Positions 1 to 64,000 of a stretch of 64,000 bases of DNA are shown here, piece after piece. The number at the start of each line of letters is the position of its first letter. The stretch's first letter is position 1. A program made the position numbers and the translations under genes. The notes beneath the pieces are model-generated. The model searched no databases. It was not told the origin of the DNA and saw only the letters and a list, made by a program, of their open reading frames with translations. Source of the DNA: Aliarcobacter sp. (GTDB taxonomy: Bacteria; Campylobacterota; Campylobacteria; Campylobacterales; Arcobacteraceae). The stretch spans positions 1 through 64,000 of the forward strand of contig JAQTXB010000013.1 in the NCBI GenBank assembly GCA_028688995.1. The letters are read 5' to 3'.

Positions 1-143
<143 letters not shown>

Positions 144-256
144 TTAAATTTTTGAGATTATACAAAAAAGTATCTAAATCTTAGATAACTTGGAAAATTA
201 AAGGGAAGAATACTTTTAGTTTTGATACTATTAGATGATTATTTAAAGGATTAAAA

Positions 257-2107
257 TTGCTAAAAGAACTATTTATAAAAATTCAAACAAACTGTAAAAA
301 CTACTCAAAAGAGGAATTAATTGAGATAGAAAAGTTTTTAAAAGATGAAATAATAGTTATTAAAGAAGATAATACTTTCGAATTAAACTCAAAATATAAA
401 GTTGCCCTTGTAAAAGTGGGAAAAAATCTTGTAGTTTTAGAAGATTTAACAAGTGAACATAAAAATATAAAAATAGAGTTTGATGATTTGAATGGTGCTT
501 ATGATGGAGATTTAGTATTAGCAAAAAGGGTTTTTAATCCAAGAAGTAGAACAAAAGCAAAAATTGTACAAATCCTTGATGGTAAAAAAAATGAAGTTTT
601 AGTTTACATAAAAGATAAAGCATTTTATACTGTAAAAGAAAATATTAAATTAGAGAATAAAAATGCATCAAAATATAAAGATGGTGATGTTTTACTTGTA
701 GAAAATAAATCTTTAGAACTAATAAAAAATCTTGGAAATATAGAAAATCCAAAAATTGATGAACTTATCTCTTTACATCTTTACAATGAAATGTATAGAT
801 TAGAAAAGCCTCTTGATGTAAAAGCAAATATGGATGATATAAAACAAAGGGTTGATTTAAGAGATTTATATTTTTGTACAATTGATCCAAATAGTGCAAA
901 AGACCACGATGATGCAATCTATTTTGATAGAAAAGAGAATATTTTATATGTAGCAATTGCAGATGTCTCATATTTCGTAAAAGAGGGAAGTGAACTTGAT
1001 TTATTAGCTTTTAAAAAATCAACTTCTATTTATCTTCCAACAAAAGTTTTACCAATGTTACCACCAATTTTAAGTGAAGAGATGTGCTCTTTAAAAGAAG
1101 GTGTTGATAGATATTCATATGTTTTTAAAATGTATTTAGATTTAGAAAATCTAAGCGTTAAAAAAGCTGAACTTTTTGAAGCAATTATAAATTCTCACAA
1201 AAACTTCTCTTATGGAAGAATTGATAGAGTTATTGAAGGTCACCTTGATCAATATTCTAAAACTGAAAAAGAGATATTTGATTATCTTATTCCTTTGTAT
1301 GAAATAACTAAAAAATTTAGAAAAAGAAGATTATTAAAAGGTTATGATTTTAGAACAACTGAAAATAGATTAAAATTAAAAAATGATAATTTAGAATCAA
1401 TTGAAGTTGAAACATCAACAGCATCTCATCAACTAGTTGAAGAGTGTATGCTTTTAGCAAATATAGAAGCAAGCAAAAAGGTAAACACAGTAGGAATTTA
1501 TAGAATCCATGAAGAACCACCTTTTAAAGCTATTTCAAAACTTGTGGATGATGTGAATATTTTGGGAGTTAATGTAAAACTTCAAAGTGATGTTCATGAT
1601 ACAATTATTCATATTCAAGAAAAAGCAAAAATTTCAATGATGAGTGCAGAAATTGATGAGCTTATTATTCAAGCCCAAACCCAAGCAAAATACTCTTCAA
1701 AGAATTTAGGACATTTTGGTTTAGGATTTTCTTCATATTCACATTTTACATCACCAATTAGAAGATACTCAGATTTGGTTTTACATAGAATTTTAAAAAC
1801 AAAACAGACACCTAAAAATATAGAAGAGATTTGTGAGCATATTTCATTAAATGAAAGAAAAATTGACCAACTTGTTTGGGATTTTGAAGACAGAATTTAT
1901 GCTAGATGGGCAAGTTTACATTTGGGTGAAGAGATAAAAGTAAAAGTAGTTGATACAGAAAAAGCAAGAGCTGTTTGTTATGAAAAAATATTTGGAATGA
2001 AAGTAAATTTAGAAAATTACAAAGGGCAGAGATTATTTTCTAAAATGAGAGTGAAAATAAAATCTGCCGATATTGTAACAAAGGTTATAGTGGCAACTAT
2101 AATGTAG
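257..2107 (+). CDS. rnr: Ribonuclease R (RNB-family 3'-5' exoribonuclease)
   Basis: This 616-residue protein is a processive 3'-5' exoribonuclease of the RNase II/R family that degrades structured RNA. The RNB core begins near residue 200, where TIDPNSAKDHDDAIYFD supplies the clustered metal-binding aspartates, and continues through the SPIRRYSDL region near residue 500. The C-terminal region after the RNB domain is short, so the protein is smaller than enterobacterial RNase R (about 800 residues), as I recall for epsilonproteobacterial enzymes. The start is a TTG preceded by AAAGGA six bases upstream. The 3' end overlaps the convergent fliW gene by 11 bases. It lies upstream of holA, in an order I recall from Campylobacter. 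Confidence 0.93.
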   Translation: MLKELFIKIQTNCKNYSKEELIEIEKFLKDEIIVIKEDNTFELNSKYKVALVKVGKNLVVLEDLTSEHKNIKIEFDDLNGAYDGDLVLAKRVFNPRSRTKAKIVQILDGKKNEVLVYIKDKAFYTVKENIKLENKNASKYKDGDVLLVENKSLELIKNLGNIENPKIDELISLHLYNEMYRLEKPLDVKANMDDIKQRVDLRDLYFCTIDPNSAKDHDDAIYFDRKENILYVAIADVSYFVKEGSELDLLAFKKSTSIYLPTKVLPMLPPILSEEMCSLKEGVDRYSYVFKMYLDLENLSVKKAELFEAIINSHKNFSYGRIDRVIEGHLDQYSKTEKEIFDYLIPLYEITKKFRKRRLLKGYDFRTTENRLKLKNDNLESIEVETSTASHQLVEECMLLANIEASKKVNTVGIYRIHEEPPFKAISKLVDDVNILGVNVKLQSDVHDTIIHIQEKAKISMMSAEIDELIIQAQTQAKYSSKNLGHFGLGFSSYSHFTSPIRRYSDLVLHRILKTKQTPKNIEEICEHISLNERKIDQLVWDFEDRIYARWASLHLGEEIKVKVVDTEKARAVCYEKIFGMKVNLENYKGQRLFSKMRVKIKSADIVTKVIVATIM

Positions 2108-2471
2108 CACACTTATCAATAGATGCTAAATAAGGGTCAACTTTTTCGCTAGTAATATATTGACCAACAAGTTTCTCTTTTTCATTTATAAAAATTGGTG
2201 AAACAAGATTTATAATTGAATGCTCAACTGGGTTTTGAGAAACAACGCAAAAATATGTGTCAAAATCCTCTTTTGATTTTATTTTTAATTTTTCTAAAAC
2301 ATCAGCATCTATTTCAAAATCAAATGATACTTTGTTTAAAACATTTATATTTACGATAGTGATTTTTGTTTTTTCATCAAAAACTAAAAAAGAGAAAAAA
2401 TCATCAATTTTCTCAACAGCTAAACTCTCAAAATTTTCAAACCCTAATATTGGAAGAACAACTCTATACAT
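2097..2471 (-). CDS. fliW: Flagellar assembly factor FliW
   Basis: This 124-residue protein matches FliW, which binds flagellin and antagonises the translational repressor CsrA. Recognisable parts are PILGFENFESL near the start, the central VNINVL strand and the late segment INLVSPIFINEKEKLVGQYI, which corresponds to the family's conserved N-x-x-x-P-x-x-I region. I chose the ATG at 2471 over an in-frame TTG six codons earlier because GAAAGGGG sits eight bases before the ATG. The gene overlaps the end of rnr by 11 bases on the opposite strand. No other flagellar gene is in the window, so the location says little about its regulation. Confidence 0.85.
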   Translation of the reverse strand: MYRVVLPILGFENFESLAVEKIDDFFSFLVFDEKTKITIVNINVLNKVSFDFEIDADVLEKLKIKSKEDFDTYFCVVSQNPVEHSIINLVSPIFINEKEKLVGQYITSEKVDPYLASIDKCATL

Positions 2472-2533
2472 AGCTAAAACCCCTTTCAAATAATTAAATT
2501 GTATTAAAAGTAAACTTAGGATATTATTGGATT

Positions 2534-3514
2534 ATGTATAAAAATGAATTTGATAATTATCTAAAACAAAATAAAAAATTTAAAGCTTATATGTTCTATG
2601 GACAATCTACTTTTTTAGTGGAGCAATATGCCCTAGTAATTGCTCAATCATTGGGGAACGAAGATGAAATAGAAAAGTTATATTTTGAAGATTATGATTT
2701 TAAGTATGCAAAGGACAAGCTACTACAATCTTCGTTATTTTCAAGTAATAATATAGTTTTAATAAAGATTGATAAAAAACTTCCCAAAAAAGAGGTTGAT
2801 TCTTTAATAGAAGCTTGTAATTTAAACCCAGATAGCACACTTATAATTGCATGTTTAGGTGATAGTGATTTTAAAACTATGGAAACAAGTTTTTCACTAA
2901 AAACAAATTCAGCAGCAGTAAGATTTTTCCTTCCTACAGATACAGAAGCCATAAAATTCTTGGAATATGAAGCAAAAATGCTAAATATGAAAGTTGAATT
3001 AAGCGCGTTAAATCACCTATATTTTATGCATAAAAATGATTTAGCTTTATGTATAAATGATATGAAAAAGTTAGCAATATTTAATGAACCAATTACTACA
3101 CATCTTGTAGATACACACTGTTTTGGAATAGGTGCTGTTAATTTTGAAGATTTTTTACATGATTTATTAAGTGGGAAAGATATTAGTTCTGATTTAAGTT
3201 TGCTTCTTGAAGAGGGAATGAATGAAATTTTTTTATTAAATCAAGTTACTTCTTTTGTGCAACAACTTTTTATGATTAGTTCATATGCAAGAACTATTGG
3301 ACAACCAAATCCAAAAGAGATTTTAGGTTTTATTCCACCAAAAAATATTTGGGAAAAAAAATCAAAACTAGCAATAAATAAAAAACCAGAAGTTTTTCAA
3401 GAAATTTTAGAATATCTTTTAAATACAGAGTTAGATTTTAAAACTTCAAAAATTGACAATCAAAATTTATATCTTCAAGCAAGCTTAAGAAAGTTTACAG
3501 TTTTATTTAGATAG
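2534..3514 (+). CDS. holA: DNA polymerase III delta subunit
   Basis: The 326-residue product resembles the divergent delta subunit of the clamp loader, which opens the beta clamp ring. The N-terminal segment AYMFYGQSTFLVEQYA is the typical HolA start, with a degenerate Walker A-like loop that does not bind ATP. The middle contains the VELSALNHLYFMHKNDLALCINDMKKLA helix region where HolA proteins carry the lid-like domain. The ATG at 2534 follows TAGGATATTATTGG. It lies 81 bases upstream of rpsF and probably is separated from it by the rpsF leader. The neighbourhood rnr-holA-rpsF-ssb-rpsR supports the assignment. Confidence 0.85.
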   Translation: MYKNEFDNYLKQNKKFKAYMFYGQSTFLVEQYALVIAQSLGNEDEIEKLYFEDYDFKYAKDKLLQSSLFSSNNIVLIKIDKKLPKKEVDSLIEACNLNPDSTLIIACLGDSDFKTMETSFSLKTNSAAVRFFLPTDTEAIKFLEYEAKMLNMKVELSALNHLYFMHKNDLALCINDMKKLAIFNEPITTHLVDTHCFGIGAVNFEDFLHDLLSGKDISSDLSLLLEEGMNEIFLLNQVTSFVQQLFMISSYARTIGQPNPKEILGFIPPKNIWEKKSKLAINKKPEVFQEILEYLLNTELDFKTSKIDNQNLYLQASLRKFTVLFR

Positions 3515-3519
3515 AATCT

Positions 3520-3590
3520 CGCACTTTACAAAGAAAGAAATCCTTGCTGATATTAGGAAATGTAAAGATACCGGCACAAACTATAAGGAG
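3520..3590 (+). promoter_or_regulatory. Candidate S6:S18 autoregulatory leader of rpsF
   Basis: The 81-base leader before rpsF can fold into a stem pairing CTTTACA (3524-3530) with TGTAAAG (3561-3567), with an inner TCCT/AGGA stem (3541-3544 with 3555-3558). The 3' side continues into ATACCGGCAC, so a CCG triplet (3571-3573) lies in an asymmetric bulge next to a GC closing pair. A CCG-containing bulge on the 3' strand is the hallmark of the known bacterial mRNA motif bound by the S6:S18 dimer. The pairing is seen; the binding role is inferred. Confidence 0.5.
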
Positions 3591-3595
3591 AATTA

Positions 3596-3952
3596 ATGTC
3601 AAAAATCAAACATTATGAAACAATGTTTATCTTAAAACCTACATTAACTGATGAAGAAACTGTAGGACAAATTGAAAACATCAGAGCTATTATTGAAAAA
3701 AATGGTGGAGAAATCATATCATTTGACAATGTTGGTCAAAGAGAATTAGCTTATGAAATCGAAAAATGTAAAAGAGGTTACTATTATGTAATCTATTTCC
3801 AAGGTAACCCAGCAGGAATTGCTGAAATCGAAAGAAATTACAGAATGAACGAAAACTTAATTAGATTTATCTTCATTAAATACGAAAGTAAAAAAGAAAT
3901 TGCTTCGTGGACTAAAATGAGTGATGAGGCAGCTAAAAAAGCTAATAAATAA
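3596..3952 (+). CDS. rpsF: 30S ribosomal protein S6
   Basis: The 118-residue protein begins MSKIKHYETMFILKPTLTDE, the typical S6 start, followed by the conserved GGEIISFDNVGQRELAYEI segment and the RNxxxxENLIRFIFIK strand near residues 80-93. S6 binds 16S rRNA in the platform of the small subunit as a dimer with S18. A strong AAGGAG ribosome site precedes the ATG. It is the first gene of rpsF-ssb-rpsR, and S18 at the end of the operon is its partner. The lysine-rich C-terminus (AKKANK) is a common short tail. Confidence 0.97.
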   Translation: MSKIKHYETMFILKPTLTDEETVGQIENIRAIIEKNGGEIISFDNVGQRELAYEIEKCKRGYYYVIYFQGNPAGIAEIERNYRMNENLIRFIFIKYESKKEIASWTKMSDEAAKKANK

Positions 3953-3971
3953 TAATATTTAGGAATCTTAC

Positions 3972-4478
3972 ATGTATAACAAAGTAATAATGGTAGGAAA
4001 TTTAACAAGAGATATTGAATTAAGATATTTACCATCAGGTTCTGCAATTGCAAAATCTGCTGTTGCAACATCTTATAAATACAAATCTTCAACTGGTGAA
4101 CAAAAAGATGAAGTTTGTTTTTTAGATTTTAATATTTTTGGAAGATCTGCTGAAGTTGCTAATCAATACTTGAAAAAAGGTTCTAAAGTTTTATTAGAGG
4201 GAAGACTTGTATTTGAACAATGGACAGCCCAAGATGGATCTACAAGAAGTAGACACTCTTTAAGAGTTGACACTATGAAAATGTTAGATGCTAAGGGTGA
4301 TTCAATGAATGTTGGGGACAACCAAGGTTATAATCCGCAAGGATCTTATAATCAACCAGCAGCTCAATACGATGAACCATCTTCTCCAGCAAGCTATGGT
4401 GGTATGAATCAAGCAAAACCAAGAGTTGAGCAACGAATACCTGAAATTGATATAGACGAAGACGAAATACCGTTTTAG
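3972..4478 (+). CDS. ssb: Single-stranded DNA-binding protein
   Basis: This 168-residue protein has an N-terminal OB fold (MYNKVIMVGNLTRDIELRY to about residue 108) with the conserved FLDFNIFGR strand. A Gln/Asn/Pro-rich linker follows, and the acidic tail ends DEDEIPF, the tip that recruits replication and repair partners. It coats single-stranded DNA during replication, recombination and repair. It sits 19 bases after rpsF and 12 bases before rpsR, so it is co-transcribed with ribosomal protein genes. An AGGAAT ribosome site precedes the ATG. Confidence 0.97.
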   Translation: MYNKVIMVGNLTRDIELRYLPSGSAIAKSAVATSYKYKSSTGEQKDEVCFLDFNIFGRSAEVANQYLKKGSKVLLEGRLVFEQWTAQDGSTRSRHSLRVDTMKMLDAKGDSMNVGDNQGYNPQGSYNQPAAQYDEPSSPASYGGMNQAKPRVEQRIPEIDIDEDEIPF

Positions 4479-4490
4479 AAAGGACATCAA

Positions 4491-4757
4491 ATGGCAGAAA
4501 GAAGAAAGTACGGAAAAAAATATTGTAAATATACTGAGATGAAAGTAGATTTCATTGATTATAAAAATACAGAATTATTAAAATTATCTATGAGTGAAAG
4601 AGGTAAAATTATGCCTAGAAGACTTACTGGTAACTCTAAAAATTCACAAGAAATGGTAGAAAAAGCAATCAAAAGAGCTAGACATATGGCATTAGTTCCT
4701 TATATTGTTGATACTAAAAACATTACTGATTCTGCATACGCAAGATCATTTTACTAA
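4491..4757 (+). CDS. rpsR: 30S ribosomal protein S18
   Basis: The 88-residue product begins [15 protein letters not shown] and contains the S18 core [26 protein letters not shown], followed by a basic helix ending HMALVPYI. S18 pairs with S6 on the 30S platform. GAAAGGA precedes the ATG. The gene closes the rpsF-ssb-rpsR operon and is followed within 20 bases by a strong intrinsic terminator. Confidence 0.97.
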
Positions 4758-4775
4758 GATTTATTTTTAGTAACT

Positions 4776-4810
4776 AAAAGGGAAGAAGTTTTACTTCTTC
4801 CCTTTTTTTA
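4776..4810 (+). terminator. Intrinsic terminator of rpsF-ssb-rpsR
   Basis: A perfect 13-base-pair stem (AAAGGGAAGAAGT at 4777-4789 with ACTTCTTCCCTTT at 4793-4805) closes a TTT loop and runs straight into a T tract. It sits just after rpsR. Confidence 0.92.
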
Positions 4811-4830
4811 TATTTAAAATTAGAAGATAT

Positions 4831-5028
4831 ATGGAAAAGCAGTTAAAAGAAGCTCTAAAATTACGTTTTATGTATTATAATATTTATGAAAACAAAGAAG
4901 ATATTTGGCATGAAAAATATAAAGGTCATGATTTATATAGTATTGTAGTGAAAAGTTTAGAGTATGATTTTAAAGAGATTGCTTTGATGATGCCTAAATT
5001 ACTAGAAGAGAATGAGAAAAACTTATAG
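4831..5028 (+). CDS. Small hypothetical protein, 65 residues
   Basis: I do not recognise this protein. It is 65 residues, starts MEKQLKEALKLRFMYYNIYE, and looks soluble and alpha-helical, with a mix of charged and aromatic residues and no signal peptide, cysteine or membrane segment. AGAAG lies a few bases before the ATG. It begins 21 bases after the rpsR terminator hairpin and its last six bases overlap the end of convergent cysS. The reading frame is open with ordinary codon use, but without homologues it could still be fortuitous. Confidence 0.5.
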   Translation: MEKQLKEALKLRFMYYNIYENKEDIWHEKYKGHDLYSIVVKSLEYDFKEIALMMPKLLEENEKNL

Positions 5029-6423
5029 TTTTTCCCAAACAGTTCCATTTACTGTATCCATTAATGAAATATCCATTTTTGATAATTCATCTCTAACTTC
5101 ATCTGCAGTAGTAAAATCTTTTATTTTTTTTGCTTCATTTCTTTTTTCAATTAATTCTTCAATTTTAGATATTGTAACTTCATCTATTCCAAATTGAAAA
5201 TATTCATAAGCATCGTTAAATCCAATTCCTAAAATATTATTAATAAATAAAATATTTGCAATAACTTCTTTTTTTAGATTTTTATCTTTTGGATTAGCAT
5301 CTAATTTATCATTTGCATTTCCAATCATTTCATCAATAATTGAAATTGCTTTTGATGTGTTCATATCATCATTTAAAGCTAAGAAAATATCTTCACTGAA
5401 CTTTTTATTTACATTTGATGCTTCAATTCCATAAACTCTTTTTTTAACTCTATAAAGTTTATCAAGTCTTTTTTTAGAAGCAATTAAATCTTCTTCGTTG
5501 AAATTAAAATTTGCTCTATAATGTGTTGACATAAGATAAAATCTAATAACTTCACCCGAATATGATTTTAAAACATCTTTTAGGAAAAATGAGTTTCCTA
5601 ATGATTTACTCATTTTTTCCCCATCGATATTTACAAAACCATTATGCATCCAATATTTTGCAAGATTTTGTCCACTTGAACATCTTGTTTGTGCAGCTTC
5701 ATTTTCATGGTGAGGAAAAAGTAAATCAGCTCCACCTCCATGAATATCTATTTGAAACTCTGAATCTTTGTAAGCTAAATGTTTTTCAATCATAGCACTA
5801 CACTCAATATGCCAACCTGGTCGTCCAAGTCCAAAAGGAGCTTCAAAACTTACATCATTAGTTTTTGCAAATTTCCAAAGAGCAAAATCAGATGGATTTC
5901 TTTTTTCATTATTTGCTTCAACTCTAGCTTGAGAGTTTTCATCACTTACTTTGTGAGATAATGTTCCATAAGAGTTATCTTTTGAAGTATCAAAATAAAC
6001 GCTGTCACTTGTTTTGTAAGCAATATCTTTTTCCATAAGATTTGAAATCATATCTTTCATGCTCTCAAGATTTTCAGTAGCTTTTGGTTCAATTGTATTA
6101 TCTAGTATATTTAAAGCTTTCATATCAGCTTTGTAAGCGTTTATATAAGTAGTTGTAATTTCTTCAAGGGATTTATTAGAATCATACATTTTTTTGATGA
6201 TTTTATCATCAATATCAGTGAAGTTTTTTGTCATAATAACTTCATATTCATTGGCTTTTAAAACTCTATGAAGTAAATCAAAAGCTATTGCACTTCTTGC
6301 ATGACCTAAATGTGAATCATCATAAACTGTTGGTCCACAAACATAAATCTTAGCTACATTAGGAAGAATAGAGTTAAACTCTACTTTTTCCTTTTTTACT
6401 GAGTCGTAAATATGTAGTTTCAT
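5023..6423 (-). CDS. cysS: Cysteinyl-tRNA synthetase
   Basis: The 466-residue class I synthetase charges tRNA-Cys with cysteine. It carries the zinc and substrate cysteine C29 in YVCGPTVYD, the HIGH-type motif HLGH at 38-41, the GRPGWHIECSAM segment and HHENE near residue 230, and the KMSKSLGN loop near residue 270. The C-terminal part ends in the family helix EKRNEAKKIKDFTTADEVR. It starts one base after the nusA stop codon with no clear ribosome site, so translation is probably coupled to nusA. Confidence 0.97.
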   Translation of the reverse strand: MKLHIYDSVKKEKVEFNSILPNVAKIYVCGPTVYDDSHLGHARSAIAFDLLHRVLKANEYEVIMTKNFTDIDDKIIKKMYDSNKSLEEITTTYINAYKADMKALNILDNTIEPKATENLESMKDMISNLMEKDIAYKTSDSVYFDTSKDNSYGTLSHKVSDENSQARVEANNEKRNPSDFALWKFAKTNDVSFEAPFGLGRPGWHIECSAMIEKHLAYKDSEFQIDIHGGGADLLFPHHENEAAQTRCSSGQNLAKYWMHNGFVNIDGEKMSKSLGNSFFLKDVLKSYSGEVIRFYLMSTHYRANFNFNEEDLIASKKRLDKLYRVKKRVYGIEASNVNKKFSEDIFLALNDDMNTSKAISIIDEMIGNANDKLDANPKDKNLKKEVIANILFINNILGIGFNDAYEYFQFGIDEVTISKIEELIEKRNEAKKIKDFTTADEVRDELSKMDISLMDTVNGTVWEKL

Positions 6424-6424
6424 T

Positions 6425-7597
6425 TTATTTAAATAGTGCTTCTAAAGATGCTGTATCAGTGATTTTTTCTTCAACTGATTTTTCAATATTATTTGATGAT
6501 GCTGTAGTTGATGCAATTTCAATTAATTCAATATCATATTTTGTAAGCATTGATGCTAATCTAATATTTAAACCTGCTTTTCCAATAGCTTTTGATTTTT
6601 GATCACTAGGAATCGTAACAATTGCTTTTCCTTTTTCACCATATGAAGGAGCTTTTTCAATTTTCACACTATTTACAAGTGCAGGTGATAGTGCTCTTGA
6701 AATGAACATTTCAGGAATTGTTGAAAACTCAACACAATCAATGTTTTCCCCATTTAATTGTTTCGAAACAGAACCAATTCTAACACCTTTTACTCCAACA
6801 ACAGAACCAATTGGATCAATTTGTGGATCAATAGAAGATAGAGCAATTTTTGATCTAGTTCCAGGAATTCTAGCACTTGCTTCAATATTTACTTTTTTGT
6901 CTTTTAATTCAGGAACTTCAAGAACTAAAAGATTTTCTAGGAATTTTGGAGAAGTTCTTGAAATATCAATTAATAAACCATTAGTTTTATCAATATTTAC
7001 ACCTTTTACAACAGCTTTTAAAACATCACCAACTTTAAAAGTTTCACCTTTTATTCTACTTTTTCTTTGTAAGATACCTTTTACTTCACCAATTTCAATA
7101 TATGTATTTTCTTGTCTATCAATTCTTGTAACAGTTCCAGCAACAGTTTTTCCGATTTTATCTTTATATTTACTAACAAGATTTTCTTCAATAAATCTTT
7201 GAAGTCGATATTCAAAATTATTATGTAATATAGTAGCCGCATTTCTTCCCATATTTTCGAACTCTAAATCATAGTTCATAAAGTCGCCAATTTCTAAATC
7301 TGGGTCAATCTCTTTTGCTTCTTCAAGAGTAATAAAATTTTCATAATTAAGTGCTTCACCATATTTATTAACTGCATTAGCATGTAGTCTTTCATCATCT
7401 TCTGATACAACTTCAATTTTTTGAAATAGTTCTAATTTTTTATTAGCTCTATCAATATTTGCATCAAAAGTTAATGTTTCATCCACCATTTTTTGGGCAG
7501 TTTTAATTAACGCCTCTTTTAGTGCATTTTCAACATCATCAATTTTGAGACCTTTTTCATATGCAATTGAATCTAAAATATCTATTATTTTATCCAT
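6425..7597 (-). CDS. nusA: Transcription termination/antitermination factor NusA
   Basis: NusA binds RNA polymerase and nascent RNA to control pausing, termination and antitermination. The 390-residue product has the N-terminal polymerase-binding domain (about 1-130), an S1 domain (about 135-205, with GTVTRIDRQENTYIEIG), then KH domains with GTRSKIALSS, VGVKGVRIGSV and AIGKAGLNIRLASML. It lacks the C-terminal acidic repeats of enterobacterial NusA, as many species do. I chose the ATG at 7597 because AAAAGG lies seven bases upstream; an in-frame ATG sixteen codons earlier has no such site. It forms an operon with cysS. Confidence 0.95.
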   Translation of the reverse strand: MDKIIDILDSIAYEKGLKIDDVENALKEALIKTAQKMVDETLTFDANIDRANKKLELFQKIEVVSEDDERLHANAVNKYGEALNYENFITLEEAKEIDPDLEIGDFMNYDLEFENMGRNAATILHNNFEYRLQRFIEENLVSKYKDKIGKTVAGTVTRIDRQENTYIEIGEVKGILQRKSRIKGETFKVGDVLKAVVKGVNIDKTNGLLIDISRTSPKFLENLLVLEVPELKDKKVNIEASARIPGTRSKIALSSIDPQIDPIGSVVGVKGVRIGSVSKQLNGENIDCVEFSTIPEMFISRALSPALVNSVKIEKAPSYGEKGKAIVTIPSDQKSKAIGKAGLNIRLASMLTKYDIELIEIASTTASSNNIEKSVEEKITDTASLEALFK

Positions 7598-7746
7598 TAA
7601 TAACCTTTTATTTGTTGACATTGAAATGATTGTTTTGATTTCCAATGTAGTATAGTTTATTAGTATAGCTAAAATACCCTTTTATAGAAATTAAAGTAAT
7701 TTTGAGATAGAATATATGATTAATTAAAAAAGAAAAGGCTTAATAA

Positions 7747-7989
7747 ATGGAATTATTATTTGCAAGAAATGAGTTAAATGAAAAACCAAAAAAAGTGCAA
7801 TTAGATAAAATAAAAGAAGATTTAAAAAAAGATGGTCAAAAGATTTTCTATTTTGATAGAGATAATTCTCATAAAGATATGATGGCATTAGTTGATGCTT
7901 TAGAAGCTGATGGTTATAATGTTTACTTCAGAGAAGTTAAATATGGTTTAGCTGATGATGAGTATATGTATGAGGTTCATTCACTTTAA
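7747..7989 (+). CDS. HP0268-family small protein
   Basis: The 80-residue product (MELLFARNELNEK start, FYFDRDNSHKDMMALVDALEADGYN centre, YMYEVHSL end) matches the HP0268 family of Helicobacter pylori. From memory, the H. pylori member has been described as having nicking endonuclease and ribonuclease activity in vitro. The HKDM segment near residue 41 is a strongly conserved part. Upstream, GAAAAGG precedes the ATG by about eight bases. It is directly followed by miaB and an HP0270-like acyltransferase, the same order as in H. pylori, so the set is probably an old operon of this phylum. Confidence 0.85.
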   Translation: MELLFARNELNEKPKKVQLDKIKEDLKKDGQKIFYFDRDNSHKDMMALVDALEADGYNVYFREVKYGLADDEYMYEVHSL

Positions 7990-8015
7990 TATTTAGGTAT
8001 TTAAGTAAAAAAATT

Positions 8016-9326
8016 ATGAGTTCAAATAAAAAATTATTTATACAAACATTAGGTTGTCAGATGAATGACACTGACAGCCAACATATTCAAGCAGAACTTG
8101 AAAAACATAAAGGTTATACAGCAACACAAAATATTGAAGATGCTGATTTAATTATAATTAATACTTGTTCTGTTAGAGAAAAACCAGTTCAAAAACTATT
8201 TTCTGAAATTGGTCAATTTAACAAAAAGAAAAAAGAGGGTGCAAAAATAGGTGTTTGTGGTTGTACTGCTTCTCACTTAGGGCATGATATTATTAAAAGA
8301 GCACCTTATGTGGATTTTGTTGTTGGTGCAAGAAATATCTCAAAAATCAAAGATGTAGTTGATATAAAAGGTTCTGTTGAAGTATCAATTGACAATGATG
8401 AATCTACTTATGATTTTGCAACTGCAAAAACAAATCAATATAGAGCTAGCGTTAATATTTCTGTTGGTTGTGACAAAAAATGTACTTATTGTATAGTTCC
8501 AAGTACAAGGGGTGAAGAGATTTCAATTCCACCAGAAATGATTGTTGAACAGGTTAAAAAATCTGTTGAATTAGGTGCTGTTGAAGTAATGCTTTTAGGT
8601 CAAAATGTTAACTCTTATGGTAAAAACTTCTCAGATGGAAGAGGTAAATATTCATTCACAAATCTTTTACAAGATGTTTCAAAAGTAGAAGGTTTAGAAA
8701 GAATTAGATTTACTTCACCACATCCCTTACATATGGATGATGAGTTTATTGAAGAGTTTGCAAAAAATGACAAAATATCTAAGTGTATTCATATGCCTTT
8801 ACAAAGTGGTTCTACAGAAGTTTTAAGAGCTATGAAAAGAGGATATACAAAAGAGTGGTTTTTAAATAGAGCGGCAAAACTAAGAGCATTAGTACCAAAT
8901 CTAAGAATTACAACTGATATTATTGTTGCATTCCCAGGTGAAACACAAGAAGATTTCGAAGATACTTTAGATGTTGTTAATCAAGTTAAATTTGATCAGA
9001 TTTTTAATTTTAAATATTCACCAAGACCAGGAACTGAAGCTTTAAATATGGCTGATAAAGAGATTCCTGATGAAATTGGAAGTGCTAGATTAATTGAATT
9101 AATTGAACTTCATAAAAGACATTTAGAAGAAACTATGCCTTCTTATGTTGGAAAAACATTAAATGTATTGGTTGAATCTTTAAAACCAAATGGTGAAGTT
9201 TGTGGTTTTACAGATAGTTATTTACAGGTATTTACAAAGGGAAGTGATGAACTTTTAGGTAAGTTTGTGAATGTTAAAATTACAGATGCTTCTCGAACAT
9301 CTTTAAAAGGTGATGTTGTACTTTAA
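8016..9326 (+). CDS. miaB: tRNA-2-methylthio-N6-dimethylallyladenosine synthase
   Basis: MiaB is a radical-SAM methylthiotransferase that adds a methylthio group to i6A37 in tRNAs reading U-starting codons. The 436-residue protein has the three-part layout: an N-terminal UPF0004 domain with cysteines at GCQMND, NTCSVRE and GVCGCTAS that hold the auxiliary cluster, a radical SAM domain with CDKKCTYC near residue 150, and a C-terminal TRAM domain (about 375-436). It lies 26 bases after the HP0268-like gene, and the acyltransferase ATG abuts its stop region. Confidence 0.96.
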   Translation: MSSNKKLFIQTLGCQMNDTDSQHIQAELEKHKGYTATQNIEDADLIIINTCSVREKPVQKLFSEIGQFNKKKKEGAKIGVCGCTASHLGHDIIKRAPYVDFVVGARNISKIKDVVDIKGSVEVSIDNDESTYDFATAKTNQYRASVNISVGCDKKCTYCIVPSTRGEEISIPPEMIVEQVKKSVELGAVEVMLLGQNVNSYGKNFSDGRGKYSFTNLLQDVSKVEGLERIRFTSPHPLHMDDEFIEEFAKNDKISKCIHMPLQSGSTEVLRAMKRGYTKEWFLNRAAKLRALVPNLRITTDIIVAFPGETQEDFEDTLDVVNQVKFDQIFNFKYSPRPGTEALNMADKEIPDEIGSARLIELIELHKRHLEETMPSYVGKTLNVLVESLKPNGEVCGFTDSYLQVFTKGSDELLGKFVNVKITDASRTSLKGDVVL

Positions 9327-9940
9327 TGAAAAATTATTTTAAATTTAAAGTACTTCCTTATATTATTTATTTTTTAATAAAAGCGATATTCTTTACAAAT
9401 AAAAAAGTTTTTCATCATCAAAAGTTGGAAGAGAATGAAGCATATGTCTTTGTTGCATGGCATGGAGATTTAGCTTCACAACCAACAAGCTATTTTAAAC
9501 TAAGACCAAATGGTAGAATTAAAACTATGATTAGTCAAAGTAAAGATGGCGAGATTATTACAAAAGTTTATGGATTATTTGGGGCTGGTGCTATTAGGGG
9601 TTCTTCTTCTAAAGGTGCAACTAAAGCATTAATTAGTACAATAAAAGAAATTAAATCAGGTTGTGATATAGCATTATCTCCTGATGGTCCAAGAGGTCCA
9701 AGATTTAGTTTTGCAGGTGGAGTTATAACAATTGCACAAAAAAGTGGTGCTAAAATTGTAGTTTGTAATTCTAAACCTAGTAGATACTGGCAGTTTAATT
9801 CTTGGGATAAGTTTATATTACCAAAACCATTTGGAAAAATTGATTTTTACATGTCAGAACCTTTTGATATTAGTGATTTAGAGTTTGAAGAGGCAAGAGA
9901 TTTTATTAAAAGTAAAATGATGCTAAATGCAATTATTTAA
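9326..9940 (+). CDS. Lysophospholipid acyltransferase family protein (DUF374-type)
   Basis: This 204-residue protein has a hydrophobic N-terminus (YIIYFLIKAIFF, about 12-23) and the DUF374-type core with AWHGD at about residue 49, the GAGAIRGSSSKGA segment and LSPDGPRGPRF. WHG(D) replaces the HX4D pattern of classic glycerol-phosphate acyltransferases, as in the LpxL-related DUF374 group. A membrane-associated acyl transfer in lipid or lipid A metabolism is likely, but the acceptor is not evident. The ATG overlaps the last base of the miaB stop (TAATG), so translation is coupled. Confidence 0.8.
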   Translation: MKNYFKFKVLPYIIYFLIKAIFFTNKKVFHHQKLEENEAYVFVAWHGDLASQPTSYFKLRPNGRIKTMISQSKDGEIITKVYGLFGAGAIRGSSSKGATKALISTIKEIKSGCDIALSPDGPRGPRFSFAGGVITIAQKSGAKIVVCNSKPSRYWQFNSWDKFILPKPFGKIDFYMSEPFDISDLEFEEARDFIKSKMMLNAII

Positions 9941-9961
9941 AAGAAGTTAGATAGGAAATAT

Positions 9962-11590
9962 ATGTTTACTAAAGAGTCTTTATATATTAATGCTGTTAAA
10001 TATGATACTCAATTAAAGCTTGATTATAAAAAATTAAGTAATGAAGCAATTATTGATACGGATAGTTCGGTTTTTTTGGTTGATAATGATTTATTACCTT
10101 TAGATATTGCTTTAAAACTCAACTCTTCTCAAGCACAAATTGATAATACATATATCTCTACACTTCTAATAAATGATACAACTAAACTTATTCCAAAAGC
10201 TTTATCTTCAAAAATAAAAGATTGTGAAATTGCGAAATTTAACAATGAATACGATATTGCTGTACTTAAAACAACACTTTTTGAAACTAAAAACTATTTT
10301 GTAAAAACAGGAATAGATTATATTTACTCGGCGTTTCATTTAATAAATCTTCACATAGATAAAAATGTTTTAAGAAGTGAAATAGTTGTACTTTTATTTA
10401 ATAGTAAAGCTTTTATTGTTATTTTAGATGCTGCTGGAATAATAGTTCATAATACAATTTTAGATTTAGCTTGTTTTGATTCAGTTAAAAAAACTCATTT
10501 TTATGAAGATGATATTGATGGACAAAAACTTTTTGATGAAATTTATTACTTAGAATTAAATGAGATTATTCATAATACTTTAAATAATTTTTATGAGAAA
10601 AAAAGCAATACCTTTGTAGAAAAAGTTACAATCCTTTATGTGACAAAACAGCTATCACAAGAACAAATTGAACAGTTGAGTGAAGATTTATTGTTAAAAG
10701 TTGATTACCATCCTATAAATATTGATGAAGAAATTTTTGAATTATCAAAAGATAAACATCTAAAAAAAAGTTTTACAAAACCAAGAAAGAAGAAAACTAA
10801 AAGAAATTATACAAATTTATATATTTCTTTGTTTATTTTGCTTGTTGCTTTTTTGGCTTATCAAGTTTATTTGAAAGTTGATTTTAATGCTCTTTATGAA
10901 AATTACTTCAAAAAAGAAGTTACTATTGAAAAAGCTCAAGATGTGAAAAAAATTGAAAATGTTCTTGAATTACCAAACCATGTGAATTTTAATGACAAAA
11001 TAGAGCAAAGAATTAAAGCAGTATTTGAAACTATTCCTGAAGATATTGTACTTAATGAGTTGAAAATAGATAAAAATATTTTAGAATTAAAAGGTAACTT
11101 TTTAAAAGAAAATAGCTTTGCAAACTCTTTAAAACCAAATCTAAATAAATTGTATAAAAATATTGTTTATAATACTTCTTCAACTGATAAAAAATTTAAA
11201 ATTGATGGAGTTGTACTTGCAAAAGAAGATATTGATTTAAATAAACAATACAAAAGTTATGATAAAGAGTATTTAACCGATGAATTTATGGCGTTAGATA
11301 GAGTAACTGAGCAGTTGAAAATTTTGATGCCAGTTGATTCAATAATTAAATTTAATGTAACTACAAGCAGTAGTAATATTACTAGATTTGTTTATTCTGT
11401 AAATATTTTAGTACAAGACCCTCGTGAATTTTTTGATATGATAGAGGTATTAAATAATGAATTATATTCAATTCATATCTCATATCCAATTAGTATGTTA
11501 AAAACTGAAGCAGGTGTTGAAATAGAATTTGTATTAGTATTCAATCAACAAAATGAAGTGAAAGAACAAGCTAAAGAAGAAACAAAATAA
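9962..11590 (+). CDS. Bitopic membrane protein with GspL/PilM-PilN-like layout
   Basis: The 542-residue protein has a predicted cytoplasmic half (1-275), a basic stretch RKKKTKRN, one membrane helix (about 285-303, LYISLFILLVAFLAYQVYL) and a periplasmic half. The periplasmic half contains two alpha/beta repeats, around 355-420 and 450-530, reminiscent of the ferredoxin-like domains of PilN/GspL. The N-terminal half has beta strands and VVLLFNSKAFIVILDAAG, a pattern that could be a degenerate actin-like fold as in PilM or GspL. I cannot assign a function. It follows the acyltransferase by 21 bases in the HP0268-miaB operon. No pilin or secretion gene is nearby. Confidence 0.7.
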   Translation: MFTKESLYINAVKYDTQLKLDYKKLSNEAIIDTDSSVFLVDNDLLPLDIALKLNSSQAQIDNTYISTLLINDTTKLIPKALSSKIKDCEIAKFNNEYDIAVLKTTLFETKNYFVKTGIDYIYSAFHLINLHIDKNVLRSEIVVLLFNSKAFIVILDAAGIIVHNTILDLACFDSVKKTHFYEDDIDGQKLFDEIYYLELNEIIHNTLNNFYEKKSNTFVEKVTILYVTKQLSQEQIEQLSEDLLLKVDYHPINIDEEIFELSKDKHLKKSFTKPRKKKTKRNYTNLYISLFILLVAFLAYQVYLKVDFNALYENYFKKEVTIEKAQDVKKIENVLELPNHVNFNDKIEQRIKAVFETIPEDIVLNELKIDKNILELKGNFLKENSFANSLKPNLNKLYKNIVYNTSSTDKKFKIDGVVLAKEDIDLNKQYKSYDKEYLTDEFMALDRVTEQLKILMPVDSIIKFNVTTSSSNITRFVYSVNILVQDPREFFDMIEVLNNELYSIHISYPISMLKTEAGVEIEFVLVFNQQNEVKEQAKEETK

Positions 11591-11613
11591 AAACTTGGAT
11601 ATTACCAAGTTTT
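11590..11613. terminator. Convergent terminator hairpin
   Basis: AAAACTTGG (11590-11598) pairs with CCAAGTTTT (11605-11613) around an ATATTA loop, followed by T-rich sequence on the plus strand and A/T-rich sequence on the other. It overlaps the stop region of the membrane protein gene and the last codons of mqnE, so it can serve both converging transcripts. Confidence 0.7.
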
Positions 11614-12663
11614 TATTTCATTATAAATCGAATCTCTCTCAACTGGTATAAATCCAGAATTTTTAATTAAATCTACAAATTCCATTTGAGCTATTCCATT
11701 TGCACTTGAAGCACCAGCTGCACTTTGAATTGCTTCTTTTTCAATTGTTCCATCAACATCATTTGCACCAAATTCTTGAGCAATTAAAGCTAATTTTACA
11801 GTTGAAGTTGCCCAATAAGCTTTTATGTTTGGAATATTATCAAGTAAAATTCTAGCAATTGCGTAAGTTTTTAATATCTCTTGACCAGTTAATGGCTCTT
11901 TTACTTTTAGGTAATTATTTTCTGTTTGATAAACTAAAGGAATAAAGGCATTAAAACCACCTGTAATGTCTTGTAAGTCTCTAAGTCTTAACATATGGTC
12001 AATTCTGTGATTTCTATCTTCTACATGTCCAAAAAGCATTGTAGCATTAGATTTTCTACTTTTTTGATGCCAAAGTTTATGAATTTGTAGCCATTGTTCA
12101 GATGTGACTTTACCACCACAAATTCTTTTTCGCACCTGTTCATCAAAAATTTCTGCTCCACCACCTGGCATTGAATCTATTCCATGATTAATCATCATAT
12201 CAATAATTTCTTCATATGAAAGATTATATTCAGTGCTTAAAAAGTGAATTTCTGCAGCAGTTAATGCTTTAACATGAATATTTGGGAAGTTTTCTTTGAT
12301 TTTTTTAAAAACGTCCATATACCATTGTAATCCAGTATGTGGATTGTGAGCTGAAACAATATGGACTTCTTTAATATTATTTTTTGAAGAGTTTTTTACA
12401 ATTTCTAATATCTCTTCATGGCTCATTGTATATTGGTGAGGATTTTTTCTACTTGCACTATAGGCACAAAATTGACAAACATCTTTACAAACATTTGTTG
12501 GATTTATATGTCTATTTATATTGAAATAAGTTTTTTTACCATGTTTTTCAGTTCTTATTTTATTGGCATAAGAAGCAAGTGTAAATAAATCTAAATCATA
12601 TAATTTAATTGCATCTTCATAATTTAATCGTTCATTTTTTTCTAATTTTTCTATAATACTCAT
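11602..12663 (-). CDS. mqnE: Aminofutalosine synthase (futalosine menaquinone pathway)
   Basis: This 353-residue radical-SAM enzyme joins SAM-derived adenosine to 3-[(1-carboxyvinyl)oxy]benzoate to make aminofutalosine, an early step of the futalosine route to menaquinone. The cluster motif is CKDVCQFC near residue 58, and KALTAAEIHF and SMPGGGAEIFDEQVRKRIC are typical of MqnE rather than MqnC. I chose the ATG at 12663, which has AGGA five bases upstream; a GTG five codons earlier is an alternative. The ribosome site overlaps the end of the upstream small membrane protein gene, which suggests coupling. Confidence 0.92.
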   Translation of the reverse strand: MSIIEKLEKNERLNYEDAIKLYDLDLFTLASYANKIRTEKHGKKTYFNINRHINPTNVCKDVCQFCAYSASRKNPHQYTMSHEEILEIVKNSSKNNIKEVHIVSAHNPHTGLQWYMDVFKKIKENFPNIHVKALTAAEIHFLSTEYNLSYEEIIDMMINHGIDSMPGGGAEIFDEQVRKRICGGKVTSEQWLQIHKLWHQKSRKSNATMLFGHVEDRNHRIDHMLRLRDLQDITGGFNAFIPLVYQTENNYLKVKEPLTGQEILKTYAIARILLDNIPNIKAYWATSTVKLALIAQEFGANDVDGTIEKEAIQSAAGASSANGIAQMEFVDLIKNSGFIPVERDSIYNEIKTW

Positions 12664-12670
12664 AATTTTC

Positions 12671-12991
12671 CTATTCACAATTTAAATCTTTAGTATATTG
12701 GTTATCTCTTTCTTGATGAATAAAACCAATACAACTTTGTTGTAAATCTTTATCATAAAAAATTACTTTATATACACTACTTTGGTATTTTGTATCTTTG
12801 TCTTCTACATTTAATTTGTTTATAACTTTTAGTTGAGTTATATTTGTATGACCAATAGTAGCTAAAACTTCAGTAATCTTTTTCTCTTTTAAGTCTTGTA
12901 TCATATAAAATATAATAAAAGCAAGAACAATAATAATACTAATTACAACAACAGTTTTTTTTGGAAGTCTTCTTACTTGATGAGTATTCAT
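12671..12991 (-). CDS. Small single-pass membrane protein, unknown function
   Basis: The 106-residue product has a short basic N-terminus (MNTHQVRRLPKK), one membrane helix at about 13-32 (TVVVISIIIVLAFIIFYMIQ) and a predicted periplasmic domain with two cysteines (about residues 86 and 105) that could form a disulfide. I recognise no family. It begins one base after the carbonic anhydrase stop codon and its end overlaps the ribosome site of mqnE, so it belongs to the bioF-like/carbonic anhydrase/mqnE operon. Confidence 0.75.
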   Translation of the reverse strand: MNTHQVRRLPKKTVVVISIIIVLAFIIFYMIQDLKEKKITEVLATIGHTNITQLKVINKLNVEDKDTKYQSSVYKVIFYDKDLQQSCIGFIHQERDNQYTKDLNCE

Positions 12992-12992
12992 C

Positions 12993-13634
12993 TTAATTCT
13001 CCTTTAGTGTTTTAAATGAACACTCTTCTCCATCATAATACTCGATTGTACCATCTTCAATTTTGTAATACCAACCATGGATTTGTATTTCACCAGCTTT
13101 TACTTTTTTCTCAATATAAGGGAAAGTTAAAAGATTTTCCATTTGATGAACAATTGATATTCTTTCAGTTGCTCTATACAATTTTTCTGGATCAGATTTA
13201 TCTTGAATTGCTAAAAGAGTATACTCTTTTGCTCTTTTTCCAAGGTCTAACCATTTTTTTACATTTATTAAATCAGGAGAATCTCCTAAATCTTGATATA
13301 AACTTTTACAAGCCCCACAGTGTGAATGCCCACAAACAATTATATGTTTTACGCTTAAAACATTAACTGCATATTCAATTACTGCTGAACTTCCATGGTA
13401 GTCATTATCAGGATTATAAGGAGGAATAAAGTTTCCAACATTTCTTAAAATAAACATATCTCCTGGTTTTGTATCAAGCATTAAATCTGGAGTAACTCTA
13501 CTATCACTACATCCAATAAATAAAATCTCAGGTTTTTGCCCAGTCTCAACAAGTTGTTTTAAATCATCTTCATATTTTGGGAAACGGGCTTCTCTGAATT
13601 TTTGGTTACCTTTTATTAAGTCATTTATTAACAT
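12993..13634 (-). CDS. Beta-class carbonic anhydrase
   Basis: The 213-residue protein interconverts carbon dioxide and bicarbonate. Zinc ligands are visible as C42 in GCSDSRV, with the D44-R46 dyad, and H103 and C106 in CGHSHCGAC. RNVGNFIPP near residue 64 is another family segment. No signal peptide is seen, so it is cytoplasmic. Its start overlaps the last seven bases of the upstream bioF-like gene. Supply of bicarbonate for carboxylases in a microaerobic organism is a plausible role. Confidence 0.95.
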   Translation of the reverse strand: MLINDLIKGNQKFREARFPKYEDDLKQLVETGQKPEILFIGCSDSRVTPDLMLDTKPGDMFILRNVGNFIPPYNPDNDYHGSSAVIEYAVNVLSVKHIIVCGHSHCGACKSLYQDLGDSPDLINVKKWLDLGKRAKEYTLLAIQDKSDPEKLYRATERISIVHQMENLLTFPYIEKKVKAGEIQIHGWYYKIEDGTIEYYDGEECSFKTLKEN

Positions 13635-14725
13635 TTTGAATCCTTTAATAAGTTACATACTTTTGTTAAATCTTTTTCGTTTATATCAATTTTTGCAATT
13701 AATCTAATAATTGCTTCTTTTACTGTTGGTTGCCTAATCGCTCCAACTAAGTAGCCATTTTGCTTTAAATTTTCTTGTATTATTTTTACTTGTTTATTAT
13801 CACCAATTGAAATAGGAATAATTAAACTTTGGGAATTTAAACCCAAGATATTATGAATAATAGTTAAATTTGTTTTTATTTTTTCTTTTAGTGATTCTTT
13901 ATTTTTAATAATAAAATCTAAAGCTTCATTTGCAAGTGCCGTATCAAATAGTGATGGAGCAGTAGAGTAAATAATAGGTTTTGCTCTATTTGTAAGAAAA
14001 TCAATAATCTCTTTAGATGCTAAGATATAAGCTCCATATGAGCCATAAGCTTTACCTAAAGTTCCCATTTTTACATGATATTTGTTTGGTTTTATTTTGT
14101 AATAATCAAAAATACCCAAAAGATTATCACCAATAACACCAAAACTATGGGCTTCATCAACAATTAAAATTGCTTTTTTTTCATCTGCAAGTTTAAATAT
14201 TTCAATTGGAGCTAAATCTCCACCCATTGAATAAACACCTTCAATTGCAATTATATTTCTTCCACTTCTTTGATTTTTAGACATTTTTTGTTCTAAATCT
14301 TTAAAATCATTGTGTTTAAAAATAATAACTTGTTCAGGTTTTAAAAGTTTTGTGGCTAATATTCCACTTGCATGATACTCTTCATCTATAAATAAAGTAT
14401 CATTTTTTCTTGTTAGTGCTTCAATCATAGAAATATTTGCTAAAAATCCAGAACCTACAATAACTCCTGCTTCAAAACCATTAACTTCACATAATCTATC
14501 TTCAAACTTTTTGTGGATTTTACTATATCCATTTACAAGCATTGAGGCTTTTGGTGAGTGATAATTTTCTTTTAGAACGTTTTTATAAGCATTTTGAAAA
14601 AGGGTTTTATTTGTTGAAAGACCTAAATAATCATTTGAGGCTAAATCAATTAAAGTATCATCAAAAACTTCTCTTATTCTAAATCGATTTGACTTTTTGA
14701 TAGATTCTAATTCTTTTGAGTACAA
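13628..14725 (-). CDS. Alpha-oxoamine synthase family PLP enzyme (BioF-like)
   Basis: The 365-residue protein belongs to the group of 8-amino-7-oxononanoate synthase and glycine C-acetyltransferase. It shows ASNDYLGLS near residue 28, GSGFLANISMIEAL near residue 92, EGVYSMGGD, the PLP-contacting DEAHSFGVIG near residue 190, and GTLGKAYGSYGAYI near residue 222 with the Schiff-base lysine. The start is TTG with ACGGAG upstream. BioF activity for biotin synthesis is the most likely role in this phylum, but no other bio gene is near, so I leave the symbol empty. Confidence 0.85.
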   Translation of the reverse strand: MYSKELESIKKSNRFRIREVFDDTLIDLASNDYLGLSTNKTLFQNAYKNVLKENYHSPKASMLVNGYSKIHKKFEDRLCEVNGFEAGVIVGSGFLANISMIEALTRKNDTLFIDEEYHASGILATKLLKPEQVIIFKHNDFKDLEQKMSKNQRSGRNIIAIEGVYSMGGDLAPIEIFKLADEKKAILIVDEAHSFGVIGDNLLGIFDYYKIKPNKYHVKMGTLGKAYGSYGAYILASKEIIDFLTNRAKPIIYSTAPSLFDTALANEALDFIIKNKESLKEKIKTNLTIIHNILGLNSQSLIIPISIGDNKQVKIIQENLKQNGYLVGAIRQPTVKEAIIRLIAKIDINEKDLTKVCNLLKDSKC

Positions 14726-14829
14726 ATATTTCTCCGTAAGTATTTTTGTATGATAACTAAAAAGTGCTAATAAAAAATTAAATTTTGAAATTTGTATTAA
14801 GTGCTAGATTATTGCTACGATGAGTTGTT

Positions 14830-14910
14830 ATAATTCCTATACTAATTTTATATACAAGTCCAAAAAAGTAAGAGGTGTTTTTGCGACCTTCACCTCTTAC
14901 TTTTTTTATA
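14830..14910 (+). ncRNA. Candidate small RNA: TATAAT box followed by strong terminator hairpin
   Basis: The gap between the bioF-like gene and the first REC-PAS gene (14726-15049) has no protein frame I trust. It contains TATAAT at 14830-14835 and a perfect 16-base-pair hairpin, AAAAAAGTAAGAGGTG (14863-14878) with CACCTCTTACTTTTTT (14891-14906), followed by T and A. No gene on either strand ends here, since both neighbours start by diverging from the gap. A transcript of roughly 65 bases starting near 14842 would be ended by this hairpin. The -35 region is not convincing. Confidence 0.4.
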
Positions 14911-15049
14911 ATAATCTATCAAATACAAAATCATATGTTACGTTACTAAAAGCCTAATCCAAATAAATAATAATAAGATATAGCTAGAATTTAAATTAAT
15001 TATAATAATATATAATATAATAACGAAACTCGGGGGATTTATATTATAA

Positions 15050-16309
15050 ATGACATTAAATGAAAAACTTTTTAAAACATTAAATATTTTATATGTTGAA
15101 AATGATGAAAAAATAAAAGAGACTTTTTCACCAACTTTGAATAAGTTATTTAAAAAAGTTTTTTTCTGCACAGATGGATTATCTGCTCTAGAGCAATTTA
15201 CCAAGTTAAATAACAGTGAAGAAAAAATTGATGTCATCCTTAGTGAATACACAATTCCCTCATTAAATGGTTTAGAACTTTTATTGAAAATAAGAGATAT
15301 TAGTAAAAATGTTCCATTTATATTTGTTACTCAAGAAACAAATGTTGATTTATTATTAAATTCATTAAGATATGACGTAACGGATTATTTCTTTAAACCT
15401 ATTAATGAATATGAGATATTAAAGAAAATTGAAGAAGCTTGTATTGCAAGACAAGAAGAAGATGAAATTTTAAATTATCAAAATGAGATAGAAGAGTATT
15501 TAGAATTAATAAATAAAGTAGCAATTGTATATAGCTTTGATACAAATAGAGCAATGATTTATGTAAATAATCTTTTTAAAGAGTTGATTAAATATGATGA
15601 AGATGAGATATTAGGACAAGATTATAGAAGTTTTTTTCATAATGAGATGCCAAAGGTCATAATTGAAGAGCAAGGGCAAATTCTTCAAAGTGGAAATAAA
15701 TGGCAAGGAAAAATGAAATATTTAACAAGTATTGACTCAATATTTTATACAAATTGCACGATTATTCCTGTATTTGATGAGAATAAAAATATTAGAAAAT
15801 ATGTAAGTGTTAATTTTTTAACAACAAAAGAAGAGAATGATAAAAGAGAATTCAAAAAAAGAGTTCTTGTTGATATTCAAGAGACGAAAAGAATTTATTC
15901 AATTGCTCAACGAAAAATCGATGAATTAACTAATATTTTAACTTCATTTGATGATTATGACGAATTAAAAAAGAATTTAGATGAAGAACAAAAATTAAAT
16001 CAAAATTATTATACAGAACTTGAAGAGTTGGAAAATAAAGTTAAAATTGTAAAAGACAAATATGAACTTTTAACCGTTGGAATAAATAAAAAAATAAATC
16101 AAATTTCACTCATGACATCTGAAATGAAAAGTGCTGAACAAAGAACTAATAACAAAATTATTAATGTAGTTGAAGATATTAAAACAAAAGATTCACTTAT
16201 TGTAAAAATAAAAAATGAAATAGATATAAAGGGCACAAAAATAAGTGACTTAGAAGAAGTTTTAGAACATAGAAAAACTCAAATAGAAAATAAAAAGGCT
16301 AAATCTTAG
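15050..16309 (+). CDS. REC-PAS coiled-coil signalling protein with Glu at the phosphoacceptor site
   Basis: The 419-residue protein has a response-regulator receiver domain (about 8-125), a PAS-like domain (about 135-255) and a long coiled coil (about 265-419), with no DNA-binding or enzymatic output. The receiver keeps the Thr in FIFVTQ and the Lys in FFKPIN. The phosphoacceptor position, four residues before the conserved Pro in ILSEYTIP, is Glu66 instead of Asp. The acidic pocket reads VENDE. Glu often mimics phospho-Asp, so the domain may be locked in an active-like state. The next gene is a paralogue starting at the very next base. Confidence 0.82.
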   Translation: MTLNEKLFKTLNILYVENDEKIKETFSPTLNKLFKKVFFCTDGLSALEQFTKLNNSEEKIDVILSEYTIPSLNGLELLLKIRDISKNVPFIFVTQETNVDLLLNSLRYDVTDYFFKPINEYEILKKIEEACIARQEEDEILNYQNEIEEYLELINKVAIVYSFDTNRAMIYVNNLFKELIKYDEDEILGQDYRSFFHNEMPKVIIEEQGQILQSGNKWQGKMKYLTSIDSIFYTNCTIIPVFDENKNIRKYVSVNFLTTKEENDKREFKKRVLVDIQETKRIYSIAQRKIDELTNILTSFDDYDELKKNLDEEQKLNQNYYTELEELENKVKIVKDKYELLTVGINKKINQISLMTSEMKSAEQRTNNKIINVVEDIKTKDSLIVKIKNEIDIKGTKISDLEEVLEHRKTQIENKKAKS

Positions 16310-17554
16310 ATGTTTAATAATAGTTTCTTAAAAAAATTAAATATTTTATTTATTGAAAGTAATAATGAAGATAGAGAGCACTTTTCGAATATTTTATATA
16401 AATTTTTTAATAATGTAATTGTTTGTTCAACTGCAAAAGAGGGAATAGAAAGTTTTTTAGAGAAAAGAAAAGAGTATTTTATTGACATTATTATATGTGA
16501 TAAGAATATTGTTGATATTACTGGAATTGAAATACTGAAAAAGATTAGAGAAATAGATTCAGAAATTCCTTTTATAATTACAAGTCCTACCATTGAAATT
16601 GAAGATTTATTAACGGCTATTAAATTTAAAGCTACAGATTATTTATCAAAACCAGTAAATGCAAAAGATATGATTTTTTCTATTGAAAGAGTTTGTCATA
16701 ATAAATACCATGAAAGATTAAAGTTATTAATGCAACAGGATTTAGAAGATTTAAGAACCGTTATAAATGAAGTTGCCTTAGTTTCAAAAACAGATATAGA
16801 AGGAAATATAACCTTTGTAAATGGCTATTTTTGTGAAGTTTCAGCTTATACAAAAGAGGAGTTAATTGGACAAAATCATTTAATATTAAAAGATGAAAAA
16901 ACAAGTAGCTCAATATATAAAGATTTAATAGAAAAAGTAAATGATGGAATAATTTGGGAAGGTAAATTAAAAAATATATCAAAAACAAAAGAGGAATATT
17001 ATATATATTTAACAGTTCTTCCTATTTATGATAAAAATAATTCAACAATAAATGAATTTATATGGATAAGTTTTTTAACAACCGAAGCTGAACTTGAAGC
17101 AAAAGAGTTTAAAAGCAGAGTTGTTAGAAATATGTATGAAAATAGGAAAAATAACAATGAAGCAAGGGAAAAAATTGATGATCTTATGAATCAAATTTCT
17201 GAATATAGTGCAATGAAAACTTTATTAATTGAAGAGAAGCATAGAACATCAAAGTTTATTAATCAAATTAGTTTTTACGAAAAAGAGTTAGAAGTAACAG
17301 AAGATAAAATAAAAGAAATAAGTGAAAAAGTAAGTGATAAAATAAAAAAAGTTGTATCAACGCAAAAAGATGTTCAAGAAAAAAAAGATAAGGCAACTTT
17401 TATGTTAAATGATTTAACAACTGAGTTGAGCAATAAAAATAAAGAAGTGCAAGAATTAACAAAAGAACTCTCTTCACAGATGAATTCTATTAAAAAATTA
17501 ATGTTAAGTATTGATGAACTCGAAGAGAAATTAGCTAAAAACTTAGAAGAGTGA
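16310..17554 (+). CDS. REC-PAS coiled-coil signalling protein, paralogue
   Basis: The 414-residue product has the same layout as its neighbour: receiver (about 5-120), PAS-like (about 135-250, FVNGYFCEVSAYTKEELIGQNH) and coiled coil (about 265-414). Here the phosphoacceptor Asp64 is present in IICDKNIVD, with Thr in FIITSP and Lys in LSKPVN, but the usual acidic pair near residue 16 reads ESNNE and the conserved Pro after the phospho-Asp is Val. The ATG follows the previous stop codon directly. The two look like a tandem duplication. A scaffold or adaptor role is a guess. Confidence 0.82.
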   Translation: MFNNSFLKKLNILFIESNNEDREHFSNILYKFFNNVIVCSTAKEGIESFLEKRKEYFIDIIICDKNIVDITGIEILKKIREIDSEIPFIITSPTIEIEDLLTAIKFKATDYLSKPVNAKDMIFSIERVCHNKYHERLKLLMQQDLEDLRTVINEVALVSKTDIEGNITFVNGYFCEVSAYTKEELIGQNHLILKDEKTSSSIYKDLIEKVNDGIIWEGKLKNISKTKEEYYIYLTVLPIYDKNNSTINEFIWISFLTTEAELEAKEFKSRVVRNMYENRKNNNEAREKIDDLMNQISEYSAMKTLLIEEKHRTSKFINQISFYEKELEVTEDKIKEISEKVSDKIKKVVSTQKDVQEKKDKATFMLNDLTTELSNKNKEVQELTKELSSQMNSIKKLMLSIDELEEKLAKNLEE

Positions 17555-17559
17555 GAATT

Positions 17560-17892
17560 TTATAAAGTTATATTCTCCAAAAAATTAATCTCATTATCAG
17601 TCACAATAATTGCATCTATACAAAAAGCAACATCTAGTTTTTTTGTTTGTAAATAGTAATTAACACTTCTTTTTATTTTAGATAGTTTTGATTTTGTAAG
17701 GTTATTTATAGCAGTTTCATAGTCAGGAGCTGATTTTACTTCGCAAAAGTGATAAGTGGAGTTTTTTGTAGCAATAATATCTATTTCACCTAATTTTTTA
17801 GCGTAGAAATTTTGTTCAATTATTTGAAAATTTAAATCCTGCAAAAAAGAGATTGCTCTTTTTTCAGCAAAATCTCCTTTTTCTCTACTCAT
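17560..17892 (-). CDS. YraN/UPF0102 family nuclease-like protein
   Basis: The 110-residue protein begins MSREKGDFAEKRAISFL and contains KLGEIDIIATKNSTYHFCEVKS, the E-I-D...E-V-K motif of the restriction-endonuclease-like fold shared by the UPF0102 (YraN) family. The biochemical role of this family is not settled. It ends six bases from the convergent REC-PAS gene and lies 16 bases downstream of thiS, with which it is probably co-transcribed. Confidence 0.88.
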   Translation of the reverse strand: MSREKGDFAEKRAISFLQDLNFQIIEQNFYAKKLGEIDIIATKNSTYHFCEVKSAPDYETAINNLTKSKLSKIKRSVNYYLQTKKLDVAFCIDAIIVTDNEINFLENITL

Positions 17893-17908
17893 ACTTTTTT
17901 AGCCAAAA

Positions 17909-18109
17909 TCAACCACCACCAACAAATTGTAGAAGCTCAATTTTGTCATCATTTTTTGGAATAAAACTACTCCAATCATCTTTTTTTACAATATTCATAT
18001 TAACAGCTGCTGCCATTACTTTATTTTCTATTTGTAAATCTGTAATAATATTTTGTAGTGTTAATGAGTCATCAAACTCTTTTGTTTCACCATTTATTAT
18101 AAGTGTCAT
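17909..18109 (-). CDS. thiS: Sulfur carrier protein ThiS
   Basis: This 66-residue ubiquitin-like protein starts MTLIINGETKEFDDSLTL and ends in GGG, the Gly-Gly terminus that is adenylated and converted to thiocarboxylate to give sulfur for the thiazole ring of thiamine. AAGGT lies before the ATG. No other thi gene is in the window. It heads a short minus-strand unit with yraN, 51 bases downstream of the methyltransferase gene. Confidence 0.88.
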   Translation of the reverse strand: MTLIINGETKEFDDSLTLQNIITDLQIENKVMAAAVNMNIVKKDDWSSFIPKNDDKIELLQFVGGG

Positions 18110-18160
18110 ATTTATACCTTATTATATTTTTTATAAAGTTTGATTATACAAAGAGTTAAC

Positions 18161-19168
18161 TTATTTCCTAATATTCAAAGTTTTAAATCTATCACCCATT
18201 CCTGTTGGTTCAAGTAATACTTTTACTTTTTGAGTCTCTTTTAGATATGTTTTTTCATTTACATTTGATTTTAAAATCTCAAGTAAATCTAAAATTCCAA
18301 ACTCTATTAAAGATTTTAGTTGAGTGTTAAATTTTATATCTGAAATACCAAGTTCTTTAAAACAATCACTAAGATAATTAAAATGAACATCATAGGTAAT
18401 ATCTGAGTGTTTAAAGAGTTTTTCTAAGGGTAAATTTTCTTCAAAAATAGGGTAAACATTATGTTTTTCATAAACCCTTGCTGAGAAATCATTTCTTGGA
18501 AATCTATCTCCATAATCAAAAGTTAAAAATTCAAAAGTTTTGATATTTGAATAAAGTGTATTTATAAAATCTTTGTATGAAAGGGCAACTTCACCTTTTG
18601 TAATGTGATATTTTTTGCAGTGATTTATAATATTTTCATCAATACAATCTACAAATTCTACTTTATGATTTGAAACAAAGCCTTGTTGTAAAGTTCCTTC
18701 TTTATTTGTATAAAGCAAATCACAAGAAAAAGCATCAAATATCTCATTTGCAAGAACATAAGCATTTTCAAGTTTTACTTCATTTATATCGTTGTAATGT
18801 TTTAGTTTTATTATTTCTCCAAAAGAGTCACTTAGATACTTTTTTTGTTGTTCTTGAAGATTTGGAAATCGCTCAACAATTGCAAAATTTAGAGTCTCTA
18901 AAAGTTGAGGTTTTAAAGTATAAATAAACTGAATAATATCAGCTAATAGATATCCATGATGAGCACCAATTTCTAAAATAGTAGTGTTACTTGGTAAAAA
19001 TCCTTCTTCAATAGAAGTGATTATTTTTTTAGCAATTGAGCCACCAAAAAATGATGAAGTTGAAACAGAAGTGAAAAAATCACCATCTTTTCCTATTTGT
19101 TTGTAGTTTGAGTAGTAGCCATCTTGGCTATAAAGCCAATCATTAAAGTAGTCATTAAATTTAATCAT
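18161..19168 (-). CDS. SAM-dependent methyltransferase, MidA/NDUFAF7 family
   Basis: The 335-residue protein shows YYSNYKQIGKDGDFFTSVSTSSFFG near the N-terminus, the SAM-binding motif ILEIGAHHGYL near residue 65, and ANEIFDAFSCD near residue 140, which together mark the MidA (DUF185) family. The mitochondrial relative methylates an arginine on a respiratory complex I subunit; the bacterial substrate is not known. The ribosome site is weak. It lies between the OmpA-like lipoprotein gene and thiS on the same strand. Confidence 0.85.
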   Translation of the reverse strand: MIKFNDYFNDWLYSQDGYYSNYKQIGKDGDFFTSVSTSSFFGGSIAKKIITSIEEGFLPSNTTILEIGAHHGYLLADIIQFIYTLKPQLLETLNFAIVERFPNLQEQQKKYLSDSFGEIIKLKHYNDINEVKLENAYVLANEIFDAFSCDLLYTNKEGTLQQGFVSNHKVEFVDCIDENIINHCKKYHITKGEVALSYKDFINTLYSNIKTFEFLTFDYGDRFPRNDFSARVYEKHNVYPIFEENLPLEKLFKHSDITYDVHFNYLSDCFKELGISDIKFNTQLKSLIEFGILDLLEILKSNVNEKTYLKETQKVKVLLEPTGMGDRFKTLNIRK

Positions 19169-19213
19169 AAAAAGATTGTATCAAAAGTGTTGTAAATAAA
19201 AAGATTTCTCCTT

Positions 19214-19939
19214 TTATTTACAAACATCAATTACAGATTGTTGATTTGGATATAAATAAACTTCAACTCTTCTATTTAATCCCATATTTGCATCACTTGT
19301 ATTTGGTGCAATTGGTTTATCAAAAGAACAACCTTTTGAGAAGATTTGATTTTGAACACCTGTATCATTTATAATATTTCCAACATTTGTAGCTCTTTTT
19401 TCAGATAGAGTAAGATTATAAGCATGAGTACCTCGGCTATCTGTGTGTCCAACAACTTGCACTAAAGTATTTGGATATTTTTGTAAAACAGATGTTATTT
19501 TTGTTATTTTAGTTCCAGCAGCATAAGTTGGATTTTCAGAGTTTGTTTCAAACATCATATCATCTCTAAACATGATTTTTACATAGTTGTCAGTATTTGA
19601 AACTATTAAATCTTGGTTTGGGTCAAGTGCTGCTGTTGGATTATTATTTACATTTGTATTTAAACTTTGAGCAACTTCTTTTGCTTGATTATCCATACTA
19701 TAACCAACAGCTCCACCAATTGCAGCACCAGCAACTGCTCCAATTACTTGGTTTCTTCCTTTGTTTCCACCACCAATATTATTACCAAGAACAATACCCG
19801 CAAGTGCTCCAATTGTTGTACCAATTATTGCATTTTGGTTGTTATCATAAGTTGCATTTCCTGTTTTTTGAGCACAACCAGCAAGTAATGAAGCAATAGC
19901 AATTGAAGAGATAATAGTTTTTAAATTAATAAATTTCAT
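19214..19939 (-). CDS. OmpA-family lipoprotein with glycine-zipper segment
   Basis: The 241-residue product has a lipoprotein signal peptide with lipobox LLAG-C22. A glycine-rich stretch (about 38-82, repeated G-x-x-x-G, IGTTIGALAGIVLGNNIGGG) resembles the glycine-zipper region of YfiB-type proteins. An OmpA/MotB peptidoglycan-binding domain (about 120-235) has the motif GHTDSRG and the LSEKRATNVGNII helix. It probably anchors the outer membrane to the cell wall. Two cysteines near the end (KGCSFD, VIDVCK) might form a disulfide. It is transcribed alone, divergent from pyk. Confidence 0.9.
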   Translation of the reverse strand: MKFINLKTIISSIAIASLLAGCAQKTGNATYDNNQNAIIGTTIGALAGIVLGNNIGGGNKGRNQVIGAVAGAAIGGAVGYSMDNQAKEVAQSLNTNVNNNPTAALDPNQDLIVSNTDNYVKIMFRDDMMFETNSENPTYAAGTKITKITSVLQKYPNTLVQVVGHTDSRGTHAYNLTLSEKRATNVGNIINDTGVQNQIFSKGCSFDKPIAPNTSDANMGLNRRVEVYLYPNQQSVIDVCK

Positions 19940-20019
19940 ATAAAACCTTTAAATATTTTATTTTAGATTATTGATTTTATCATCTTTATTGTGAAATAAT
20001 TGTTAGGAAGAAAAGTTAC

Positions 20020-20047
20020 TTGATTTGTAATAATTGTATGTTATAAT
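20020..20047 (+). promoter_or_regulatory. Sigma-70 type promoter of pyk
   Basis: TTGATT (20020-20025) and TATAAT (20042-20047) are separated by 16 bases. The predicted start near 20054 gives a leader of about 19 bases that ends in the AAAGGAG ribosome site of pyk. Confidence 0.65.
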
Positions 20048-20072
20048 AAATATAACTCAAAAAGGAGAAACT

Positions 20073-21539
20073 ATGGAAAAAAGAACAAAAATATTAGCAA
20101 CTTTAGGCCCAGCAAGCCATAGCGTGGAGATGATTGAAGGACTTATAAAAGCCGGTGCAAATATGTTTAGATTAAACTTTTCACACGGAAGTCATGAATA
20201 TCATTTAGAAACATTAAATAATATTAGAACAGCAATGAAAAACTTAAATAAAACGGTTGGAATTTTACAAGATATTTCTGGACCAAAAGTTAGAATTGGT
20301 GATTTAAAAGAACCTTTTGAACTATATAGAGATGATGTAATTACATTTTTAAAAGATGATATGGTTGGATATAAAAAAGCAGATAAAGAGTATGTGGTAT
20401 CAATTAATTATCCAGATATTTTAGACAAAGTTAAAATTGATGAATATATATATTTATATGATGGAACTATTAGAGCAAAAGTTATTGCAATTGGAAATGA
20501 AGTAAAAGCAAAAATAGAAAACCACGGAATTCTTTCTTCAAGAAAAGGTGTTAATTTCCCAAATACTGTAATTGATATTGATGTAATTACAAAAAAAGAT
20601 GAAAAAGATATAGCTTGGGGAGTTGAAAACGAGGTTGATTATTTCGCTATTTCATTTGTACAAAATGCAAAAGATATGAGAAAAGCTAGAAATCTTTTAA
20701 ATGGATACAAAGGTAAATTAATAGCAAAAATTGAAAAATTTGATGCTGTTGAAAATATTGATGAAATTATAGAAGCTAGTGATGGATTAATGGTTGCAAG
20801 GGGAGATTTAGGAATAGAAGTTCCTTATTATGATGTTCCTACAATTCAAAAAATGCTTATTAAAAAAGCAAATTTAAAAGGAATTCCAGTAATTACAGCA
20901 ACTCAAATGCTTTTATCAATGACTCAAAACGAAAGAGCAACACGTGCTGAAATCTCAGACGTTGCAAATGCAGTTTTAGATGGAACTGATGTTGTAATGC
21001 TTTCTGAAGAGAGTGCTGTTGGAGAAGATCCAATAAATGTAGTTGATACAATGCATAATATTATTGCAAAAACAGAGGGTATTTATAACTATGATAAACA
21101 ATATAAATTCCCATATTTAGATGAGTTTGATGTTATTCAAGCAACAGTTACAAAACTTGCAGATGATTTAAAAGCAAATGGTATTTTAGCACTTACAAGT
21201 TCTGGAAAATCTGCTTTAAAAATGTCAAGATATAGACCAAGAACTCCTATTTATACATTTACTCATAAGAAAAAAGTTTTAAATGCACTAACAGCTGTTT
21301 GGGGAGTTGAACCAATAGGAACAATAAAAGAGGCACAAGCATCTAAAATGTTCCAAAGAATGCTAAAAGCTCTTGATGAAATGGGATTATTAAATAGAAA
21401 TGGTTTATATGTAGCAACTGTTGGTTATCCTGTTGGAATGCCAGGAAGCACAAATACCATTAAGATTCTAACTCCATCTGAAATTGAATATTACTTAAAT
21501 TTTAAAGAGACTAAAGAAAAAGAGAAAAAGTCTAAATAA
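20073..21539 (+). CDS. pyk: Pyruvate kinase
   Basis: This 488-residue enzyme makes pyruvate and ATP from phosphoenolpyruvate and ADP. It starts MEKRTKILATLGPAS and shows MFRLNFSHGS, the signature around IAKIEKFDAVENID with the catalytic lysine, VARGDLGIEVP near residue 245 and TATQMLLSM near residue 285. The C-terminal allosteric domain is present. The ATG at 20073 follows AAAGGAG closely; an in-frame ATG 13 codons upstream lies inside the promoter region. It shares a terminator with the convergent histidine kinase gene. Confidence 0.96.
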   Translation: MEKRTKILATLGPASHSVEMIEGLIKAGANMFRLNFSHGSHEYHLETLNNIRTAMKNLNKTVGILQDISGPKVRIGDLKEPFELYRDDVITFLKDDMVGYKKADKEYVVSINYPDILDKVKIDEYIYLYDGTIRAKVIAIGNEVKAKIENHGILSSRKGVNFPNTVIDIDVITKKDEKDIAWGVENEVDYFAISFVQNAKDMRKARNLLNGYKGKLIAKIEKFDAVENIDEIIEASDGLMVARGDLGIEVPYYDVPTIQKMLIKKANLKGIPVITATQMLLSMTQNERATRAEISDVANAVLDGTDVVMLSEESAVGEDPINVVDTMHNIIAKTEGIYNYDKQYKFPYLDEFDVIQATVTKLADDLKANGILALTSSGKSALKMSRYRPRTPIYTFTHKKKVLNALTAVWGVEPIGTIKEAQASKMFQRMLKALDEMGLLNRNGLYVATVGYPVGMPGSTNTIKILTPSEIEYYLNFKETKEKEKKSK

Positions 21540-21566
21540 ATAAGGTAAATTTTTACCTTATTTATT
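21535..21566. terminator. Bidirectional terminator between pyk and the histidine kinase
   Basis: AATAAATAAGGTAAA (21535-21549) pairs with TTTACCTTATTTATT (21552-21566). The hairpin spans both stop codons and has A/T-rich flanks, so it can end transcription from either side. Confidence 0.8.
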
Positions 21567-24096
21567 ATAAATTTAATAAAGTATCATTATTTAGAGGTTT
21601 TTTATAAACCTTTAAAGCTTTATTTTTTAAATTATCTTCAATATCATCTTCACATAATATAATAAGATTATTTGTAGATAATTCAGCTATTTTTTCTTTA
21701 TCTTTATTTTCTAATTTTGTTATATCAATAATAATTTTTGGATTATCTTCTTCAATTAAAAATAGTTGTACGATTTTTGATATTTGTTTCACATTATACT
21801 TTTTATTTAATTCAGTAATTATATTAAAGAAATATATTGGATTATTATTTAAGATATAAATTGATTCTTTATTTATAATTTGTTTTTTTGTATCAAATAA
21901 TATCTCTCTTTTAGAAATAGTGTTTTCATCATCTTTTTCTCTAATTTCATTTTGCGAATTTTGTATAGTTTCATCTAAAATAAAATCTAAATTTTTAGGA
22001 ATTAATACCTCAAAAGTCGAACCAATATTAAGTTGACTTGAAACAGTTATTTTTCCATTTAAAAGAGTAATAATCTCTTCACAAATCGAAAGTCCTAATC
22101 CTGTTCCCCCATATTTTCGTGCAATACTCTCATCTAATTGTTTAAATCTATCAAAAATATATTCTAATTTATTTTGAGGAATTCCTATTCCTTCATCTTT
22201 AATTATAATTTTTATATTATTCTTAGAATCTTCGACTAAAAAGTAGATTTTTCCTTTAGGTGTGAATTTTAGAGCATTACTTAAAAGGTTTTTTATTATT
22301 TGTTTGACTTTTATTTGATCACTATATATAAAGTCTAAATTATCATCTATTTTAAAAATCAATTCAAGATTCTTCATTTTTGTTTGTGTATAAAACATCT
22401 CATATATTGAAGTCATGTACTCTTTTATATTTATTTTTGTATATTGAACATGACTTTGTTTTGCTTCTAATTTTGACAAATCAAGAATGTCATTTATTAG
22501 ATTTAATAAATCTTTCCCACATTTATTGATTACTTCTAGATTTTTTACTTCTTTCTCATTAAGGTTTCCTGATTTATTTTTTACCATTATTTCACTAATA
22601 ATATTTATAGAATTTAAAGGAGTTTTTAATTCATGACTCATATTTGCTAGAAAATTATCTTTTGATTTATTAGCTTCTTCTGCAAAAATTTTAGCATCAT
22701 AAAGTTTTTTTGTTCTTTCATTTAGTTCATTTAACATTGAAACAAAATTAGAACTGAGTTGATGTATTTCTGAAATATTAGTATTAAGAACTTCTATATT
22801 TGTGTTGTTCTCTGATATTTGTGATGTTTGATTTGATAAATCGATAATAGGTTTTGTAATAGACTCTGAAAATATATTTATCTTTTTTAATAAAAGATAA
22901 AAGAAAATTATATAGAAAAATATTAAAAATATAATTGCTGCATAACCAATTTTATGTGATAGATTTTTTAAATATTCAATAGATGAAAAAAGATTGTTTT
23001 TATCAATTAAAATCATTAATTTCCAATTAGTTTCATCAATATTTTGTTGTAAAGTTAAATACTCATTATCTTCAATTTTTAACGTTGACTCGGATTCTTC
23101 ATTTTCAATTAGATTTTTAAAATGAGAAGCAAAAGGACTTTTATTTGTAAGAATATTGTATTCTTGGGGTTTAGAGATGGTTCTCAAAATTGAATCAGTA
23201 TAAAGATGCTCTTTTAACTCCTTTAAACCAAGTAAAGACTCAATCTTTTCTGGCATGGCAATAATCATACCATCTTTATCAACCATAAATAAATTTGCAT
23301 CATAGGGTAATTTAGTATTTAAAATATATTTTACAAATGTGTCGATTGTAATATCAAGTCCTGTAACTCCTTCTAAAAAGTTTTTATTATAAATTGGAAC
23401 AATACATGATAACATCCAACCATTTCCCGCAGGGTCTAAATATGCACTTGTCCAAACAGGTTTTTTCTCTGGATTATGTTTTAAATCTGCCAAGTAATAA
23501 AAATTATAATCTTCCATTTTGATATGTTCACCATATTGCTCATAAACTTTATCAATAAAGGGATAAAGTCTATTCATATTGTCCCAACTATTAAAATATG
23601 CAGCATTTATGATAGGATTGCTATCAACAACACTTTTTAATGATACATCCATGGCTTCTGTAAAAGTAGCCTTTCTTCTTTCAACATCTGTAATATTTGT
23701 TTTTGATGAATAATAAAGACTTGCGCCATTTTTATTTGTTTTATAAAATACACCATTAGAAGCAACATCAAACTTTGCATCAAAATTTGATAAATTATAT
23801 TGATTAAAATTAGACATTATATTTTCATGACTAGCTTGTAAAATTAATGCTGTTCTTGAGATTTCTGTTAATTTATTACTAATAATTGTTGCTTCATTTT
23901 CTAATATAGCTTTAGAGTGTGATTGTGCTTCTTTTAATAATAGAGCTGCATTTTTTGTTGAAATATATGTATTTATTGAAAAATATAAAATAATTAATGC
24001 AATTTCAACTATAAGTATTGGTATAAGTGAGAATTTAACAAAATGATTAGAAAGTATTTTCCCAAAATTCTTTCTTTTTTTTACAACTTCTTTCAT
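21565..24096 (-). CDS. Membrane sensor histidine kinase with degenerate receiver domain
   Basis: The 843-residue protein has a membrane helix at about 20-42, a large periplasmic double Cache-type sensor (about 45-380), a second helix at about 382-404, a HAMP-like linker, a HisKA domain with phospho-His488 in NMSHELKTPLNS, and an ATPase domain with N-box NLLSNALKFTP, DEGIGIP and GGTGLGLS. The last 110 residues look like a decayed receiver: IIIDITKL supplies an Asp and VYKKPLNND the Lys, but the acidic pocket is ILNNNP. No response regulator gene is adjacent. The periplasmic ligand cannot be read from the sequence. Confidence 0.88.
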   Translation of the reverse strand: MKEVVKKRKNFGKILSNHFVKFSLIPILIVEIALIILYFSINTYISTKNAALLLKEAQSHSKAILENEATIISNKLTEISRTALILQASHENIMSNFNQYNLSNFDAKFDVASNGVFYKTNKNGASLYYSSKTNITDVERRKATFTEAMDVSLKSVVDSNPIINAAYFNSWDNMNRLYPFIDKVYEQYGEHIKMEDYNFYYLADLKHNPEKKPVWTSAYLDPAGNGWMLSCIVPIYNKNFLEGVTGLDITIDTFVKYILNTKLPYDANLFMVDKDGMIIAMPEKIESLLGLKELKEHLYTDSILRTISKPQEYNILTNKSPFASHFKNLIENEESESTLKIEDNEYLTLQQNIDETNWKLMILIDKNNLFSSIEYLKNLSHKIGYAAIIFLIFFYIIFFYLLLKKINIFSESITKPIIDLSNQTSQISENNTNIEVLNTNISEIHQLSSNFVSMLNELNERTKKLYDAKIFAEEANKSKDNFLANMSHELKTPLNSINIISEIMVKNKSGNLNEKEVKNLEVINKCGKDLLNLINDILDLSKLEAKQSHVQYTKINIKEYMTSIYEMFYTQTKMKNLELIFKIDDNLDFIYSDQIKVKQIIKNLLSNALKFTPKGKIYFLVEDSKNNIKIIIKDEGIGIPQNKLEYIFDRFKQLDESIARKYGGTGLGLSICEEIITLLNGKITVSSQLNIGSTFEVLIPKNLDFILDETIQNSQNEIREKDDENTISKREILFDTKKQIINKESIYILNNNPIYFFNIITELNKKYNVKQISKIVQLFLIEEDNPKIIIDITKLENKDKEKIAELSTNNLIILCEDDIEDNLKNKALKVYKKPLNNDTLLNL

Positions 24097-24172
24097 TAAA
24101 TCTCCATAAATAAAATTATTATTTTTATTATATATTAAATTATCGTATTTTATGACATTATGTATATAAAAC

Positions 24173-25366
24173 CTAAGAAAGTTTTACATACATTTCAAGA
24201 AGTTCAAGTTGTTTATCTATTTCGTAGATTTTTAAATCTAAAGATTTGATTTTTTGTGAGTTTTGGAGAGTATCTAAATCACTTTGAGTTTTGATTTGTG
24301 CTATTTTTTCTTCATTTATAGTTTTTAAAATAGAGTCATAAACTTCTAAATCATCTTTTGTAATTTGTAATCTTTCATCAAGCATAGAGAGCTTTTGAAG
24401 TTTAGATTTGAAAAAAGTTTTTTCATCACTTATGCTATTTTCTAAGTTTAATTTTGATTTTAGATAATCAATTCTTTTACTCTGCACATCATTAAAAGTT
24501 CTTGAATCAAAAGGAACAGTAACACTAACTCCAAAAGTTTGGTCATTCTCTTTTTGTAATTTTATATTATCATCTGTTTCATGATATTTTGAGTAATTAT
24601 AATAGGCATTTACACTTGGAAGATATTTTGCCATTGTCATAAATGAGTAATTACCTTTTTTATCAATATCTGCTTCTATTTTTTTTAGATTTATATTATT
24701 TTCTAAAAACTCTTTTTCACTAAATATAGTAAAAGTTGGTAATTCAAACTGTGTGTAATCACTTGAAGAGATATTATTAAAATTATTGATTAACTCTTCT
24801 TTTTGATATTTTAAATCAACTAAATTATGTTTAGTTGTATTCAAAGTTAAAAGAGCATCATCCAAATATGAAGCATCAAGAAAGCCATTTAAAACTTGTT
24901 CTTTTTTTCTATTAACATCAATTTTTGCATTTTCTAATGTATATTGAGCTTTTTGAATATTTAAATTTGTTTTTTCAATTCTAAAAAGAATATTTAAAGC
25001 CTCTTTTATTAACTCTTTTTTTTGTTGAGATAAATCTAAATCGGCATATTTATAGCTATTGTCTGCATATTTTATAGCTTCATAAATTCCACCACTTTGG
25101 AAAATAGGTTGATTAATAGAAATCATTGACCTTTGGGTTTTGTAGTCTTCACCTAAATTATTTGTGTATTGATAGGTAATTGGATTTATCCAATCTTTTC
25201 TTAGTTTTGAACTATCTTCTTGGATTTGTTCTTTTGTTAAATCAAAATTTTTTAATCTTTTTTCAGAAAGTATTTTTTCATCAAAAGCTTCAGTTTGGGC
25301 ATATAAGTTTGAGAAGATTAAACTACATAAAAGTAGTTTAACCTTGTTTGATTTTATTAAGAGCAT
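24173..25366 (-). CDS. TolC-family outer membrane protein
   Basis: The 397-residue product has a signal peptide (about 1-23, LLLCSLIFSNLYAQ) and the repeated alpha-helical coiled-coil character of TolC proteins, including RSMISINQPIFQSGGIYEAI near residue 80 and SVTVPFDSRTFNDVQSKRIDYLKSK near residue 280. Such proteins form outer membrane exit channels for efflux or type I secretion. It is shorter than typical TolC (about 450-490). It starts 29 bases inside the 3' end of argD, so translation is probably coupled. No inner membrane pump or adaptor gene is adjacent. Confidence 0.8.
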   Translation of the reverse strand: MLLIKSNKVKLLLCSLIFSNLYAQTEAFDEKILSEKRLKNFDLTKEQIQEDSSKLRKDWINPITYQYTNNLGEDYKTQRSMISINQPIFQSGGIYEAIKYADNSYKYADLDLSQQKKELIKEALNILFRIEKTNLNIQKAQYTLENAKIDVNRKKEQVLNGFLDASYLDDALLTLNTTKHNLVDLKYQKEELINNFNNISSSDYTQFELPTFTIFSEKEFLENNINLKKIEADIDKKGNYSFMTMAKYLPSVNAYYNYSKYHETDDNIKLQKENDQTFGVSVTVPFDSRTFNDVQSKRIDYLKSKLNLENSISDEKTFFKSKLQKLSMLDERLQITKDDLEVYDSILKTINEEKIAQIKTQSDLDTLQNSQKIKSLDLKIYEIDKQLELLEMYVKLS

Positions 25367-26537
25367 TTTCTAATCTTTTAAATCCTTCATTCATCTCTTC
25401 TTTTGAAATAGTAAGAGCTGGAAGAAGTCTTAGGGTATTTTTCCCTGCTTTTAAAACTAAAACACCTTCTTCAAAAGCAGTTTTTATAACAAGTGCTAAA
25501 GTATCAGCATCTTTTACTCTTAATCCTCTCATAAGTCCAAGACCTACATTGTCTGTAAAAATTTCTCTATTTTTTTCATAAACATCAGTTAACATTTTAT
25601 TAAAATAGATAATAGTTTCATCTAATGCTCCACTATCTTTTATCTCTTCTAAAATGTCTAAAACTTCAAGTGCAGCAGTTGTTACAAGGTAATTTCCACC
25701 AAAAGTAGAACCATGATCACCTGGGCTAAAAATATCTTTTAGTTTAGTTAAAACAGCACCAATAGGAACTCCTCCACCTAAACCTTTTGCTAAAGTTACA
25801 ATATCTGGTTCAATTTCATAAAGATTTGCAGCTAAAAATTCTCCAGTTCTAAATACACCTGTTTGAACTTCATCAACGATTAATAAAATATCTTTCTCTT
25901 TTAAGAATTTTGCTAAATCTTGAATCTCTTTTTTATCAAATGGTTGAACTCCACCTTCGCCTTGAACAAGTTCAATCATAACTGCAACTGTTTCATCATC
26001 AATAGAATCATAAACATCAGCAATTGAAGTTTTGTAAGAAAACCCATCAGGATATGGAGCAAAATTTGGTGTATGCATTGAACTTTGTCCAGTTGCTTTT
26101 ACTGTTGTTATTGTTCTTCCATGAAAAGAGTGTTCAAGTGTGATAACTTTATATCTTTTATTTTCAAATTTAGTTTCACCATATTTTCTAGCTATTTTAA
26201 TAGCTCCCTCATTTGCTTCAGCTCCACTATTTGAAAAGAATATTCTTATATCAAGCCCTGAAAGTTCATTGATTTTTTGTGCTAATTTTGCTTGAGGTTC
26301 AATTGCATATAAATTTGAAATATGTGTAATATTTGAAACTTGTTCATAAATTTTATCAGCAACTCTTTTATTTCCATGACCAACACTACAAACTGCAATT
26401 CCTGAAGTAAAATCTATATAGTCTTTATTTTTATCATCAAAAAGTGTAGCATTTATACCTTTTTTGAAATTAACATAATTTCTTGCATATGTATGAAGTA
26501 CATACTCTTTATCTAATTGTTCTATTTGTTCATTCAT
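25338..26537 (-). CDS. argD: Acetylornithine aminotransferase
   Basis: This 399-residue class III PLP aminotransferase works in arginine synthesis, converting N-acetylglutamate semialdehyde to acetylornithine. Visible parts are GIAVCSVGHGN near residue 46, FFSNSGAEANEGAIKIAR near residue 98, HGRTITT, LLIVDEVQTGVFRTGEF near residue 214, and TLAKGLGGGVPIGAVL near residue 243 with the Schiff-base lysine. AGGAAAA precedes the ATG. The tail overlaps the TolC-like gene by 29 bases. Confidence 0.93.
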   Translation of the reverse strand: MNEQIEQLDKEYVLHTYARNYVNFKKGINATLFDDKNKDYIDFTSGIAVCSVGHGNKRVADKIYEQVSNITHISNLYAIEPQAKLAQKINELSGLDIRIFFSNSGAEANEGAIKIARKYGETKFENKRYKVITLEHSFHGRTITTVKATGQSSMHTPNFAPYPDGFSYKTSIADVYDSIDDETVAVMIELVQGEGGVQPFDKKEIQDLAKFLKEKDILLIVDEVQTGVFRTGEFLAANLYEIEPDIVTLAKGLGGGVPIGAVLTKLKDIFSPGDHGSTFGGNYLVTTAALEVLDILEEIKDSGALDETIIYFNKMLTDVYEKNREIFTDNVGLGLMRGLRVKDADTLALVIKTAFEEGVLVLKAGKNTLRLLPALTISKEEMNEGFKRLENALNKIKQG

Positions 26538-26609
26538 TTATTTTCCTAAAAAAATTTAGATGTAATTTTAAGTGTAGATTATATCTAAAATATTTAAACC
26601 ATTTATTAA

Positions 26610-28940
26610 TTATTGTTCCCTTGCTTCGCTTATATATCTATTTAAATCAAATAGACCATATTGTAATGGATTTTGTTTTTTAAACTCATTATCAAACCAA
26701 TCAAAGATTTCCCAAAAATTTGGATTTGCACGATTAACTACATATTTTAGAAGTTTTTTATTGTCTATTTCATTGTCTTGATAATTTTGCATAAGATTAA
26801 AAAAATCACTTAAATCGTTTTGTTTAACAATCACAAAAGCATTTGGATATGAACCTACAAAACCTCTAATGATATTTATTCTGTCTTTTGATGAATCTAA
26901 TCTTCCTTCCTCATCAAAAAGTAAAGCAACATTTTTATGCCATCGATTAATTACAAAACTATAAATTAGATTTTCACCTGAGTTTAGTTCAATTTTTATA
27001 AAGGCTAAATTCGAACCTGAATCATTAAGATTTTGTATTAACTGTGAACTGTTTGGTAAAGTAAGAGTTTTAAAACTCTCTTCAATTTGCTCTTTTGTAT
27101 TATAAACAGCTTTTATTTGAGTTTTTTTATAACTATCTTCTATGAAATTTATAGGGTCTTTTTTCATATTAGTATGTTCAAAAAGTTTTTCAACAAACTC
27201 TTTTTTATAATCTTTTGTTTTATATGTAATATTAACATTATTATTTGATGGAATATAAACACTCAAATATTGAGCTAACCAACCCTCATACCAAGAATCA
27301 AAATAATCTACTCTTGAATCTTTTGGCAAAAATTCTAAAAAATTACTCTCTCCTTCAATTCTTAATCTATCCATATGTGTTCGCACAAGTAACTGATGGG
27401 CTGTATTTCCAAATATATCAAACCCTGCAACTAATGAATAATAAATTCGTTCAAGTAAAGGATAATCAATCACCCATAAGTTTTTTGGAATATCTCCTAA
27501 AGCTCCTTTATGAACTGATGCTGAATCAAAATGTCTATAAATTGTCAGAATTGAATCATTCTCTTGATTTTGATTTCCTTTCCAAATTGCATCCATAGAT
27601 AGACCATTTGGATAATATTGTTTATATATTAAAGCTTTACTTGTTTCATATTTTTTCTCTAACTCATAATTATCCAAGGCTTTAAAAGTTTTATATAAAC
27701 TTGGATCTTCTCCATATTCATTTGGAATTGATAGATTTGCAAGATTGTCATGCAAAAAATATTTATCTTGAATTGATAAATCATATTTTGGATCCATAAA
27801 CATTACCCAAAAATGGTCTTGAATTACATTTAATGCTATCTGACCTCTACAAACTGGACCTCTAATAAAAGTCATAATAATATAGTGAACATCATCTAAT
27901 AAAAATTGGTATCTACTACTTACTGGAATTTGTTCAAATGTCTTTAAAGCATTTGCAGAGATATTTGTATCATAAACAGGTGAATATGGTTTTTGATCCC
28001 AAACAGGCTTTATAAATAATTCATAATATCTAGCTAATTTTTCATCATTTAACTTATAAACCATATGAGTTTTATGGACAATTGTAGATTCAATTTTTTG
28101 GAATCTATAATAGAATTTCCCATTTATACCTTCATAGGGGAATCTTGTTGGAATGATTTGTGGTTTTTGTCCAGATGGAGTAGATGAACGAATTAATTCA
28201 TAAAAATTTCCACTATTATCATCAAAAGTTACATGAGCTAAAAAAAGATGTTCATAAATATATCTGGCGCTTACTTTGTATTTTATATTTTGATTGTTAA
28301 AAAAATCTTCAAATTTTTTGATTTGTTCTTGTTCAAGTTTTGTACCAAGCTCTTTTTTTGTGTCATTAATAGCACCTTGTTTAAGCCAAGTCATTAAAAG
28401 GTTATACTCTTGTTTTTTTAAAGCAGGAAATCCATAGGGCATTCCTTTATGGGGATTCTCATCAAAAAAATCAGTAAGTTCTTCTTTATCTTTAACACAA
28501 GTTAATTTATCACTTTCCGGTGAGTACGTACCAATATTTAAAGGGTTTTTGTTCTTTTGAAAAAGATATTGCATCATTATAGATTCATTTGATTCGTCCA
28601 TGTAATCAAGAACAGAGAAAAATCCTTTTTTTCTCCATTGTTTTTCATTTGTTGCATCAATAAAAAGTCTTGTTGGATCATCTGCTTTTATTCTATTTTC
28701 ATAAATACTTTTTTTAGTTGCTCCCCTTTGTATTCCTTCAAAAGATGATAGTTTTAATTGACAAGGTGAGTTATAACAAGAGTGACAAGAGATACATCTT
28801 TTGTCTAAAATTGGTTTAATTTCATTTTCAAATGAAATCTCTTTTTTTAAATCATCAAAAACCACTGGATCCAATGGTTTTGTAGAACAAGCCGTAAATA
28901 AAATGATAAATAGTGTAAGTAAAAAGAACTGCAATTTCAT
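26610..28940 (-). CDS. cti: Fatty acid cis/trans isomerase, haem-binding lipoprotein
   Basis: The 776-residue protein matches the Cti family, periplasmic c-type cytochromes that convert cis- to trans-unsaturated fatty acids in membrane phospholipids and so stiffen the membrane quickly under solvent or heat stress. A lipoprotein signal ends in FTA-C18 and the haem motif CISCH is at residues 49-53, with two more cysteines (C55, C60). Later segments such as FYYRFQKIESTIVHKTHMVYKL, RGPVCRGQIALN and HFWVMFMDP are typical of the family. I chose the ATG at 28940; an upstream TTG would place codons over the -10 box. It is a single gene, divergent from pyrB. Confidence 0.88.
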   Translation of the reverse strand: MKLQFFLLTLFIILFTACSTKPLDPVVFDDLKKEISFENEIKPILDKRCISCHSCYNSPCQLKLSSFEGIQRGATKKSIYENRIKADDPTRLFIDATNEKQWRKKGFFSVLDYMDESNESIMMQYLFQKNKNPLNIGTYSPESDKLTCVKDKEELTDFFDENPHKGMPYGFPALKKQEYNLLMTWLKQGAINDTKKELGTKLEQEQIKKFEDFFNNQNIKYKVSARYIYEHLFLAHVTFDDNSGNFYELIRSSTPSGQKPQIIPTRFPYEGINGKFYYRFQKIESTIVHKTHMVYKLNDEKLARYYELFIKPVWDQKPYSPVYDTNISANALKTFEQIPVSSRYQFLLDDVHYIIMTFIRGPVCRGQIALNVIQDHFWVMFMDPKYDLSIQDKYFLHDNLANLSIPNEYGEDPSLYKTFKALDNYELEKKYETSKALIYKQYYPNGLSMDAIWKGNQNQENDSILTIYRHFDSASVHKGALGDIPKNLWVIDYPLLERIYYSLVAGFDIFGNTAHQLLVRTHMDRLRIEGESNFLEFLPKDSRVDYFDSWYEGWLAQYLSVYIPSNNNVNITYKTKDYKKEFVEKLFEHTNMKKDPINFIEDSYKKTQIKAVYNTKEQIEESFKTLTLPNSSQLIQNLNDSGSNLAFIKIELNSGENLIYSFVINRWHKNVALLFDEEGRLDSSKDRINIIRGFVGSYPNAFVIVKQNDLSDFFNLMQNYQDNEIDNKKLLKYVVNRANPNFWEIFDWFDNEFKKQNPLQYGLFDLNRYISEAREQ

Positions 28941-28970
28941 TAAAATAATTCCATAAAAATAAAGTTTCGC

Positions 28971-28976
28971 ATTATA
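28971..28976 (-). promoter_or_regulatory. -10 box of cti
   Basis: On the minus strand this reads TATAAT, 31 bases before the chosen cti ATG, which leaves a leader of about 24 bases. The -35 region (TGTTTA) is weak, as is usual for promoters in this phylum. Confidence 0.45.
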
Positions 28977-29039
28977 CAAAAAGTTTTATTTTTTAAACAG
29001 CTTTTTGATAGAATCGAAAATTAAAAATAAAGGAAAGAA

Positions 29040-29918
29040 ATGCAGCACTTGATTAGAACTTCTGATTTTTCAAAAGAAGAGATATTAAACATATTTGACG
29101 ATGCTAGAGAGTTTTTAAAATCTGACTCAAATGAAATTTTAAAAGGGAAACTAATTGTTACCCTGTTTTTTGAAAACTCTACAAGAACAAGAAGTTCTTT
29201 TGAAATTGCAGCTAAAAGATTAGGAGCTGAGGTTGTATCACTTGATGTTGGAACATCATCAACTTCAAAAGGTGAAACTATCTTTGATACTGTTGCAAAT
29301 ATTAATGCAATGAGACCTGATGCTATTATTATTAGACACTCTGAGTGTGGATTACCTGAAAGTTTAGCTGGATACGTAGATTGTCCAATTATCAATGCAG
29401 GTGATGGGAAACATGCACATCCAACACAAGCTTTATTAGATTTATTTACAATTTATGAACATTTTAATGGTCAAACTGAAGGTAAAAAAATTGCAATTGT
29501 TGGAGATGTTAGAACTTCAAGAGTTGCTGGTTCAAACAGAAGATTACTTCCAACATTTGGAATAGATGTTTGTTTCATTGCACCTGAATGTTTTAAATAT
29601 GAAGGAAATGATTTTAAACAATATGACAAAATTTCTGAAGTTATTGATGAACTTGATATTATTATGAGTCTTAGAACTCAATTAGAAAGACATTCAGAAG
29701 TATATTTTGAATCTTTAAATGAATATGCAAAAGATTATTGTATCACAAGTGAAGTGATGGGAAATAGAGATATTATCCTTTTACATCCAGGACCAGTTAA
29801 TAGAAATGTTGATATTAGTGATGAAATGTTAAAAGACCCAAGAAGTAAAGTTTTAACACAAGTTACAAATGGTGTTGCAATAAGAGCTGCTGTTTTAAAA
29901 AAATTAATTCTAAAATAA
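29040..29918 (+). CDS. pyrB: Aspartate carbamoyltransferase catalytic subunit
   Basis: The 292-residue enzyme joins carbamoyl phosphate to aspartate in pyrimidine synthesis. It has the carbamoyl phosphate motif [13 protein letters not shown] near residue 45, the serine/lysine loop [20 protein letters not shown] near residue 128 and HPGPVNR near residue 250. No regulatory subunit gene (pyrI) is adjacent. AAAGGAAAG precedes the ATG. It is followed after three bases by pabB. Confidence 0.96.
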
Positions 29919-29921
29919 AAT

Positions 29922-30887
29922 TTGAGTAAAGAGTTAATAAAAGAAAAATTGAATAAATTTGGCTCAGAAAAAGAGCCATTTTTATTTGTCTTATCTTACG
30001 ATTTAAGTAAGTTTTATATCCAAAAACTATCAGAATTATCTACAAATATAAAATATAAACTAGATTCAAAAGAAGATTTACTAACAAAAACAAAAATAGT
30101 ATTAGAAAAATTCCCAATTACTTTTGAAGAGTATAAAAAAGAGTTTGATTTTTTGCAAGAAGAGATAAAAAAAGGAAATACCTATCTTTGTAATTTAACT
30201 GCAAAAACAAAAATTAGAACTTCTTTGTCTCTTGATGAAATTTATGAAAATGTTCATGCAAAATTTAAACTTAGATTTAAAAAAGAAGAAGATAATTTTG
30301 TCTGTTTTTCTCCTGAGCGATTTGTAGAAATAAAAGATAATAAAATTTTTACATATCCCATGAAAGGAACAATTGATGCTTCAATTTCAAATGCAGAATC
30401 TATTATTTTGAATGATAAAAAAGAGTTAGCAGAACACACAATGGTGGTTGATTTATTAAGAAATGATTTGGGAATTATTGGAAAAAATGTAAGAGTAAAT
30501 GATTTTAGATATATTGAAACTATTAATGCAGGTGATAAAAAACTTCTTCAAGTTAGCTCATCAATTAGTGCAGATTTACAAAATAATTGGAATGAAGAAA
30601 TTGGAAATATCTTAACATCATTACTTCCAGCTGGTTCAATTACTGGAACACCAAAGAAAAAAACAGTAGAAATTTTAGAAAAACTTGAAGATTATAATAG
30701 AGATTTTTATACTGGAATTTTTGGTGTTTTTGATGGAGAAAAACTTGATTCATCTGTAATGATTAGATTTATTGAAGAGGATATAAATGGAGATAAATTT
30801 TACAAAAGTGGTGGTGGAATCACTTGTGATTCTAATATCTTAAATGAATATCAAGAGTTAATTGATAAGATTTATTTGCCATTTTAA
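29922..30887 (+). CDS. pabB: Aminodeoxychorismate synthase component I
   Basis: PabB converts chorismate to 4-amino-4-deoxychorismate on the way to p-aminobenzoate and folate. The 321-residue protein is a stand-alone chorismate-binding domain with FSPERFVE near residue 129, YPMKGTID, EHTMVVDLLRNDLGIIG near residue 170 and GSITGTPKKKTVEI near residue 240. It lacks the longer N-terminal part of E. coli PabB. The start is TTG without a clear ribosome site, three bases after pyrB, so translation is probably coupled. pabC follows after nine bases. Confidence 0.92.
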   Translation: MSKELIKEKLNKFGSEKEPFLFVLSYDLSKFYIQKLSELSTNIKYKLDSKEDLLTKTKIVLEKFPITFEEYKKEFDFLQEEIKKGNTYLCNLTAKTKIRTSLSLDEIYENVHAKFKLRFKKEEDNFVCFSPERFVEIKDNKIFTYPMKGTIDASISNAESIILNDKKELAEHTMVVDLLRNDLGIIGKNVRVNDFRYIETINAGDKKLLQVSSSISADLQNNWNEEIGNILTSLLPAGSITGTPKKKTVEILEKLEDYNRDFYTGIFGVFDGEKLDSSVMIRFIEEDINGDKFYKSGGGITCDSNILNEYQELIDKIYLPF

Positions 30888-30896
30888 AGGATTTTA

Positions 30897-31469
30897 ATGG
30901 AAGAAAATATCTATTTTGAAACAATTAAATGTGAAGATTATGAGATTTTTAATTTAGATTATCATAATAAAAGAGTTTCTAATACAATTGGATTAAATAT
31001 AAATTTACAAGAATATGTTTATCCATTAAGTGAAGAATTACTTAGATGTAAAGTTATTTATAATGATTTTGAAGTTATAAATGTTGAATATTTTACTTAC
31101 AAAAAAAGAGAAATCAACACTTTTAAACTGATATTTGATGATGAGATAATTTATAATAAAAAATATTTAGATAGAGAAAATTTGGATAATCTTTTTTTGA
31201 AAAAAGAAGATTGTGATGAGATTATTATCATAAAAAATGGAATAGTAACAGATACAAGCATTGCAAATATTGCAATATTTTATGAAAATAGTTGGATAAC
31301 TTCAAAAAATTGCTTGTTAAAAGGAACTACAAGAAGTAGACTTTTAGAAGAGAAATTTTTGATTGAAAAAGACATAAGTGTTGAAATGTTAAAAAAAGCC
31401 TCAAAAATTGCACTTATGAACGCAATGATTGATTTTGATATTAAAGAAAATTACTCATTTAAGTTATAA
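30897..31469 (+). CDS. pabC: Aminodeoxychorismate lyase-like class IV PLP enzyme
   Basis: The 190-residue protein is a short member of the class IV aminotransferase fold. It shows FETIKCEDYEIFNLDYHNKRV at the start, YNKKYLDR near residue 88 (candidate PLP lysine and following Arg), IIIKNGIVTDTSIANIAIF near residue 117 and KNCLLKGTTRSRLL near residue 141. PabC releases p-aminobenzoate and pyruvate from aminodeoxychorismate. The position directly after pabB supports this. It is smaller than the usual 250-270 residues. Its end overlaps the convergent peptidase gene by 19 bases. Confidence 0.85.
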   Translation: MEENIYFETIKCEDYEIFNLDYHNKRVSNTIGLNINLQEYVYPLSEELLRCKVIYNDFEVINVEYFTYKKREINTFKLIFDDEIIYNKKYLDRENLDNLFLKKEDCDEIIIIKNGIVTDTSIANIAIFYENSWITSKNCLLKGTTRSRLLEEKFLIEKDISVEMLKKASKIALMNAMIDFDIKENYSFKL

Positions 31470-32089
31470 ACTCTTAAAAGTAATTTTTCCCATTTGTCCT
31501 CTTTACCCCAATTTATTTTTACTTTTTCAGTAAATTTCTCAGGAGTAAATTTATAAGAATCTATTTCATTAAAGGCAAATCTTGGAATAAGTTTTGGTCT
31601 TTTTGTAAATGGAATTACGAGAAAACTTAGATTATCCAATACTAATGGAGTAGAGTTTTTATCTTCAAGATATAATAAAACCATATGGGAAGCTTTTTCT
31701 CCTTTAATATCAACTACTGCAAAATAGAGTTTTTCTTTTGGAATACCAACTTCTAAAAGTGTAAAATATTTTGCTATTGCATAATCTTCACAATCTCCAT
31801 GACCTTGAAGTAGAAACTCTTTTGGTGTTGCCCAATAATCAATAGAAGATTGAGTTGATATATCTTGTGCAGAAAAAGTTTTATTCATGAATGTGTTTAC
31901 ATAAGAAAGTTTTTTAATAAGTTCATAATTTTTAATTTCAGTTTTCATACTCTCGTATTTAGCTAGACGATTTAATATAAATGGCTTTCTGCTTGAATTA
32001 TTAATATAACTTAAATCTTTTTTATTTAATTTAAATTCATAAGCAAGGGTATAATTCATAAATAGAATAAGGAAAATTAGTTGTTTCAT
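31451..32089 (-). CDS. Transglutaminase-like cysteine peptidase (LapG/BTLCP family)
   Basis: The 212-residue product has a signal peptide (about 1-17) and the bacterial transglutaminase-like cysteine proteinase fold. The catalytic triad is visible: Cys100 in GHGDCEDYAIAKY, His135 in SHMVLLY and Asp152 in LVLDNLS. LapG of this family cleaves a large surface adhesin in the periplasm and is held in check by the c-di-GMP receptor LapD. Neither LapD nor an adhesin gene is adjacent here, so the substrate is open. The gene overlaps pabC on the other strand by 19 bases. Confidence 0.87.
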   Translation of the reverse strand: MKQLIFLILFMNYTLAYEFKLNKKDLSYINNSSRKPFILNRLAKYESMKTEIKNYELIKKLSYVNTFMNKTFSAQDISTQSSIDYWATPKEFLLQGHGDCEDYAIAKYFTLLEVGIPKEKLYFAVVDIKGEKASHMVLLYLEDKNSTPLVLDNLSFLVIPFTKRPKLIPRFAFNEIDSYKFTPEKFTEKVKINWGKEDKWEKLLLRVYNLNE

Positions 32090-32128
32090 GGGTTATAATA
32101 ACATTAAATTTTTGAAATAGGTATTAAT

Positions 32129-32563
32129 ATGATAAAAGATATTATAGAAAACGATGATTATAAAAGTTTGGTTGAAAATCAAATAAAAGAGAATATTCTT
32201 TTTTTATTGAAAAAAAATCAAGAGTTCTCAATTACAGCAAATATTGAACCAATTACATTTAACCCTGAACTTCCTAAAGTTATTAAAGACCAAATGCATA
32301 AATTTTCTTTGTTTGTATTAAGTAATTATACTTATACAACTGTAGAAATAAACGATGGTTATCTTAGTTTTGAAGCAGGTTTTGGAAATGAAAATTTTGG
32401 AAGTGTTGTTAAAATTCCTTTACATGCCGTTTTCCAAATAATTGTTGATGAATCAATTTTATATATAAATTCTGTGGCAACAGTTGATAAATTTAATAAA
32501 GATTTTGCAAAAAATTCATTTAATATATTTAGAAATAATCCAAACAATAAGAAGTTTAATTAA
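32129..32563 (+). CDS. SspB-like protein, possible ClpXP adaptor
   Basis: The 144-residue protein shows the strand order of the SspB fold: ITANIEPITFNPELPKVI near residue 35, then YTYTTVEINDGYLSFEAGFG near residue 70 and GSVVKIPLHAVFQIIVDESI near residue 92, which corresponds to the F-G-x-x-x-x-I-x-V-P-x-x-A-I region of SspB. SspB delivers tagged proteins, such as ssrA-tagged ones, to ClpXP. The C-terminus ends NNPNNKKFN, a basic tail in place of the usual hydrophobic ClpX-binding tail. The family link is by eye only. AGG lies before the ATG. Confidence 0.5.
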   Translation: MIKDIIENDDYKSLVENQIKENILFLLKKNQEFSITANIEPITFNPELPKVIKDQMHKFSLFVLSNYTYTTVEINDGYLSFEAGFGNENFGSVVKIPLHAVFQIIVDESILYINSVATVDKFNKDFAKNSFNIFRNNPNNKKFN

Positions 32564-32740
32564 AAAATATAACATAATTTTTTTTATTAAAAGACAGAAG
32601 ATTTTTTTTTCTCTTCTCTGCTTTGCTAGGTATCTCTTTATTTACAACGAATGTAGATGAAGTAGGTAATAAAACTCTAATTTGAAATACTTAAAATAAA
32701 TAAAGTTTAAGATAAAAATATATTTTTCTAAATATTTATA

Positions 32741-33823
32741 TTAGCAATTAAAAGGATCAATTCCTAAATCAAATAAATTTAATTTTAGATAAATAGGTTT
32801 AAAGTAAAATATTTGACCATCTATTAGTATTGGAGGTAAATTAATTTCTACGTTAGAATAATATTCTTCTTCATTAATCTCTCCATCAATTCTTAAAGTT
32901 GTATATGAATAATTGTTATGAATTTTCGTTTCTAATGGAGTATTATAATTTAAAACATATAAATACCCCGTATTAAGTTCTGTGTAGATTTGCTCATTGT
33001 TTGTTAAATCGCTTATTAGAATTTTATTTGTTTCAAATTTCCATGAGTTAGTTGAAGATGTTTCTATTTCAATAAAGGTAGATACTTTTCCTTTTCCTAA
33101 ATAAACTATTCCTTTTAAATTAAAATCATCAATCCTTGAAATAAAACTTTCATTTGCAACAAATAGAATATTTTTACAGTTTTGTTTAGGTGTATTTTCT
33201 AAACATTTATTATATTTTTCAATCCTTTTTTCTTGTAATGAGTTTGTTAAAAAATCAAAATCTTTAAAGCCATCAGGATAAGCTTTTAATAAAAATATTG
33301 GAAAAGCCTTTAATTTATTATTTATTAGCATTGAAGGTAAAGTAATATTAAGTTCTTTGGTATTTTTAGAATATTCAATTTCTTTTGATGCCCATAATGC
33401 AGATTTTAATGTTGTTGTGCCGTTTGTAAATGGAATAGGACTAAATTTGTCAAATTGAAAAGTATCATTAATACTAATTTTAGTAGTTGAGTTTACTTGC
33501 ATATCTTTTGGTGTGGTTGAATTGATTCCAGCTAATTTTGTGATAATATCATTAGATAAAAAATTTGTTTCTACTCCTGCGGGTATTTTAAAAGAGATAG
33601 TGTATATAAATTTATCATTATTTTTAGATGTTTTGATTTCTACAGATATATTTTTAGGAATATTAAAATTTATGCCAGTTGGTGGACCAGCTTGTCCATT
33701 ACAATATGCAAGACTCACTTGACTAACTTCATCACCATATTTTGGTTTATAATAAGGACCACCAATTTTTGGTACACAGGCATTAAATAATATAATTATA
33801 AATAGTAAAATGATAATTTTCAT
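32741..33823 (-). CDS. Lipoprotein of unknown function
   Basis: The 360-residue product begins with a lipoprotein signal peptide ending in FNAC (Cys16), then VPKIGGPYYKPKYGD. The rest is beta-rich with Asn, Thr and Ser abundant, two further cysteine pairs (near residues 205-220 and at the C-terminus) and no membrane helix. I recognise no domain. It is transcribed alone, with 177 bases of AT-rich sequence after it and 386 before it. It may be a surface or periplasmic lipoprotein. Confidence 0.75.
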   Translation of the reverse strand: MKIIILLFIIILFNACVPKIGGPYYKPKYGDEVSQVSLAYCNGQAGPPTGINFNIPKNISVEIKTSKNNDKFIYTISFKIPAGVETNFLSNDIITKLAGINSTTPKDMQVNSTTKISINDTFQFDKFSPIPFTNGTTTLKSALWASKEIEYSKNTKELNITLPSMLINNKLKAFPIFLLKAYPDGFKDFDFLTNSLQEKRIEKYNKCLENTPKQNCKNILFVANESFISRIDDFNLKGIVYLGKGKVSTFIEIETSSTNSWKFETNKILISDLTNNEQIYTELNTGYLYVLNYNTPLETKIHNNYSYTTLRIDGEINEEEYYSNVEINLPPILIDGQIFYFKPIYLKLNLFDLGIDPFNC

Positions 33824-34209
33824 ATCATATCCTTTTACTTAGTAAATATAGGGTTTAAATTATTTCACCAATTATATCATTAAATATGTTTCTTAAAGTT
33901 TCTAATTTATTAGTATTATTTGAAATTAGTATGTTTACAAAATAACTTATTAATTATTCTTTTGCTTTAAATTCAATTCTATTAATCACATTTTCAATAC
34001 TTCAAAAGAATGTTTTGATGTATAGTATTATTTAAAATTTTAATCTAATTCATAAAATGATTTAAATTTTTTAAAGCTATATTATGCATTATTAGAGTTT
34101 AATTTGAGTATTGATTATAATTAATTTTAAGATGAGTTGTTGATTTTTAATTTGTGTATTGTTTTAGAAAGTTTATAAAGAGAATGTGAGACAGAGTCTC
34201 ACATATTCA
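33824..34209. other. Long AT-rich intergenic region
   Basis: This 386-base gap separates the unknown lipoprotein gene from the fabH end. I see no convincing reading frame, repeat array or RNA gene. The right end contains the fabH terminator hairpin; the left end must hold the lipoprotein promoter. Its length is unusual for this compact window and the many short A/T frames suggest decayed sequence. Confidence 0.6.
34182..34208 (-). terminator. Terminator hairpin after fabH
   Basis: GAATGTGAGAC (34182-34192) pairs with GTCTCACAT-A-TTC (34196-34208) with one bulged A and an AGA loop. On the minus strand it lies directly after the fabH stop codon and is followed by a T-rich stretch. Confidence 0.65.
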
Positions 34210-35208
34210 CTATTTTTTTGGTGAGAATTTAAATAGCGCAGAGCCCCAAGTTAATCCACCACCGAAGGCATCAAATAAAACTGTATCTCCAGCTTTAATT
34301 CTACCTTCTTCATATGCATCATTCATAGCCATAGGAATTGAAGCAGCAGATGTATTACCATATTTATGTACGGTAACCACAGTTTGCTCTTCACTAAATC
34401 CTAGAGCTTCACCTACAGCTTTTATGATTCTAAGGTTTGCTTGATGAGGAATAAAGTGCGTTATATCCTCATTTGAAAGATTATGTTTTTGCATCATTAC
34501 TTGAACATCTGATGTTAATGTTTTAACAGCAAGTTTGAAAGTTTCATTTCCTTTCATTTTTATACAAGCCATTTTATTTTCTAAAACTTCAGCAGAACAA
34601 GGATGTTTACTTCCACCACCAGGAGTTTTAATTAAATCTTCATAATTACCATCACTTGAACAATTTACATCAATAATTGCTTCATTTTTATCAGAAGTAG
34701 CTGAGATAATTGCAGCTCCAGCTCCATCACCAAAAATAAAACAAGTACCTCTATCTGTATAATCAAGAATTGAAGAGTATGTTTCTGCACCAATTATTAG
34801 TACATTTTTTTTCATACCTGATTCTATAAATGCTTTTGCAATTGAAACAGCATACACAAATCCTGTACACGCTGCACTAATATCAAATGCCATTACATTT
34901 GTAAGTCCAACTTTTGCTGAAATTAAGCAAGCAGTTGATGGCATACATAAATAATCAGGAGTTACTGTTGCACAAATTACTAAATCAATCTCTTCTTTAG
35001 AAATCCCAGCTCTAGAAATTGCAAGTTCTGCTGCTCGTGCTCCTAAATCAGATGAAGCTTCATCAACTTCAGATATTCTTCTTTCTTTAATACCAGTTCT
35101 TTTTGTAATCCATTCATCACTTGTATCAATGATTTTTTCAAAATCTGCATTCGTCATAATCTTTGGAGGAATATAAGCTCCAATAGATCTAAAAGCTGCA
35201 TATGTCAT
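34210..35208 (-). CDS. fabH: 3-oxoacyl-ACP synthase III (KAS III)
   Basis: The 332-residue enzyme starts fatty acid synthesis by condensing acetyl-CoA with malonyl-ACP. The catalytic triad is visible: Cys114 in SAACTGFVYA, His in FIPHQANLRI near residue 255 and Asn in YGNTSAASIP near residue 285. It is the last gene of ndk-DUF177-rpmF-plsX-fabH and lies 34 bases after plsX. It lacks a membrane or signal segment. Confidence 0.96.
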   Translation of the reverse strand: MTYAAFRSIGAYIPPKIMTNADFEKIIDTSDEWITKRTGIKERRISEVDEASSDLGARAAELAISRAGISKEEIDLVICATVTPDYLCMPSTACLISAKVGLTNVMAFDISAACTGFVYAVSIAKAFIESGMKKNVLIIGAETYSSILDYTDRGTCFIFGDGAGAAIISATSDKNEAIIDVNCSSDGNYEDLIKTPGGGSKHPCSAEVLENKMACIKMKGNETFKLAVKTLTSDVQVMMQKHNLSNEDITHFIPHQANLRIIKAVGEALGFSEEQTVVTVHKYGNTSAASIPMAMNDAYEEGRIKAGDTVLFDAFGGGLTWGSALFKFSPKK

Positions 35209-35242
35209 TTACATATCCTTAAATTAAATATAGTTATAGTAA

Positions 35243-36247
35243 TTAGTTTTCTTGATTACCACTATATTTTGCTAATCTTTGTTCAATTATACTATCTAAA
35301 TTTGAACTTGCTGCATTTATTGCTTGTAATATAGCATTTTGTATTGCTTTTGGATTTGATTTTCCATGGGCAATAATAACAGGTGCTTTTACTCCAAGTA
35401 AAGGTGCCCCTCCATATTCTGCATAATCAACTCTTACTTTCAAGTTTTTAAAAACTTTTCTCATAAGAACTGCACCAGCTATTGAAATTAATGATCTTTT
35501 TAAATTTTTCTTAATAATTTTACCGATTGTATCTGCAACACCTTCGGCTGTTTTAAGTAAAATATTACCTACAAACCCATCACAAACAACAACATCAACT
35601 GTTCCTTTGAAGATATCACTACCTTCAACATTTCCAGCAAAATTAGGTATTTTTGATATTAATTTATAAGCTTCTTTAGTAACTTCATTACCTTTACTAT
35701 CTTCTTCACCATTACTTAATAATCCAACAATTGGTTCATCAAGTAAAAGAACATATTGAGCATAAACTTGTCCCATAACTGCAAATTCAAATAAGTTTTT
35801 TGGATCACTATCTACATTTGCTCCAACATCTAATACTAAAGTATTTTGATTTTCACTCGTTGGCATCAATGTTGCAATTGCAGGTCTGTTTACACCTTTT
35901 ATTCGGCCAATTCTTAATGTAGCTAATGACATAGAAGCACCTGAATGTCCTGCAGAAACTACAGCATCAGCCTTTCCATCTCGTACAAGTTCAATAGCTT
36001 TATAAATAGTTGATTCTTTTCTTTTAAGTGCATCAGTAGCAGAATCGCTCATACTAATTACATCATCTGTATCTAATATTTCAATTCTTGATAGAAAAAT
36101 TTGTGGAATAAGTGGTAAAAGTTCATCTTTTTTACCAACTGCTATCGCAGTAAAGTTGTTGTTTTTTTTAAGTGCGGCAATTAAGCCTTCCATTATAGGT
36201 TCAGGACCGAAGTCCCCACCCATAGCGTCTATTGCAATTCGTAGCAT
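35243..36247 (-). CDS. plsX: Phosphate acyltransferase PlsX
   Basis: PlsX makes acyl-phosphate from acyl-ACP for phospholipid synthesis. The 334-residue protein starts [16 protein letters not shown], the highly conserved family start, and contains [19 protein letters not shown] near residue 98, [15 protein letters not shown] near residue 133 and [13 protein letters not shown] near residue 218. The ATG shares one base with the rpmF stop codon (TAATG), so translation is coupled. Confidence 0.96.
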
Positions 36248-36399
36248 TAGTTTTTATATTCACCAGTAGTTGGATTAACCATATGAGGCATTTTCCAAGT
36301 TCCATCACTATCTTTAACAGGTTTTTTTAATGTTATTTTGTAGTGAGTTCTTCTTTTTGCTGATCTAGTATGAGATACTCTTCTCTTAGGTACTGCCAT
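36247..36399 (-). CDS. rpmF: 50S ribosomal protein L32
   Basis: This 50-residue protein begins [17 protein letters not shown] and ends PTTGEYKN, with the conserved [10 protein letters not shown] segment in between. L32 is a large-subunit protein. A clear AAGGAG ribosome site lies upstream. The cysteines that bind zinc in some L32 proteins are absent. The gene sits 11 bases after the DUF177 gene and overlaps plsX by one base, the common rpmF-plsX-fabH arrangement. Confidence 0.97.
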
Positions 36400-36410
36400 T
36401 TTAATTCTCC

Positions 36411-36788
36411 TTAAAATTCTTTTTCAAAATTATCACCAAGTTGTGCACAATCGTCACACAGGTGATAGTCACTTTTGATACTATTTAATTCACTTTCGAT
36501 GATTTCATCAAAATCAATTAAACTGTTTTCAACTTCTATTACTAAATATTCACTTTCATCATTTTTGTAAATGCCATCACTTAATAATAAATGAAGCTCT
36601 TCATCAACTTCAATTTCTTCAGTTTTTCCACATCTACAACAATCAATTTCAGTACTGCCTTTTAGTACTCCGTCAATTTTTACTAATGATTGCGACATTT
36701 TACAAAAAGTACCTTCAATTTTAACTGAATTGGAAATAAACTCCAATTCTTTGCTTACTTGAGGAACTTTTTTAAATTCAATTTTCAT
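36411..36788 (-). CDS. DUF177 (YceD-like) family protein
   Basis: The 125-residue protein lies directly before rpmF, the position of the YceD/DUF177 family, which has been linked to 23S rRNA accumulation in other bacteria. It has a CCRCGK motif near residue 50 and a CDDC motif near residue 116, a likely zinc-binding set, and acidic stretches between. No signal or membrane segment is seen. The neighbours ndk and rpmF match the order in H. pylori as I recall it. Confidence 0.82.
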
Positions 36789-36814
36789 TATAAAGTGTAT
36801 TTATTAATAGTTAA

Positions 36815-37228
36815 TTAACAAATTTCTTTTTGTGCAAAGAAGAAATTAATCTCATTTGCTGCATTTTCTAATGAATCAGAACCGTGAACTGCATTTGCAT
36901 CAATTGATTCTGCAAAATCTGCTCTAATTGTTCCAGCAGCAGCTTCTTTAGGATTAGTTGCACCCATTAATTCTCTGTTTATTGCCATTGCGTTAACACC
37001 TTCTAAAACTGTTACTACAACTGGTCCTGAGATCATGAATTCAACTAAATCTTTAAAGAAAGGTCTTGCTGCATGAACTGCATAAAAAGCTTCAGCTTCA
37101 GCTTGGCTTAATTGCATTTTTCTAGTAGCTGCAATTCTTAATCCAGCTGTTTCGAATCTGTCTAAGATTTTCCCAACTACATTTTTTGCTACAGCGTCTG
37201 GTTTAATGATTGATAATGTTTGTTCCAT
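36815..37228 (-). CDS. ndk: Nucleoside diphosphate kinase
   Basis: The 137-residue enzyme balances nucleoside triphosphate pools by phosphate transfer through a phosphohistidine. It begins [16 protein letters not shown] and shows the active-site segment [12 protein letters not shown] with the catalytic His near residue 117. A leader with TTGTATTCCTCG-type sequence precedes it on the plus-strand view. It lies 26 bases before the DUF177 gene and probably starts the ndk-fabH unit. Confidence 0.96.
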
Positions 37229-37278
37229 TACTTGTATTCCTCGATTTTTTTAAAGTCGCGGATTATACCTAAAAATAA

Positions 37279-37316
37279 AAAAAAAGGCAAGTAGCAAAAA
37301 CTACTCACCTTTTTTT
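37279..37316 (-). terminator. Terminator of the ferredoxin gene
   Basis: Outer A/T pairs and GG-CC (37286-37287 with 37308-37309) enclose a two-base internal loop and an AGTAG/CTACT stem (37290-37294 with 37301-37305). On the minus strand it follows the ferredoxin stop codon and ends in a long T tract. Confidence 0.75.
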
Positions 37317-37336
37317 AGTTTAAATAATGGTTAAAA

Positions 37337-37612
37337 TTAATCTTCAACTACAGGAGTACCAGGAGTTCCTCTGTCTTCTTTTTCAACAGAACTTGAACCA
37401 GCTTCATCCCATACAATACAACCTTCAGTTGGACATGCATCAGCACATGCTGGAGCATCATTATGACCTACGCACTCAACACATTTATCAGCGTATACAT
37501 AATATGTATCTGCTCCAGTTGGATTCTCATCATTATCAACGATTGCTTCTACTGGACACTCATCTAAACAAGCATCGCAACTAATACAAATATCAGTAAT
37601 TTTTACTGCCAT
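37337..37612 (-). CDS. Ferredoxin, two [4Fe-4S] clusters
   Basis: The 91-residue protein has two cluster motifs: CISCDACLDECP starting at residue 9, and a second with an insertion, CVECVGHNDAPACADACP, starting near residue 44. The inserted loop is typical of Allochromatium-type low-potential ferredoxins. The C-terminal tail is acidic and ends TPVVED. It likely donates electrons to pyruvate or 2-oxoglutarate oxidoreductases or similar enzymes, as inferred from the family. It is a single-gene unit. Confidence 0.92.
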   Translation of the reverse strand: MAVKITDICISCDACLDECPVEAIVDNDENPTGADTYYVYADKCVECVGHNDAPACADACPTEGCIVWDEAGSSSVEKEDRGTPGTPVVED

Positions 37613-37874
37613 AGTATATCTCCTAATTAAAATTTAGAAAACTTTATCACAGTAAATATAAAATTATCTTTAAAATGTAGAAATAGTATTCCTCTAAATA
37701 CCCTAATTGTAATAAATGAATAATTATTTAATATATAATTTTACTAAAAGGATAATATTTATTAGATGATAATATTTTTTATAAATTTCAAAATTTAAGG
37801 AAACTCACAGTTTGTTTTAAAAAAATTGTTATATAATTTCAGGATAAAATTAATTATTTAAAAGGAAAAAAGAT
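37613..37874. promoter_or_regulatory. Divergent promoter region, ferredoxin and peroxiredoxin
   Basis: The 262-base gap between two divergent genes is very AT-rich. TATAAT at 37832-37837 lies 38 bases before the peroxiredoxin ATG and is the best -10 candidate for that gene. I see no clear operator, although peroxide-responsive control would be expected for such a gene. Confidence 0.4.
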
Positions 37875-38471
37875 ATGTTAGTAACAAAAAAAGCTCCAGA
37901 TTTTACAGCAAAAGCTGTACTTGCAGATGGTCAAATTGTAGAAAATTTTAATTTATATGAAAACATTGGTGAAAAAGGTGCAGTATTATTCTTTTACCCA
38001 TTAGACTTTACATTTGTTTGTCCTTCTGAAATTATTGCTTTCTCAAAAAGAATTGAAGAATTTACTTCAAGAGGAGTATCAGTAATTGGTTGTTCAGTTG
38101 ATTCTCAATTTTCTCACTTCGCATGGAGAGAAACTCCAGTTGAACAAGGTGGAATTGGAAGAGTTAAATTTCCATTAGTAGCTGACCTTTCAAAATCAAT
38201 CTCTAGAGATTATGATGTATTATTTGGTGAATCAGTTGCATTAAGAGGTTCATTCTTAATTGATGCAGATGGAACAGTAAGACATGCAGTAATTAATGAC
38301 TTACCATTAGGAAGAAACATTGATGAGATGATCAGAATGGTAGATGCAATGTTATTTACAAATGAGCATGGTGAAGTTTGTCCTGCTGGTTGGGCAAAAG
38401 GTGACGAAGGTATGAAAGCTAACACTGCAGGTGTTGCTGAATATTTAGCAAAAAATGAAGGTAAATTATAA
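37875..38471 (+). CDS. Typical 2-Cys peroxiredoxin (AhpC/Tsa family)
   Basis: The 198-residue peroxidase reduces hydrogen peroxide and organic peroxides. The peroxidatic Cys49 sits in DFTFVCPSE, with Arg in FAWRETP near residue 120, and the resolving Cys is in HGEVCPAGW near residue 168. The C-terminal helix ends in the family's YLAKNEGKL. AAAGGAAAA precedes the ATG. It is a single-gene unit closed by a strong terminator. Confidence 0.95.
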   Translation: MLVTKKAPDFTAKAVLADGQIVENFNLYENIGEKGAVLFFYPLDFTFVCPSEIIAFSKRIEEFTSRGVSVIGCSVDSQFSHFAWRETPVEQGGIGRVKFPLVADLSKSISRDYDVLFGESVALRGSFLIDADGTVRHAVINDLPLGRNIDEMIRMVDAMLFTNEHGEVCPAGWAKGDEGMKANTAGVAEYLAKNEGKL

Positions 38472-38494
38472 TATTTAACTATATTATAATAAGT

Positions 38495-38530
38495 AAAAAG
38501 GTATCAAATTTTATTTTGATACCTTTTTTT
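38495..38530 (+). terminator. Terminator of the peroxiredoxin gene
   Basis: AAAAAGGTATCAAA (38495-38508) pairs with TTTGATACCTTTTT (38515-38528) around a TTTTAT loop, followed by more T. Confidence 0.92.
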
Positions 38531-38546
38531 ATGTAAAGCTATTTTA

Positions 38547-38575
38547 TTGACAATTTTTCAAATTAACACTACAAT
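38547..38575 (+). promoter_or_regulatory. Sigma-70 type promoter of rho
   Basis: TTGACA (38547-38552) and TACAAT (38570-38575) are separated by exactly 17 bases, the closest match to a full consensus promoter I found in the window. Transcription would start near 38582 and leave a leader of about 74 bases. Confidence 0.75.
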
Positions 38576-38592
38576 AACGCTAATACTTTAAT

Positions 38593-38620
38593 AAAAACTA
38601 CAAAAAACTACAAAAACTAC
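38593..38620 (+). repeat. Three tandem A5-6CTAC repeats in the rho leader
   Basis: AAAAACTAC, AAAAAACTAC and AAAAACTAC lie head to tail at 38593-38601, 38602-38611 and 38612-38620. They fall inside the predicted untranslated leader of rho. The leader is unstructured and lacks G here, as expected of a Rho loading site, though the C content is modest. Confidence 0.6.
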
Positions 38621-38655
38621 ATAAACTTATGTAAAATCAAAGGTAAAAAATACTC

Positions 38656-39984
38656 ATGGAAGAGTCTAAAGAAGAAACAAAAACAAAAACTCCAACTTCG
38701 AAAAAAGCAAGAACGCATATTCCTGTTGAAGGTTATAAGATTGAGCAACTAAGAGAATTTCCCCTAGAAGAACTTATAAATATCGCAAATGAACTTGAAG
38801 TAGAAAATCCTCAAGAGTTAAAACGACAAGATTTAATGTTTACAATTTTAAGATCACAAATTGATGCTGGTGGATTTATTTTATTTACTGGTATTTTAGA
38901 GATTAAAGAGGGTGGTTTTGGATTTTTAAGAGCAATTGATGGAAACTTTTCTGATACATCAAATGACTCTTATGTAAGTGCAACACAAATTAGAAAATTT
39001 GCTTTAAGAACTGGTGATATTGTTTCTGGACAAGTTAGACCTCCAAATAAAGAGAGTGAAAAATATAACGCATTATTAAAAATAGAAGCAATAAACTATC
39101 TTCCAGTAAAAGAGTCAAAAAACAGACCTTTATTTGATAACTTAACTCCTCTTTATTCAACAAAAAGATTTAACTTTGAATATGAATCAACAAGAATGAC
39201 AGGAAGAATGCTTGACTTATTTGCTCCAATGGGTAAAGGTCAAAGAGGACTTATTGTTGCACCACCAAAAACTGGGAAAACTGAACTTTTAAAAGAGTTA
39301 GCTCATGCAATTGCAAGAAATCATCCTGAAGTTACATTAATGGTTTTATTAATTGATGAAAGACCTGAAGAAGTTACTGATATGCAAAGAAGTGTTAGAG
39401 GAGAAGTTTATTCTTCTACATTTGATTTACCTGCACATAACCATGTAAGAGTTGCAGAAATTGTTATTGAGAAAGCAAAAAGACTTGTTGAAATGAAAAA
39501 AGATGTAGTTATCTTGTTGGATTCTATTACTAGATTAGCGCGAGCTTATAATACAGTAACACCATCATCTGGAAAAGTTCTTTCAGGTGGGGTTGATGCA
39601 AATGCTTTACATAAACCAAAAAGATTTTTTGGAGCTGCTAGAAATATTGAAGAGGGTGGAAGTTTAACTATTATTTCAACTGCACTTATTGAAACTGGTT
39701 CAAAAATGGATGAAGTTATTTTTGAAGAGTTCAAAGGAACAGGAAATAGTGAAGTTGTACTTTCAAGAAATGCTGCAAATAAAAGAGTTTATCCAGCTCT
39801 TGACATTACAAAATCTGGAACAAGAAAAGAAGAGTTACTTCTTACTCCTGATGTTCTACAAAAAACTTGGATTTTAAGAAATGCAATTTCACAAATGGAT
39901 GAAGTTGAAGCTCTTAAATTCTTATACTCAAAAATGCAAAAAACTAAAAACAACGAAGATTTTTTTAACTCAATGAACGAATAG
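38656..39984 (+). CDS. rho: Transcription termination factor Rho
   Basis: Rho is a hexameric RNA helicase that ends transcription. The 442-residue protein has an N-terminal extension rich in Lys and Thr (1-20), a Rho N-terminal helical domain (about 28-70), an RNA-binding cold-shock-like domain (about 75-150, with GFGFLRA), and the RecA-type ATPase with [13 protein letters not shown] near residue 205, [13 protein letters not shown] near residue 232 and the [13 protein letters not shown] region near residue 290. The leader carries tandem repeats that may serve autoregulation. A hairpin follows the stop. Confidence 0.97.
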
Positions 39985-40010
39985 AAGGAGTGCATATTGC
40001 ACTTCTTAAT
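39985..40010 (+). terminator. Hairpin after rho
   Basis: AAGGAGTGCA (39985-39994) pairs with TGCACTTCTT (39998-40007), with one G-T pair and a TAT loop, followed by AATTTTATT. The T tract is weak. Confidence 0.6.
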
Positions 40011-40114
40011 TTTATTAATTATATATTAATTATACTAACTTACTTAAAAATTACACTTTTAAATCATATCTTATTCATTTTTCTATATTATTGCATCTCT
40101 TATAAGGATAAAAA

Positions 40115-41071
40115 TTGATTAAGATTAAAAATTTAAACAAACATTATGGAGATATTAAAGTTTTAAATGATATTTCTATTGAGATAAAAAAAGGTGAAAT
40201 TTTTGCTATTGTTGGACATAGTGGTGCTGGAAAATCTACATTAATGCGTTGTATTAATGGCCTTGAAAATTATACAAATGGCTCACTAAAAGTTAATGAT
40301 AAAGAGATTAAAAATTTACAAAAGAATGAATTAAGAGAATTTAGAAAAAATGTAGGAATGATATTTCAGCATTTTTCACTAATTCAAAGAAAAACAGTAT
40401 TTGAAAATATTGCTTTACCAATGCAACTTTGGGGATATAAAAAAGATGAGATTTTAAAAAAAGTAAATGATTTATTAGTTTTAGTTGGTTTAGAAGAGAA
40501 AATAGATTCTTATCCAAATCAATTAAGTGGAGGACAAAAGCAAAGAGTTGCAATTGCTAGAGCTTTAACTTTAGATCCTGATATTTTACTCTCAGATGAA
40601 GCAACTTCTGCTCTTGATCCAAATACTACAAGATCAATTTTAAATCTATTAAAACAGATAAATGAGAAACTAAATATAACTATTATTTTAGTTACACATG
40701 AAATGGAAGTTGTAAAACAAATTGCACAAAAAGCACTTTTGTTGGATCATGGAAATATTATAGGTTTTGATACTACAGAAGAGTTGTTTTTAAAGCCAGA
40801 TATAAAAATGAAAGAATTTTTAGGTGAAACAGAAGTTGTACCAAATAATGGAGTTAATATAAAAATCTATTTTCCAAAAGATAATGCTTTTCAATCTTTT
40901 ATTACAAAAATGGCAAGGGAACTTGATAAGGATTTTAATATTGTATGGGGAAAACTTGAAGAGATAAATGGTCATATTATTGGAAATATGGTTATAAATA
41001 TTGAAGATAAAGATAAAGAGTTAGTTACTAATTATATAAAAGAGCATGATATTGTTTGGGAGATATTATAA
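40115..41071 (+). CDS. metN: Methionine ABC transporter, ATP-binding protein
   Basis: The 318-residue ATPase powers methionine import with MetI and MetQ. It has Walker [10 protein letters not shown] at about residue 33, the signature [15 protein letters not shown], Walker [13 protein letters not shown] and a C-terminal NIL-type domain (about 245-318), the ligand-sensing domain of MetN. The start is TTG with AAGGAT upstream. Its stop codon overlaps the metI start (TAATG). Confidence 0.93.
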
Positions 41072-41709
41072 TGACAGATATTTTAACTACTGCACTTGGC
41101 GAGACTATTTATATGTCATTTGTATCTACATTTTTTGCTGTTATCATAGGTTTCTTTTTAGCAATTATTTTAACACTTACTTCAAAAGATGGTTTAAGAG
41201 AAAATTTAAAAGTATATGCAACTTTAGATGTTGTTATTAATACTTTGCGGTCTTTTCCCTTTATTATTTTAATGATAATTTTATTTCCAGTTACAAAATT
41301 TTTAATTGGTAAAAGTATTGGAACAACGGCTGCTATTATTCCTCTTACAATTGGAGCTGCACCTTTTATTGCAAGATTAATTGAAAGTGCATTTAAAGAA
41401 GTAGATTTTGGGGTAATTCAAGCTGCAAAATCATTTGGTGCTAGTGATTCTCAAATTATATTCAAAATCATGTTTGTTGAAGCACTTCCTTCTATCATCT
41501 CAGCAATTACCTTAACTTTGATTACAGTAATAGGATTTTCAGCAATGGCTGGTGCTGTTGGTGGTGGAGGATTGGGTGATGTTGCCATTAAATATGGTTA
41601 TTATAGATTTCAAACAGAAACAATGATTTATACAGTATTAATCTTAATTGTATTGGTACAAGTTGTTCAAAGTTTGGGCAATTATTTATACAAAATTACA
41701 AAAAAATAA
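41071..41709 (+). CDS. metI: Methionine ABC transporter, permease
   Basis: The 212-residue protein has about five membrane helices and the inner-membrane-component motif in ESAFKEVDFGVIQAAKSFGASDSQIIFKI near residue 105, where the EAA loop contacts MetN. GGGLGDVAIKYGYYRF near residue 162 is typical of MetI. I chose the ATG that overlaps the metN stop; GGGAG lies nine bases upstream. Confidence 0.93.
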   Translation: MTDILTTALGETIYMSFVSTFFAVIIGFFLAIILTLTSKDGLRENLKVYATLDVVINTLRSFPFIILMIILFPVTKFLIGKSIGTTAAIIPLTIGAAPFIARLIESAFKEVDFGVIQAAKSFGASDSQIIFKIMFVEALPSIISAITLTLITVIGFSAMAGAVGGGGLGDVAIKYGYYRFQTETMIYTVLILIVLVQVVQSLGNYLYKITKK

Positions 41710-41719
41710 AGGAAAATTT

Positions 41720-42547
41720 ATGTTAAAAAATATTTTAAAATTTACACTTGCAAGTGTTTTAGCATTTGGATTTAGTGCTTGTAATGATTCAAAAGAATCA
41801 AAAGAAGTTAAAGAAACAAAAGTTGAAAAAAAAGAGATAGTTATAAAAGTTGGAGCAACACCAGTTCCCCATGCTGAGATATTAGAAGCTGTAAAACCTA
41901 TATTAAAAGCAAAAGGTTATGATTTACAAATTGTAGAGTTTACAGATTATGTAACTCCAAATATTGCTGTAAATGAGGGTGAATTAGATGCAAACTTCTT
42001 CCAACATTTACCATATTTAGAAGAGTTTAATAAAAACAAAAATACAGAATTAGTAAAAACTGTAAATGTACACTTAGAGCCAATGGGATTATATTCTCAT
42101 AAAATCAAAACATTAAGTGAATTAGCAGATGGAGCAACAATTGCAGTTCCAAATGACCCTACAAACGAAAGTAGAGCTTTAGATATTTTAGCTAAACAAG
42201 GTCTTTTAACATTCAAAGATGTTCCATTTAAAACAATAGTTGATATTGTAAATAATCCAAAAAATCTACAAATCAAAGAGTTAGATGCTCCTCAATTACC
42301 AAGAGTTTTAGATGAAGTTGATGCTGCAATTATTAATACAAACTATGCACTTCCTGCAAATTTAAATCCATTAACAGATGCAATAGTTTTAGAATCAAAA
42401 GATTCTCCTTATGCAAATATTATTGTAGTAAAAAGAGAAAATGAAAATAAAGATTCTATAAAAGCTTTAGCTGAAGCTATTAATGCAGAAGATATTAGAA
42501 CATTTATCAAAGAAAAATATAAAGGTTCTATCATAGAAGCGTTCTAG
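41720..42547 (+). CDS. metQ: Methionine-binding lipoprotein
   Basis: The 275-residue NlpA-family protein binds methionine at the outer face of the inner membrane. Its signal peptide ends in lipobox GFSA-C21. The mature protein contains KVGATPVPHAEILE near residue 45 and NEGELDANFFQHLPYLEEFNK near residue 88, the classic family block, followed by IAVPNDPTNESRAL. The ATG at 41720 has AAAGGAAAA upstream. It ends the metNIQ operon and is followed by a terminator. Confidence 0.93.
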   Translation: MLKNILKFTLASVLAFGFSACNDSKESKEVKETKVEKKEIVIKVGATPVPHAEILEAVKPILKAKGYDLQIVEFTDYVTPNIAVNEGELDANFFQHLPYLEEFNKNKNTELVKTVNVHLEPMGLYSHKIKTLSELADGATIAVPNDPTNESRALDILAKQGLLTFKDVPFKTIVDIVNNPKNLQIKELDAPQLPRVLDEVDAAIINTNYALPANLNPLTDAIVLESKDSPYANIIVVKRENENKDSIKALAEAINAEDIRTFIKEKYKGSIIEAF

Positions 42548-42562
42548 AAATCTAAAAGTAGG

Positions 42563-42598
42563 GCAGTATTATTTAGATAATATTGCTTATGCTTTTTT
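42563..42598 (+). terminator. Terminator of metNIQ
   Basis: GCAGTATTAT (42563-42572) pairs with ATAATATTGC (42577-42586, one G-T pair) around a TTAG loop, followed after a few bases by a run of seven T. Confidence 0.7.
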
Positions 42599-42620
42599 TA
42601 ATTATTTTAAAATCCTAAAA

Positions 42621-43280
42621 TCATTCCTTAAAAACCTTTCCATACTGCTCAACTCTAAAATCAAAAGTTGTGTAATTAGGATTCTCTTTTTTTCTTTTTT
42701 TATAATATTCATTTGCGCCTATACTTTTATTTGCAGCATTTGATGGTGAGGTTAATGATATAGTTGTAAAAACTCTATTATCGAAAGTGAATTTATGTTT
42801 TTTTGGAAGATTGTTATCTATTAGTTCTATTTTTATATTGTTTTGTTTTAAGATTTTTCTCAAGAAATATTCTGGGCTATTTTTTGAATTTCCTCCTGTA
42901 AAAATAAGGGTATCTATAGTTGTATAACTTTTTAAATATCCTAAAATATCTCTTAATATAACCTCTTGCATTGTTGCATCACTGGCATCAAGTTTTGTTC
43001 TTGTGCAACTTTCAACTATGTCACAAATTCCAATTTTATTTTTTAGTATAAATTTTTCTCTTTGTTTTATTGCTTCTTTTGAATTATCAAAAAGTAAACC
43101 TAAATTAAAAATTTTATCTAATACTTGCCAAAGTAGATTATCTTGCGAGCCATATGGAAAATATACATCTTTTATTTTTAAATCTTTTTGGCAAAATCTA
43201 GGTGGTGGAAGAGTTCCAACAATTAAAAATTTTGTATTTTTGTCTAAAATTGGTTTATATGGATGAAAGTGAAAAAACAA
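42621..43280 (-). CDS. Uracil-DNA glycosylase superfamily protein
   Basis: The 219-residue protein resembles a Mug-like or hypoxanthine/uracil-DNA glycosylase. It shows FLIVGTLPPPRFC near residue 18, where the fold's first motif lies, KIGICDIVESCTRTKLDASD near residue 82 and the late motif TISLTSPSNAAN near residue 175. These repair enzymes remove uracil or related bases from DNA. The start is TTG with AAAGGA upstream. It is a single gene, divergent from murI. Confidence 0.75.
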   Translation of the reverse strand: MFFHFHPYKPILDKNTKFLIVGTLPPPRFCQKDLKIKDVYFPYGSQDNLLWQVLDKIFNLGLLFDNSKEAIKQREKFILKNKIGICDIVESCTRTKLDASDATMQEVILRDILGYLKSYTTIDTLIFTGGNSKNSPEYFLRKILKQNNIKIELIDNNLPKKHKFTFDNRVFTTISLTSPSNAANKSIGANEYYKKRKKENPNYTTFDFRVEQYGKVFKE

Positions 43281-43369
43281 AAAAATCCTTTTTGATTAAT
43301 AGATTGATTTTAACATTTTAGTTATATCTTTTTTGATATAATCTTAATAAATTTTATATAAGGCTTAAA

Positions 43370-44155
43370 TTGAAAGTAGGTGTATTTGATTCTGGGCTTG
43401 GTGGATTGACTGTTGTTAGTGCAATTCAAAAAGTCTTTAAAGGGGCAGAATTATTTTATATTGCAGATACAGCTTATGCTCCTTATGGTGAAAAAACAGT
43501 TGCTGAGATTTTAAATAGATGCGATAATATTACTAGATATCTTTTAGAAAAACATGGAATTGAAGCTTTAATTGTTGCTTGTAATACAGCTACAAGTGCT
43601 GCTATAAAACATTTGAGAGAAAAGTTTCCTTTTTTAATAGTTATTGGAACTGAACCTGGAATTAAACCTGCTATTTTAAATACAAAAACTTCACATGTTG
43701 GAGTCTTAGCAACACCCGCAACTTTAAAGGGCGATAAATATCAACTTTTAGTAAATGAGTTATCAAATATTAAAAAAGTAACTCTTTATGAACAAGCTTG
43801 TGTTGGTTTAGTTGAGCAAATAGAAAAGGGTGAAATTGACTCACCAAAAACTTTTGATATGTTAGAAAAATGGTTAGAACCAATGAAACAAAATGGTGTA
43901 GATACAATTGTTTTAGGTTGTACTCATTATCCTTTAGTGGATGAAGTTATAAAAAAAGTTATGGCAAATGATGTGACTTTAATAGAAACTGGAAATGCAA
44001 TAGCAAAAAGATTATTGCTTTTAAGTGAAGAAATAGGCCATAAAAATGAGGGAAATCTTGAAATAAATGTTTGTTTTACTGGTGAAATAAATAAACAAAT
44101 GATTGAAAAAATTTTAGAAAATAAAAATATAGAAGTTAGGAAGTGTACCATATGA
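43370..44155 (+). CDS. murI: Glutamate racemase
   Basis: MurI makes D-glutamate for peptidoglycan. The 261-residue enzyme has both catalytic cysteines: VACNTATSAA near residue 70 and LGCTHYPL near residue 181. The N-terminal GVFDSGLGGLTV and YIADTAYAPYG motifs are present. The start is TTG with AAGG upstream. Its stop codon overlaps the dnaX start (ATGA). Confidence 0.95.
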   Translation: MKVGVFDSGLGGLTVVSAIQKVFKGAELFYIADTAYAPYGEKTVAEILNRCDNITRYLLEKHGIEALIVACNTATSAAIKHLREKFPFLIVIGTEPGIKPAILNTKTSHVGVLATPATLKGDKYQLLVNELSNIKKVTLYEQACVGLVEQIEKGEIDSPKTFDMLEKWLEPMKQNGVDTIVLGCTHYPLVDEVIKKVMANDVTLIETGNAIAKRLLLLSEEIGHKNEGNLEINVCFTGEINKQMIEKILENKNIEVRKCTI

Positions 44156-46167
44156 GTCAAGAGATTTTAGAAAAAAGAGTTTTAGCCTTAAAATATAGAC
44201 CTCATAGATTTGAAGATTTAGTTGGGCAAAGTACAGTTTCTCAAACTCTATCATTAGCTTTGGATTCAGATAGGTTATCTCACGCATATTTGTTTTCAGG
44301 TCTTAGAGGAAGTGGAAAAACTTCAACAGCTAGAATCATGGCAAAGGCTTTGTTATGTAGTGAAGGACCAACTTCTAAACCTTGTGAAGTTTGTGATAAT
44401 TGTAAAAGTGCAAACTCAAATCGACATCTTGATGTTATTGAAATGGATGCTGCCTCAAATCGTGGAATTGATGATATAAAAGATTTAATAGAACATACAA
44501 AATATAAACCAAGTTCTGGAAGATTCAAAGTATTTATAATCGATGAAGTTCATATGCTTACAACTCAGGCGTTTAATGCTTTATTAAAAACTTTAGAAGA
44601 ACCACCACCTTTTGTAAAATTTATTTTAGCAACAACAGACCCACTAAAATTACCAGCTACGATTTTAAGTAGAACTCAACATTTTAGATTTAATAAAATT
44701 GCAACTGCTGATGTAATTCATCATTTATCTCATATTTTAAATGAAGAAAACATAGCTTATGAAAAAGATGCCTTAGAGATACTTGCAAGAACTGGACAAG
44801 GAAGTTTAAGAGATACTTTAACATTACTTGACCAAGCTATTATTTTTTCAAAGGGAAGAGTAAATACAACAAGTGTTGTTGATATGTTAGGTTTGATTGA
44901 CCCAAAATTAATGGATAATATCTTTTCAATTATTTTAAATAAAGGTGATATAAATCAAATAATCAAAGATTTAGAAGTTTACGAAGTTTCTCAAATTTGT
45001 GATGAAATGGCTATTTATTTAAAAGATAAGATGTTAAGTAAAGATACAAAGTTTGATTTACTTTTATTTGATAGATTTTTCAGAATTTTAAGTGATGCAA
45101 AACATTTATTAGCAATAAATAGTGATGGTGGTTTTGTTTTAATTTTAACTTTTATGAAAATGATAGAAGCTACAAATTTAAAAACTATTGATGATATTAT
45201 AAATCAAGTTGAAAAATTAGAAGTTAGAAAAGAGACGCCAGTTTCTAAACCTGTAGAAAAAATAGTTGAAAAAGTTGTTGAAGCGCCAATTGAAAAAATT
45301 GAAGAAAAAGCAATTGAAAGAGTTATTGAAAAGATAGAAGAGATAAAACCAGTTTTTGTTGAACCTGAAACAAAAATAGAAGAAGTAACTCCTTTTGATG
45401 AGGTATTAGTTCAAAGTGATAATATTATGGATTTAGGAATGATTGATGCAATTGAAGTTGTTGATTATTCAACTCCATTTGATGATTTGCCAATGACACC
45501 AGCTCCTGCAGTTGCAAAAGAAATTGAGATAGAAAAACCAAAAGAGATTGCAATTGAGCCAATAATTGAACATCAAGTTCCAGCAAATATTTTTGAAGAG
45601 ATAGAAATTGTTCCACTAGAAGAAGTATTTGAAGAAGAAACAGATATTCAAAATGAGTTATATGAAAAATTAACTGCAAAAGTTTATGATAGAGACCCTG
45701 ATTTAGGTGAATGTTTTGAAAAGAATTTTATATTTAATGGTTTTGAGAACAAAAAATTATATATAACTTCTTATGCTCAAGATGAAGATAGAAAGTTTTT
45801 ATATAAACATTTTGGAATAATAAAAACTTTCGCTCAAGATATTTTTGGAAATGATGTTGAGCTAGATTTCAAAAAGGAAGAACCCTCCGTACTAGAAAAT
45901 AAAAAAGTAGAAGAAAAAGAAGAAACAAATTCTGTTTCTCAAAATGAGATTTCTTCTAATGAAGTTATTGAAAATTCAAATGATACAAGTTCGATGCTTG
46001 AAGAGATTGAAATGGGTTCAGGTTGTGTGGCTGATATGCATAAAGGTGCAGTTACTCAACCCTCACAACAAGAGTTACAGTTGAATGATATATTAAATTC
46101 AAAAATGCTAGATAAAGCAAAAGAGCTTTTTGATATTAAAAAAATCACAGTAAAAGCAAGAAGTTAA
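44152..46167 (+). CDS. dnaX: DNA polymerase III gamma/tau subunit
   Basis: DnaX forms the ATPase core of the clamp loader. The 671-residue protein begins SQEILEKRVLALKYRPHRFEDLVGQ, with Walker A GLRGSGKTSTA near residue 46, a zinc set (CEVCDNC near residue 78), Walker B IDEVHML and sensor SRT. After the collar domain (to about residue 360) comes a 120-residue linker rich in Glu, Lys, Val and Pro with repeating EKI-E units, then a C-terminal tau-like domain. I chose the ATG that overlaps the murI stop and has AGGAAG upstream. Confidence 0.95.
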   Translation: MSQEILEKRVLALKYRPHRFEDLVGQSTVSQTLSLALDSDRLSHAYLFSGLRGSGKTSTARIMAKALLCSEGPTSKPCEVCDNCKSANSNRHLDVIEMDAASNRGIDDIKDLIEHTKYKPSSGRFKVFIIDEVHMLTTQAFNALLKTLEEPPPFVKFILATTDPLKLPATILSRTQHFRFNKIATADVIHHLSHILNEENIAYEKDALEILARTGQGSLRDTLTLLDQAIIFSKGRVNTTSVVDMLGLIDPKLMDNIFSIILNKGDINQIIKDLEVYEVSQICDEMAIYLKDKMLSKDTKFDLLLFDRFFRILSDAKHLLAINSDGGFVLILTFMKMIEATNLKTIDDIINQVEKLEVRKETPVSKPVEKIVEKVVEAPIEKIEEKAIERVIEKIEEIKPVFVEPETKIEEVTPFDEVLVQSDNIMDLGMIDAIEVVDYSTPFDDLPMTPAPAVAKEIEIEKPKEIAIEPIIEHQVPANIFEEIEIVPLEEVFEEETDIQNELYEKLTAKVYDRDPDLGECFEKNFIFNGFENKKLYITSYAQDEDRKFLYKHFGIIKTFAQDIFGNDVELDFKKEEPSVLENKKVEEKEETNSVSQNEISSNEVIENSNDTSSMLEEIEMGSGCVADMHKGAVTQPSQQELQLNDILNSKMLDKAKELFDIKKITVKARS

Positions 46168-46201
46168 ATATTAACTTTTTATTAATATTAAAAAGATAGA
46201 C

Positions 46202-46207
46202 TATAAT
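46202..46207 (+). promoter_or_regulatory. -10 box of the Dsb-like gene
   Basis: TATAAT lies 24 bases before the ATG of the thioredoxin-fold protein, just after an A/T-rich inverted repeat (near 46166-46190) that follows dnaX. The -35 region is not distinct. Confidence 0.45.
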
Positions 46208-46231
46208 CTAACTTTCAACAAGGAAAAATAA

Positions 46232-47068
46232 ATGAATAAATTTTCAAAAATTTTATCAATAAGTATTTTATTATCGAGTGCATTATATGCAGCAACAAGT
46301 GATGAAAATATCATCAGTTTTGAGCAAAAAAGAATATCTCAAAATCCAAACGTTAAAATTAATGATATAAAAATTAATACAAAAAAAGAGTTACCACTAA
46401 GTGGTTGGTATGGATATATATTAGATGTTAAAGCTAATATTCAAGGAAAAGATATAGATGCAAAAGATATTATTTTTTCTGATGGAAAATATATCTCTTT
46501 AGAATTAATAGATTCAGAAACTGGAAAATCTTTAAAAGATGTAGTAACACCAAATTTAACTGACAATTACCATGATAAAGCAAAATTAATTGCAGGAAAT
46601 CCTAATGCAAAAGATAAACTTGTAGTTTTTTCTGATCCATTATGTCCATTTTGTAAAGATTATTTACCAGATGTAATTAAATATGTAAATAAAAATAGTG
46701 ATAGTATTGCTTTATATTATTATAATTTCCCTCTTTCAATTCATCCAGCTGCAACACCTTTATCAAAATTAGTAGAAATTGCTAAACACAAAGGTCTTAA
46801 AAATGTTGAGTTAAAAGCTTATGAAACAGATTGGGAACCATATTTTGATGTAAAAACAATAGATGAAAAGAAAATCTTAGAAGCATTTAATAAAGAGTTT
46901 AAAACAAATATAAAAATAGAAGAGCTTTCAGATAATAAAATAAATGAACTTATAACTAAAGACATTAAAATGGGTGAAGAAGTTATGGTTCAAGGAACTC
47001 CAACTATATTTGTAAATAAAGTTAAAGATTCTACAAGACAAAAATATGAGACATTAGGTAAAAAATAA
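46232..47068 (+). CDS. Periplasmic thiol:disulfide interchange protein (DsbC/DsbG-like)
   Basis: The 278-residue product has a signal peptide (about 1-20, ILLSSALYA). An N-terminal domain (about 25-120) that could be a dimerisation domain precedes a thioredoxin fold with active site C138-P-F-C141 and the cis-proline loop QGTPTIF near residue 251. It probably oxidises or isomerises disulfides in the periplasm. It lies 18 bases before hemC and may share its transcript. Confidence 0.88.
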   Translation: MNKFSKILSISILLSSALYAATSDENIISFEQKRISQNPNVKINDIKINTKKELPLSGWYGYILDVKANIQGKDIDAKDIIFSDGKYISLELIDSETGKSLKDVVTPNLTDNYHDKAKLIAGNPNAKDKLVVFSDPLCPFCKDYLPDVIKYVNKNSDSIALYYYNFPLSIHPAATPLSKLVEIAKHKGLKNVELKAYETDWEPYFDVKTIDEKKILEAFNKEFKTNIKIEELSDNKINELITKDIKMGEEVMVQGTPTIFVNKVKDSTRQKYETLGKK

Positions 47069-47086
47069 ATTTATTAAGAAGGTAAT

Positions 47087-48025
47087 ATGGAAAAATTAGT
47101 AATAGCAACAAGAAGAAGTCAACTTGCCCTTTGGCAAAGTGAATATGTAAAAGCGAAACTTCAAGAACATTATCCAGATATGCAAATTGAACTTCAAGAG
47201 TTTGTAACAAAAGGTGATAAAATTTTAGATGTTCCTTTGGCAAAAATTGGAGGGAAAGGACTTTTTACAAAAGAGCTTGAAGTAGCAATGCTTGAAGGAA
47301 GTGCACATTTAGCAGTTCACTCTTTAAAAGATGTTCCAACACAATTTGAAGATGGCTTACAACTTGCTGCTGTTACAAAAAGATTTGACCCAAGAGATGC
47401 ACTTTTAAGTAATAAATATGCTTCTTTAGATGATTTACCTCAAGGTGCAATTGTAGGAACAACAAGTTTAAGACGAAGAATGGCTATTAAAATGTTAAGA
47501 CCAGATATTGTTTTAAAAGATTTAAGAGGAAATATTAATACTAGAATTGCAAAATTAAATGCAGGTGAATATGATGCAATTATACTTGCAGCTACTGGTA
47601 TTCAAAAACTTCAAATTGAAAATGAAGTTAAATTTTTTACACCAATTGAAACAGATGTTATGATTCCATCAATGGGACAAGCAACACTTGGAATTGAAAC
47701 TACAAATAATCCAGAAGTATTAGAAATTGTAAAAGTATTAAATGATAATGATGCACATATAGAATCAACAATTGAGAGAAGTTTTGTTGATACACTTCAA
47801 GGTGGTTGTCAAGTTCCTATTGGAGTAAAAGCAACTATTATTGATGAAAATTCTGTTAGAGTTCAAGCAATTGTTGGAATGCCAGATGGAAGTGAATATA
47901 TAAGCGAAGATATAACTGCAGATGTTAATGATTATGAAAAAGTTGGTCGAAATTTAGCTCAACTTTTTATTGACCAAGGTGCAAAAGAGTTACTAGAGCG
48001 AGCTGAAAAATTAGCTTTTAAATAA
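47087..48025 (+). CDS. hemC: Porphobilinogen deaminase (hydroxymethylbilane synthase)
   Basis: HemC assembles four porphobilinogen units into hydroxymethylbilane for haem synthesis. The 312-residue enzyme starts MEKLVIATRRSQLALWQ, has GLFTKELE and HSLKDVPT near residue 80, TTSLRRR near residue 125, and the dipyrromethane cofactor cysteine in GGCQVPIG near residue 243. GAAGG precedes the ATG. Confidence 0.96.
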   Translation: MEKLVIATRRSQLALWQSEYVKAKLQEHYPDMQIELQEFVTKGDKILDVPLAKIGGKGLFTKELEVAMLEGSAHLAVHSLKDVPTQFEDGLQLAAVTKRFDPRDALLSNKYASLDDLPQGAIVGTTSLRRRMAIKMLRPDIVLKDLRGNINTRIAKLNAGEYDAIILAATGIQKLQIENEVKFFTPIETDVMIPSMGQATLGIETTNNPEVLEIVKVLNDNDAHIESTIERSFVDTLQGGCQVPIGVKATIIDENSVRVQAIVGMPDGSEYISEDITADVNDYEKVGRNLAQLFIDQGAKELLERAEKLAFK

Positions 48026-48045
48026 ATTTAAATCAAGGAGATAAT

Positions 48046-48588
48046 ATGAGAATAAATGTTGAAGATGCACTTTTTTGTTTAGTTGACGTTCAAGATAAGT
48101 TATACCCACATGTTACAAATAAAGAAGAGACTGAAAAAAATCTAGTTACATTAGTAAAAGGTTTAAAGGTTCTTAGTGTTCCTTTTATAGTAAATGAACA
48201 GTATAAAAAAGGAATTGGTGAGACAATTCCATCTTTAAAAGAATTAGTTGAAGAGTATCCTCACTTTGAAAAAGTGACATTTTCTTGTTATAAAAACGAA
48301 GAGACAATAGATGCAATTAATGTAACAAATAAAAAAGTTGTGATTGTTGCTGGAATTGAAACTCATGTTTGTGTTTTACAAACTTGTTTAGATTTACTTG
48401 AGGGTGGATTTGAAGTTGTTTTAGTTACTGATTGTTGTACATCAAGAAAACAAAAAGATACAGATATGGCAATTACTAGATTAGTTCAAGCGGGAGTAAT
48501 TCCTACAACATATGAATCTTTGCTTTTTGAATTAACTTTAACTGCAAAGAATCCAGTTTTTAAAGAGATTTCATCTTTAGTAAAATAA
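48046..48588 (+). CDS. Isochorismatase-family cysteine hydrolase (YcaC-like)
   Basis: The 180-residue protein has the cysteine hydrolase triad pattern: Asp14 in CLVDVQDKLYP, a lysine in the HFEKVTFSC stretch and Cys in GIETHVCVLQTCLDLL near residue 108. The order matches the YcaC-like branch of uncertain substrate. AAGGAG precedes the ATG. It follows hemC by 20 bases and shares a terminator with the convergent diguanylate cyclase gene. A second, different family member lies at 63311. Confidence 0.85.
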   Translation: MRINVEDALFCLVDVQDKLYPHVTNKEETEKNLVTLVKGLKVLSVPFIVNEQYKKGIGETIPSLKELVEEYPHFEKVTFSCYKNEETIDAINVTNKKVVIVAGIETHVCVLQTCLDLLEGGFEVVLVTDCCTSRKQKDTDMAITRLVQAGVIPTTYESLLFELTLTAKNPVFKEISSLVK

Positions 48589-48606
48589 GAAATTTTTCTT
48601 ATTTTA
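48581..48606. terminator. Shared convergent terminator
   Basis: TAAAATAAGAAA (48581-48592) pairs with TTTCTTATTTTA (48595-48606) across both stop codons of the converging genes. Confidence 0.65.
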
Positions 48607-49603
48607 CTATCGCGTTTTTACCACTTTTTTTAGCTTCATACATTTTTTTATCTGCTAAGTTTAAAATTTCATCATAAGTTTTGAATTTTTTATCAAACTC
48701 TACAATTCCAATACTAAGGGTAACTTCTCCAAATCTTGTTGTAGAAAATTTTTCTGAAGTTATACTCATAATTCTATTCATATGTTCATTTGCATATTGA
48801 AGAGTATTATCAATACTAATTACACAAAACTCTTCACCACCAAGTCTAAATACGTAATCTAAACCCTTTCTTGTATTATCCAATAATATTTCTGCAAAAT
48901 ATTTAAGAACATCATCCCCACCTTCATGGCCATATTTATCATTTATACTTTTGAAGTTATCTATATCAATATATGCTAAAGTTGCTTTTGTAGAACCTCT
49001 ATTAACTTGTGCAAAAACATCAGAACAAACTTTTCCAAAATATCTTCTATTAAATAAAGAAGTTAATGTATCAGTAATTGTTAATTCTTGTAATTGATTT
49101 CTAATTATTTGGTTCTCTTTTTCTAACTCTATTCTTCTCATTTCTCTTTCAATTTTTCTTGAATATATTAATGCTATATCATTAATTTCTACTGGTAATT
49201 CTCTAGCCAATTTAGAGTAAATTGCTATATGTCCTACGCAATTACCTTTCCCATCAGTTATAGGAATACCATAGAAACTTTCAAATTTTTCATCAAGTAA
49301 ATCTAAAAAGTTATATTTTACATGCTCTTTTATTTTTATAATTTTATTATCAAAAACAAATTTCCCTGGAACTCCATTTAAATCTATAATATTTGGAACT
49401 TTGTCATTTGTAGAATATAAAATTTTCACTTTTGTTGTAGGATTAAAATCTATAGCTTTAGTTATATATACTAAATCAGCTTGGAATAATTTTTTAATTG
49501 CTATTGCTGTATGTTCTATAAATTCATCACCTGTGTGATAAGAAGTTATTTCAAGTATTGATTTTAGGGCTTCATAAGGATTAAATTTAAATGAATTATC
49601 CAT
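48599..49603 (-). CDS. GAF-GGDEF protein, probable diguanylate cyclase
   Basis: The 334-residue protein has an N-terminal GAF-like sensor (about 12-155), a short coiled coil and a GGDEF domain (about 175-334) with active site RLGGEEF near residue 255. It would make c-di-GMP from two GTP. The position of the inhibitory RxxD site reads RKGLD, so product inhibition at the usual site may be absent. No membrane segment is seen. It is a single gene with AGGAG upstream. Confidence 0.92.
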   Translation of the reverse strand: MDNSFKFNPYEALKSILEITSYHTGDEFIEHTAIAIKKLFQADLVYITKAIDFNPTTKVKILYSTNDKVPNIIDLNGVPGKFVFDNKIIKIKEHVKYNFLDLLDEKFESFYGIPITDGKGNCVGHIAIYSKLARELPVEINDIALIYSRKIEREMRRIELEKENQIIRNQLQELTITDTLTSLFNRRYFGKVCSDVFAQVNRGSTKATLAYIDIDNFKSINDKYGHEGGDDVLKYFAEILLDNTRKGLDYVFRLGGEEFCVISIDNTLQYANEHMNRIMSITSEKFSTTRFGEVTLSIGIVEFDKKFKTYDEILNLADKKMYEAKKSGKNAIVK

Positions 49604-49663
49604 TATTACTTGTCTCCTAGATTTTATTGCGGAATGGTAACATAATATTAATAATTAAAGGAT

Positions 49664-49699
49664 AAAAAAAGGCCTGAAGTTTCACTTCAGACCTTTTTT
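49664..49699 (-). terminator. Terminator of the prp operon
   Basis: A stem with AAAAAAAGG, a C-A mismatch and CTGAAGT pairs with ACTTCAG and CCTTTTTT around a TTC loop. On the minus strand it lies 30 bases after prpF and ends in a T tract. Confidence 0.88.
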
Positions 49700-49728
49700 A
49701 AGTAGAATTTAAAGATTAGGAATGATTA

Positions 49729-50907
49729 TTAATCAATAGTTCCTGCAGGAACATGAACATGACCTTCCATGATAATTCTAGCACTTCTACTCATAGTTGC
49801 TTTATCAACTATAAATTTACCATTTTCTTTTTGAATAACCGCACCAACTTTTAAAGTTCCAGATGGGTGACCAAATTCAACAGCAGATTTTTCTCCACCA
49901 CCAGCAGCAATATTTACTAAAGTTCCTTCAATACAAGCAGCAACTCCAATAGCAACTGAAGCAGTTCCCATCATAGCATGGTGTAATTTTTGCATAGATA
50001 ATGCACGTACGTGTAAATCAATCTCATTTGCTTTAATCTCTTTTCCACTTGAAGTAGTAAAATCAGAAGCAGGTGCAACAAAAGCAATTTTTGGAGTATG
50101 TTGTCTAGTTTCTGCCTCTTTTAAATCAGAAATTAAACCCATTTTTAATGCAGCATAAGATCTGATTGTTTCAAATCTAGCAAGTGCAGCTGCATCTGAG
50201 TTAATATCAGCTTGAAGTTCAGTTCCTTTGTATCCAATATCTGCAGCATTAACAAAACAAGTAGGAATTCCAGCAGTTATCATAGTAGCTTTAAATGTAC
50301 CAATTCCTGGAACTTCTAAATCATCTACTAAGTTTCCTGTTGGAAATAATTCTTCACTTGGGTCAACTGGTTCTGCAAATTCTAAAACAATCTCTTCAGC
50401 AGGGAATGCAACACCATCGATGTAATAATCTCCCATCTCTTTAACCATACCATCAACCATTGTTACATAACAAAGAATAGTTTTTTTGATATTTGCTTGC
50501 CAAATTCTTACACAACAAACACCATTTTCAGGTACATTATCAACTAGACCTTCTTTAATAGCAAAAGGACCTACTGCACTTGATAAGTTTCCACAGTTTC
50601 CACTCATATCCACAAAATCTTGATCAATTGAAACTTGACAGAAATAGTAATCAACATCATGATTTGGAACAGTTGATTTTCCAACTAAAATAGCTTTAGA
50701 AGTAGAAGAAGTAGCTCCACCCATTCCATCCATTTGTTGTTTATAAACGTCAGGACTTCCTACTATTCTTTGAAGTAGTCTATCTCTTTTTTTTGGATCT
50801 TTTTGTGCTTCTATAGGTAAATCAGCAATATTGAAGAAAGTACCTTTCGAAGTTCCACCTCTCATGTATGTAGCTTTAACTTTGAATTGTGGTTTGTAAT
50901 TACTCAT
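49729..50907 (-). CDS. prpF: 2-methylaconitate cis-trans isomerase PrpF
   Basis: PrpF isomerises the trans-2-methylaconitate made by AcnD so that it can be turned into 2-methylisocitrate. The 392-residue protein starts near KVKATYMRGGTSKGTFF and shows GMGGATSSTSKAIL, VDMSGNCGNLSSAVGPFAI near residue 115, and the late HPSGTLKVGA. It is the last gene of prpB-prpC-acnD-prpF, with 109 bases and two hairpins between it and acnD. AAGGAAA precedes the ATG. Confidence 0.95.
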   Translation of the reverse strand: MSNYKPQFKVKATYMRGGTSKGTFFNIADLPIEAQKDPKKRDRLLQRIVGSPDVYKQQMDGMGGATSSTSKAILVGKSTVPNHDVDYYFCQVSIDQDFVDMSGNCGNLSSAVGPFAIKEGLVDNVPENGVCCVRIWQANIKKTILCYVTMVDGMVKEMGDYYIDGVAFPAEEIVLEFAEPVDPSEELFPTGNLVDDLEVPGIGTFKATMITAGIPTCFVNAADIGYKGTELQADINSDAAALARFETIRSYAALKMGLISDLKEAETRQHTPKIAFVAPASDFTTSSGKEIKANEIDLHVRALSMQKLHHAMMGTASVAIGVAACIEGTLVNIAAGGGEKSAVEFGHPSGTLKVGAVIQKENGKFIVDKATMSRSARIIMEGHVHVPAGTID

Positions 50908-50949
50908 GTGTTTTTTCCTTAAAAAAATAGTTTTGCTTTAAAAACTCTC

Positions 50950-51013
50950 AAAAAAAATCTTTTGATTTTTTTAAATAGTTTTTCTAAATTCTAAAGAGCA
51001 AAAGCTCTTTAGA
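50950..51013 (-). other. Two hairpins between acnD and prpF
   Basis: TCTAAAGAGC (50990-50999) pairs with GCTCTTTAGA (51004-51013) around AAAA, directly after the acnD stop. Further on, an A/T-rich AAAAATC/GATTTTT hairpin (about 50950-50972) is followed on the minus strand by T's and could end part of the transcripts. Confidence 0.6.
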
Positions 51014-51016
51014 TAT

Positions 51017-53617
51017 TTATTTTTTTGAAGATGCAATAACATCTTTAGCGAATTTTTGTAAAATACCACCATTTTTGTAAACATCAACTTCAGCAGAAGT
51101 ATCTAATCTACATAAAACATCGAATTTAACAACTTCACCATTTGCTCTTGTCATAACAACTGTTAAATCACATCTTGGAGTAATTTCACCCTCAATGTCA
51201 AATACTTCAGTTCCATCAATAGAGTAAGTATGTCTTGTTTCACCATCTTTGAATTGTAATGGAAGTACACCCATTCCAACTAAGTTAGTTCTATGAATTC
51301 TTTCAATTGATTCCGCAATTAAAACTTCAACACCTGCAAGTCTAACACCTTTTGCAGCCCAGTCTCTTGAAGACCCTTGACCATAGTTAGTTCCAGCGAT
51401 GATAATTAAAGGTTGTTTTCTAGTTGTGTAAGTTTCAATAGCTTCCCACATTCTTGATTCTTTACCTTCTGGCATAATCATAGTTAAAGAACCTTGTTTA
51501 ACACTTCCATCTTCTTTTTTAACCATTTCGTTAAATAATTTTGGATTTGCTAATGTAGCTCTTGAAGCTGTATGATGATCCCCTCTATGTGTTGCATAAG
51601 AGTTTAAGTCTTCAACAGGTAATCCCATTTTTAAACAATATTCACCAGATGCAGATGTTGGTAAAATCGCATTTGATGGAGATAAGTGGTCTGTTGTAAT
51701 ATTATCAGGGAATACACCTAATGGTCTCATACCTTTTAGTGCTGGCATTTGCATATATTCATCTTCCCAATAAGGAGGTTTGTTAATATATGTAGATTGA
51801 GTATTCCATTTATAGAATGGATCAACTTTAATTCCAGCTAAACCATTTCTTGCAAACATTGGCTCATAAATATTGTTATACATTTCAGGTCTAACACAAG
51901 ATTTTTCAACAGCATTAATTTCAGCATCTGATGGCCAGATATCTTTTAATTTAATGTCATTTCCATTTTTATCTTTACCTAACACATCATTTTCAATATC
52001 AAATCTGATAGTACCAGCTAATGCATAAGCAATAACAAGTGCTGGTGATGCTAAGAATGCTTCTTTTACGTATGGGTGGATTCTTCCATCAAAGTTTCTG
52101 TTTCCTGATAATACAGCAGTAGTATAAATATCTCTATCTACAACTTCTTTTTGAATTTTAGGGTCTAATGCACCTGACATACCATTACAAGTAGTACATG
52201 CAAATCCAACAACACCAAATCCTAATTTTTCCATTTCAGGTAATAATCCAGCTTCTTTTAAATAAACTTCAATTACTTTTGAACCTGGTGCTAATGAAGA
52301 TTTAACCCATGGTTTTCTTGTTAATCCAAGTTCGTTAGCTTTTTTAGCTAATAATCCAGCCGCAATAACGTTTCTTGGATTTGAAGTATTTGTACAAGAA
52401 GTAATTGCAGCAATTAAAATACCACCATCAGGAATGAAATCACCTTCTTGTGACCATTCTTTTACAATACCTTCAGCTCTTAAAGTTGAAGTTGGTACTA
52501 ATTTGTGTGGTTTAGAAGGACCAGCTAATGATCTTGTAACATTTGATAAATTAAATTCAATAGTTCTTGCATATGTTGCATCAGCAAATTGATCAGCCCA
52601 TAATCCATTAGCTTTTGCATAAGCTTCAACTAATTTAACTTGAGAAGCTTCTCTACCTGTGATTGTTAAGTAAGCAATAGTTTGTTCATCAATAGCAAAC
52701 ATACCAGCACTTGCTCCGTACTCAGGAGTCATATTTGCAATAGTAGCTCTATCACCTAAGTTAAGGTATTTAATACCAGGTCCGAAGAACTCTAAGTATG
52801 CAGAAATTACATTGTTTTCTCTTAAAAATGAAGTCATAGCAAGTGCAATATCAGTTGCTGTAATTCCCTCAGCTCTATCACCAACAATTTTTACACCGAT
52901 GATTTCAGGAACTCTCATATAAGATGGGTTTCCTAACATTACGTTTTCAGCTTCTAATCCACCAACACCAACAGCGATAACACCAAGTGCATCAACATGA
53001 GGAGTATGAGAGTCAGTTCCAACTAATGTATCAGGAGATGCAATTCCATCATTTAAATGTACAACAGGAGACATTTTTTCTAAGTTGATTTGGTGCATAA
53101 TTCCATTACCTGGAGGAATAACGTCAACATTATTAAATGCTTCTTTAGTCCAGTTAATAAAGTGGAATCTATCTGCATTTCTTCTATCTTCAATATCTCT
53201 ATTTTTTTGGAAAGCATCAGGGTCAAATCCACCACACTCAACTGCTAATGAGTGGTCAACGATTAATTGAGTTGGAACAACTGGATTTACTTTATCAGGG
53301 TTTCCACCTTTTGATGCAACAGCTTCTCTTAAACCTGCAAGGTCAACGAAAGCAGTAAGTCCAAGAATATCATGACAAATAACTCTTGATGGGAACCAAG
53401 GGAAATCTTTGTCAGTTCTTTTTTCAATTAATTGAACTAGTGAATCTTTTAAATCTTCGCTAGGACATTTTCTAATTAAATTTTCTGCTAATACTCTTGA
53501 TGTATAGTTAAGTTTTGCGAATGAACCTGGAGTGATATCTTCAACTGCAGATTTAACATCATAATACTTAACACCATCAACACCAGCTAGGTCTTTAAGA
53601 TATTTTTCGTTTGTCAT
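51017..53617 (-). CDS. acnD: Fe/S-dependent 2-methylcitrate dehydratase
   Basis: AcnD dehydrates 2-methylcitrate in propionate breakdown. The 866-residue aconitase-family protein has the [4Fe-4S] ligand cysteines in AITSCTNTSNP near residue 410 and FACTTCNGMSG near residue 477, the swivelling domain in the last 200 residues and the segment THRGDHHTASRATLAN, which is typical of AcnD rather than AcnA. The neighbouring prpF is needed only with AcnD and supports the call. It uses a GGAT ribosome site. Confidence 0.93.
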   Translation of the reverse strand: MTNEKYLKDLAGVDGVKYYDVKSAVEDITPGSFAKLNYTSRVLAENLIRKCPSEDLKDSLVQLIEKRTDKDFPWFPSRVICHDILGLTAFVDLAGLREAVASKGGNPDKVNPVVPTQLIVDHSLAVECGGFDPDAFQKNRDIEDRRNADRFHFINWTKEAFNNVDVIPPGNGIMHQINLEKMSPVVHLNDGIASPDTLVGTDSHTPHVDALGVIAVGVGGLEAENVMLGNPSYMRVPEIIGVKIVGDRAEGITATDIALAMTSFLRENNVISAYLEFFGPGIKYLNLGDRATIANMTPEYGASAGMFAIDEQTIAYLTITGREASQVKLVEAYAKANGLWADQFADATYARTIEFNLSNVTRSLAGPSKPHKLVPTSTLRAEGIVKEWSQEGDFIPDGGILIAAITSCTNTSNPRNVIAAGLLAKKANELGLTRKPWVKSSLAPGSKVIEVYLKEAGLLPEMEKLGFGVVGFACTTCNGMSGALDPKIQKEVVDRDIYTTAVLSGNRNFDGRIHPYVKEAFLASPALVIAYALAGTIRFDIENDVLGKDKNGNDIKLKDIWPSDAEINAVEKSCVRPEMYNNIYEPMFARNGLAGIKVDPFYKWNTQSTYINKPPYWEDEYMQMPALKGMRPLGVFPDNITTDHLSPSNAILPTSASGEYCLKMGLPVEDLNSYATHRGDHHTASRATLANPKLFNEMVKKEDGSVKQGSLTMIMPEGKESRMWEAIETYTTRKQPLIIIAGTNYGQGSSRDWAAKGVRLAGVEVLIAESIERIHRTNLVGMGVLPLQFKDGETRHTYSIDGTEVFDIEGEITPRCDLTVVMTRANGEVVKFDVLCRLDTSAEVDVYKNGGILQKFAKDVIASSKK

Positions 53618-53676
53618 TTTTTATATCCATATAATATAGTTTTGTGAGATTTTGGCAATTGCCACCAATTTTTAAG

Positions 53677-53697
53677 TAGTCTCAAAATTTGAGACTA
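53677..53697 (-). other. Hairpin between prpC and acnD
   Basis: TAGTCTCAA (53677-53685) pairs with TTGAGACTA (53689-53697) around a three-base loop. A second small palindrome, TGGCAATTGCCA, lies at about 53653-53664. No T tract follows on the minus strand. Confidence 0.6.
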
Positions 53698-53722
53698 ACT
53701 TAAAATCGTATTTAAAAAGTAA

Positions 53723-54832
53723 TTATTTTCTGTCTTCCATAGCAACAAATTCTCTTGGCTCTGGTCCAGTATACTCTGAACTTGGTCTGATAATTCTGTT
53801 GTTTGCTCTTTGTTCAAATGCGTGAGCAGCCCATCCAGCAGCTCTTGACATAATGAATAATGGTGTATAGTATAATCTTTCGATTTCCATATAGTGGTAA
53901 ATTAATCCACCGAAGAAGTCGATATTATCTGGTAAACCTTTTTCAGCTTTTACTTTGTCTCTGATAGCTTTTGCAATATCAAATAATTTAGGGTCAGAAG
54001 TTTCTAACTCTTTTAATTCATTTGCTAATTCAAATCCAACTGGAGATCTTGGGTCTAAGTTTCTATATACTCTGTGACCGAATCCCATGATTTTTTCTTT
54101 TTTAGCGAATAATTCATCAACTGATTTTAATGCATGTTCAACATTGTCAAATTGTAATACGAATTTAATAGCTACTTCATTAGCTCCACCATGTAAGTGA
54201 CCTTTTAAAGTACCAATACCAGTTGTCATACAAGAGTAGATGTCTGATAATGTAGAAGCAGTAATTCTGTTTGCAAATGTAGAAGCATTAAATTCATGCT
54301 CTGCATATAAAGTTAACATAGCGTTCATAGCTTTTACTTCAACAGCTAATGGTTTTTTCTCTTTTAATCTTTCTAAGATATAACCAGCAATTGTAGTTTC
54401 TTCAGATTTTAATTCAATTTCTTTACCATTTTTATGCCAGTGGTGCCAGTAAACTAAAAATGATGGGAAAGCTCCTAATAATCTAATGATTTTAGCCATT
54501 TGATCAGAAAAATCTTCTGCTTCTGGTTCAATACATCCTAAAGCTGAAGTTGCAGTTTTCATAACATCCATTGGATGAGAAGAAGCTGGAATTGATTTTA
54601 AAACATTTTTTACAGAAATTGGTAATTCTCTTCCTGCAATAATTTTTCTTTGGAAATTTTTTAATTGAGCTTTATTTGGTAATTCACCAACTAATAATAA
54701 ATATGCAACTTCTTCAAAATCAGTTTTTAAAGCTAAATCTTGAATTGCATATCCTCTATAATTTAAACCATTTCCTAATCCACATGTACAAATTGCTGAA
54801 CTTCCAGCTGTAACACCTGCTAATCCACCCAT
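53723..54832 (-). CDS. prpC: 2-methylcitrate synthase
   Basis: PrpC condenses propionyl-CoA with oxaloacetate. The 369-residue citrate-synthase-family protein has LNYRGYAIQDLA near residue 24, the catalytic histidines in LKGHLHGGANE near residue 218 and MGFGHRVYRN near residue 255, and the RIIRPSSEYTGPEPREF end. The position between prpB and acnD separates it from the citrate synthase of the main cycle. AAGGAG precedes the ATG. Confidence 0.94.
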   Translation of the reverse strand: MGGLAGVTAGSSAICTCGLGNGLNYRGYAIQDLALKTDFEEVAYLLLVGELPNKAQLKNFQRKIIAGRELPISVKNVLKSIPASSHPMDVMKTATSALGCIEPEAEDFSDQMAKIIRLLGAFPSFLVYWHHWHKNGKEIELKSEETTIAGYILERLKEKKPLAVEVKAMNAMLTLYAEHEFNASTFANRITASTLSDIYSCMTTGIGTLKGHLHGGANEVAIKFVLQFDNVEHALKSVDELFAKKEKIMGFGHRVYRNLDPRSPVGFELANELKELETSDPKLFDIAKAIRDKVKAEKGLPDNIDFFGGLIYHYMEIERLYYTPLFIMSRAAGWAAHAFEQRANNRIIRPSSEYTGPEPREFVAMEDRK

Positions 54833-54871
54833 ATTTTCTCCTTAGTTTTATTTATTCAAATTTTGTTTTTT

Positions 54872-54895
54872 GTAAAGCTAATTACTTAGCTTTAC
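54872..54895 (-). other. Hairpin over the prpB stop codon
   Basis: GTAAAGCTAA (54872-54881) pairs perfectly with TTAGCTTTAC (54886-54895). The loop holds the prpB stop codon. The minus-strand flank is A-rich, so it is not a normal terminator. Confidence 0.6.
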
Positions 54896-55766
54896 CTTTT
54901 GAAAATAATTCATCCATTTTTTGCTCATAAGCATGGTAATTTAACATATCGTATAATTCCATTCTTGTTTGCATAGTATCAAGAACACCTTCTTGAGTAC
55001 CTTTATCTTTTAATTCTTGGTATACAGCTAAAGCAGCTTTATTCATTGCTCTAAATGCTGATAATGGGTAAAGAACCATTGCAATACCAACAGAAGCTAA
55101 TTCTTCAGTTGTGAACATTGGAGTAGCTCCAAATTCAGTAATGTTTGCAAGTACTGGAACACTCATTTGATCAGTAAATTCTTTGTACTCTTTTAAAGTG
55201 TGAACAGCTTCAGCAAAAATTGCATCTGCTCCAGCTTCAACATAAGCTTTTGCTCTAGCAATTGCAGCTGCTTGACCTTCGCTAGCATGTGCATCAGTTC
55301 TAGCAATGATGTAGAAATCTGGATCTAATTGCATTTTAGCATCAACAGCAGCTCTAATTCTGTCACACATTTCTTCAGTAGATACTAACTCTTTATTTGG
55401 TCTGTGTCCACATCTTTTTGCAGCAACTTGATCTTCAATATGCATACCAGCTGCACCAGATCTAATAAATTCTTTAACAGTTCTTGCAACATTAAATGCA
55501 TGTCCCCAACCTGTATCTGCATCAACGATTAATGGAGTATCACAAATAGAAGTAATTCTTCTAACGTCAATACATACGTCTTCAATCATTGTCATACCTA
55601 AGTCTGGTAAACCGTAAGAAGCATTAGCAATACCTCCACCTGATAAGTAGATTGCTTTATGTCCTACTTTTGTTGCTTGTAATGCTTGGTAAGCATTAAT
55701 TGTTCCTACGATTTGTAAAGGAGACTCTTCTTTTAAGGCTTCTCTAAATTTTTTTCCTGCGCTCAT
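54882..55766 (-). CDS. prpB: 2-methylisocitrate lyase
   Basis: PrpB splits 2-methylisocitrate into pyruvate and succinate, the last step of the cycle. The 294-residue protein has [19 protein letters not shown] near residue 42, [12 protein letters not shown] near residue 85, and the lyase signature [14 protein letters not shown] near residue 120. I chose the second of two close ATG codons because AAAGG lies seven bases before it. It is the first gene of the operon; its stop codon lies in the loop of a hairpin. Confidence 0.94.
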
Positions 55767-55795
55767 ACACATCCTTTAAATTTAAGTTGTAAGTA

Positions 55796-55816
55796 ATTAT
55801 ACATAATTTATACATA
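55796..55816. promoter_or_regulatory. prpB -10 box and overlapping direct repeats
   Basis: On the minus strand TATAAT lies at 55796-55801, 30 bases before the prpB ATG. On the plus strand TATACATA occurs at 55798-55805 and 55809-55816, one helical turn apart and overlapping the -10 box. Such placement suits an operator for the divergent regulator, which is an inference. Confidence 0.5.
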
Positions 55817-55874
55817 GTAGTGATGTATGATTCTTGAATTATAAATTACAATTTAATTACATAAAATATATAAA

Positions 55875-55912
55875 TGTACTATATTTGATTTTATGTAAAA
55901 AAATAGTACAAT
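55875..55912 (+). promoter_or_regulatory. Promoter of the prp regulator gene with inverted repeat
   Basis: TTGATT (55885-55890) and TACAAT (55907-55912) are 16 bases apart. An inverted repeat, TGTACTAT (55875-55882) and ATAGTACA (55903-55910), flanks the -35 box and overlaps the -10 box. This is consistent with autorepression of the regulator. Confidence 0.55.
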
Positions 55913-55941
55913 GGTGTAAATATTACATTCAAGGTGTTGTT

Positions 55942-56919
55942 ATGAACTATAAAAATTCAATAGAAAAATTTATAGAGATATTTAAAAGATCAAACTTAAG
56001 TATTTCAAAATTTGCGGTATTAATAAACAAAGATAGAAGAACGGTTACATCGTGGATTGATAAGATTACAGACATAGAACCAAACAAAGAAATAAAAGAC
56101 AAAATTTGTCAAACATTCAGGTATCCAGACTATATTTGGGAGGATGGTTGTAATGGTGAAGAGTTTTTAAAATCAATAACACAAATACCCCAAAAAGAGG
56201 TAAGAATCATTGATGAAGACTATCATGGAAGATTAAAATACATAATGGAACAAGAGCAAAATAGAAGATTTGTAATTCAAGCGCAGTTTCCAGGACCTAT
56301 GTATAGGGATTCTGCTGTACAGAAAGTGTACAAATCAACAACAAGTACAGATATTGAAGAATTGAAACAAGCAAGAATAAATCAGATGCTAAAATATGAT
56401 TATGATACAACTGAATGGTATTCAATAAAATCCATTTTATCTTTTTGTTTTGCAATCATTGGAAATTTTTATACTAAAGATGAAAAGATTAAAATCTTAG
56501 AACTTATATATGAACTTTTTAATAATAACTATAATAAAAAACTTTTTTTATTTGATTCATATTCAAGAAAAATTTACGGAATGGAAACAACATATATTTC
56601 AATAAATGTAAAACAAAAGGTGCTTTTTTTTAAATCACCAATTGAATCTGTTTTTATAGAAATTAGAAATAAGTCATTGGTTGAAAGAATGCATAAATAT
56701 TACTCTTCACCAATAGAAGCTCCATCTCATGTGAATTTTTTAGAATCTGTAAAAATCATTAAAATTTTACAAGATGCACTAAAATATAATAATGATATTA
56801 AACAGGCTTATGAAACTATTAATAGAGAGACAAATTATGGAGAACTTTTTTACAATAATTTAAGTGTTGATTTACAAAAAGAGGTAACACCTCCAAAACC
56901 TGGACAAAGAAGAAATTAG
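55942..56919 (+). CDS. Helix-turn-helix regulator divergent from the prp operon
   Basis: The 325-residue protein starts MNYKNSIEKFIEIFKRSNLS and has an N-terminal helix-turn-helix (about 15-45, LSISKFAVLINKDRRTVTSWID). A 270-residue C-terminal region without a family I recognise follows, ending TPPKPGQRRN. It is not the sigma-54-type PrpR nor a GntR repressor known for other prp operons. The position, head to head with prpB across a promoter region with repeats, suggests it controls propionate use. I chose the ATG with AAGGTGTTGTT upstream. A dehydrogenase gene follows after nine bases. Confidence 0.78.
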   Translation: MNYKNSIEKFIEIFKRSNLSISKFAVLINKDRRTVTSWIDKITDIEPNKEIKDKICQTFRYPDYIWEDGCNGEEFLKSITQIPQKEVRIIDEDYHGRLKYIMEQEQNRRFVIQAQFPGPMYRDSAVQKVYKSTTSTDIEELKQARINQMLKYDYDTTEWYSIKSILSFCFAIIGNFYTKDEKIKILELIYELFNNNYNKKLFLFDSYSRKIYGMETTYISINVKQKVLFFKSPIESVFIEIRNKSLVERMHKYYSSPIEAPSHVNFLESVKIIKILQDALKYNNDIKQAYETINRETNYGELFYNNLSVDLQKEVTPPKPGQRRN

Positions 56920-56928
56920 GAGATAAAT

Positions 56929-57870
56929 ATGAAAATAGCAATTTTAGATAGAGCAACTTTAGGATTTGATATTAATATGAGTATTTTTGAGAGTTTAGGT
57001 GAAGTGATTTCTTATGACATTACACTTCCAACTGAAACAATTTCTAGAGTGAAAGATGTAGATATTGTAATCACAAATAAAGTTGTTATTTCAAAAGAGA
57101 TTATGGATGCTTCAAATTTAAAACTAATTTGTATAAGTGCAACTGGAACAAATAATGTAGATTTAGTTTATGCAAAAGAAAAAGGTATTGAAGTAAAAAA
57201 TGTAGCTGGATATTCAAGTTCTAGTGTAGTACAAGTTGCCTTTGCAATGATTTTTCAATTTGTTCAAAAACTTGATTATTATAAAAAATATGTAGATGAG
57301 CAAAACTGGCAAAATTCAAAAATTTTTACACACATTGATAAACCATTTTTTGAACTAGATGGAAAAAAAGTGGGAATTATAGGACTTGGTGATATTGGAA
57401 GAAATTTTGCAAAAAAAGCGCAAGCCTTTGATTGTGAAATAGTATATTTTTCAACAAGTGGGAAAAATAGTAATAGTGAATATAAGAGAGTTGAATTAAA
57501 TGAGTTATTAAGTACTTGCGATATTATAAGTATTCATTGTCCATTAAATGAAAATACAAAGGATTTATTAAACTATGAAAATATGAAAAATATAAAAACT
57601 GGTGCAATTTTACTAAATTTAGGACGTGGAGGGATTATAAACGAAGCAGATTTGGCAAAAATAATTGATGAAAAAGAGATTTATTGTGGAATTGATGTGG
57701 TTTCAGTTGAGCCAATTTTAGAAGATAATCCACTTTTAAAAGTGAAAAATAAACATCAACTTTTGCTAACTCCACACATTGGTTGGGCAAGCGTGGAAGC
57801 TAGAACTAGACTTGTTGAAATGGTGGCTAATAATATTAAAGAGTTTATTTCCTTAAAAAGAATCTCTTAA
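56929..57870 (+). CDS. D-isomer 2-hydroxyacid dehydrogenase
   Basis: The 313-residue NAD-dependent enzyme has the Rossmann motif GIIGLGDIGRNFAKKA near residue 149 and the catalytic Arg in NLGRGGIINEADLA near residue 233, Glu in VVSVEP near residue 258 and His in TPHIGWAS near residue 283. It could reduce a 2-keto acid such as hydroxypyruvate. It follows the prp regulator by nine bases, with AGGAG before its ATG. The last 26 bases overlap a 44-residue ORF on the other strand. Confidence 0.9.
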   Translation: MKIAILDRATLGFDINMSIFESLGEVISYDITLPTETISRVKDVDIVITNKVVISKEIMDASNLKLICISATGTNNVDLVYAKEKGIEVKNVAGYSSSSVVQVAFAMIFQFVQKLDYYKKYVDEQNWQNSKIFTHIDKPFFELDGKKVGIIGLGDIGRNFAKKAQAFDCEIVYFSTSGKNSNSEYKRVELNELLSTCDIISIHCPLNENTKDLLNYENMKNIKTGAILLNLGRGGIINEADLAKIIDEKEIYCGIDVVSVEPILEDNPLLKVKNKHQLLLTPHIGWASVEARTRLVEMVANNIKEFISLKRIS

Positions 57871-57979
57871 TTTTCCTAAAGAAAGAAAATTTATTTTTCT
57901 TCTTTAGTTTTGCATTTATCTCAGCTCTTAGAGCTTGCAGATTTTTAGGTTCATAAAGTGATTCTTTTGATATTTTCAT
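57845..57979 (-). CDS. 44-residue basic ORF coupled to the ZorB-like gene
   Basis: The ATG shares one base with the stop codon of the ZorB-like gene (TGATG). The product starts MKISKESLYEPKNLQALRAE and ends in a Lys/Arg/Phe-rich tail, KKKNKFSFFRKIKRFFLRK, that could be an amphipathic, membrane-touching helix. I recognise no family. It reads across the 3' end of the dehydrogenase on the other strand by 26 bases. Small size makes a chance frame possible, but the overlap with the motor gene supports translation. Confidence 0.45.
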   Translation of the reverse strand: MKISKESLYEPKNLQALRAEINAKLKKKNKFSFFRKIKRFFLRK

Positions 57980-58989
57980 CACTCTTTTGTTCCTAAATAG
58001 TTTTGAAGTTCTTTTACTGCTTCATCATTTTTGATGATAAATTTAATTTCAATTCTTCTTGAATTATCTTTATCTTCTGAACCATCTTTATTATAAATTA
58101 ATTCAGAAGATGATTTTCCACTTGAACTTACATATTTATTTAATAAGTTTTTATCAATTCCACTTGTTTCATGTAAAAATTGCATAACTTCTAAAGCTCT
58201 TTGTTGAGAAAGCTGTAAGTTACTTAAATATGTACCATCACTATTTGTATGTCCTTCAATAGTAATTCCATAGATATATTTTCTAATCTCTTTATCTTCA
58301 AGAAGTGTAGAAATATATTTTTTCAAGATTCCATCTAACTCTTTTTTTGAGTCCTCTTTTAATTTATATGCACCTTGGTCAAATAAAATATTTGAAGAAA
58401 ATTTTATAGCTCCACTTTTTTCATCTATATTTATAGATTTTCCAAGTCTCTCTTTTAGTTTTGTAATAACATTTAGTTTTATTCCAGTTAGGCTTTTGAT
58501 TTTAGCTTTTGTAATATCAAACTCTTCAACAGTTTTTTGGTGAGCTTTCTCTTGCTCCAATAGTTTATTTACTAAAACAGTTAATTCACTATCTTTTAGA
58601 GTTATTTGATTTTGTCTATTTTCAAGTTCAGTTGTTTGTTCTTTATCTTTTGCTTCATAACCTAATAAAACATCTTTTAGTTTTTGAAGTTCTTCATTAT
58701 TTAGATTAATAGTTTCATTTGATTTTGACAACTGATTTGATAATTCTGTTTTTTCATCTTCAAGATTTTTTATTAAAGAGTTTAATTTATTTAATACTTC
58801 AGTCTTACTTATTAACTCTTCTTGACTTTGATTTAAAGCATATTTTTCTTTTTCTAAATTACTTTGTGTGTAAATATATTTTATTACAATAGCACCAAGT
58901 ACTAATATAAATACAAAAAGTAATCCAGCCATTAAATCTGCATAAGAAATCCAGAAGTTTTCATCATTTTTTTGTTCATTGTTGTACAT
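57979..58989 (-). CDS. ZorB/MotB-like protein with OmpA domain
   Basis: The 336-residue protein has a short N-terminus, one membrane helix (about 15-40) with the proton-channel Asp18 in WISYADLMAGLLFVF, a coiled coil (about 42-165) and an OmpA-type peptidoglycan-binding domain (about 190-325, GHTNSDGTYLSNLQLSQQRALEV). The I-S-x-x-D-L-M-A-G-L start recalls ZorB of Zorya defence systems and MotB stators. It pairs with the MotA-like gene six bases upstream. No ZorC, ZorD or ZorE gene is adjacent. The role of the motor is unknown. Confidence 0.82.
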   Translation of the reverse strand: MYNNEQKNDENFWISYADLMAGLLFVFILVLGAIVIKYIYTQSNLEKEKYALNQSQEELISKTEVLNKLNSLIKNLEDEKTELSNQLSKSNETINLNNEELQKLKDVLLGYEAKDKEQTTELENRQNQITLKDSELTVLVNKLLEQEKAHQKTVEEFDITKAKIKSLTGIKLNVITKLKERLGKSINIDEKSGAIKFSSNILFDQGAYKLKEDSKKELDGILKKYISTLLEDKEIRKYIYGITIEGHTNSDGTYLSNLQLSQQRALEVMQFLHETSGIDKNLLNKYVSSSGKSSSELIYNKDGSEDKDNSRRIEIKFIIKNDEAVKELQNYLGTKE

Positions 58990-58995
58990 TTATGG

Positions 58996-60216
58996 CTACT
59001 TTGATAGTTCTTTAAATTCTGTTAAATCTTCTATAATTTTTACTGTTTGTTGGTCTATTGTTTCAAGTGAATTTTGTAATTTATCTGTAAACTTAGCGTC
59101 ATATTCATCAAGGCCTTGTTTAAATTTCCACTCAATTTTTTCCATATCACTTTTCATAGTTTCAATACTTTTTATAATATTTGAATAAATTGCTTTTAGA
59201 TTATCTGAACTTAAATTGTCCATATGTCCATTTAATTTTTCAATACTATTATTTAGTAATTGTGCACTTAATACATAAGAATCTTTTTGTTGTTCAAAAC
59301 TTCTAATTGTTGTACTCATATTTAAAGTCATATCTTTTAACATGATTGATAGTTTTTCGTTATTATCAATATTATCATCAATTTTTGCAGATAATAAAAC
59401 TTCTTTTTTCAAAATATCATCAAGTAGGGCAACTCTTTTTTCTATTAAAAGATTTATATTGTCCATTAGGTCACTTGAAGTTAATTTTTCAAATACTTCT
59501 GACATTTTAGAGAAGTTATCAAGATTACTTTTTATGTGAATTGATTCAATATCAATTCTTGTCCAGAAGAATGATTTTGTCTCTTCTTTGATTAAAAAAG
59601 TGTCATGTTCAAATCTGCTCATTCCTATTTTTTCAAAAAAAGTCCACCAAATTGATAAGAAAATACCATAAATAGAAACATAAAAAGCAGTTCCTACTCC
59701 ACCTAAAAGTAATGAAATCTCTTTTTCTAAAGCATCTGTAGTTCCAGATGAAAAATCAGGCATACTAAGAGCAATTGATATAAAAGTTCCTAAAATACCA
59801 AGTGTTGGAAAAATTCCTGAGGCAATTGATGAAAAGTTTGTGTTTCTTAGATTACTTGTATAATCTTTTAAAAAGTCATCAACACTTCCATTTGCTTTTG
59901 TTATATTATCAATAGTTAGTAAATTATTATCAACATAATCTTTTAAAGAAAAAAACATACTTTCATGTTGAGTTTTAAATTTGCATGAAACATGATATGC
60001 ATTGTGTTTTATAAAAAATAGATAAATAAAATAGATAAATCCTATTAAAATCACACTATGAATTTCTACTTTTAATGGTAATTGACCTAAGTAGCATAAA
60101 ACTATAATTGCAAATAAGGCAGTTGGAACTGTAAGTAAAATAAATATTCTAGACATTGGTTTGCAAGTTGTTTGAAATTTAGTACCTAAATTTATAAAAT
60201 TGTCACTTGATAACAT
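58996..60216 (-). CDS. ZorA/MotA-TolQ-ExbB-like proton channel with long tail
   Basis: The 406-residue protein has four likely membrane helices (about 20-42, 50-70, 130-155 and 168-195). The third and fourth carry the MotA/TolQ/ExbB pattern (GIFPTLGILGTFISIALSM and LLLGGVGTAFYVSIYGIFLSI). The remaining 200 residues form a helical, coiled-coil tail in the cytoplasm, a feature of ZorA proteins rather than of TolQ or ExbB. With the ZorB-like partner it should form a proton-driven rotary complex anchored to peptidoglycan. Confidence 0.82.
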   Translation of the reverse strand: MLSSDNFINLGTKFQTTCKPMSRIFILLTVPTALFAIIVLCYLGQLPLKVEIHSVILIGFIYFIYLFFIKHNAYHVSCKFKTQHESMFFSLKDYVDNNLLTIDNITKANGSVDDFLKDYTSNLRNTNFSSIASGIFPTLGILGTFISIALSMPDFSSGTTDALEKEISLLLGGVGTAFYVSIYGIFLSIWWTFFEKIGMSRFEHDTFLIKEETKSFFWTRIDIESIHIKSNLDNFSKMSEVFEKLTSSDLMDNINLLIEKRVALLDDILKKEVLLSAKIDDNIDNNEKLSIMLKDMTLNMSTTIRSFEQQKDSYVLSAQLLNNSIEKLNGHMDNLSSDNLKAIYSNIIKSIETMKSDMEKIEWKFKQGLDEYDAKFTDKLQNSLETIDQQTVKIIEDLTEFKELSK

Positions 60217-60386
60217 TAAAATTCCTTATAATAACGGATGTAAATTAATTTGGAAGTTTAGCATATTTATTATTTTATAACACAAAATTCCAGATTTAAG
60301 CGTAAATATTTGTAACTATTTTACAAATTTATAAGAATTAAAAGGTAAAATAGTAGCATTATGGAAATGAGGAATAATTTAAAACA

Positions 60387-61772
60387 ATGATAAAAAAAGT
60401 TTTGCCTTTATTATTAATATTAGCTAGCAGTTCATTTATTTATGCATCAACGCAAAAGTATACTATCTCTGTTTGTATTAATTCAGTTTTAGAAGATGCT
60501 ATCAATTGTAAAAATAAAATTTTAGAAGATACTCCAATAGATGTATTTATCACAAAAGATAAAAGTGGAAAATATTTAACTGATTTTGGAATTTTTGCAG
60601 ATGAAAATAGTGCAAAATATGCAATGAAATTTTCATCTACATTTGTGAAAAAACAAAGACCTTTTATAAAAAAATTATCAAATGAGATAATTGCTTTAAA
60701 ATCTAAAAATGAGTTATTCATAGATTTAAGTGAAAAGTCAAATGAGACTGCAGAAAACAATGGGATTCCTGTAAAAAATGAAAGAAGAGGCGAAAAGATT
60801 TTAGAGATAGTATCTCCTAATCCAAAAGTAGAAGAGTTAAAATTTGTGGATTCATACCCTTTTTATGAGGGACAAAAGCTAGCAGAAGAACCACCTAAAA
60901 GAGTTAAAAAGCCAATTGTTTATACTAAAGATGAATTAAAATATATGGAAGAGTTAAGACAAATAAGTATGGAAGAGTTTGACAAAGCTGATGAAGAAAA
61001 AAAACAAACAAAAACTCAATCTACAAAAATTCAAAAACCAATAGAAGAGCAAAATACTCCAACTGAAGAGATTGAAAAAGTAGAAGCTCCTAAAATTCAA
61101 AAGCCAGTAGAACCAATTGTTGAAAAAAATGTACCAAAACTTAGCGAGCATATTCAACATGTTCAAAGAGTTATAAATTATGAAAAAGCTGATAAAACAG
61201 AGGAAGTGGAAAAAATTGAAAAACCACGAGTTAAAAAAATAGTTGAAGTAAAAGAGCTAAAAAAAGAGAATAGTTCAGATTTCTTATCGAATGTATCTCA
61301 ATATGAACAACTTCTAATTGAAGTTGATTCAGTGACAAATAAAATGAGTTTAAAAGCAAAAATAAATGATGAATTTAAGGAACTTAAAACTTTTAGAGTA
61401 TCAACTGGAAAAGATAATATTGAAAAACCTTTTGGTGTAGGAAAAGTTTCAAAAATTTCACTAAATCCTATTTGGTATCCAACAGCTGATACAATTAAAA
61501 GCTTTAAAAAAAGAGGAATAAATCTTCCTAATAAAGTTCTTCCTGGAGATAAATATAACTATATGGGTGCAGCAAAAATAAATCTTACCCATGAAGTTGA
61601 TGGAAAAAGCACTTTTAGAATACATGGTACTTTAAATGAAAAAACAATAGGAACAAATGAATCAGCTGGATGTATTAGAATGAAAAACAATGAAGTTGTA
61701 CAATTAGCAACTCTATTAAATAAGTTTTCAGATTTAAAAAGTTTGAATGATGTAAAAGTTATTTTGAAATAA
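60387..61772 (+). CDS. L,D-transpeptidase (YkuD domain) with SPOR-like N-terminus
   Basis: The 461-residue product has a signal peptide (about 1-20), a region resembling a SPOR domain (about 22-95, with the pair Cys30/Cys42), a 200-residue Lys/Glu/Pro-rich linker and a YkuD domain (about 308-461) with His412 in RIHGT and Cys428 in SAGCIRM. It would cross-link peptidoglycan or attach proteins to it. The linker has repeated I-Q-K-P-I/V-E units. It is divergent from the motor pair and followed after 14 bases by a TetR gene. Confidence 0.88.
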   Translation: MIKKVLPLLLILASSSFIYASTQKYTISVCINSVLEDAINCKNKILEDTPIDVFITKDKSGKYLTDFGIFADENSAKYAMKFSSTFVKKQRPFIKKLSNEIIALKSKNELFIDLSEKSNETAENNGIPVKNERRGEKILEIVSPNPKVEELKFVDSYPFYEGQKLAEEPPKRVKKPIVYTKDELKYMEELRQISMEEFDKADEEKKQTKTQSTKIQKPIEEQNTPTEEIEKVEAPKIQKPVEPIVEKNVPKLSEHIQHVQRVINYEKADKTEEVEKIEKPRVKKIVEVKELKKENSSDFLSNVSQYEQLLIEVDSVTNKMSLKAKINDEFKELKTFRVSTGKDNIEKPFGVGKVSKISLNPIWYPTADTIKSFKKRGINLPNKVLPGDKYNYMGAAKINLTHEVDGKSTFRIHGTLNEKTIGTNESAGCIRMKNNEVVQLATLLNKFSDLKSLNDVKVILK

Positions 61773-61786
61773 AAGAGATAAAAAAT

Positions 61787-62353
61787 ATGATTAGTTCACG
61801 AGATAAATTATTAGATGTTGCCTTTGATGAAATCTATCACAATGGATATACTGCAACATCTATTGATAAAATACTAAAACAAGCTTCAATGAATAAAGGC
61901 TCAATGTATCACTATTTTAAATCAAAAAAAGAGTTGGGATTAGCTGTTGTAAATGAAAAAGTTAATTCTTATATTGAAGATAAATATTCTGTTTTATTAA
62001 AATATGAAGAGAATATTTGTGATGAACTAATGAAACTAATCAAAAATAGAAATAATTTTGATTTTACTTGTGGCTGTAAACTAAACAATCTTATGCAAGA
62101 GTTATCACCAATTGATGAAGATTTTAAAATTGCTTTAGAAAAAGTATATTTTAGATTTGAAAATATTATTGAAGAGGTTTTAATAAAAGCTATAAATAAA
62201 GGTGAAATAAAACATAATGATACAAAAGCTTTATCAATGTTTGTAGTGGCTTCCCTAGAAGGTTGTTTAGGAACTGCAAAAAAATCTCAAGATGGTAACT
62301 ATTTTCAAATTTGTATTTCTCAATTAGAACTATTTTTAAACTCACTTAAATAA
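61787..62353 (+). CDS. TetR-family transcription regulator
   Basis: The 188-residue repressor starts with a helix-turn-helix (about 10-50, GYTATSIDKILKQASMNKGSMYHYFKSK). The ligand domain contains C95-G-C97, in FDFTCGCKLNNLMQELSP, where some relatives such as NemR carry a regulatory cysteine that senses electrophiles. It sits upstream of an EamA transporter and a hydrolase. Two palindromes in the gap to the next gene are its likely operators, so it probably represses the next genes rather than itself. Confidence 0.88.
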   Translation: MISSRDKLLDVAFDEIYHNGYTATSIDKILKQASMNKGSMYHYFKSKKELGLAVVNEKVNSYIEDKYSVLLKYEENICDELMKLIKNRNNFDFTCGCKLNNLMQELSPIDEDFKIALEKVYFRFENIIEEVLIKAINKGEIKHNDTKALSMFVVASLEGCLGTAKKSQDGNYFQICISQLELFLNSLK

Positions 62354-62370
62354 AATTATTTTTCTTTTTT

Positions 62371-62425
62371 AATCTTGACTAATTAGTCAAGATTTTGCTA
62401 TAGTTTTACTTGACTAATTAGTCAA
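62371..62425 (+). promoter_or_regulatory. Twin palindromic operators around a promoter
   Basis: TTGACTAATTAGTCAA occurs at 62375-62390 and again at 62410-62425, centres 35 bases apart. The first copy extends to a perfect 24-base palindrome (62371-62394). TATAGT (62400-62405) lies between the copies and can act as the -10 box, with TTGACT of the first copy as a -35 box, though at a long 19-base spacing. The layout suits repression by the adjacent TetR protein. Confidence 0.85.
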
Positions 62426-62444
62426 TAAAATTAAAGGATTTGCA

Positions 62445-63314
62445 ATGCCTTATATCAGAAGATCAATTTTGCCATTTTGTTTTATATTTTTATATGGAAG
62501 TGGATTTATTTTTGCCCAATATGGTTTGGTACATTCAACTCCAATGGCTTTTTTGGCAATAAGATTTTTAATCACTTTTTTGATTTTACTTTTGATTGCA
62601 TATTTTTTTAAAGTTACATTTCCTAAAACAAAAAAAGAGTTTTTTCAAATTGCAATTGCAGGAAGTTTAACGGTTGGAACTTTTTCAATAGGCGGATTTT
62701 TATCTATGAGTTATGGAATATCAGGGGCAACAAATGCTTTAATTATTGCACTACAGCCAATAATAGTTACATTTTTAGCGTTAAAATTTTTGAATGAAAA
62801 TATAAATAAAAGAGTTTGGTTAGGATTAATTATTGGATTTATTGGAGTTGGATTTGTAGTATTTTCAAAACTTGATAGCTCATCTTCTTCATATCTTGGT
62901 TTATTTTGGTCAATAGTTTCACTGTTGGGTTTGAGTTTTGGAAGTTTGTATCAAAAGAAATACTGTTCCCATATGAATGTTTTTTCAGGTGGGGCAATAC
63001 AAACTTTTAGTTCAATGATTTTAGTTCTTCCTTTTTTATTTTTTGAAGATATAAAAATAGATTGGAATACAGAGTTTTATATTTCAATGTTTTATATGGC
63101 AGTTGGAGTAAGTATTGGGGCATTATCACTATTATATATTATGATAAAAAATGGGGAAGTTTCAAAGGTATCTTCTATCTTTTATTTAGTTCCCGTAAGT
63201 GCAGCAATTGTTTCGTACTTTTTATTAGATGAAAAGTTAGAATTAAATGTAATAGTTGGAATAATAACAGTAATTATAGGAATAACATTAATCAATAAAA
63301 AGGAGAAAAAATGA
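62445..63314 (+). CDS. EamA/DMT-family transporter
   Basis: The 289-residue protein has about ten membrane helices in two EamA repeats (about 5-135 and 148-285), with SGATNALIIALQPIIVTFLALKF near residue 85 as the repeat signature. These are metabolite exporters or importers of the drug/metabolite family; the substrate is not evident. It lies just downstream of the twin operators and overlaps the hydrolase gene by four bases (ATGA). AAAGGA precedes the ATG. Confidence 0.88.
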   Translation: MPYIRRSILPFCFIFLYGSGFIFAQYGLVHSTPMAFLAIRFLITFLILLLIAYFFKVTFPKTKKEFFQIAIAGSLTVGTFSIGGFLSMSYGISGATNALIIALQPIIVTFLALKFLNENINKRVWLGLIIGFIGVGFVVFSKLDSSSSSYLGLFWSIVSLLGLSFGSLYQKKYCSHMNVFSGGAIQTFSSMILVLPFLFFEDIKIDWNTEFYISMFYMAVGVSIGALSLLYIMIKNGEVSKVSSIFYLVPVSAAIVSYFLLDEKLELNVIVGIITVIIGITLINKKEKK

Positions 63315-63856
63315 ATAAAGCATTAATAATTATAGACATTCAAAACGACTATTTTCAAGGTGGAAATTGCGAGTTGGTAAATCCTGTGGAAGCTAGCTTA
63401 AAAGCAAAAGAGTTATTGGACTATTTTAGAAAAAATAAAATGCCAGTATTTCATGTGCAACATATAAATCTACGAAAAGGTGCAACATATTTTTTACCAA
63501 ATACAAAAGGTGTGGAGATACATGAAAATGTAAAACCCCTTGAAAATGAAATTATTATTCAAAAGAATTTTCCTAATAGTTTTTTAGAAACAAATTTAGA
63601 AGTAGAATTAGAAAAACTAAGTGTAACTGAATTAGTGATTTGTGGAATGATGAGTCATATGTGCATAGATTCAACAACCAGAGCAGCATTTGATTTAGGA
63701 TTTGAGTGTACGGTTGCCCATGATGCTTGTACTACGAAAGATTTAGTCTTTTTAGATAAAAAAGTAAAAGCAAGTGAGGTTCATAACTCTTTTATGTCAG
63801 CACTTGGGAGTATTTTCTCAAAAGTGCTTGACACAAAAAGTATAATAAACGAGTAG
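63311..63856 (+). CDS. Isochorismatase-family cysteine hydrolase
   Basis: The 181-residue protein has the triad pattern Asp9 in IIIDIQNDYF, Lys near residue 84 in IIQKNFPNSF and Cys in VICGMMSHMCIDSTTRAA near residue 118. Such enzymes hydrolyse nicotinamide, ureidoacrylate-like amides or similar compounds; the substrate is not evident. It overlaps the EamA gene by four bases, so exporter and hydrolase are translated together under the TetR-linked operators. Confidence 0.87.
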   Translation: MNKALIIIDIQNDYFQGGNCELVNPVEASLKAKELLDYFRKNKMPVFHVQHINLRKGATYFLPNTKGVEIHENVKPLENEIIIQKNFPNSFLETNLEVELEKLSVTELVICGMMSHMCIDSTTRAAFDLGFECTVAHDACTTKDLVFLDKKVKASEVHNSFMSALGSIFSKVLDTKSIINE

Positions 63857-63862
63857 ATTTTT

Positions 63863-64000
63863 TTAAGATAAAAATAGTTTAATTGATATTGCAAAACTAA
63901 TAATTACAATAATTGGTCTAATAATTTTAGGCCCATTTTTAAGAACTAGTTTTGCACCAATTAACGCACCGCACATTTGTCCTACTCCCATACATAAACC
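63863..64000 (-). CDS. TauE/SafE-family permease, C-terminal fragment
   Basis: The last 45 residues before the stop codon lie in the window; the rest runs off the right edge. They read GVGQMCGALIGAKLVL then KNGPKIIRPIIVIISFAISIKLF, the conserved end of TauE/SafE sulfite/anion permeases (G-x-x-x-G-A-x-x-G-A-x-L). It converges with the hydrolase gene with six bases between the stop codons. Confidence 0.82.
   Translation of the reverse strand, partial: GLCMGVGQMCGALIGAKLVLKNGPKIIRPIIVIISFAISIKLFLS

Follow-up and report, generated by a model that had tools for sequence, protein, structure and literature searches.

Among the closest described systems is FrzS of Myxococcus xanthus, which resembles the proteins studied here in combining a pseudo-receiver with a C-terminal coiled coil, and whose receiver, lacking both the acceptor aspartate and Mg binding, is described as acting via protein contacts and localisation (PMC1974792, PMC12632262). 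Heterodimerisation of atypical response regulators has also been described. BldM and WhiI of Streptomyces are two orphan regulators that form a heterodimer without phosphorylation (PMC12632262, PMC4125116), and for CmrR and CmrT of Clostridioides difficile, a receiver and a pseudo-receiver encoded in one operon, a heterodimer has been proposed (PMC12632262). In the latter survey, the mechanism of pseudo-receivers outside plants is called largely unknown. Here, we analysed a tandem gene pair, termed A and B, in a window of 64,000 nucleotides from an Aliarcobacter sp. contig. Searches of open PubMed Central papers listed none on such a pair in Arcobacteraceae. We consider it about an even chance (roughly 0.5) that A and B assemble into a single heterodimer, which would serve as a largely phosphorylation-independent scaffold or adaptor.

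Domain layout and active sites of the two proteins

Both genes are complete and lie on the forward strand, gene A (15050..16309) encoding a protein of 419 aa with Glu66 at the phospho-acceptor position and gene B (16310..17554) one of 414 aa with Asp64 but Ser17. The ATG of B comes immediately after the TAG stop codon of A and is in frame with it. An earlier sequence-only reading of this DNA, which had described the two genes as abutting without a gap and as sharing a receiver-PAS-coiled coil layout without an output domain, was right on both points, as Pfam assigns Response_reg and PAS to both proteins and no domain besides these, and long helices follow the PAS domain in the AlphaFold2 models. 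PF00072 is recognised in the receivers of A (residues 13-128, 15086..15433, E 2e-15) and B (residues 13-122, 16346..16675, E 5.3e-15). The models (mean pLDDT 85.2 for each, with 57 aligned family members as input for A and 56 for B) place the receiver first, followed by a 38-residue helix (in A residues 120-157, 15407..15520, connecting receiver and PAS), the PAS domain, and a C-terminal helical region of approximately 155 residues, which is modelled as one helix in B (residues 260-413, 17087..17548) and as two in A (residues 260-299 and 303-418, together 15827..16303). This region has a period of 3.50 residues in both proteins, with a periodicity signal exceeding all 500 shuffles in B and one of 29.2 in A, about 3 SD over the shuffled mean of 18.8 (best of 500 shuffles 32.6). 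Foldseek searches with the two models retrieved separate receiver and PAS/LOV folds, the whole architecture being absent among the 50 matches listed per model. A sigma-70 consensus scan of positions 14600-18000 gave no more sites than shuffled sequence.

Pocket positions were counted as in CheY. The pocket of A consists of Glu17, Asn18 (15101..15103) at the second acidic, metal-ligand position (DD2), Glu66 (GAA, 15245..15247) at the phospho-acceptor position, Thr94 (15329..15331) at the conserved Thr/Ser position, Tyr113, and the conserved Lys116 (15395..15397), and that of B of Glu16, Ser17 (16358..16360) at DD2, the acceptor Asp64 (GAT, 16499..16501), Ser92, Tyr111, and Lys114. These residues agree with the sequence-only reading, which had pointed to the glutamate in A with threonine and lysine kept, and to a weak acidic pocket around Asp64 in B; the weakness lies specifically in Ser17. 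Asn18 is an additional change absent from that reading. As Glu66 and Asn18 are invariant across the seven A proteins of alignment A1, the pattern in A is conserved and not a product of chance.

By the definition of PMC12632262, under which a domain recognised as PF00072 has at least one of DD, D, T, and K missing, the sequences make both A (Asn18, Glu66) and B (Ser17) pseudo-receivers. A is moreover an aspartate-less receiver, which B, with its retained Asp64, is not, and neither carries all five active-site residues of a canonical response regulator. According to the survey of aspartate-less receivers, the acceptor is most often replaced by glutamate (26%), and no more than 29% of these domains have an acidic residue at the second acidic position (PMC4395418); asparagine at DD2 and glutamate at D are likewise listed as common replacements, and substitutions of DD do not necessarily abolish phosphorylation (PMC12632262). 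B may thus be weakly phosphorylated, given that Asp64, Ser92, and Lys114 are retained. Nevertheless, the proposal that B is the switchable receiver of the pair is not supported, since the metal-ligand aspartate at DD2 is absent from all 15 copies of B, leaving the window with two pseudo-receivers. That A is constitutive-like through Glu66 is plausible. In one genome (G014; G and L numbers are our handles for genomes and loci), Glu and Asn are kept in A but Leu and Cys replace Thr and Tyr, which speaks against a simple Thr-dependent phosphomimic in that protein.

The PAS domains of A (about residues 160-255, 15527..15814) and B (about residues 157-256, 16778..17077) are of the Aer/MmoS type in fold and sequence similarity, and the flavin PAS domains of MmoS (3ewk), Aer (8dik), and NifL (2gj3) are among their best PDB matches. 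In Aer, the flavin is contacted by H53, R57, W70, N85, and R115 (PMC9668731). Despite the similarity to Aer, MmoS, and NifL, equivalents of these Aer contacts number zero of five in A and two of five in B of the window, and range from 0 to 1 in 14 of 14 A rows and from 0 to 3 in 14 B rows of the family alignment. All five are kept in 33 of the 89 other family members and one alone in 35 of the 89, so that their loss is not special to the pair. These residues suggest that the family probably originated as flavin-PAS receivers and that the pair has largely lost the flavin site. In the 33 relatives with all five contacts, the PAS domain adjoins a receiver that is canonical in most of them (e.g. 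L094:4039-5295 and L174:4078-5340). These proteins, which have a coiled coil but lack an output domain, are likely response regulators that sense redox state.

Distribution, genomic context, and evolution

Of 104 Arcobacteraceae genomes, 13 carry the A-B tandem, at 15 loci in total (the window genome G000, G008, G014, G029, G030, G032, G035, G100, G108, G116, G119, and, with two loci each, G004 and G016). An order-wide draw of 298 genomes yielded no match to the A query at E 1e-45 outside Arcobacteraceae, and those matches that carry a name come from Aliarcobacter MAGs, an Arcobacter MAG, an uncultured Campylobacteraceae MAG, and Poseidonibacter lekithochrous. Neither gene occurs without the other in the genomes searched, and the spacing between the stop codon of A and the start codon of B ranges from a 4-base overlap to a 15-base gap. 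Six genomes of the window's genus carry the pair flanked by bioF and a UPF0102 gene (for G014, whose contig ends inside A, the UPF0102 side alone is visible next to B). Of the 30 genomes with a UPF0102 match, 23 have these two genes adjacent without the pair, and one has no bioF in the fetched stretch. The pair was therefore gained or lost as a unit.

The same interval harbours a candidate small RNA (window 14802-14906, + strand, between bioF and gene A), consisting of a hairpin with the invariant loop TTTTTGCGACCTT and a T run. It is present once in the genome, occupies the same position in many genomes of the genus with or without the pair, and its 10-bp stem shows covariation, with 34 double changes vs. 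10.3 in shuffles and pairing in 96.5% of cells. A search of the window against Rfam, including this candidate, gave no match.

No neighbouring gene is common to all pair loci. DUF3010, RidA-like, and aldose epimerase-like genes recur, with the DUF3010 gene immediately preceding the pair in G035, G116, and G119 (L073:3522-3938, L167:3515-3946, and L168:4766-5203; assigned by Pfam for the G116 copy and by sequence cluster for the others). The window also encodes a histidine kinase at 21565-24096 (- strand) with dCache, HAMP-like, HisKA, and HATPase domains, the C-terminal 140 residues of which have no Pfam match and by eye resemble a degenerate receiver with a KKPL motif near the end.

For the family analysis, 137 blast hits were reduced by a length and coverage filter to 117 rows, including the window pair; some family matches at E 1e-50 to 1e-54, for example in G074, G079, G080, G083, G086, G092, G117, and G120, fall outside this set. 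A and B, a tandem duplication, form separate clades, each with support of 100/100 in an IQ-TREE tree of 43 rows (including 16 hand-chosen single-gene relatives out of the 89) and of 1.0 in a FastTree tree of all 117 rows. The sequence-only reading had suggested aligning the receivers to see whether the glutamate of A is fixed, and had named aspartate in most orthologues as the result that would speak against it; glutamate is found in 10 of the 15 A copies, the close orthologues, and aspartate in the other five. All ten glutamate copies (nine full-length and the split G014 copy) also have Asn at DD2, and the five others (G100, G108, G029, and the second copies of G004 and G016) are canonical. 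Among the B copies, by comparison, eleven have Asp as acceptor, whereas G032 has Ser there, G029 has Gln, and the second copies of G004 and G016 have Glu. Thus, where a pair includes a canonical partner (5 of 15 loci), this is A and not B. Together with the metal-binding aspartate missing from every B, this indicates that the ancestral pair probably consisted of a true receiver, A, and a pseudo-receiver, B.

Across the whole family of 117, all 12 proteins that have Glu as acceptor lack the DD2 aspartate, vs. 12 of the 99 with Asp, an association with a Fisher p of 7e-10 that is overstated since the sequences are related. A single origin of the Glu-Asn combination in A was considered; the AU test (p 0.46) neither establishes nor rejects a clade of the nine full-length rows, which is compatible with one or two origins. 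Glutamate without the DD2 aspartate also occurs outside the A clade (L099:3950-5212, L193:3986-5296, and L105:2819-3934), and this combination seems to arise repeatedly. In another receiver-PAS protein of the window genome (contig C19, L126:4075-5136), DD2 is occupied by Ser and the Thr position by Ala.

Purifying selection acts on both A and B, with dN/dS values between the window and G004 of about 0.16 (A) and 0.10 (B). The receiver is the most conserved domain of B, and also of A in two of three comparisons, whereas vs. G004 the PAS domain of A is more conserved. Gene B is broken in G108 (L169:5253-6483) and in the second pair of G016 (L076:4026-5479), both with a canonical A, i.e. at two of the five canonical-A loci and none of the ten Glu-A loci, numbers too few to conclude from. 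Judging by these copies, B can be dispensable at some canonical-A loci.

Several single-gene relatives are located next to chemosensory genes. In a 450-aa subfamily (L106-L112 and L114-L123; L107:4066-5418 in the window's own genome), a gene for a canonical receiver-PAS-coiled coil protein lies directly behind cheW at 17 of 17 loci, and its product is possibly an undescribed chemosensory partner. At L098, L099, and L193, receiver-PAS-coiled coil genes are part of chemosensory clusters that also encode MCPs and a CetB-like protein of 127-130 aa with an Aer-like PAS, accompanied by HDOD genes at L098 and L099, a CheA-like gene at L099, and a cheW-cluster gene at L193. The clusters in G018 and G124 contain cheA or cheW genes besides the MCP and CetB-like PAS genes. 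These neighbours were called by Pfam for G017, G018, and one cheW, and otherwise by sequence clusters, and they are a lead for the family rather than evidence for the pair.

Predicted coil pairing and competing explanations

The sequence-only reading had further proposed that the coils of A and B pair with each other, which charge patterns, the always-tandem genes, and their tight spacing favour as a prediction. Charge contacts between g and e' positions were scored with a home-made, crude predictor that assumes parallel dimers in register, in 12 of the 15 pairs, which are mutually related (G014, where A is split over two contigs, and the two pairs with a broken B were left out). A heterodimer index was calculated by subtracting the average of the two homodimer scores, A:A and B:B, from the A:B score. 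Consensus registers give a positive index for all 12 pairs under each of six settings (mean +4.1 to +5.2), compared with a mean of -3.5 and a maximum of 3.0 for 25 within-genome pairs of single-gene paralogues. With per-sequence registers, the mean index is positive in six of six settings (+1.2 to +4.9), with A:B above both homodimers in only 4, 6, 7, 8, 9, and 11 of the 12 pairs, depending on the setting; a first version of the charge test gave 12 of 12. By this predictor, the coil charges thus favour A:B over A:A and B:B, less clearly so with per-sequence registers. Two further cues were set aside: the net charges of the two coils show no simple acidic/basic split, and the shared heptad phase (A vs. 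B mean 31 degrees) was discounted because paralogues would agree anyway.

In the preferred heterodimer, each strand of a parallel A:B coiled coil of approximately 155 residues (about 23 nm if fully helical) would carry one receiver and PAS head. Asn18 would abolish the metal site of the A receiver and Glu66, next to Thr94 and Lys116, would fix that receiver in one conformation, and the B receiver would, for want of the metal-ligand aspartate, be at best a poor phospho-acceptor. Each of the two receiver faces would bind a partner of its own, possibly a histidine kinase, a chemosensory protein, or a true response regulator, with expression or partner binding exerting control instead of phosphorylation. 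The ancestors would be receiver-PAS-coiled coil proteins encoded by single genes and acting as homodimers, a group in which many members still show the flavin-PAS signature, and A would have exchanged Asp for Glu after the first pair of true receiver and pseudo-receiver had formed. In the fuller version of this history, two pseudo-receivers, each with a pseudo-PAS domain, would be obligate heterodimer partners that evolved stepwise from flavin-PAS receiver homodimers by duplication, loss of the metal site in one partner, and then a Glu-Asn lock in the other; this is a tentative proposal to which we give somewhat less than even odds.

The original idea of one fixed and one switchable subunit can be kept if A is locked on by Glu66 and B is the working switch of the A:B heterodimer, phosphorylated on Asp64 by an unlinked kinase. 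The B proteins of the window clade do keep Asp64, Ser92, and Lys114, their receiver is their most conserved domain, the consensus-register charges would pair the coils in the same way, and histidine kinase genes occur in the vicinity of the pair in G116, G035, and G100 and, judged by sequence cluster only, in G119. Yet the DD2 aspartate is lost from every copy, the acceptor itself has been replaced in the B proteins of G032, G029, and the second copies of G004 and G016, and the canonical partner, where there is one, is A, and we therefore regard a working switch in B as unlikely. The sequence-only reading as a whole is, then, partly supported.

Alternatively, the pair may be a chemosensory adaptor, derived from receiver-PAS-coiled coil partners of CheA/CheW/MCP arrays and now held in a fixed state. 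The relatives of the same architecture behind cheW (17 of 17 loci of the 450-aa subfamily) or beside MCP and CetB-like PAS genes (G017, G018, and G124), and the closeness of the PAS domain to Aer and MmoS, are consistent with such a descent, but the genes around the pair loci, ten of them run on Pfam, include none recognised as chemosensory, and this explanation is doubtful as well.

It is less probable still that A and B are separate homodimers with independent roles that are merely co-transcribed. Single-gene relatives do score as homodimers (mean +4.6, n = 66, vs. +1.1 for random pairs of them), the paralogues share their heptad phase, and the coupling of two genes is no proof of a complex; however, in most consensus-register settings A:A and B:B score around zero or negatively whereas A:B is positive, and A and B are always found together in the genomes searched. 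Finally, although active-site and flavin residues have been lost and B is broken at two loci, decay of functionless duplicates is very improbable, given the dN/dS values of about 0.1-0.2 and the intact state of both genes over several genera.

Comparison with known systems

If the heterodimer reading is true, extant Arcobacteraceae would offer a natural series from phospho-switch to scaffold, as one family holds intermediate (true receiver plus pseudo-receiver) and fully degenerate stages in addition to homodimer-like single-gene relatives. With these stages side by side, the effect of losing the switch could be approached by swapping orthologues, and the coil charges provide a concrete and cheap handle on obligate pairing.

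The residue changes in A and B are typical of those compiled in the surveys of aspartate-less receivers and pseudo-receivers (PMC4395418, PMC12632262), in the consulted parts of which a tandem receiver-PAS-coiled coil pair is not described. CmrR and CmrT, although close in combining a receiver with a pseudo-receiver, are OmpR-family regulators with a linked kinase. FrzS differs from A and B in being encoded by a single gene and in having Ala at the acceptor position (PMC4395418). The descriptions consulted mention neither a PAS domain nor a partner paralogue in FrzS, and the likeness drawn here is at the level of domain type. BldM and WhiI regulate genes, unlike A and B, which have no output domain and instead carry PAS domains and long coils; they are the counterpart of the proposed A:B assembly in pairing without phosphorylation. 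FrzS and BldM-WhiI, as described in the sources cited, give each half of the scaffold idea a precedent in nature.

Follow-up and report, generated by a model that had tools for sequence, protein, structure and literature searches.

The closest described relatives of the gene pair studied here are the ZorA-ZorB motors of Zorya types I and II (PDB 8QYD, 8VVN and 8VVI; PMC11890865). In these systems, the A protein combines channel helices with a long cytoplasmic tail, and the B protein carries a membrane motif of the SDLM/ADLM type with a channel aspartate as well as an OmpA peptidoglycan domain; our pair shares all of these features, together with the A-B gene order. A broad treatment of non-flagellar motors leaves the placement of ZorAB open (PMC12505986). 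The window analysed here, a stretch of 64,000 nucleotides from Aliarcobacter sp. (contig JAQTXB010000013.1), contains a pair that we read, with a probability of roughly 60%, as an ion motor of the Zor superfamily, stand-alone and anchored to the wall, which belongs to the core genome in much of the Campylobacterota and has an envelope-linked output.

Anatomy and family assignment of the gene pair

The unit spans positions 57979-60216 and consists of two adjoining minus-strand ORFs, A followed by B, separated by 6 bp (Table 1). An earlier note on this DNA had placed it at 57845-60216; both of its ORFs are real, but the start at 57845 falls within the 3' end of the plus-strand D-2-hydroxyacid dehydrogenase gene. 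In AlphaFold2 models of the monomers (pTM about 0.5; pLDDT 78.5 for A and 81.4 for B), A shows four predicted membrane helices and a long helical tail, with helices at residues 160-216, 220-246, 248-332 and 339-405. B combines a membrane helix bearing Asp18, a long helical stretch up to residue 182 (helices 8-90 and 99-182, with one weak break at 91-98) and an OmpA domain at 202-309. The ZorA and ZorB layouts that the note had described are thereby borne out. Conservation within A peaks in the channel helices (79% identity) and is lowest over residues 246-406 (mean identity 35%).

Table 1. Features of the gene pair and its surroundings in the window; residue numbers refer to the respective protein.
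Feature	Position	Strand	Evidence
A, ZorA-like motor ring protein, 406 aa	58996..60216	-	ORF, PADLOC, Pfam, PDB phmmer, family alignment
A membrane helix 1, residues 20-42	60091..60159	-	AlphaFold2
A membrane helix 2, residues 52-71	60004..60063	-	AlphaFold2
A membrane helix 3, residues 126-150	59767..59841	-	AlphaFold2; G140, G143 and T144 invariant in family alignment
A membrane helix 4, residues 160-195	59632..59739	-	AlphaFold2; GTAFYVSIYGIFLS conserved in family alignment
A cytoplasmic helical tail, residues 196-406	58999..59631	-	AlphaFold2 helices
B, ZorB-like axle and anchor protein, 336 aa	57979..58989	-	ORF, PADLOC, PDB phmmer, alignment
B sole membrane helix, residues 12-35, motif FWISYADLMAGLLFVFIL	58885..58956	-	Family alignment
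B Asp18 codon (channel Asp)	58936-58938	-	Within motif FWISYADLMAGLLFVFIL
B periplasmic coiled-coil rod, residues 36-182	58444..58884	-	Predicted helices, hydrophobic periodicity, heptad-stepped lengths
B OmpA-type peptidoglycan-binding domain, residues 195-333	57991..58407	-	Pfam OmpA, predicted strands and helices
Divergent intergenic region, A to L,D-transpeptidase gene	60217..60386	.	Sequence read
Neighbouring YkuD L,D-transpeptidase, 461 aa	60387..61772	+	Pfam YkuD, 1.1e-12
Neighbouring D-2-hydroxyacid dehydrogenase, unrelated	56929-57870	+	ORF, HMM match

The pair belongs to the Zor superfamily, with scores that chance would not give. PADLOC identifies B as ZorB1 at 1e-56 over residues 3-332 and A as ZorA1 at 6e-13, and phmmer against the PDB returns ZorA as the best match of A (8VVN, 7.5e-7; 8QYH, 8e-6) and ZorB as the best match of B (8QYD, 1.3e-12). 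Pfam assigns OmpA to B (5.5e-14) and MotA_ExbB to A (6e-7), with MotB_plug on B staying under its cut-off (17.6 versus 24 bits). The NCBIfam Zorya models match the pair as well, but far under their equivalog cut-offs. The HMM comparison with ZorA/ZorB, MotA/MotB and TolQ/TolR that the note had proposed as a check is topped by ZorA/ZorB and not by MotA/MotB or Tol/Exb families. In the trees, the family groups with the Zorya motors and is split from MotA and TolQ/ExbB with support of 97/96; B forms a clade of its own (92/91), and the family stands apart from the Zorya rows themselves, with long branches leaving the finer order unsure.

The polar channel residues are kept in the family alignments, namely Asp18 of B (one lineage excepted) and T144 and S181 of A. 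According to PDB phmmer, the membrane helix 3 region aligns without gaps to ZorA 127-205, and T144 and S181 align, likewise gap-free, with ZorA 147 and 184. The A-then-B order is kept across more than 20 genera. A promoter scan of the divergent intergenic region gave matches no more frequent than in shuffles. Elsewhere in the window, positions 55834-56919 encode a conserved helix-turn-helix-like protein (325-361 aa), divergent from methylcitrate-type genes, for which no Pfam, NCBIfam or PADLOC match was found.

Distribution and genomic neighbourhood

The pair represents old, vertically inherited, single-copy core chromosomal genes of much of the Campylobacterota. B is single-copy in 30 of 31 Aliarcobacter genomes, the one miss being a genome that is 87% complete. 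A profile of 28 A proteins detected A in 194 of the 397 Campylobacterota genomes that are 90% complete or more, almost invariably as a single copy, and in 133 of 150 Campylobacteraceae, where 14 of the 17 misses lie within one genus (g82). Named carriers include Aliarcobacter, Poseidonibacter, Sulfurospirillum, Sulfurimonas, C. jejuni and C. coli. Since the distribution is patchy outside the well-covered genera, with many Arcobacteraceae genera lacking the pair, it is dispensable at the level of the phylum; no genome of family f13, probably Helicobacter by inference, was among its matches. The dN/dS of the pair is about 0.1, indicating purifying selection. A had zero matches in 72,556 plasmid records and no match in the viral collection at close range.

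Throughout, A and B remain side by side or overlap, and it is the flanking genes that change by genus. The neighbours are an L,D-transpeptidase in Aliarcobacter, RecQ or thyA-folA genes in Poseidonibacter, ThiI in another Arcobacteraceae genus and peb4-like and fba genes in Campylobacter, several of these names having been assigned by eye from sequence. Homologues are thus not always found beside flagellar or TonB genes, the setting that would have spoken against the note's reading; instead, housekeeping neighbours vary by genus, and in the loci examined no gene is common across families in a partner-like manner. The L,D-transpeptidase is the divergent neighbour in almost every Aliarcobacter locus, but in none of the other genera examined. 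Its proposed link to the pair is real in Aliarcobacter, but only genus-deep, and a cell-envelope role is our best guess on the basis of the anatomy instead. As a conserved partner, the L,D-transpeptidase is ruled out beyond Aliarcobacter by the neighbour survey.

In C. jejuni (loci L225 and L230), the pair, which we take to be Cj0598-Cj0599, sits after peb4-like and fba genes in the order peb4-fba-A-B. Passing mentions aside, the function of the pair appears unstudied: in the open-licence literature we found no paper devoted to it and no experiment that ties it to a phenotype. One study lists cj0598 as of function unknown (PMC5841378), and a proteomic list names Cj0599 'major outer membrane protein' (PMC2672935), a label that looks doubtful.

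The periplasmic rod and the channel aspartate

Between the membrane motif and the OmpA loop, B homologues differ widely in length (211 to 379 residues), and these lengths are quantised in heptads. Eighteen of 29 distinct lengths share the same remainder modulo 7 (p about 3e-8), as do 91 of 102 sequences. Length differences were also taken from 32 comparisons that are phylogenetically independent: 25 are divisible by 7 (p about 9e-16), including 14 odd multiples, and all except one (31/32) equal 0, 3 or 4 modulo 7; a step of 3 or 4 is the classic coiled-coil stutter. Only periods of 7 and 14 stand out. Two sequences with runs of N and three short-rod members were removed for this test, the latter conservatively. 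As controls, the same method gave no multiples of 7 among 11 differences in the YkuD linker of the neighbour and 4 among 20 in the A tail. Furthermore, the rod shows a hydrophobic periodicity of 3.5 residues (p=0.008).

The simplest reading of these patterns is that the rod forms a continuous parallel coiled coil, in which the register from membrane helix to wall anchor would be under selection. An antiparallel hairpin is argued against by the occurrence of odd multiples of 7. At 0.15 nm per residue, residues 36-182 of the window's B would extend over approximately 22 nm if straight. Recent tandem duplication does not explain the heptad steps, because the rods are diverged (35% identity) and weakly self-similar (self-identity 10.5-14% at offsets 7 to 35); an origin by tandem DNA duplication was rejected on this ground and because no 21-bp array was found in B. 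Length changes in heptad steps are known from other coiled coils, for example chemoreceptors, so that the principle itself is not new, whereas finding it in a motor axle apparently is. The B rod offers a natural ruler from membrane to wall.

The channel aspartate is present in 126 of 127 motif-bearing B homologues. In five Campylobacter-family genomes (G132, G145, G156, G323 and G333), the B motif reads SFAGLM or SYIGLI and the aspartate is gone, with AD changed to AG or a rearranged IGL (loci L084/L245 of G132, L238, L239, L242 and L249). Both ORFs are intact in this lineage, and dN/dS ranges between 0.04 and 0.16, mostly with dS close to 1 or higher. Loss of the aspartate under retained selection appears to be an unreported, new finding. 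Either a different function has been kept in this lineage or another residue serves ion flow, and the function selected there may need no ion flow at all. The lineage constitutes a natural experiment on the need for ion flow.

Proposed working, alternatives and known systems

By analogy with its relatives, the pair would assemble as A5B2, with a ring of five A subunits in the inner membrane enclosing the membrane helices of a B dimer. Protons or other cations would pass at Asp18 of B and Thr144 of A and so power movement of the ring against B. On the periplasmic side, the two B subunits would extend as a single long, parallel coiled-coil rod, which keeps their OmpA-type domains at the peptidoglycan and makes B a fixed axle, and the helical tail of A would move in the cytoplasm. 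The output would most likely be linked to the envelope rather than to phage defence or swimming: the motor might sense the condition of the wall, relay it or do work against the wall. More tentatively, and at slightly less than even odds, the family may be a distinct housekeeping rotary-motor class, including that of C. jejuni, which couples an ion gradient to the wall via a heptad-quantised shaft and has one lineage with a disabled channel but a retained shaft; Zorya may derive from it or have arisen alongside.

Among the alternatives, a defence role is suggested by kinship, as the nearest relatives are Zorya motor proteins. A stand-alone or split system, in which the ZorAB core, as in Zorya, detects damage done to the envelope by phage and works with effectors encoded elsewhere or alone, might also suit the A tail, which as the most variable part of A could follow a changing cytoplasmic partner. 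However, the adjacent ZorA and ZorB homologues have no ZorC, ZorD or ZorE beside them, as the note had stated. More specifically, the ZorC and ZorD models gave no match in the available sequence of the window's genome, while the same search finds both in a Campylobacterales genome (G112) with a complete type I operon in the order ZorA-B-C-D (L094:1685-8937), each gene recognised by PADLOC; in the family loci examined, no ZorE-type or HNH neighbour was seen. Further positive controls were E. coli, Vibrio and Psychrobacter plasmids with ZorA-ZorB-ZorE or an HNH gene, and Nostoc with A-B-ZorC-helicase. Those plasmid matches of B that were examined turned out to be Zorya loci, adjoined by genes of the ZorE type or by ZorC/helicase genes, and A matched no plasmid record. 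Being core, single-copy and syntenic within genera, the pair does not show the patchy, mobile, island distribution typical of defence, and we consider such a role improbable. The minimal defence system entertained by the note is not supported, because the pair is single-copy, vertically inherited and core; of its stand-alone motor with another output, the Zor-like, effector-less motor stands, the defence variant lacks support and the envelope output stays a best guess.

The note had also held that the pair is neither a flagellar stator nor a Tol/Exb pair. Membership of the MotAB superfamily and the many flagellated carriers would agree with an auxiliary stator or motility motor, but FliF is missing from 38 of the 194 carriers, and 188 genomes with FliF do not have the pair, which is thus no stator; the window's genome, moreover, has two other, separate MotAB pairs (L004 and L008), and flagellar neighbours were absent from the loci examined. 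We regard this alternative as very improbable, and a flagellar accessory is rejected on the same FliF cross-tabulation. The statement on Tol/Exb is likewise upheld by a tree clade apart from TolQ/ExbB and a search in which neither a short B of TolR/ExbD type nor a TolA or TonB partner gene was found. Less remote, albeit still unlikely, is a structural tether that mainly bridges inner membrane and wall, with rotation secondary or lost. At least five Campylobacter-family genomes without the channel aspartate, in which both proteins remain under selection, would fit this, as would a rod whose length varies freely between species while its register is kept; yet the near-universal aspartate and the strong conservation of the A channel helices, which a plain tether would not need, speak against it.

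Several other loci touch on the Zorya question. ZorA2/ZorB2-like pairs with an A protein of 873-890 aa lie beside ExbB-ExbD-SmpB genes in family f13 (L092:7806-11224 and L093:5473-8888), with no Zorya effectors nearby, and a further ZorA2/ZorB2-like pair (L231:119-2280) occurs in a Campylobacter-family genome, G243, that also carries the core pair. Because the PADLOC ZorB1 model PDLC00609 gives the core B protein of Campylobacter a score of about 6e-56 (L078:8684-9625), Zorya counts in Campylobacter based on ZorA/ZorB only could be inflated. The core pair, closely related to the Zorya motor and carried also by Campylobacter jejuni, separates the Zor-type motor from phage defence.

Compared with Zorya, the pair lacks ZorC, ZorD (both by model) and ZorE (by neighbours), is core and single-copy, and forms its own clade. 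Its A protein is shorter (406 aa versus 645-729 aa in ZorA1), whereas its B carries a long rod, the family mostly measuring 313-491 aa against 217-239 aa in true ZorB rows. MotA-MotB of the same genome shares the superfamily, the channel aspartate and the OmpA anchor, but belongs to a different clade, and the pair differs in its sub-threshold MotB_plug score and its independence from flagella. TolQ-TolR and ExbB-ExbD share the ion-motor superfamily; in contrast to them, the pair has an OmpA domain and long rod in B, no TolA/TonB partner and a different clade. An architecture very like it, with similar protein sizes, is found in an alphaproteobacterial pair from Sinorhizobium (L233:2856-4993; 368 and 342 aa), which combines a MotA/TolQ/ExbB-like protein with a PRK09039-type 'peptidoglycan-binding protein' and, like our pair, has a long spacer from membrane helix to OmpA, no effectors alongside and housekeeping neighbours; its B, however, is only 26% identical, with the motif FVDALSTLL and a long-branch tree position. 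The C. jejuni pair, presumably Cj0598-Cj0599, belongs to the same family, with an A protein of approximately 440-490 aa and a B protein of 316 aa.
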